Positions 1 through 9,777 of a DNA stretch of 9,777 bases are shown piece after piece. The stretch's first letter is position 1; each line of letters starts with the position of its first letter. The notes beneath the pieces were generated by a model. It ran no database searches. It saw only the letters and a program-made list of their open reading frames with translations, and was not told the origin of the DNA. Both the position numbers and the translations under genes were made by a program. This stretch comes from Nitrospinae bacterium RIFCSPLOWO2_12_FULL_45_22 (GTDB lineage: Bacteria > 2-12-FULL-45-22): assembly GCA_001803565.1 (NCBI GenBank), contig MHDQ01000009.1:1-9777 (forward strand), written 5' to 3'.

Positions 1-450
1 AGCATATTACTTTTAAGTTCCATTTCTTCTTTTTTAAATACCTTAAGATATATGGAGAGCAAGCCCCAATATTATGGAACTTCTCAATTAGATAAAGAGA
101 TGGGTATGTGGATACAAAAAAACCTTCCTCCTCAGAAAAGGGTCCTGGCCGAGGAGTTCTTCTTAATTCCGGAACTAAGTGGCCTCTTCGTGCCTGTATA
201 TATATATGGTCAACATGTTGTACCTAGAAAAGAATATCAGGATGCTATAAAATTTCTAGACATAGAGGCATTAAAAAACCTAGATATAGATTATATATAC
301 CTAACAAAAAAAATGTTTGATAACTTATCCCAGAAAGGCAAAGAAAGGCTAAAAGATATACAATACTTTACGGAAATATTCACCGTTTCCGCCCATCAAC
401 AAAAGGTTGATTGGCGAAAATTGTATCAGTTTGTAGACAAAACAGAATAG
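1..450 (+). CDS. C-terminal part of a polytopic membrane glycosyltransferase-like protein (5' truncated by window edge)
   Basis: The reading frame is open from base 1 to the TAG at 448-450, so the ATG at 52 is very probably internal and 149 residues of a longer protein are visible. Residues 1-13 are hydrophobic (SILLLSSISSFL) and look like the end of the last membrane helix. They are followed by a soluble tail containing DKEMGMWIQKNLPP at about residues 31-44, then a beta-rich stretch with RVLAEE and a DIDYIYLT segment. A final transmembrane helix followed by 'D-E-x-x-x-WI-x-x-NLPP-x-x-RVLA' is typical of the C-terminal extracytoplasmic domain of GT-C fold glycosyltransferases (PMT_2/GT39-like) that transfer sugars from polyprenyl-phosphate donors. 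The catalytic N-terminal half lies outside the window, so donor and acceptor cannot be named. The fragment at 544-705 looks like the start of a second protein of the same type. Confidence 0.6.
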   Translation, partial: SILLLSSISSFLNTLRYMESKPQYYGTSQLDKEMGMWIQKNLPPQKRVLAEEFFLIPELSGLFVPVYIYGQHVVPRKEYQDAIKFLDIEALKNLDIDYIYLTKKMFDNLSQKGKERLKDIQYFTEIFTVSAHQQKVDWRKLYQFVDKTE

Positions 451-543
451 AACTATTCAAAGAGGTAAGTAGGGTTCATAAGCATTTATTTTTAGGGGGG
501 AAGCCCGGGCATCAAAATTAAGAAAGCATTAAGGTTATGCTTA

Positions 544-705
544 ATGTTATCAAGGATTACTTTCGCCCTAAAGCAAAATCGCTGGTGGTTATTATTATTA
601 TTAGGACTTCTTTGCGTGATCATCCTTACCTTTAAGATACCCTACCAAGAGCGAGATGATGACGGTTACTATACTCATATTCTGCTGGAGGAGTTGAGAT
701 CTTAG
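544..705 (+). pseudogene. Truncated N-terminal fragment of a GT-C-type membrane glycosyltransferase
   Basis: A 53-codon reading frame starts at ATG 544, with AAGG at 531-534 as a weak ribosome binding site, and stops at TAG 703-705. The frame is open back to 496, but no ATG, GTG or TTG lies between 496 and 543. The peptide has a basic leader (SRITFALKQNRWW), one strongly hydrophobic helix (LLLLLGLLCVIILTF) and then PYQERDDDGYYTHILLEEL. A cytosolic N-terminus, a first membrane helix and an acidic first outer loop match the start of GT-C glycosyltransferases, whose catalytic acidic residues lie in that loop. Nothing downstream in any frame continues the protein: the next gene's promoter starts 3 nt after the stop. 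I infer a decayed paralogue of the upstream gene. The alternative is a genuine small single-pass membrane protein. Confidence 0.45.
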
Positions 706-707
706 GA

Positions 708-737
708 TTGACAAAGGCATTAAAAAGGGGTTATCTT
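708..737 (+). promoter_or_regulatory. Sigma70-type promoter for the DUF3782-like gene
   Basis: A perfect -35 hexamer TTGACA (708-713) is followed after 18 nt by TATCTT (732-737, 4 of 6 consensus positions). A start near 744 gives a leader of about 27 nt to the ATG at 771. This lets the nuclease-like gene be expressed independently of the upstream glycosyltransferase genes. Confidence 0.5.
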
Positions 738-770
738 ACCAGGGATGAATAAAGGGGTTGCAAAGGCGTT

Positions 771-1406
771 ATGCGTACATCTACAGAGATAAAAGAGAGA
801 TTAGAGAAGGTATTTGATAAGGCCCAGGCATCTGTCCTGATCGAGGTAATAGTTGATGCCTATGGTGAACTGGTAAAGGCCGGTGATTTTAATGAACTTA
901 AGGCAATAGTAAAGGAGTTGGCCGAAGCCCAGAGAAGGACAGAGATTAAGGTAGCGGAGCTTGCTGAAGATATAAGAATTCTTGTAAGGGGGTTGGGTGA
1001 GACCAGGAGCGAGGTTGGCGGCTTATCCAGGAGTGTAAGCTATGCCCTGGAGAATGAGGCATACCGGGGGCTCCCAAAGGTATTGAAAAGGAGCTATGGC
1101 ATTGAGCTTAAGGATAGGTTAATAAGGGCTGAGATTGGAGGCAAGGAGATAAATATTTTTGGCAGGGCAAAGAGGGATGGGAGGGATGTATTAGTTGTAG
1201 GGGAGGCAAAATTAAGGCTTGATGAGAGGAGGAAGAAGGGCGAGAGGGATGTATTTGAAGAGTTAGAGGAGAAGGGCAGGGCAGTCAGGTGGGAGTATGG
1301 AGAAGAGGAGATAGTTAGCGTACTGATAACCCATTATGCTACTAAGGGGTTTATGAGGGAAGCGAAAGAAAGAAATATAATAGTAATTCAGAGCTTTGAG
1401 TGGTAG
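771..1406 (+). CDS. Coiled-coil / PD-(D/E)XK nuclease-like protein (DUF3782-type)
   Basis: This is a 211-residue soluble protein with no signal peptide. Residues about 1-95 are charged and helical, with heptad-like spacing (ELAEAQRRTEIKVAELAED). Residues about 96-211 form an alpha/beta domain containing E126-I-N-I-F-G, then VVGEAK with E145 and K147, then a final strand (NIIVIQSF). This spacing is the core of a PD-(D/E)XK nuclease fold (acidic residue, hairpin, ExK). The layout matches DUF3782-like proteins, which are frequent in archaea and thermophiles. The position where aspartate is usual holds N128, so catalysis is uncertain. The start at 771 is fixed by an in-frame stop at 750 and an AAAGG site at 762-766. 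Arginine codon use is extreme (17 of 23 are AGG) and the coding strand is purine-rich, unlike the neighbours, which suggests horizontal acquisition. Substrate and role are unknown; DNA repair or defence is possible but unproven. Confidence 0.65.
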   Translation: MRTSTEIKERLEKVFDKAQASVLIEVIVDAYGELVKAGDFNELKAIVKELAEAQRRTEIKVAELAEDIRILVRGLGETRSEVGGLSRSVSYALENEAYRGLPKVLKRSYGIELKDRLIRAEIGGKEINIFGRAKRDGRDVLVVGEAKLRLDERRKKGERDVFEELEEKGRAVRWEYGEEEIVSVLITHYATKGFMREAKERNIIVIQSFEW

Positions 1407-1562
1407 ATATCCTGAGGCAAAACCAGCATGGTATAACCTGAATCCGCCAAGACCCTGACCATCCCTGGCCGTAGCTTTTTCGGTTCTAGATAGCCCCCTT
1501 GTAAAAGTTATGACCTCGGTGAGAAAAAAGAGCTTTACCAAGAGCATGGCATTTTTGAGATG

Positions 1563-1571
1563 TGGTATAAT
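1563..1571 (+). promoter_or_regulatory. Extended -10 promoter for the TM-helix membrane protein
   Basis: TGGTATAAT at 1563-1571 is a perfect TATAAT with the TGn extension. No good -35 lies at the usual distance, which is common for extended -10 promoters. Transcription would start near 1578, about 45 nt before the ATG at 1624. The rest of 1407-1562 shows no gene or clear structure. Confidence 0.5.
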
Positions 1572-1623
1572 AGATATAAATTATTAATTCAACAAATCCG
1601 TTAAGACAAGGAGGGGAAAGATA

Positions 1624-2313
1624 ATGGATATAACTGCTCTGGTCATTGGTCCCTGGAAGGCCTTCTGGGCTAAGATAATGGCTTTTTTACCTGGATTCTT
1701 TGCGGCCATAGCTATCCTGGTAGTAGGTTGGATGGGCGCTAAACTGGCTAAAGTCGGTGTGGTCAATCTCCTTAAATTACTCCATTTCGAGAAGGCTACT
1801 GATAAAGCCGGGATAAAAGAGTTGCTACTAAAAGGGGATATTCGTGAAACACCTTCAGACCTGATAGGGATACTGGTCTATTGGCTGGTGATGCTCTTGG
1901 TACTGACAGTAGCCCTTAATACCCTGGGATTACAAACAGTATCCGAACTATTCAACCAGATTTTACTATACATTCCTAACGTAATAGCCGCGGTAGTAGT
2001 ATTGATTTTGGGGCTCTTTTTTGCCAACTTCCTCCAAAGTGTGGTAACTACTGCGTGTTCCAATGCTGGCGTACCTCAAGCAGAAGCTTTAGGGAAGATA
2101 ACTCTCTATGCTATCATAGTCTTTACTGCGGCCCTGGGCTTAACCCAATTGGGTATTGCCTCGGAAATTGTTAGCCAGGCATTTATATTGATATTTGGCG
2201 CGTTCTGTCTGGCTTTGGGCCTGGCTTTTGGCTTAGGGGGAAGAGATATTGCCGCCCGCTACCTGGATAAATGGCTAAAACCATCCGAAGAGTCTGATCA
2301 AGATCAATCCTAA
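1624..2313 (+). CDS. CmpX/MscS-like conserved TM-helix membrane protein
   Basis: This is a 229-residue integral membrane protein with about five hydrophobic segments (residues about 18-40, 80-98, 115-138, 157-175, 183-205). It ends with the glycine-rich stretch ALGLAFGLGGRDIAARYLDKW. Repeated helices of the type 'hydrophobic-P-x-h-h-A-h-h-h-L-h-h-G' (LPGFFAAIAILVVGW, IPNVIAAVVVLILGLFF) are characteristic of the conserved TM_helix repeat of small mechanosensitive-channel relatives such as CmpX. The large cytoplasmic beta domain of true MscS is absent, since the protein stops about 12 residues after the GGRDIAA motif. It may be a channel or a membrane-stress sensor; no gating or ion selectivity can be read from sequence. 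The start is well supported by AAGGAGGGG at 1608-1616, 7 nt before the ATG. The gene is probably monocistronic, as the next gene converges. Confidence 0.75.
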   Translation: MDITALVIGPWKAFWAKIMAFLPGFFAAIAILVVGWMGAKLAKVGVVNLLKLLHFEKATDKAGIKELLLKGDIRETPSDLIGILVYWLVMLLVLTVALNTLGLQTVSELFNQILLYIPNVIAAVVVLILGLFFANFLQSVVTTACSNAGVPQAEALGKITLYAIIVFTAALGLTQLGIASEIVSQAFILIFGAFCLALGLAFGLGGRDIAARYLDKWLKPSEESDQDQS

Positions 2314-2464
2314 CAGTTCACGGGGTTCAGTTAACAGGGTTCAGGAAAAGACTTTAATTTTTGAATAGTCATCAATATTTGGAGATTGAGCGAAAGATGT
2401 CTTTGAGAAAAAGATTGCCTGACAACTGATCCCTGGCCCCCGTGAACTGTTACGAACAATCCTA
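2305..2464. repeat. MITE-like inverted repeat between convergent genes
   Basis: TAACAGTTCACGGGG (2311-2325) and its exact reverse complement (2438-2452) form a 15-bp perfect inverted repeat about 112 bp apart. Extended to 35 bp per arm, similarity is 27 of 35. The octamer CAATCCTA occurs at 2305-2312 and again at 2457-2464, close to both ends, but the spacing is offset from the inverted repeat by a few bases. The left arm contains the stop codon of the preceding gene. There is no internal gene and no T-tract, so it is not a normal terminator. A decayed non-autonomous mobile element is the best reading. Confidence 0.5.
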
Positions 2465-2473
2465 GAGAAAGTT

Positions 2474-2944
2474 TCAACCAGCATAAGAGCCGTAATAATC
2501 CTCGCTAGAAAGCAGAGGGGCATCGCCGTACCAGCAAGCCCTTATCACTTCTGCAATAAAAAGGGTATGGTCCCCGGGTTGATAAGAAGATACTACCTTA
2601 CACTCAACAAAACCAATGGAATCCGTGAGGAGCGGGGTGCCAGTGATGCCCCGCTCAAAATTGATCCCTTTAAACTTCTCTTCTTTCGCTACCCCTTTCT
2701 GCATAAACTGATCCATAATCGGCCGCTGATCTTTTCTTAGAAGATTAAGGGCAAAACTACCGGAGGATTTTATCATATTGTGCGAGTAGCGGTCTTTATG
2801 AACCGCTACCATTATTAATTGGGGATCAAAGGATATTTGGGATACCCAGGAGACGGGCATACCATTTATCTCTTCTCCCTTACAACAAGTGAGCAGATAC
2901 ACACCATAAAGGAATTTTTGCAAAACCTGTCTCGTTGCGTCCAT
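2474..2944 (-). CDS. Flavin reductase-like, FMN-binding split-barrel protein
   Basis: This is a 156-residue soluble protein on the reverse strand. It shows the flavin_reduct split-barrel pattern: F11-x-YGVYLLT near the N-terminus, NGMPVSW at about 27-33, SFDPQLIMVAV at about 38-48, the Y53-S-H55-x-MI-x-SG stretch, FALNLL at 64-69, and a later strand ending in TLFIAEVIRA. Members bind FMN and either reduce free flavin with NAD(P)H or pass electrons to rubredoxin-like or diflavin partners. The close match to 'YGxYxLT...INGMxVxWVxQxSFDPxL' is like the flavoredoxin/anaerobe-associated subgroup rather than styrene-monooxygenase reductases. No rubredoxin or iron-sulphur extension is fused and no partner is adjacent. 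GGAAG at 2951-2955 (reverse strand) lies 6 nt before the ATG. The gene converges on the upstream membrane-protein gene and diverges from glnE. Confidence 0.85.
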   Translation of the reverse strand: MDATRQVLQKFLYGVYLLTCCKGEEINGMPVSWVSQISFDPQLIMVAVHKDRYSHNMIKSSGSFALNLLRKDQRPIMDQFMQKGVAKEEKFKGINFERGITGTPLLTDSIGFVECKVVSSYQPGDHTLFIAEVIRACWYGDAPLLSSEDYYGSYAG

Positions 2945-2968
2945 AGCTTACTTCCAAAGTTAAATTAA

Positions 2969-3010
2969 CGCAGGCTAAAGCCTGCGATTAACCTGAAGGT
3001 TACGGCTACC
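2969..3010. repeat. Pair of adjacent REP-like hairpins
   Basis: CGCAGGCT-AA-AGCCTGCG (2969-2986) is a perfect 8-bp hairpin with a 2-nt loop. It is followed 2 nt later by TAACCT-GA-AGGTTA (2989-3002), a perfect 6-bp hairpin, and then CGGCTACC. The first hairpin followed by a 'GGCTACC' tail resembles short extragenic palindromes found dispersed in many bacterial genomes. No T-tract follows, so a terminator is unlikely. They lie in the divergent region between the flavin-reductase and glnE genes. Confidence 0.55.
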
Positions 3011-3049
3011 CCACATAACTGAGGCATTACTTTGGGATTATATATTGGC

Positions 3050-3078
3050 TTGACTAAGGATATAGAGATAATTATATT
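3050..3078 (+). promoter_or_regulatory. Sigma70-type promoter upstream of glnE leader
   Basis: TTGACT (3050-3055, 5 of 6) is followed after exactly 17 nt by TATATT (3073-3078, 5 of 6) in an AT-rich context. The expected start near 3085 gives a leader of about 130 nt before the glnE ATG. I saw no sigma54 (GG-N10-GC type) element nearby. Confidence 0.65.
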
Positions 3079-3084
3079 AAATTA

Positions 3085-3199
3085 TTGTAAGAATGCTAAG
3101 GGTTTATAGGGTAAAGAAAAGGAGGCTTGATAAACCGTTAGCTAGAAAAGATATTAATGAGCCGGGGTCTGGGGAAGCCAGCCCCGGCTTTAATTTTTT
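3085..3199 (+). promoter_or_regulatory. Structured 5' leader of glnE: hairpin plus terminator (possible attenuator or small RNA)
   Basis: Starting about 10 nt after the predicted transcription start, GCTAA-G-GGTTTAT (3095-3107) pairs with ATAAACC-G-TTAGC (3130-3142). This gives a 5-bp plus 7-bp stem with one G-G mismatch and a 22-nt loop that contains AAAAGGAGG (3117-3125). No ATG, GTG or TTG start lies at a usable distance from that AGGAGG. An intrinsic terminator follows at 3161-3199. Promoter, hairpin and terminator together would make a roughly 115-nt RNA, so glnE expression from this promoter needs readthrough. It does not match a riboswitch class I know, including the glnA/glutamine motif. 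Confidence 0.45.
3161..3199 (+). terminator. Intrinsic terminator 16 nt before the glnE start
   Basis: GCCGGGG (3161-3167) pairs with CCCCGGC (3182-3188), and an inner TGG/CCA adds three pairs around a GGAAG loop. The T-rich tract TTTAATTTTTT follows (3189-3199). The glnE ribosome binding site AAAGG (3204-3208) begins 5 nt later, so no separate promoter can fit between terminator and gene. Confidence 0.75.
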
Positions 3200-3214
3200 C
3201 CCTAAAGGCCTATT

Positions 3215-6200
3215 ATGATAGCAATAGCAAATTATGTAGCTAAAAACCTTCATGTTGCAGAAGAACAGAACCTTTTGGAAACCCTGGCTGATCTGGGCTT
3301 CATCGAGACCAAGAAAACCCTCCAAAACTTATACTCATTAGATAGAACGCCGGGGGTTAAGGAGTTAATCCCTCAATTAATAGCCCTGGCCGGGCTCTCT
3401 CCCAACCCTGATTTGGCCCTTATCCACCTGGAACGAGTGATTTCGGCTTATGAAACCGGGGATGGCAGTATCATCCCTGCACTACGAAAAGAAGAAAATC
3501 TTAGGGCCTTAATAATAACCTGTGCTACCAGTCCTGCTTTAGTAAATATTATGATAAGAGATACTGAGGCGCTAGTTTTACTCCTCCAGGATGAAGGTCT
3601 TACAGGAAAGAAGGACGAAGAGGAGATGACCTATGGTTTGCGCCAGCAGGTAAGAAACGCCCTTAAATTCACCGAGCTATGCTCTTCTTTGAGGCGCTAT
3701 AGGAATCGAGAGATACTCAGGATTGGTATGCGGGATTTATCGGGTATGGCCAGCCTGGAGGATACGATGACAGAGCTTTCATCCCTGGCCAGTGCCTGCC
3801 TCCAGGTAGCTTATGAATATATCCTGGCCATGCTGATAGAGCAGTATGGAAGCCCCAGATATACCGATATAGATGGCCAGGAAAAAGAAAGTCAGTTCGT
3901 CATACTGGGTTTGGGTAAGCTCGGGGGGCGGGAGCTAAATTTCAGTTCCGATATAGACCTTATTTATCTCTATTCATCCGATAAAGGAGAAACCAGTGGT
4001 GGGCCAGCCCGCGCCGGTCAATCGCCAGCAAGACTTTCATTGCCTCAGTTCTATACCCGCCTGGCGGAATTAATTACCAGGGCCATTAGTGAGCCTATGG
4101 AAGAAGGGCTGGTCTTTAGAGTAGACCTGCGTTTAAGGCCGGAGGGTTCTAAGGGCAATCTGTCTAATTCATTACGCAGCGCTGAAATATACTATGAATC
4201 CTGGGGACGGCCCTGGGAGCGGGCAGCATTGCTAAAAGCCCGGCCCGTAGCTGGTAATAAAGCGCTAGGAGAGTGTTTCCTCGAGATCGTACAGCCCTTT
4301 ATCTACCGGAAATATCTGGACTATACCATGATAGAAGAGATAAGGGAAATGAAAGAAGAAATTGATCGCCGGGCAGCCCGGGAGGAGCTAAGAGGGAAAA
4401 ACATAAAACTGGGCGCTGGGGGCATCAGAGAGATAGAATTTTTTATCCAGGCTATTCAACTTATCAATAGTGGTAAGGACCCGGCTATTAGAGAATCAAA
4501 TACCCTAAAAGCCCTGGTTAAGCTCAGGGACAGGAAATACTTACAGAACGATGAATACCATGCCCTGGAACAAGCCTATAAATTTCTCCGCCAGGTAGAG
4601 CATAAGATCCAGATCGTCTATTCCAGGCAGACCCACTTATTGCCCAGAAATCCTCATGAGATATTCCGATTAGCCCGGCGTGTAGGCTATAAAGACTCTG
4701 AATCTTTCCTGGCTGATTTGGAAAACCATACCCAACAGGTAAAGGATATCTATAGCCGATTGTTTTATGGTCCTACCCAGGAGATAGAGGAAGGGTTTAA
4801 GGCCGACATATCGGAGCTCTTAAGAGATGATCTTCCTAAAGAAGAGATTCTAGCCCGATTACTGGATTGTGGTTTTAAAGACCCGGTGGGGGCTCAGGGC
4901 CGTTTACGGCTCCTTAGAGAGGGACCACCTTTTGTCCATTTTTCTGCCAGGGCGAATCGCTTATTAAGAAGAGTCAGCCCTATCATACTCCAGGAGCTGA
5001 TAGGAGCGCCAGACCCAGATGCGGCCCTAATAAATCTAGAAGGGTTTCTTTCCACCATAGGGGCCCGGACTACCTTCTTGTCCCTCCTGGCTGAAAACCC
5101 ACCTGTGGTAAAATTACTTGTTCGGTTATTTGGCGGCAGCGACTATCTTGCTCGGCTCTTTATCCATCACCCAGAACTGCTAGACAGCCTGGTGAGGGCC
5201 GATGCTGCAGAGATTAACAAATCCAGGTTAACCATGGCCCAGGAGCTAGAAGAGGCCCTTCAGGGATTAAAAAACTACGAAGATAAGTTGGATGAGCTGC
5301 GGCGGTTTAAGAATGGAGAGACTTTACGACTGGGTATGGCGGCCTTAGCTGGCGAGTTGGACCGTTGCGAAGAGTCCAGGCAGATAACTAATTTAGCTGA
5401 GGTATGCCTGCAAAAAGCTTATGACATTAGTACCCAGGAATTAGAAAAGAAGTACGGCTATCCTTTCTATAAGACGGCCCAGGACCGTACCCGACCCGCT
5501 CAATTGACTATTATAGGCCTGGGGAGATTAGGGGACAGGGAAATGAGTTATAACTCTGACCTGGACATTATCTTTATCTATTCCCATGAAGGAGAAGCCA
5601 TGTCCAATCAAGGCCCAACCATATCTAACCATGAATTGTTTGTAAAGCTGGCCCAAAAGATCATCACTACCCTGAGTTGCCTTACTAAAGAAGGGTATGT
5701 CTTTAAGGTTGATACCCGGCTTCGGCCTTCGGGCAACGCCGGGCCTCTGGTATCATCGCTCCGGGCCTTTCAGCTTTATCATGAAGAAAGGGCCCAGGTA
5801 TGGGAACGGCAGGTACTGCTAAAAAGCCGCTGGGTAGCTGGAGATAAAAAGTTAGGGGCCAGGGTGCTCAAATTGATCCATAGCTCCATTTATCAAAGGC
5901 CGTTGAGTATACAAGAAATTCAGGATGTCCATCGCCTAAGGATGAGGATGGAAGACGAGCTGGCCCAGGAAACGGATACTAAATTTAATCTTAAGTTAGG
6001 CCAGGGGGGCATAATTGATATTCAATTCATTGTTCAACTACTGCAACTAGGATATGGCTATGCTAATAGGCAGATAAGGGAGAGAGATACCGGCAGGGCC
6101 CTAAAGAAATTATATAACCGGGGCATGTTGCCCGAGAAGGATTATTCAGCTCTTGTGGAGGCATGGGAGTTCCTCACCGAAATAGAGAGTAAGATCAGGA

Positions 6201-6379
6201 TCGCTCAGGACCGGTCTTTAGATACCCTGATGGACGATGAGGTTCAATTGGAGGCCCTGGCTAAACGGCTAGCCTACAGTTACCCAGGATCGCCACTGTC
6301 CGGCCAAAAGCTTCTGGAGAAGTATAAGCACCATACCGACCAAGTGCGCCAACTCTACCTCCATTACTTCAGTCAATAG
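3215..6379 (+). CDS. glnE: Bifunctional glutamine synthetase adenylyltransferase / adenylyl-removing enzyme
   Basis: This is a 1054-residue cytoplasmic protein made of two tandem nucleotidyltransferase halves. The N-terminal half has G232-LGKLGGRELNFSSDIDL with D246/D248 and the downstream GGIREIEFFIQ at about 402-412. The C-terminal half has G768-LGRLGDREMSYNSDLDI with D782/D784 and GGIIDIQFIVQ at about 931-941. By homology the N-terminal half removes AMP from, and the C-terminal half adds AMP to, a tyrosine of glutamine synthetase, under control of PII and glutamine. Both acidic pairs are intact, so both activities are expected. The second half has Q937 where this motif normally reads DIEF. 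The protein is about 100 residues longer than the 946-residue E. coli enzyme. The ATG at 3215 is 6 nt after AAAGG. No glnA, glnB or amtB lies in the window. A transposable element sits at its stop codon. Confidence 0.97.
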   Translation: MIAIANYVAKNLHVAEEQNLLETLADLGFIETKKTLQNLYSLDRTPGVKELIPQLIALAGLSPNPDLALIHLERVISAYETGDGSIIPALRKEENLRALIITCATSPALVNIMIRDTEALVLLLQDEGLTGKKDEEEMTYGLRQQVRNALKFTELCSSLRRYRNREILRIGMRDLSGMASLEDTMTELSSLASACLQVAYEYILAMLIEQYGSPRYTDIDGQEKESQFVILGLGKLGGRELNFSSDIDLIYLYSSDKGETSGGPARAGQSPARLSLPQFYTRLAELITRAISEPMEEGLVFRVDLRLRPEGSKGNLSNSLRSAEIYYESWGRPWERAALLKARPVAGNKALGECFLEIVQPFIYRKYLDYTMIEEIREMKEEIDRRAAREELRGKNIKLGAGGIREIEFFIQAIQLINSGKDPAIRESNTLKALVKLRDRKYLQNDEYHALEQAYKFLRQVEHKIQIVYSRQTHLLPRNPHEIFRLARRVGYKDSESFLADLENHTQQVKDIYSRLFYGPTQEIEEGFKADISELLRDDLPKEEILARLLDCGFKDPVGAQGRLRLLREGPPFVHFSARANRLLRRVSPIILQELIGAPDPDAALINLEGFLSTIGARTTFLSLLAENPPVVKLLVRLFGGSDYLARLFIHHPELLDSLVRADAAEINKSRLTMAQELEEALQGLKNYEDKLDELRRFKNGETLRLGMAALAGELDRCEESRQITNLAEVCLQKAYDISTQELEKKYGYPFYKTAQDRTRPAQLTIIGLGRLGDREMSYNSDLDIIFIYSHEGEAMSNQGPTISNHELFVKLAQKIITTLSCLTKEGYVFKVDTRLRPSGNAGPLVSSLRAFQLYHEERAQVWERQVLLKSRWVAGDKKLGARVLKLIHSSIYQRPLSIQEIQDVHRLRMRMEDELAQETDTKFNLKLGQGGIIDIQFIVQLLQLGYGYANRQIRERDTGRALKKLYNRGMLPEKDYSALVEAWEFLTEIESKIRIAQDRSLDTLMDDEVQLEALAKRLAYSYPGSPLSGQKLLEKYKHHTDQVRQLYLHYFSQ

Positions 6380-6386
6380 ATCAATT
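6379..6386. repeat. Left 8-bp target-site duplication of the MITE
   Basis: GATCAATT here is identical to 6545-6552 on the other side of the element. Its first base is the last base of the glnE TAG stop codon. Confidence 0.75.
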
Positions 6387-6544
6387 GTAATTGCTCAATA
6401 TTTTATGGGAAAGTAACGATTAAGACTCTTGTCATTCCTGCGGAAGCAGGAATCCAGGTTTTTTTATAATAGGCTATTCTGGATTCCCACTTTCGTGGGA
6501 ATGACAGAATCGAGAATCTATTCCACATGTTATTGAGCAGTTAC
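6387..6544. mobile_element. 158-bp MITE with IS66-like ends
   Basis: The left end GTAATTGCTCAATA (6387-6400) and right end TATTGAGCAGTTAC (6531-6544) are inverted copies with one mismatch in 14. Weaker similarity extends to 27 bp (21 of 27). Identical octamers GATCAATT flank both ends. Ends beginning GTAA together with an 8-bp target duplication are known hallmarks of the IS66 family, so I infer mobilisation in trans by an IS66-type transposase. No transposase gene is in the element or the window. It inserted exactly at the glnE stop without damaging the protein. Confidence 0.75.
6431..6505. repeat. Inverted pair of hairpin-forming 27-bp repeats inside the MITE
   Basis: Copy 1 (6431-6457, beginning GTCATTCC and ending AATCCAG) contains ATTCCTGC-GGAA-GCAGGAAT. 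Copy 2 is its inverted counterpart at 6479-6505 and contains ATTCCCAC-TTTC-GTGGGAAT. The two copies match at 22 of 27 positions, and four of the five differences make two compensated base pairs. This 'GTCATTCC...GGAATCCAG' type of repeat is dispersed in many bacterial genomes. A TTTTTTT tract follows copy 1, so on the + strand it could also act as a terminator for glnE. Confidence 0.65.
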
Positions 6545-6552
6545 GATCAATT

Positions 6553-6693
6553 ACCCATTAATGTTCTAATAAATTGATTCCACATTCTAAAAAACCTTCA
6601 TGACTAAAGGGGCGATGCGAGCTATGAAAATATTGTAGGCACGGATTTATCCCTCTTATTTTGGCTAAATATTTACAAAGGATTTAATATTTA
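6553..6693 (+). other. Spacer before the MpsC-like gene
   Basis: No gene is seen here. The stretch contains AAGGGGCGATGCGAG and GTAGGCACGGATTTATCC, which look like remnants of common extragenic repeats. I found no convincing promoter. AAAGGA (6677-6682) is a rather distant ribosome binding site, 11 nt before the ATG at 6694. Confidence 0.3.
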
Positions 6694-7083
6694 ATGCAAA
6701 CCAGGGGACAGGTTACCGCAGAACTAAGCAAGGCTATAATAAAGTTTGAAAGGGGACATATGGGTAGAGGGCCCAAAGAGGTCCAGACCCATCTGGTCAA
6801 TGATATGGTAGTGATAAGATTGAAAGGGGTTTTGACGGCCGCTGAGCATAAATTAGCTAGAAACAATGAAGGTATAGACCTAATAAAAAGGGTTAGATCA
6901 AATCTGCTGGAGCATTCCAGGTCATTGCTAGAAGAGATTATTTTTGAAATATTAGGGACCAGGGTTATTAGTATGCATACCGATATAAGTACGAAGACTG
7001 GCGACCGGGTCATTATCTTCATGGTGGAGGAAAATTTAGAGCAAAAATATCCTTGCTCTTCAAAAGAGAAAAAGATAAAATAA
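6694..7083 (+). CDS. MpsC / DUF2294 family protein
   Basis: This is a 129-residue soluble protein without signal peptide or membrane segment. The family signature is clear: an N-terminal helix (EL-x-KAIIKFE), MGRGPKEV at residues 23-30, a strand pair (MVVIRLKGVLT), a long helix (LIKRVRSNLLEHSRSLLEEII) and HTDISTKTGDR at 95-105, ending in a beta strand (VIIFMVEE). The family was formerly DUF2294 and is now named MpsC after a Na+-translocating membrane-potential-generating system. It is often found as a stand-alone small protein of unknown biochemical role, and no mpsA or mpsB homologue is in this window, so a bioenergetic function here is only nominal. The C-terminal 15 residues are lysine-rich and outside the domain. 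A candidate promoter for the next transcription unit overlaps its last codons. Confidence 0.85.
   Translation: MQTRGQVTAELSKAIIKFERGHMGRGPKEVQTHLVNDMVVIRLKGVLTAAEHKLARNNEGIDLIKRVRSNLLEHSRSLLEEIIFEILGTRVISMHTDISTKTGDRVIIFMVEENLEQKYPCSSKEKKIK
7053..7081 (+). promoter_or_regulatory. Candidate promoter for the pckA leader
   Basis: TTGCTC (7053-7058, 3 of 6) and TAAAAT (7076-7081, 5 of 6) are separated by exactly 17 nt. They overlap the 3' end of the MpsC-like gene. Transcription would start around 7087-7090, right at the beginning of the structured RNA below. The -35 element is weak. Confidence 0.35.
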
Positions 7084-7087
7084 GCAA

Positions 7088-7195
7088 CGATTGGCAGACA
7101 AGAGAGGAGGCAGTCCCCTGAAAAGGGGAAGGCAGTCTGTAAGGTAAGCCAACAGCGAATCTTTCACTTGAAGGTTACTGTTGGCTTTTTTATTT
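7088..7195 (+). promoter_or_regulatory. Structured leader with alternative anti-terminator/terminator pairings upstream of pckA
   Basis: TTGGC (7091-7095) can pair with GCCAA (7148-7152), and AGAC (7096-7099) with GTCT (7135-7138). These enclose a TCCCC-TGAAAA-GGGGA hairpin (7114-7129) and unpaired purine-rich segments. GCCAA is also part of the 5' arm of the terminator at 7146-7155, so the two folds exclude each other. That is the architecture of a transcription-attenuating riboswitch or protein-binding leader. GGCAG(A/T)C occurs three times (7093, 7109, 7131). It matches no riboswitch class I know. A simple terminator for the upstream gene with chance complementarity is the alternative. Confidence 0.4.
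7146..7195 (+). terminator. Strong intrinsic terminator between the MpsC-like gene and pckA
   Basis: AAGCCAACAG (7146-7155) pairs with CTGTTGGCTT (7178-7187) over 10 bp. An inner AATCTT/AAGGTT stem (7158-7163 / 7171-7176) continues it, and TTTTTATTTT follows. It ends the MpsC-like transcript and, if the leader interpretation is right, controls readthrough into pckA. Confidence 0.85.
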
Positions 7196-7281
7196 TGGGG
7201 AAAAGTTCATGGCCTTAGGGTACTAAAAGAAAGTTATAGTGAACAGCGGCTAGGAACCAGGCCGGATAATGGTTTTGCTGC

Positions 7282-7296
7282 AAGGAGATGAGGGGG
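7282..7296 (+). promoter_or_regulatory. Ribosome binding site that decides the pckA start
   Basis: GAGGGGG (7290-7296) ends 5 nt before the ATG at 7302, and AAGGAG lies just upstream at 7282-7287. The in-frame ATG at 7269 has no comparable site before it, so 7302 is preferred. Confidence 0.7.
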
Positions 7297-7301
7297 TTAA
7301 C

Positions 7302-8933
7302 ATGGAAGAGATAAAAGGGATTTTGGAGACGATAAAAAATTTGAAGGGTTTACCCAATGTAAAAGAGCCAAGTTTCCAGGCACTAAGGTCCCAGGCAGAG
7401 ATATTTGGGACAGAAACCATATGGGGAAACTACAACTTTGTCTCTACCGTCAAAAATAGATCGGCTGGCCTTACGGTATATACCGGTTCAGATGAGGTGA
7501 TGAATAGGAACTGGTCTGCCCGCCAAAGGGAGATTATTAAAGGGGTGCCGGATACTCTCAGGTTGATTCAAGAATATATAAAGCAAGCACCGTTTATCTA
7601 TGTGAGAAGAAATATGGGGAAGAATAATGTCTTCAGCCCATTATGTAACCTTTTTGTCTCGGTACAGCGAAAGGAGATGATCAGACTGGCCTATATGTGG
7701 GCCCAGACCCTTTCCCCCCCGCTTGATACCCCTGGCCCGCAACAATATCTTGTCTATATACCTGAATGGCAGGAGAAGGACAGGCAGATACTTGTTTTCC
7801 CGGAAGTTAGCACTACCTTTGTATTAGGCTCTGACTATTATGGAGAGTCAAAGAAAGGTCATCTGCGGATGGCCATGTGGAATGTTAAACAGCAGGGTAT
7901 GCTGGGGCTACATGCCGGTTCTAAAATTATTTATGCCAGAGATACTAAAACTAATAATATAAAAAAATATGGTATACTTATCTTTGGTCTTACAGCTACC
8001 GGTAAGACTACCCATTCCTGCCACGACCATGGTCTTGATTTACCTGGTGAGGGGATTGAGATATTGCAAGATGATGTAGTCTTTCTGAGAAAGGATGGTT
8101 CTTGCCTGGGTACCGAGAAGGGTTTTTATCTGAAGACGGAAGGTGTGAATCCCCAAACCCAACCTGTTATCTATCAGGCCGCTACTTCCAGGGATTGCAT
8201 CTTTGAGAATGTCTTTGTTAATTATCGAGGGGAGGTCGATTTCGATAATGAGACCCTCACCAGTAACGGCCGTGGTGTTATGCAGCGGGATGATTTTGGT
8301 AAACTTAAGGGTGAAGATATCAATTTACCACCTGTAGCTGACCTTGATGGTCTGATCATACTATTTATTACCCGGCGCAATAATATTGTCCCAATCCTTT
8401 CTAAATTAAATCTGGAGCAGGCCGCCTGCGCCTTTATGCTGGGTGAGTCTATTGAATCTTCCGGTAGTGACCCCAAAAGGGCGGGCGAGTCTGTTAGGGA
8501 AGTAGGGACGAACCCCTTCATCATCGGCGATTTTGCTGAAGAAGGTAATCGCTTCTATGATATCATAAGCCAATACCCAGAGAAGGTAGAATGTTATTTA
8601 GTTAATACTGGTGGCGTAGGGGAGATAGTAGAACTCCTTGATGATGGGGCCAAGGTAGTTAAGCAAAAGGTCCTCCGGCCAGAAATACCAGAGACAGCAG
8701 CCAATATCAGAAACATTGTCCGGGGTACTATCGAATGGGAAAAGGAGCCTTATTTTGGTACCCTGGTACCCAAAAGAGTTGCTGAAGGTATAGATATTGA
8801 CAAGTTTAATCCCCAAAAATTCTATACCGCTACGCAACTGGAATTATTGATTAATCAGTTGAAAGAAGAGAGGAGGAAATATATGGAGCAGTTCCCCAAA
8901 CTGTATCCTCTAATAGTTAAAGCCTTTAAATAA
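7302..8933 (+). CDS. pckA: Divergent phosphoenolpyruvate carboxykinase (ATP type)
   Basis: This is a 543-residue cytoplasmic enzyme, close to the usual 520-540 of ATP-dependent PEPCK. It interconverts oxaloacetate plus ATP with PEP, CO2 and ADP, linking the TCA cycle and gluconeogenesis. Family landmarks appear in order: YYGESKKG with K184/K185 (E. coli WYGGEMKKG), H204 in LHAGSK (E. coli MHCSAN), the P-loop GLTATGKTT at 229-237 (E. coli GLSGTGKTT), acidic D257/D258 in LQDDVVF, the ENVFVNYRGEVDFD stretch, R324, and YLVNTGG near the end. The metal, phosphate and substrate ligands thus look present, but the surrounding motifs are clearly divergent and the H204-K235 spacing is longer than in E. 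coli (31 against 22). ATP rather than GTP use is inferred from general similarity and should be treated as probable only. The gene has a long leader, and htpX follows after a terminator. Confidence 0.87.
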   Translation: MEEIKGILETIKNLKGLPNVKEPSFQALRSQAEIFGTETIWGNYNFVSTVKNRSAGLTVYTGSDEVMNRNWSARQREIIKGVPDTLRLIQEYIKQAPFIYVRRNMGKNNVFSPLCNLFVSVQRKEMIRLAYMWAQTLSPPLDTPGPQQYLVYIPEWQEKDRQILVFPEVSTTFVLGSDYYGESKKGHLRMAMWNVKQQGMLGLHAGSKIIYARDTKTNNIKKYGILIFGLTATGKTTHSCHDHGLDLPGEGIEILQDDVVFLRKDGSCLGTEKGFYLKTEGVNPQTQPVIYQAATSRDCIFENVFVNYRGEVDFDNETLTSNGRGVMQRDDFGKLKGEDINLPPVADLDGLIILFITRRNNIVPILSKLNLEQAACAFMLGESIESSGSDPKRAGESVREVGTNPFIIGDFAEEGNRFYDIISQYPEKVECYLVNTGGVGEIVELLDDGAKVVKQKVLRPEIPETAANIRNIVRGTIEWEKEPYFGTLVPKRVAEGIDIDKFNPQKFYTATQLELLINQLKEERRKYMEQFPKLYPLIVKAFK

Positions 8934-9012
8934 ACCTGGATCCAGAGCGAATCAATCTCAGCTAATTTGAATATAGCTGCAAGGCCTTCGTGGCCTAATC
9001 TATATCTATCCG

Positions 9013-9061
9013 TGTTTAGCCGTGGTTAAAATCCTTATCCGGGCTAAACAATTTTTATTTT
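9013..9061 (+). terminator. Intrinsic terminator immediately before the htpX ribosome binding site
   Basis: TGTTTAGCC (9013-9021) pairs perfectly with GGCTAAACA (9042-9050) and is followed by ATTTTTATTTT (9051-9061). It probably ends pckA transcription. The htpX site AAAGGAGGGG starts 2 nt later, leaving no room for a promoter in between. A second small hairpin AGGCC-TTCGT-GGCCT lies upstream (8982-8996) without a T-tract. Confidence 0.7.
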
Positions 9062-9078
9062 CAAAGGAGGGGATTTTC

Positions 9079-9777
9079 ATGAACGTTATCAAGACAACGA
9101 TTTTAATGACAGGGTTAACTCTATTGTTTATCCTGGCTGGAGGTGCCCTGGGTGGTCGAGGGGGGATGATGATGGCCTTTATCCTGGCCTGTGTCATGAA
9201 TTTAGGCGCTTATTGGTTTAGCGATAAGATTGTCCTGCGAATGTATAGGGCCCAGGAAGTTAGCCCTAGCCAGGCACCGCAGCTCTATGGCTTAGTAAAC
9301 GAGCTGGCCCTACAGGCCCAGATGCCCATGCCCAAGGTATATATCATCCCCCAGGAGGCCCCCAATGCCTTCGCTACCGGGAGAAACCCCCAGCACGCCG
9401 CGGTAGCTGTTACTGAGGGGATAATGAAGATCCTTAGCCGGGAAGAGTTGGCTGGTGTCCTGGCCCATGAACTGGCCCATATAAAACACCGGGATATCCT
9501 TATCGGGACCATTGCTGCTACTATTGCCGGGGCTATTAGTATGCTGGCCAATATGGCCCAGTGGGCCATGATCTTTGGTGGCAGGAGGGACGAAGACGAA
9601 GGAGGAGGAGGGCATCCCCTGGTAGCTATTGCCATGATGATCATAGCCCCTATTGCCGCCATGCTTATCCAGATGGCCATATCCCGCTCCCGGGAATACC
9701 TGGCCGATGCGGGCGGGGCAAGTATATCAGGCAATCCCCTCTATCTGGCCGCGGCTTTGAAAAAATTGCAGAGAGGA
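9079..9777 (+). CDS. htpX: HtpX-type membrane zinc metalloprotease (M48B), 3' end cut by window
   Basis: The frame is open for 233 codons from ATG 9079 to the last base; full-length HtpX is about 285 residues, so about 50 are missing. Two N-terminal hydrophobic segments (about residues 6-23 and 29-46) precede a cytoplasmic domain with VYIIP[13 protein letters not shown], the zinc motif H130-E-L-A-H134 in [12 protein letters not shown], two more hydrophobic segments (about 140-160 and 180-200), and E206 in [13 protein letters not shown] as third zinc ligand. This order is diagnostic of HtpX, an inner-membrane protease that degrades damaged or misassembled membrane proteins, often under stress. 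A run of acidic and glycine residues ([11 protein letters not shown]) sits in the loop between the last two visible segments. The start is supported by AAAGGAGGGG at 9063-9072, 6 nt before the ATG. No dedicated promoter or heat-shock element was found. Confidence 0.95.

Follow-up and report, generated by a model that had tools for sequence, protein, structure and literature searches.

The mpsC-pckA intergenic region

The window analysed here, that is, the whole stretch of 9,777 nucleotides, is one contig of the draft genome of Nitrospinae bacterium RIFCSPLOWO2_12_FULL_45_22, which comprises 3.67 Mb in 321 contigs and is about 85% complete. The element of interest is surrounded by three genes of the ORF list, all on the plus strand, namely, glnE (3215-6379), an mpsC-like gene (6694-7083) that matches PF10057 (MpsC) with an E-value of 3.6e-38, and pckA (7302-8933), which encodes a PEP carboxykinase of the ATP type (PF01293, E 6.5e-46) and starts at either 7302 or 7269. 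The mpsC-like gene is present in a single copy in this genome, has no recognised mpsA or mpsB partners within the window and gave 0 matches in 14 of the nearest lineages. The closest relatives of pckA, at about 50-64% identity, are scattered across archaea and several bacterial phyla, a distribution that suggests horizontal spread of the PEP carboxykinase; in most of the other genomes searched, the product found a weak match or none. Elsewhere in the window, between glnE and mpsC, an imperfect 28-nt inverted repeat, TGTCATTCCTGCGGAAGCAGGAATCCAG / CTGGATTCCCACTTTCGTGGGAATGACA (6430-6506), has arms that each form a hairpin; as the word GTCATTCC recurs on several other contigs of the same genome, the repeat is perhaps a palindromic one of the dispersed kind. 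Directly 5' of the regulatory gene glnE, a strong hairpin (3159-3190, -25.5 kcal/mol) is followed by a T-rich run and is possibly another terminator.

The 218 nt that separate mpsC from pckA contain, on the plus strand, an intrinsic terminator (7146-7196) that is apparent from its sequence. The arms AAGCCAACAG and CTGTTGGCTT (7146-7155/7178-7187) form a perfect 10-bp inverted repeat around an inner hairpin and are followed by a T-rich tail, and the computed energy of the hairpin is about -19.6 kcal/mol, in agreement with the strong terminator proposed for 7146-7187 in a first-pass annotation of this DNA. The terminator lies 62 nt past the mpsC stop codon and 115 nt before the pckA start, both flanking genes being on its strand, so that it has the position, upstream of a same-strand gene, that an attenuator would require.

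Immediately upstream, beginning 7 nt past the end of mpsC at 7083, the same strand can adopt an alternative fold. The sequence TTGGC (7091-7095) is the 5' strand of a proposed antiterminator stem, P1, the 3' strand of which, GCCAA (7148-7152), is also part of the 5' arm of the terminator. The MFE fold of 7088-7152 has an energy of -26.2 kcal/mol and consists, in order, of P1, the short stacks AC/GU, AGG/UCU and GC/GC with internal loops, and then a UCCCCU-GAAA-AGGGGA hairpin (7114-7129); the inner stack of this structure, from AGG/UCU inward (7105-7138, plus strand), includes two symmetric AG/AG internal loops. The hairpin UCCCCUGAAAAGGGGA by itself accounts for -10.6 of the -26.2 kcal/mol. 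The letters named in the first-pass annotation (TTGCTC, TAAAAT, TTGGC, GCCAA, the GGGG/CCCC hairpin and the repeats) are all present where it placed them, and its proposal that TTGGC pairs with GCCAA, which the 5' arm of the terminator also needs, holds in silico, the two folds being mutually exclusive.

Folding was computed at equilibrium for each transcript length, which is not a kinetic simulation, and in these calculations the probability of P1 is 1.0 for transcripts with 3' ends at 7152-7180 and 0.85 at 7184, and at 7188 the terminator has taken its place. A competing CAGAC/GUCUG pairing prevails only in transcripts that are still too short for P1 and in those that already have the terminator. 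The transcript that ends at 7187 has an energy of -38.8 kcal/mol with the terminator versus -33.8 kcal/mol with P1 forced, so that, once its 3' arm has been made, the terminator is more stable than the P1 fold by about 5 kcal/mol. Therefore the terminator should win unaided, and stabilisation of the first fold by some factor would make an ON switch.

Comparison with chance expectation

To calibrate these observations, we used a control set of 48 intergenic terminator-like hairpins from 740 kb of the same genome, for which 60 further contigs were read. The 5' arm has at least 5 bases paired upstream at P>0.5 in 21 of the 48 (in 13 of them at P of at least 0.8), and the arm is likewise paired upstream in 22/55 when hairpins inside genes are included. 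Exclusive pairing of a terminator arm is ordinary in this genome, and the mutually exclusive antiterminator fold, although present before pckA, accordingly discriminates poorly.

The stability of the segment upstream of the terminator, by contrast, is exceptional for this genome. The 60 nt before the pckA terminator together with seven bases of its arm yield a z-score of -3.99, the first of the 48, the next being -1.85, and only this terminator combines z < -2.5 with pairing of the arm. When genes were masked less strictly, in a smaller set, one other hairpin, L083 203-246, has an equally low upstream energy, but its arm is unpaired upstream. Depending on the stretch and the type of shuffle, z varies from -3.7 to -5.5; among random 69-nt stretches of the genome (n=1594), 0.06% reach the z-score of 7084-7152 and 0.7% reach its energy. 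When the central hairpin is kept and both flanks are shuffled, 17/2000 sequences (0.0085) reach -26.2 kcal/mol, and 36/2000 (0.018) reach the observed energy when the inner stack is kept and the outer parts alone are shuffled; these fractions of roughly 1-2%, which, like the stability statistics, are post hoc and pertain to one chosen place, imply that the outer pairing contributes something beyond the strong central hairpin.

Two further features to which the first-pass annotation drew attention carry less weight. The candidate promoter TTGCTC-N17-TAAAAT (TTGCTC 7053-7058, TAAAAT 7076-7081), within the 3' end of mpsC, is there to the letter but is weak: it matches 8/12 consensus positions, falls below the promoter-scan threshold and is equalled in 64 of the 194 (33%) AT-matched 48-nt stretches. 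Neither the promoter scan nor consensus scoring found a good promoter before the structured element. The triple repeat GGCAG(A/T)C (GGCAGAC at 7093, GGCAGTC at 7109 and 7131) is genuine and rare for that word, with 0 other GGCAGWC clusters on both strands of 526 kb; its weight is nevertheless small, given that 20% of random 60-nt stretches hold three copies of some 7-mer when up to 1 mismatch is allowed.

Search for relatives and known classes

The host genome is one of two genomes of its phylum that were compared, and the second (68% complete) contained no close pckA, no mpsC match and no match to the model described below. Homologues of pckA, from 25 named loci and six further genomes, belong to archaea, Planctomycetota, Omnitrophota, Zipacnadia, Aminicenantes, Deltaproteobacteria and others; they are at most 64% identical, and the nearest of them belong to phyla other than that of the host. 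Comparison of the 31 pckA upstream regions with 7080-7200 revealed nothing beyond common words of 9-10 nt, most of these regions are without a candidate terminator, and in none of these relatives' pckA loci was mpsC found to adjoin pckA. Among the loci compared, the association of the element with pckA is seen in this genome only.

No second copy was detected in the genome itself, either by BLAST or with a covariance model, R1, which was built from the one sequence and recovers itself at 101 bits; the best further match in the same genome (16.8 bits) falls within an ORF of 562 aa and was discarded. Across 386 genomes R1 found nothing beyond chance, the best other match having 22 bits and an E-value of 0.015 per genome, which is expected by chance in a search of that many genomes. 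Most of the matches in other genomes are located within long open frames; none resembles a leader with a terminator. The nearest 16S lineages (87% and below) and their small phyla, as well as phages and plasmids, likewise yielded no match to the element. Because a model made from one sequence has little power to detect distant relatives, what these results show is the lack of a widespread near copy, not that of a diverged class.

The first-pass annotation recognised no known class, in agreement with our searches: within the window, no Rfam 15 family reached its gathering threshold, permissive matches were far below gathering and not credible, and ARAGORN found no tRNA or tmRNA. The permissive match to the PyrR binding site (RF00515; 15.8 bits against a gathering threshold of 54, E 8.1) was rejected; the likeness consists in a purine-rich GAGAGG word 5' of the terminator, whereas the downstream gene, pckA, is not pyrimidine-related. 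Inspection by eye eliminated TRAP/HutP-type repeats and CsrA sites, the spacing or copy number of which does not fit, and the T-box, for which there was neither a recognisable T-box sequence nor an Rfam match. Literature titles and abstracts contained nothing relevant on pckA and riboswitches or on DUF2294, and a narrow full-text search found no paper that combines PEP carboxykinase with transcription attenuation, terminator and leader.

In its layout, the pckA element resembles terminator-type (ON) riboswitches and attenuators, in which the closing stem of a structured 5' segment takes bases of the terminator 5' arm and a same-strand metabolic gene lies downstream; it differs from them in being one sequence without a demonstrated conserved aptamer, a ligand or an Rfam family. 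It also resembles intergenic motifs of the HRC-28-1 type, which combine a structured segment and an intrinsic terminator between genes and share the ambiguity between a leader and a 3' UTR; the authors of the terminator-ended HRC-28-1 suggest that it may belong to the 3' UTR of the gene upstream of it (PMC8632094). Published screens base each motif on numerous representatives and on covariation (PMC8632094), and a consensus model and numerous representatives are available for motifs of this type, in contrast to the one sequence at pckA.

Interpretation

We consider it plausible, though somewhat short of probable, that 7091-7196 is a terminator-type transcription attenuator in the 5' leader of pckA. 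The polymerase would reach the element by readthrough from mpsC or from a nearby promoter, and the RNA of 7091-7152 would immediately adopt a closed, stacked stem that comprises P1 and the inner hairpin. Unless the first fold is held, the hairpin 7146-7187 would displace it and transcription would end before pckA; if a bound factor (a protein, a metabolite or a ribosome) stabilised the first fold, pckA would be transcribed. The default state would be off, with the factor turning pckA on. Termination at this site, its regulation and the role of pckA as the target are all inferred. Three observations favour the attenuator: the outlying stability, the geometry and the presence of an enzyme gene on the same strand. 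The case is weakened because no search recovered a homologue and hence there is no covariation, because terminator arms paired upstream are common, because one hairpin supplies much of the stability, because a terminator this close to the mpsC stop is where a plain terminator is expected, and because the element is without a good promoter before it.

The first-pass annotation had suggested a riboswitch or an attenuator, and it is the attenuator that fits the exclusive folds and the exceptional stability. The riboswitch is unsupported because a single representative offers neither a conserved core nor covariation nor an association with a gene; as a part of the attenuator reading, a metabolite riboswitch is a guess and, in our opinion, an unlikely one. 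Similarly unlikely is its more specific form, an undescribed riboswitch class, confined to a barely sampled phylum, that would sense a central-carbon or energy metabolite and activate pckA through antitermination.

The attenuator is nearly balanced by a simpler explanation, the probability of which we put only slightly lower (such probabilities are a matter of judgement and were not calculated), namely, that the hairpin 7146-7187 merely ends the mpsC transcript, the upstream hairpin being a neutral or RNA-stabilising feature of the 3' UTR, and that pckA is transcribed from a separate promoter in 7190-7290. The usual placement of the terminator behind mpsC, the frequency of exclusive pairing by chance (21/48; 22/55) and the rarity of such an element at pckA elsewhere, with no conservation, all favour an ordinary boundary of this kind. 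However, within this genome the fold 5' of the terminator stands out for its stability, and P1 with the inner stack exceeds shuffled sequences. Nor did the promoter scan and consensus scoring find a convincing promoter in 7190-7290; a 9/12 promoter-like site, TGAACA-N19-GATAAT, which starts at 7240 and has a long spacer, counts in favour of this explanation.

Two other possibilities appear distinctly improbable, the second even more so than the first. A compact structured segment with a terminator at its end could be a small RNA (7088-7196, about 100 nt) that would act in trans and be unlinked to pckA, whether transcribed from a promoter of its own or released by cleavage from the 3' end of the mpsC mRNA, but the promoter is weak, and the segment is single-copy, with no Rfam match and no homologue. 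Leader-peptide attenuation would involve a ribosome that reads CTG-AAA-AGG-GGA-AGG-CAG-TCT-GTA-AGG-TAA (7118-7147, plus strand; LKRGRQSVR) and, on stopping at 7145-7147, covers the 5' arm of the terminator. This possible but unlikely ORF has a well-spaced AGGAGG (7105-7110) seven nt before it and a stop codon immediately 5' of GCCAA; against it, a CTG start is rare, purine-rich SD-like words are common, nothing evident connects its three AGG (Arg) codons with pckA, and it has no homologue.

For screens of this kind, a terminator arm that pairs upstream is common and alone is weak evidence of a switch, and a strong stability outlier 5' of a terminator is the better flag. If readthrough into pckA is indeed regulated, the element would place attenuation control at the gluconeogenic node.
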